Both the position numbers and the translations under genes were made by a program. Positions 1-5,235 of a stretch of DNA of 5,235 nucleotides are shown here, piece after piece. Under the pieces are notes generated by a model. The model worked only from the letters and a program-made list of their open reading frames with translations, was not told the origin of the DNA and did no database searches. Within the stretch, counting starts at the first letter, position 1. Every line of letters starts with the position of its first letter. Origin of the DNA: Desulfuromonadales bacterium (GTDB lineage Bacteria; Desulfobacterota; Desulfuromonadia; Desulfuromonadales; BM103); NCBI GenBank assembly GCA_029859485.1, contig JAOUDB010000218.1:1-5235 (forward strand), given 5' to 3'.

Positions 1-1268
1 CCGGTTATTATTTCCTGCTGCCCGTAGTCGTGCTGATGTGGTGCCTGGTGGTGGAAAGATTATCCCCATCGCTATCCGCTTTCTGGGCAACGGTACTGAT
101 GATCGTCATTCTGCTGACTCAGCGCCCGTTGAAAGGGTTCTTTCGCAAAGTGCAGGGCGAAGAGTTTGCATTCAAAGCCGGGATTGATGATTTGATTCAC
201 GGTAGTGTTGCAGGTGCTCGCAATATGATCGGTATTGGTGTCGCGACGGCTGCTGCTGGTATCATTGTTGGTACCGTGACTCTGACCGGCATCGGCCTGG
301 TCATGACTGAATTTGTCGAGTTCATCTCCGGCGGCAACTTGATGCTGATCCTGTTTTTTACGGCAATCATCAGCCTTATCCTTGGCATGGGTCTGCCGAC
401 AACTGCTAATTACATTGTTGTGTCGACCTTGATGGCTCCCGTTATCGTTAACCTGGCAGCTCAGAATGGTCTGATCGTCCCGTTGATCGCTGCTCACCTG
501 TTCGTCTTCTACTTTGGCATCCTCGCCGATGATACGCCGCCGGTCGGTTTGGCGGCATTTGCAGCGGCGGGGATATCAGGTGGTGATCCGATCCAGACAG
601 GTATTCAAGGGTTTATCTACGATATCCGCACAGCAGTACTGCCCTTTATGTTTATCTTCAATACCCAGTTGTTGATGATCGGTGTCGATCATTGGTATCA
701 TCTAATTTTTGTTGTTGTCGGAGCCATTCTTGCGATGCTTGCTTTTGCTGCCGGCACGCAGGGCTTTTTCCTGGTTAAGAGCCGGATGTGGGAGACTGCA
801 GCCTTGCTGCTTGTCGCACTGCTGCTGTTCCGTCCGGGTATCGTCTGGGACAGGGTTTTTCCTCCTCTTCACGAAGAGTCTCCAACCCAACTTGTGGAAT
901 GGGTTGATGATATGGATCCTGGTACCGCGCTCAGGATTAAACTCAAGGGTGAAAAGATGAGTGGCAAACCCTTTACCAAGACCATCATGTTGACGATGGG
1001 GGGTGAAGCGACAGGCGTTGAGAAGCTGGCTGGTGCTGGTTTCGAAATCCGGGATGAAGACGGTAAAATCTTCATCGACAATGTTATGTTCTCCAGTCCG
1101 GCAGAAAAGGCCGGGATTGACTTTGATCAGGAAATTTTGAATATCCAAGTGCCCGCCCATCGACTGCCGAAAGAACTGATGTATATCCCGGCAGGATTGC
1201 TCTATGCACTGATTTGGTTAATTCAGAACCGGCGCCGAAAACAAAAGTCTGTTACTGTTGCTACGTGA
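1..1268 (+). CDS. Fused TRAP transporter permease (4TM/12TM type) with C-terminal DUF3394-like region, 5' partial
   Basis: This is the membrane subunit of a tripartite ATP-independent periplasmic transporter, which uses an ion gradient to import a solute delivered by a periplasmic binding protein. The frame is open to the left edge (first full codon at 3), so the N-terminal part, including the small-subunit-like helices, is outside. The family signature GMGLPTTANYIV is encoded at about 381-416, followed by ADDTPPVGLAAFAAAGISGG (about 522-581), typical of the large (DctM) domain. Numbering from the Met codon at 30, hydrophobic segments lie near residues 15-30, 64-92, 102-122, 127-175, 200-217, 222-246 and 253-270. 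A soluble stretch follows (about 275-385), with a PDZ-like SSPAEKAGIDFD, then a last helix and a basic tail, as in DUF3394-bearing fused permeases. Such fused permeases usually work with TAXI-type binding proteins, some of which bind glutamate/glutamine; the substrate here is not readable. The usp gene follows after 86 bases. Confidence 0.93.
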   Translation, partial: GYYFLLPVVVLMWCLVVERLSPSLSAFWATVLMIVILLTQRPLKGFFRKVQGEEFAFKAGIDDLIHGSVAGARNMIGIGVATAAAGIIVGTVTLTGIGLVMTEFVEFISGGNLMLILFFTAIISLILGMGLPTTANYIVVSTLMAPVIVNLAAQNGLIVPLIAAHLFVFYFGILADDTPPVGLAAFAAAGISGGDPIQTGIQGFIYDIRTAVLPFMFIFNTQLLMIGVDHWYHLIFVVVGAILAMLAFAAGTQGFFLVKSRMWETAALLLVALLLFRPGIVWDRVFPPLHEESPTQLVEWVDDMDPGTALRIKLKGEKMSGKPFTKTIMLTMGGEATGVEKLAGAGFEIRDEDGKIFIDNVMFSSPAEKAGIDFDQEILNIQVPAHRLPKELMYIPAGLLYALIWLIQNRRRKQKSVTVAT

Positions 1269-1342
1269 ACAACTCTGCCTGTACTCTTTTAAGAGGTGTG
1301 TCTAAATGATGCCAGCAGAGAATATAACGAGATGAAGAACAT

Positions 1343-1349
1343 AAGGAGG
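1343..1349 (+). promoter_or_regulatory. Strong Shine-Dalgarno fixing a TTG start
   Basis: AAGGAGG lies five bases before the TTG at 1355. No ATG or GTG in this frame is placed near a comparable site, so this ribosome binding site is the reason for choosing TTG as the start of the universal stress protein. Confidence 0.85.
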
Positions 1350-1354
1350 CCGCT

Positions 1355-1846
1355 TTGAGCATAAAACTAGAAAAGATTCTGGTCGCTAAAGATTTGAGCA
1401 AAGAGTCTTCTAACGTGGTCCGCTATGCCTTGGAGTTGGCCCGTAGATTTCATGCACAGGTTTATGTGCTGCACGTTATGCCAACGGTCGATGCTTCAGT
1501 CCTGAATATGGTAGCTCTGACCATGGGAGCGGATAAGCTGGCAAAATTCAATGCGACAAACGAAGCAGATTTGGCAGAAAAAACACGCGAGCAGTTGCGT
1601 AACATCATTGCCAGTGAAACTGAACTGATGGAGGAAGAAATTGCTCACCCTCCGAAGGTAGAGGTTCATCATGGTGATGCGGCCCCGGTGATCCTCAGCG
1701 TCGCTGATCGTCTGGATGTCGATATGATTATTCTTGGCAGCCATAGCAAAGGCAAGCTGCATTACGCATTCTTGGGCAGTGTTGCAGAAAAGATTTTGCG
1801 TAAAACGCATCGGACTATTACGATTGTTCCCCCTGTAGACAGCTGA
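1355..1846 (+). CDS. Universal stress protein, UspA family, linked to TRAP transporter
   Basis: This 163-residue single-domain Usp fold protein has the usual family length, is cytoplasmic and is probably dimeric. The N-terminal strand KILVAKDLS (residues 7-15) leads into a helix, VVRYALELARRF. The strand VEVHHGD (102-108) and the core MIILGSHSKG (124-133) then lead to FLGSVAEKILRK. The nucleotide motif of ATP-binding members is G-x2-G-x9-G-S/T. Here it reads G128-SH-S131-x9-G141-S142, so the second glycine is serine, although G133 is nearby; ATP binding is plausible but not certain. The start is TTG, supported by an AAGGAGG site. Usp genes are known next to TRAP transporters: TeaD beside TeaABC in Halomonas binds ATP and modulates ectoine uptake. 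By analogy this protein may regulate the permease encoded just upstream, probably on the same transcript. That role is inferred from position. Confidence 0.93.
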   Translation: MSIKLEKILVAKDLSKESSNVVRYALELARRFHAQVYVLHVMPTVDASVLNMVALTMGADKLAKFNATNEADLAEKTREQLRNIIASETELMEEEIAHPPKVEVHHGDAAPVILSVADRLDVDMIILGSHSKGKLHYAFLGSVAEKILRKTHRTITIVPPVDS

Positions 1847-1877
1847 TTGTTTGCAAGAGACAGGATTATGATAAAAA

Positions 1878-1918
1878 CCGCCTCTGCTTCCTGCGGGGGC
1901 GGATATTTAATGCCCCCG
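1878..1918 (+). terminator. GC-rich hairpin region with two competing stems between usp and the lysE-family gene
   Basis: The 128-base gap between usp and the exporter gene contains a hairpin at 1878-1902 (ten pairs including two G-U on the + RNA, five-base loop TTCCT). Its right arm can instead pair downstream: CGGGGGC at 1894-1900 matches GCCCCCG at 1912-1918 around an eleven-base loop. The two foldings exclude each other. On the + strand no real T-run follows, only ATATTTAAT after the first stem. On the - strand five T's follow the stem, but the two wobble pairs become mismatches there. It may be an imperfect terminator for the TRAP-usp transcript, or a structure controlling read-through into the next gene. 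Confidence 0.5.
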
Positions 1919-1974
1919 GCTGCTTGTAAGTTGAACCCGTTGCTTTTAGTTTAAGGATAGGGATATCTCGTTTC

Positions 1975-2613
1975 ATGAACTATGATAGTTGGTTACTCTT
2001 TACTTCGATTGCACTCATCGCCACGATTACGCCGGGCCCGGCAATCCTGCTTGTGACAACCCACAGTGTTTCCTTTGGTACAAAGTATTCCATCGCGACC
2101 ATGGCCGGCAATGTGACTGGACTGTTCATTATGTCACTTTTGTCCGTGATGGGGCTGAGCGCAATAATCCTTCATTCTGTGCCGATTTTTTTACTGGTCA
2201 AAGGGGTTGGTGCCGGCTACCTGATTTTTTTAGGTGCGAAGCTTTGGAGCCGCGGTTTTGGCCTGGATGCAATTCGTTCGGCAGTAGAAGGTAACGAACA
2301 GTCACGTCCGAGGATCATTAAACTTTACTTCAACGGTTTGCTTGTGGCCCTCAGTAACCCCAAGGCGATTGCTTTCACTACAGCACTTTTCCCGCAGTTT
2401 ATTCATCCTGATTATCCTATGGCACAGCAGTTTTGTATCTTGATTGCCACTTTCATGTTCCTGTCATTTGTCTGTCTTCTGGCTTATGCTGTTATGGCTG
2501 CAGAGACGAAGAATCGTTCCACACGGATTAAGCTACCAGGTCTTATGAGTAAGGTTTTTGGCGCTGCGTTTATCGGCTCCGGTGTCTTTCTCGCCACAGC
2601 GACGCAGAAGTAA
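1975..2613 (+). CDS. LysE/RhtB-family amino-acid exporter
   Basis: This 212-residue inner-membrane protein has normal LysE/RhtB length and about six hydrophobic segments (near residues 5-28, 40-62, 66-88, 115-137, 150-175, 188-209). Family marks are TPGPA at 19-23 in the first helix, GYLIFLGAKLW at 81-91, a charged cytoplasmic loop at about 92-115, then the conserved NPKA (128-131) and FPQFI (139-143). Relatives export amino acids such as lysine, threonine, homoserine or leucine, usually to relieve excess; the substrate cannot be read from sequence. The ATG at 1975 is preceded by a modest AGGGA at 1959-1963, eleven bases away, and AAGGA further up at 1953. It stands alone between a hairpin region and a terminator and converges with the aminotransferase gene, so it may have its own promoter, though I see no convincing one. 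Confidence 0.92.
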   Translation: MNYDSWLLFTSIALIATITPGPAILLVTTHSVSFGTKYSIATMAGNVTGLFIMSLLSVMGLSAIILHSVPIFLLVKGVGAGYLIFLGAKLWSRGFGLDAIRSAVEGNEQSRPRIIKLYFNGLLVALSNPKAIAFTTALFPQFIHPDYPMAQQFCILIATFMFLSFVCLLAYAVMAAETKNRSTRIKLPGLMSKVFGAAFIGSGVFLATATQK

Positions 2614-2678
2614 TCAACTCTTCAGGTTGGTGTTGATTGAGAGCTTCATTGTGGGTGCACGGGAAAAGTTCTTACAAG

Positions 2679-2708
2679 CAAGCAGGGCACCCGAAGGTGG
2701 CCTGCTTG
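2679..2708. terminator. Bidirectional terminator hairpin between convergent genes
   Basis: The arms run 2679-2691 and 2696-2708 with loop CGAA. Eight pairs, one G-G mismatch and four further pairs form the stem. It sits 66 bases after the exporter stop and seven bases past the aminotransferase stop, so it can serve both transcripts. The following T content is moderate (GTGTTTATCATGTTTTCTT on +; a few T's further down on -). A weaker AT-rich stem, AATCAAC/GTTGATT at 2612-2638, lies just before it. Confidence 0.75.
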
Positions 2709-2714
2709 TGTTTA

Positions 2715-4025
2715 TCATGTTTTCTTAACCATCCATTCACAAAGTTTGTCTGTTGCCTCAATAACTTTAAAACAGCAATCCTCCGGAAAATTGTCGGGGA
2801 GTGGTTCGTGCATAGGGTAGCGCTCCGCACAGGCAAGAGCCTTGGCACCATCAAAGTCGACGAGAGCCATCCGGGCTGTCATTTCGTGGTCCGGTCGTCC
2901 GAATGCTGTGCCGGGCAGAATTGCTACACCCGTATCTTCCAGGATCTGCTCGCACATCTCAGTCGAAGTGTTTATTCCATGTAAGGGCAGCCGATCTTTT
3001 AAAGGCGAGAAATCAGGGAAAATGTAAAAGGCCCCCTGTGGAGGTGCGACAATTGCCCCGGCCTCTGTCAAGCGGAGACAAACTGCTGCACAGAGAGATT
3101 TCAGAATTCGTCGTGAGTGGCTCAGGTACTCTTCGATACGTGTCCCGCCACGGAAGGCCCTGACTGCTGCGTACTGAATCGGTGCACTGGTCGCAGTAAA
3201 GGTTTCGCTTGAGACCGCGGCCATCCCTTCAAGCAGCCAATCAAGCGCTGCCGGGAAGGCAAAGGTGCCCAGCCGCCAGCCGCCAGCACCACACCATTTA
3301 CTCAGGCCGCTGCTTATAATGGTTCCTTCCGGATAGTGTCGGGCTATCGAAACGTGTGCACCCTCGAAGTCGAGTTCTCCGTAAATCTCATCAGACAGAA
3401 TGATGATTTTATACGTTCTGGCCACCTCTGCAAGAGCTTTGAGTTCGCCATCGGTGTAGCTGCACCCCGTCGGATTGTTGGGGTAGTTGAGGATGACAAT
3501 TCGTGGTTTAGACGGATCTTTCTGGCAATGTTTATCCAACTCTTCAGGAGTCAGAAGCCAACGATTTTCACTACGGGTTGGCAGCCAGAAAACATGTCGG
3601 CCTATGATATGGGCCTGAGGGGCATAAGAAACCCAACTCGGCGTAGGAATGACCAGATCTCCGTAGTAGACCAACTGGAGGATGAACATGAGCTCCTTCG
3701 AGCCCGGGCCAACCAGAATGTTGTCGGGATTAAAGTTGAGGCCCTGAGTCCGCTGATAGTAGCCGGCAACCGCATGCTGCAGGGCCGGCAACCCACGCAC
3801 GGGCAGATAATCCTTCTGGTGTGCGTTGGCCTGGAGTTCTTCGACAACAGGCAGGGGCACAGGGAAGGGTGATTGCCCCAAACCCATTTTATAGATCTGG
3901 CGCCCTTCAGCTAAAAGCTGATTGCTACGTTCGTTGATGCCAAGGGTTGCTGAAACGGGTAATCCCCGCACGTTCAAGTTGACGTGTCTCTCAAAGTAGT
4001 CTGGTTTGTTCATCTGCTTTCTCAT
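2715..4025 (-). CDS. PLP-dependent class I/II aminotransferase, substrate unknown
   Basis: This fold-type I aminotransferase transfers an amino group between an amino acid and a 2-oxo acid with pyridoxal phosphate, in the cytoplasm. Counting from the ATG at 4025 (436 residues), GPGSKE at 106-111 binds the cofactor phosphate. NYPNNPTG (180-187) holds the conserved Asn, and SDEIY (211-215) holds the Asp and Tyr that contact the pyridine ring. SSGLSK ends at K243, the Schiff-base lysine, and GWRLG holds R251. R385 in TARMALVDF fits the substrate-carboxylate arginine. All catalytic residues are present, so the gene looks functional. The start is uncertain. GTG at 4040 has no ribosome binding site. 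ATG at 4025 has AAGGA only three bases ahead, and ATG at 4013 has it thirteen or more bases ahead; the protein pattern (MNKPDYF) slightly favours 4013. It follows a two-gene remnant and the GntR regulator, probably on one transcript, so its substrate is probably tied to that former pathway. Confidence 0.93.
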   Translation of the reverse strand: MRKQMNKPDYFERHVNLNVRGLPVSATLGINERSNQLLAEGRQIYKMGLGQSPFPVPLPVVEELQANAHQKDYLPVRGLPALQHAVAGYYQRTQGLNFNPDNILVGPGSKELMFILQLVYYGDLVIPTPSWVSYAPQAHIIGRHVFWLPTRSENRWLLTPEELDKHCQKDPSKPRIVILNYPNNPTGCSYTDGELKALAEVARTYKIIILSDEIYGELDFEGAHVSIARHYPEGTIISSGLSKWCGAGGWRLGTFAFPAALDWLLEGMAAVSSETFTATSAPIQYAAVRAFRGGTRIEEYLSHSRRILKSLCAAVCLRLTEAGAIVAPPQGAFYIFPDFSPLKDRLPLHGINTSTEMCEQILEDTGVAILPGTAFGRPDHEMTARMALVDFDGAKALACAERYPMHEPLPDNFPEDCCFKVIEATDKLCEWMVKKT

Positions 4026-4046
4026 ATTTCCTTGTCTCACCTGATG

Positions 4047-4181
4047 TTATATCGACAGGTACTTACGATGTTCAAGAGGGGTGACATGGGTTCGGTGTTC
4101 TTCCCAGTCGGCCATTTTAAGGCTGAGGTAGTTGTTAAAAATCGAGGGCCCCAGAAGCTCTTTGAGGAAGTCACTCGGTTC
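4047..4181 (-). pseudogene. C-terminal fragment of a glutamine-synthetase-family gene
   Basis: From about 4181 to the TAA at 4047-4049 this frame reads 44 residues containing LLGPSIFNNYLSLKMADW, then EEHRTHVTPLEHRKYLSI. The order LG..hF..hh..K..-W...R..V...E...YL is the typical C-terminal end of glutamine synthetases and relatives such as gamma-glutamylpolyamine synthetase (PuuA). A full family member is roughly 440 residues, so about nine tenths are missing, including all catalytic beta strands. There is no own start. The fragment begins where the KamA-like frame stops making sense, one frame away. Its stop lies 21 bases before the ATG at 4025 of the aminotransferase, normal operon spacing, so the ancestral gene was probably directly upstream of it. 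The family call comes from memory of the motif; the exact subfamily is open. Confidence 0.7.
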
Positions 4182-4432
4182 TCTTTCCAGGTCAGGTAGT
4201 CCTGCACGCCGAAACGATTTTCCGTCTCGCTCATCGAGGGGATGACCTGTTTTCGAATCGGGCATTTGGGGTCATCTCGATCCATAAGGGCTTCAACATA
4301 GGGGGTCGTCCCCCATGTGGTCTTCAGGTTTTCCAAAGCCTAGCGCTCTGAGTCAGACAGGTTGATAAACTGTTCAAGCTTTTCAATCGTGTTGACGCTG
4401 TCTCTCATCTGTTGCTGCCATTCTGTTTCCAT
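4175..4432 (-). pseudogene. N-terminal fragment of a KamA-family (lysine/glutamate 2,3-aminomutase-like) gene with in-frame TAG
   Basis: An ATG at 4432 with GAGAGG six bases ahead (4439-4444) opens 30 codons, METEWQQQMRD through LSDSER. A TAG at 4342-4340 interrupts, and the same frame resumes as ALENLKTTWGTTPYVEALMD, then RDDPKCPIRKQVIPS and DYLTWKENR (to 4175). The block TPY...hMD.DDP.CPIRKQ.IP is characteristic of the region just before the radical SAM core in lysine and glutamate 2,3-aminomutases, which move an amino group from C2 to C3. The CxxxCxxC cluster motif, SAM and PLP sites would come later and are absent. The frame passes into unrelated residues after WKENR, where a glutamine-synthetase-like tail begins in another frame. 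The gene is therefore dead through both a nonsense codon and truncation. The start lies 23 bases after the regulator stop, so it was the second gene of that operon. Whether it was the lysine or glutamate enzyme cannot be settled; the RKQ.IP and WKENR style leans to glutamate. Confidence 0.78.
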
Positions 4433-4455
4433 TGGTTGCCTCTCTCTTTTAGTCG

Positions 4456-5100
4456 TTATGATTCCTGTTCGATAATCTTGTCACCGGTTTCTATGTAGTG
4501 TTGGCGGATCAACTGTTCAAGCTTTACGGGGTCCTTATCACGAATAGTTGTGACGATTTTCAGGTGTCTGTCACGGATCTCTTCAGGTGTATAGACCTTG
4601 CCCCAGTGTTTATAAAAGAGCAGGTGTAGCTTGAGACTGAGCTGTTCCGTAAAAAGAACGATCTGAGCGTTTGTGCAGTGGCAGAACAGCTCTTCATGAA
4701 ATTCCTGACCGAGATCTATCAGTGCTTTATGCTCACCCTTTTCGGCAAACAATTTCATCTTATGTGCCATTTCTTCAAGGCGGCTAAGATCTTCCTCAGT
4801 AAAATTATTGATGCCTTGCATAACTGCGAAACCTTCGAGGACGCCGCGGGCCATGTAGCTTTCGATAATTTCTTTGGGGGAGAGTGATGCGACAAAATTG
4901 CCGACCTGTGGGCGGTACTCAAGAAGATCTCTTCTGACCATGTCGGCCAGAGCTTCACGGATCGGTGCGCGACTTATCCCAAGCTCTTTGGAAAGGTGAC
5001 TCTCAAGAATCTTTTCACCGGCACGGAAGCGATTCTCCCGTATGCCGTTATAAATATATCGGATAACGTAGTCTTTGTAGGTAGAGCGTTCTATGGGCAT
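4456..5100 (-). CDS. GntR-family transcriptional regulator, FadR subfamily (FCD domain)
   Basis: This 214-residue regulator is of typical length. A winged helix-turn-helix covers about residues 8-72: the GntR pattern runs from ILESHLSKELGISRAPIREAL (31-51), with recognition helix SRAPIREAL, to the wing QVGNFV (65-70). A helical FCD ligand-binding domain (about 76-210) follows. FCD proteins often bind a metal through Asp and three His. H135 (EFHEEL), H179 (RDRHLKI) and H201 (RQHYIE) fit, but the position four before H135, normally Asp in a DxxFH pattern, is Gly131, with D129 nearby. The ATG at 5100 has GAGGGAG six bases upstream (5107-5113). FadR-type regulators usually respond to organic acids or amino-acid-related ligands and repress neighbouring catabolic genes. 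Here a palindrome overlaps the gene's own -10, suggesting autorepression of the regulator-remnant-aminotransferase operon. Confidence 0.93.
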   Translation of the reverse strand: MPIERSTYKDYVIRYIYNGIRENRFRAGEKILESHLSKELGISRAPIREALADMVRRDLLEYRPQVGNFVASLSPKEIIESYMARGVLEGFAVMQGINNFTEEDLSRLEEMAHKMKLFAEKGEHKALIDLGQEFHEELFCHCTNAQIVLFTEQLSLKLHLLFYKHWGKVYTPEEIRDRHLKIVTTIRDKDPVKLEQLIRQHYIETGDKIIEQES

Positions 5101-5132
5101 TCTTGTCTCCCTCTTCCCAATGTCGTCTGTCG

Positions 5133-5144
5133 AATGTCGACATT
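5133..5144. promoter_or_regulatory. Perfect 12-base palindrome, probable GntR operator
   Basis: AATGTCGACATT is fully self-complementary and sits 32 bases before the regulator start, overlapping the predicted -10 by three bases. FadR-subfamily operators commonly have a TxGTxxxACxA-type core, which TGTCGACA resembles. The half-site AATGTCG recurs at 5119-5125 and a shorter TGTCG at 5128-5132, in direct orientation, which may be secondary contacts. Binding by the adjacent regulator is inferred. Confidence 0.6.
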
Positions 5145-5169
5145 ATGCGTGGGTGAGCAAATATTGCAA
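5142..5169 (-). promoter_or_regulatory. Sigma-70-like promoter for the GntR operon
   Basis: On the - strand, TTGCAA (5169-5164; four of six to consensus) and CATAAT (5147-5142; five of six) are separated by 16 bases. Transcription would start near 5135, inside the palindrome, giving a leader of about 35 bases before the regulator ATG. The promoter lies just downstream of a terminator, as expected for the start of a new unit. Confidence 0.55.
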
Positions 5170-5175
5170 TAAAAA

Positions 5176-5208
5176 AGCGCCAGAAGCCAGAGTAGATTTT
5201 CTGACGCT
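5176..5208 (-). terminator. Rho-independent terminator of a - strand gene beyond the right edge
   Basis: Read on the - strand, AGCGTCAGAA (5208-5199) pairs with TTCTGGCGCT (5185-5176), ten pairs with one G-U, and is followed by a run of T (5176-5171, then ATT). A T-run at 5210-5215 also follows it on the + strand, where one pair becomes a C-A mismatch, so it may work both ways. The gene it ends is outside the window to the right, or the + strand side is simply insulated. Confidence 0.8.
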
Positions 5209-5235
5209 ATTTTTTGAAAGTTACCAGGTCAAGCG

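What the first reader, a model, noticed from the sequence alone, without database searches (positions are those of the whole stretch)
4047..4432. Two-gene wreck: KamA-like N-terminus joined out of frame to a glutamine-synthetase-like C-terminus
The - strand frame from 4432 to about 4175 carries aminomutase-family residues (MDRDDPKCPIRKQVIPS, DYLTWKENR). One frame away, from about 4181 to 4047, lies a glutamine-synthetase-type tail (ADWEEHRTHVTPLEHRKYL). The switch happens within about ten bases and leaves no radical SAM core or synthetase body. The simplest reading is a single deletion, possibly around 2 kb, between adjacent genes in an operon whose regulator and aminotransferase remain intact.
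Basis: partly seen in the sequence, partly recalled or inferred. Interest (0 to 1): 0.75.

Follow-up and report, generated by a model that had tools for sequence, protein, structure and literature searches.

The report
Two-enzyme operon wrecked by one deletion
In this bacterial genome two neighbouring enzyme genes, which near relatives keep whole and side by side, are reduced to a short out-of-frame stub, most likely by a single deletion of about 2,080 bases; the same joint is found in other public sequence, so it is unlikely to be an assembly error.

Summary
On the - strand, 4432-4176 is the first quarter of a KamA-like radical-SAM aminomutase gene and 4175-4047 the last 42 codons of a glutamine-synthetase-like gene, joined out of frame. 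Same-genus relative G007 has the predicted order whole: gntR, kamA-like (362 codons), GS-like (448), aminotransferase. Against it the window lacks 2,081 bp. An in-frame TAG at kamA codon 31 is a second lesion; another metagenomic allele (P0001) has the same joint without it, so the deletion probably came first. The joint ORF's 90% cluster (P0004) stands for 125 contigs, which argues against assembly error. This draft genome holds no other GS-like copy above 35%; it keeps a 73% kamA paralogue. The GntR is present in 7 of 7 family genomes with the GS-like gene, so it is probably orphaned here; the aminotransferase is an optional neighbour. The wreck is ordinary gene decay. The intact pair is more interesting: KamA and GS-like genes lie together in 48 of 63 loci, mostly Desulfobacterota, with unusual active-site residues, and may form an undescribed beta-amino-acid (beta-glutamine-like) pathway.

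The parts
4176..4432 (-). remnant of the KamA-like radical SAM aminomutase gene: first 85 codons + 2 nt (269 of 1089 nt counted from G007's start); the radical SAM cysteine motif is lost
4340..4342 (-). in-frame TAG at codon 31 of the kamA remnant, a second lesion; relatives and allele P0001 have sense codons there
4175..4176 (-). deletion joint (kamA codon position 2 followed by GS codon position 1); at most 2-3 bp of exact shared sequence judged by relatives
4047..4175 (-). remnant of the glutamine-synthetase-like gene: last 42 codons + stop of 448
4037..4336 (-). open frame (TTG, 99 codons) that reads the kamA remnant and runs out of frame through the GS tail; taken as a by-product of the joint
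4047..4265 (-). open frame (ATG, 72 codons) that reads out-of-frame kamA and then the GS tail; listed as P0004
4456..5100 (-). intact GntR/FCD-family regulator that goes with the GS-like gene in the family, probably orphaned here
2715..4013 (-). intact class I/II aminotransferase (ORF listed to 4040 from a GTG; ATG at 4013), optional neighbour
1975..2613 (+). LysE-type exporter, intact
1355..1846 (+). universal stress protein, intact
3..1268 (+). TRAP transporter fused permease, cut by the contig start

Best explanation
This is a two-gene pseudogene: a kamA-like gene and the GS-like gene after it were most likely cut down by one 2.08-kb deletion that ran from kamA codon 90 to GS codon 406 and joined the stubs out of frame. 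Shown: the stubs, the frame change, the second stop, an intact collinear relative, and the same joint in an independent sequence (P0001). Inferred: that it was one event, by illegitimate recombination or slippage at a very short match, in an ancestor of the lineage; that the TAG followed by drift; and that the remaining GntR now has no kamA-GS pair to control and may act only on itself and on the aminotransferase, which the deletion brought about 2 kb closer.
For: Intact order with full-length genes in G007. The same two gene types in six more family genomes: adjacent in G009 and G006; with a second GS-like gene between them in G015, G019 and G003; on two contigs, the GS one cut by the contig start, in G010. 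DNA collinearity on both sides with 2,081 bp absent relative to G007 and 2,129 relative to G009. P0001, 131 aa and 97% identical, crosses the same joint and lacks the TAG. The window's own 72-aa joint ORF is listed as P0004, a 90% cluster of 12 member sequences on 125 contigs, longest 24,527. Own genome searched with both full-length proteins: besides the stubs, no GS-like copy above 35% and no kamA above 73%. Of 123 proteins compared with the kamA stub, P0001 matches 84 of 85 residues and the best full-length one 73 of 85 (120 of those are the listed part of 990 hits).
Against: The genome is a draft (91.55% complete, 637 contigs), so an unbinned intact copy cannot be fully excluded. Contig C220 overlaps window 4443-5235 at 98.6% and begins 10 bases short of the kamA start, so whether that second haplotype carries the deletion is unknown. 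No reads were seen, nor the contigs behind P0001 and P0004. P0001 has alanine where the window has valine at the joint, so two separate deletions at the same place are not excluded. Similarity between the two break sites is weak (random pairs scored as well in 51, 239 and 530 of 5000 for G007, G009, G010), so the repair route is not established.
Confidence: 0.93

Rival explanations
1. The joint is a chimeric assembly error in a fragmented draft genome.
For: 637 contigs, 6.24% contamination and an overlapping second haplotype contig C220.
Against: P0001, from another source, crosses the same joint with a few residue differences; the P0004 cluster stands for 125 contigs; shared sequence at the joint is far shorter than an assembly word (word length is general knowledge); a second lesion sits in the same stub.
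Confidence: 0.02
2. The stub is a working short gene, a truncated or fused peptide that selection keeps.
For: P0001 has an open frame of 131 aa across the joint, and divergence of the stub is not clearly raised (dN window-G007 0.071, against 0.057 for G007-G009 over the same codons).
Against: In the window the kamA frame stops at codon 31 and no catalytic part remains; the short form was found only as near-identical sequence, not across relatives; unchanged dN is also what a young pseudogene would show.
Confidence: 0.03
3. The arrangement came by several steps, for example import of part of the locus by recombination with a related strain, with truncation at its edge, rather than one deletion in place.
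For: Divergence from G007 is mosaic: dS 0.39-0.74 for aminotransferase, LysE, Usp and TRAP but about 1.6-2.1 for GS tail, kamA stub and gntR; the identity step lies near window 3800, inside the aminotransferase. G017 has gntR directly before the aminotransferase with no kamA or GS of this kind.
Against: The step lies about 370 bp from the deletion joint, not at it, and both stubs have similarly high divergence, which suggests that they were on one DNA before the joint formed.
Confidence: 0.1

Closest known systems
Deletion pseudogenes (gene remnants joined by illegitimate recombination) in bacterial genomes (general knowledge)
   Same: two adjacent genes, stubs at both ends, out-of-frame joint, a nonsense mutation, neighbours intact
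   Different: nothing in kind; this one also occurs in other public sequence
[quoted passage not shown]
   Same: a KamA-family aminomutase next to a second enzyme that finishes a beta-amino-acid solute
   Different: the parent pair here has a GS-like enzyme instead of an acetyltransferase; its KamA is 42% identical to the ablA-like protein of L030 and scores far under the AblA model cut-off
Beta-glutamine made by glutamine synthetase in Methanohalophilus portucalensis (PMC1224877, passages seen)
   Same: a GS acting on a beta-amino acid to make a zwitterionic solute
   Different: [quoted passage not shown] here a KamA-like enzyme is the usual partner, and no product is known

Membership tests
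Two-gene deletion pseudogene | full-length collinear genes in a relative at the same place | tested here: met
   G007 gntR-kamA-GS-aminotransferase; kamA-GS also adjacent in G009 and G006
Two-gene deletion pseudogene | reading frame broken and catalytic parts gone | tested here: met
Two-gene deletion pseudogene | present in independent sequence, so not an artefact | tested here: met
   P0001; contig count of the P0004 cluster. Reads not seen
Two-gene deletion pseudogene | no product made | not testable with these tools
   needs transcript and protein data
KamA-family radical SAM aminomutase (window stub) | CxxxCxxC cluster motif and PLP/substrate sites | tested here: not met
   the stub ends before the motif; no Pfam match
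Glutamine synthetase (window stub) | catalytic domain | tested here: not met
   only profile positions 306-344 of 344, 23.7 bits against cut-off 24
KamA family TIGR00238 (G007 parent) | score over curated cut-off | tested here: met
   283.8 against 199.2
Lysine 2,3-aminomutase AblA TIGR03820 (G007 parent) | score over curated cut-off; lysine-binding Asp pair (role and numbers 293 and 330 recalled) | tested here: not met
   354.9 against 525.4; aligned with 2a5h the first Asp is Glu and the second is Ala
Glutamate 2,3-aminomutase TIGR04368 (G007 parent) | score over curated cut-off | tested here: not met
   350.6 against 650
Arginine 2,3-aminomutase TIGR04468 (G007 parent) | score over curated cut-off | tested here: not met
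   368.4 against 600
Type I glutamine synthetase GlnA TIGR00653 (G007 parent) | score over curated cut-off; canonical glutamate-site motifs (role recalled) | tested here: not met
   344.3 against 429.15; against 8ool NGSGMH reads NRNAFH and SYKRLVPG reads SYKAYIMD

The most novel reading that the evidence does not exclude
The intact parent of this wreck is an undescribed two-step beta-amino-acid pathway of anaerobic Desulfobacterota: a KamA-type aminomutase of new specificity makes a beta-amino acid and a GS-like ligase with a re-arranged substrate pocket amidates or ligates it, giving a beta-glutamine-like compatible solute. The window lineage is a natural knock-out of the second step that keeps a paralogue of the first.
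Probability: 0.35. Interest if true: 0.65.

Novelty: new member of a known kind. Interest (0 to 1): 0.35.

Why it matters
As a wreck it is ordinary gene loss, but a clean one: the joint, the likely order of lesions (deletion, then stop) and its presence in other sequence can all be read. It also points to a KamA-like plus GS-like enzyme pair, often kept together, for which my paper searches listed no description, and supplies a natural lineage without it, so the product can be sought by comparing metabolites of carriers and non-carriers.

Tried and rejected
Assembly chimera: rejected. Working short gene: disfavoured (stop at codon 31; short form found only as near-identical sequence). Homology-driven deletion between direct repeats: looked for; an imperfect match around the joint is only modest (51, 239 and 530 of 5000 random pairs as good for G007, G009, G010), so no repeat is claimed. 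An apparent 8-bp overlap in the BLAST ends vanished on full alignment, since it contained a 2-bp gap. Relaxed selection on the stub: inconclusive. dN of the kamA stub is 0.071, 0.102 and 0.151 to G007, G009 and G010, against 0.057, 0.125 and 0.109 among those three; intact gntR shows a similar excess (0.122 and 0.126 to G007 and G009 against 0.088), so no pseudogene-specific rise is seen over 84 codons. L098 (Pelovirga terrestris) looked like a kamA loss, but tblastn showed a kamA match over residues 4-361 that my ORF filter had hidden. Joint pattern in 57 other relatives (58 genomes with the own one): none. Paper searches for the pair listed nothing that describes it by title or abstract start; one search returned zero papers for its wording and tells little; passages were read in two papers, no paper was read whole.

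Full report
What the window is. The window is the whole of contig C473 of a draft genome of 3.45 Mb in 637 contigs, 91.55% complete and 6.24% contaminated. It holds, from left: a TRAP permease cut by the contig start (+), Usp (+), LysE exporter (+), then on the - strand an aminotransferase, the disputed stretch, and a GntR regulator.

The observation. Translation of the - strand confirms both strings: METEWQQQMRDSV...MDRDDPKCPIRKQVIPS...DYLTWKENR in one frame and SDFLKELLG...ADWEEHRTHVTPLEHRKYLSI in another. The kamA frame also has a TAG at 4342-4340.

Intact relatives. A DNA search of 40 genomes (the own one counted) matched 14, the own one included. In G007 of the same genus the query matches in two blocks with about 2 kb between them; that gap holds most of a 362-codon kamA-like gene and a 448-codon GS-like gene, 43 bp apart, both open throughout. 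G009 keeps kamA-GS without the aminotransferase; G010's two genes lie on two contigs, its GS cut by the contig start. G006 has the pair adjacent and G015, G019 and G003 have a second GS-like gene in between.

The joint. Alignment to both genes puts it at window 4176/4175: 269 of 1089 nt of kamA remain, and 1218 of 1347 nt of GS are gone; with the 43-bp gap 2,081 bp are missing relative to G007. The last kamA base is codon position 2 and the first GS base codon position 1, so the frame changes. Relatives suggest at most 2-3 bp of exact shared sequence, and a wider similarity test was unconvincing.

Found elsewhere, and the order of lesions. The window's own 72-aa ORF across the joint is listed as P0004; its 90% cluster has 12 member sequences on 125 contigs, longest 24,527. 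The tool hides sources for the window's own entry and I did not see those contigs, so that each carries the joint is inferred from the ORF, which exists only across it. The 99-aa ORF finds P0001, 131 aa on one contig of another source, which starts at the kamA start, has a sense codon where the window has TAG, and goes through the same joint with an alanine where the window has valine. So the joint is in at least two alleles and probably came before the stop. Of 123 proteins compared (P0004 and P0005 left out), P0001 alone is near-identical to the stub (84 of 85 residues); the best full-length one is 73 of 85 (120 of them are the listed part of 990 hits, ranked by likeness to G007 and not to the window).

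What is left in the genome. Searched with the full-length proteins, the own genome gives a whole kamA paralogue at 73% on C540, a more distant one at 39% on C152, and for the GS-like protein only a 35% hit on C9, besides the stubs. Contig C220 repeats window 4443-5235 with 11 differences in 793 bases and goes on to ORFs that read like lpd-sucB-sucA (names by eye); it begins 10 bases short of the kamA start, so it says nothing about the deletion.

Which genes belong together. In 22 genomes of the family (own one counted) the GS-like protein at 60% or more is in 7 and the window-type GntR in 9; the 7 lie within the 9, Fisher p 2.1e-4, not corrected for kinship. The two exceptions are the window's genome and G017, where gntR stands directly before the aminotransferase and neither kamA nor GS of this kind was found. 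The aminotransferase is in 8 of 22: in the gntR locus in three (G000, G007, G017) and in stretches without gntR, kamA or GS in five. Among 63 GS-like loci in named genome records a close aminotransferase (70% or more) lies nearby in three (L085, L101, L109). So the regulator goes with the pair and the aminotransferase is an optional neighbour.

Age and mosaic. The kamA stub shows no pseudogene-specific rise in dN (numbers under Tried and rejected); this fits a young event but proves nothing. Synonymous divergence from G007 is 0.39-0.74 for aminotransferase, LysE, Usp and TRAP but about 1.6-2.1 for GS tail, kamA stub and gntR, with an identity step near window 3800. The high values are near saturation. 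This is a separate likely recombination trace, not the deletion joint.

The parent pair. The GS-like alignment found 63 loci, by record title mostly Desulfobacterota MAGs and isolates, with a few records titled Chloroflexi, Gemmatimonadota and Spirochaetes. KamA of this type is the next ORF in 35 of 63 and within four ORFs in 47 of 63, plus L098 by tblastn: 48 of 63. Order is kamA-GS in 21, GS-kamA in 20, convergent in 5 and divergent in 1 of those 47. For 14 of the remaining 15 loci the genome was asked for: one was not held (L096), 8 of the 13 searched have such a KamA elsewhere and 5 do not at E 1e-90; L147, where only the GS start is present, was not asked for. KamA partners read CE where 2a5h has CD in 47 of 47, and Ala-Thr where it has Asp-Ala in 46 of 47, one unmatched. 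GS-like ORFs read NR[NS]AFH for NGSGMH in 58 of 63 and SYKA for SYKR in 61 of 63, the rest unmatched by the pattern. NCBIfam equivalog cut-offs for lysine, glutamate and arginine 2,3-aminomutase and for GlnA are all missed. From memory these positions are the lysine-side-chain aspartates of the aminomutase and Gly265 and Arg321 of the GS glutamate site. I infer a beta-amino-acid product, perhaps beta-glutamine-like, by analogy with PMC1224877 and ablAB in PMC3543383 (passages seen); nothing here shows the substrate. Against it: KamA of this type also occurs without the GS-like gene (5 of the 12 family genomes that have it at 70% or more, the window's own included), and the GS-like gene without a found KamA in 5 genomes.

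Verdict. It is an ordinary, well-supported deletion pseudogene; interest comes from the intact pair it derives from.

Noticed in passing
window 3800-4013 against L020: Identity to G007 falls from 81-93% to 74-77% inside the aminotransferase, with dS differing about threefold on the two sides: a likely recombination boundary.
   Followed up: partly
window 4443-5235 and L019 (G000:C220) 1-793: A second haplotype contig overlaps at 98.6% and begins 10 bases short of the kamA start.
   Followed up: partly
L024/L162 1640-1674: G017 has gntR directly before the aminotransferase, and no kamA or GS of this kind was found in its genome (86% complete): possibly an independent, clean loss at the same place.
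   Followed up: partly
L085-L147: KamA-like and GS-like genes are paired in many Desulfobacterota in both orders, with non-canonical active-site residues; a second, tandem GS-like gene occurs in 11 of 63 loci.
   Followed up: partly
P0003: Another short protein begins like this KamA for about 67 residues and then changes to other sequence on a 1,349-bp contig: possibly another wreck or a chimera.
   Followed up: no
L028, L030: The same KamA type also sits beside a second KamA (41-42%) and an ORF of 281-298 aa that look like ablA and ablB (the ablB label is by eye).
   Followed up: no
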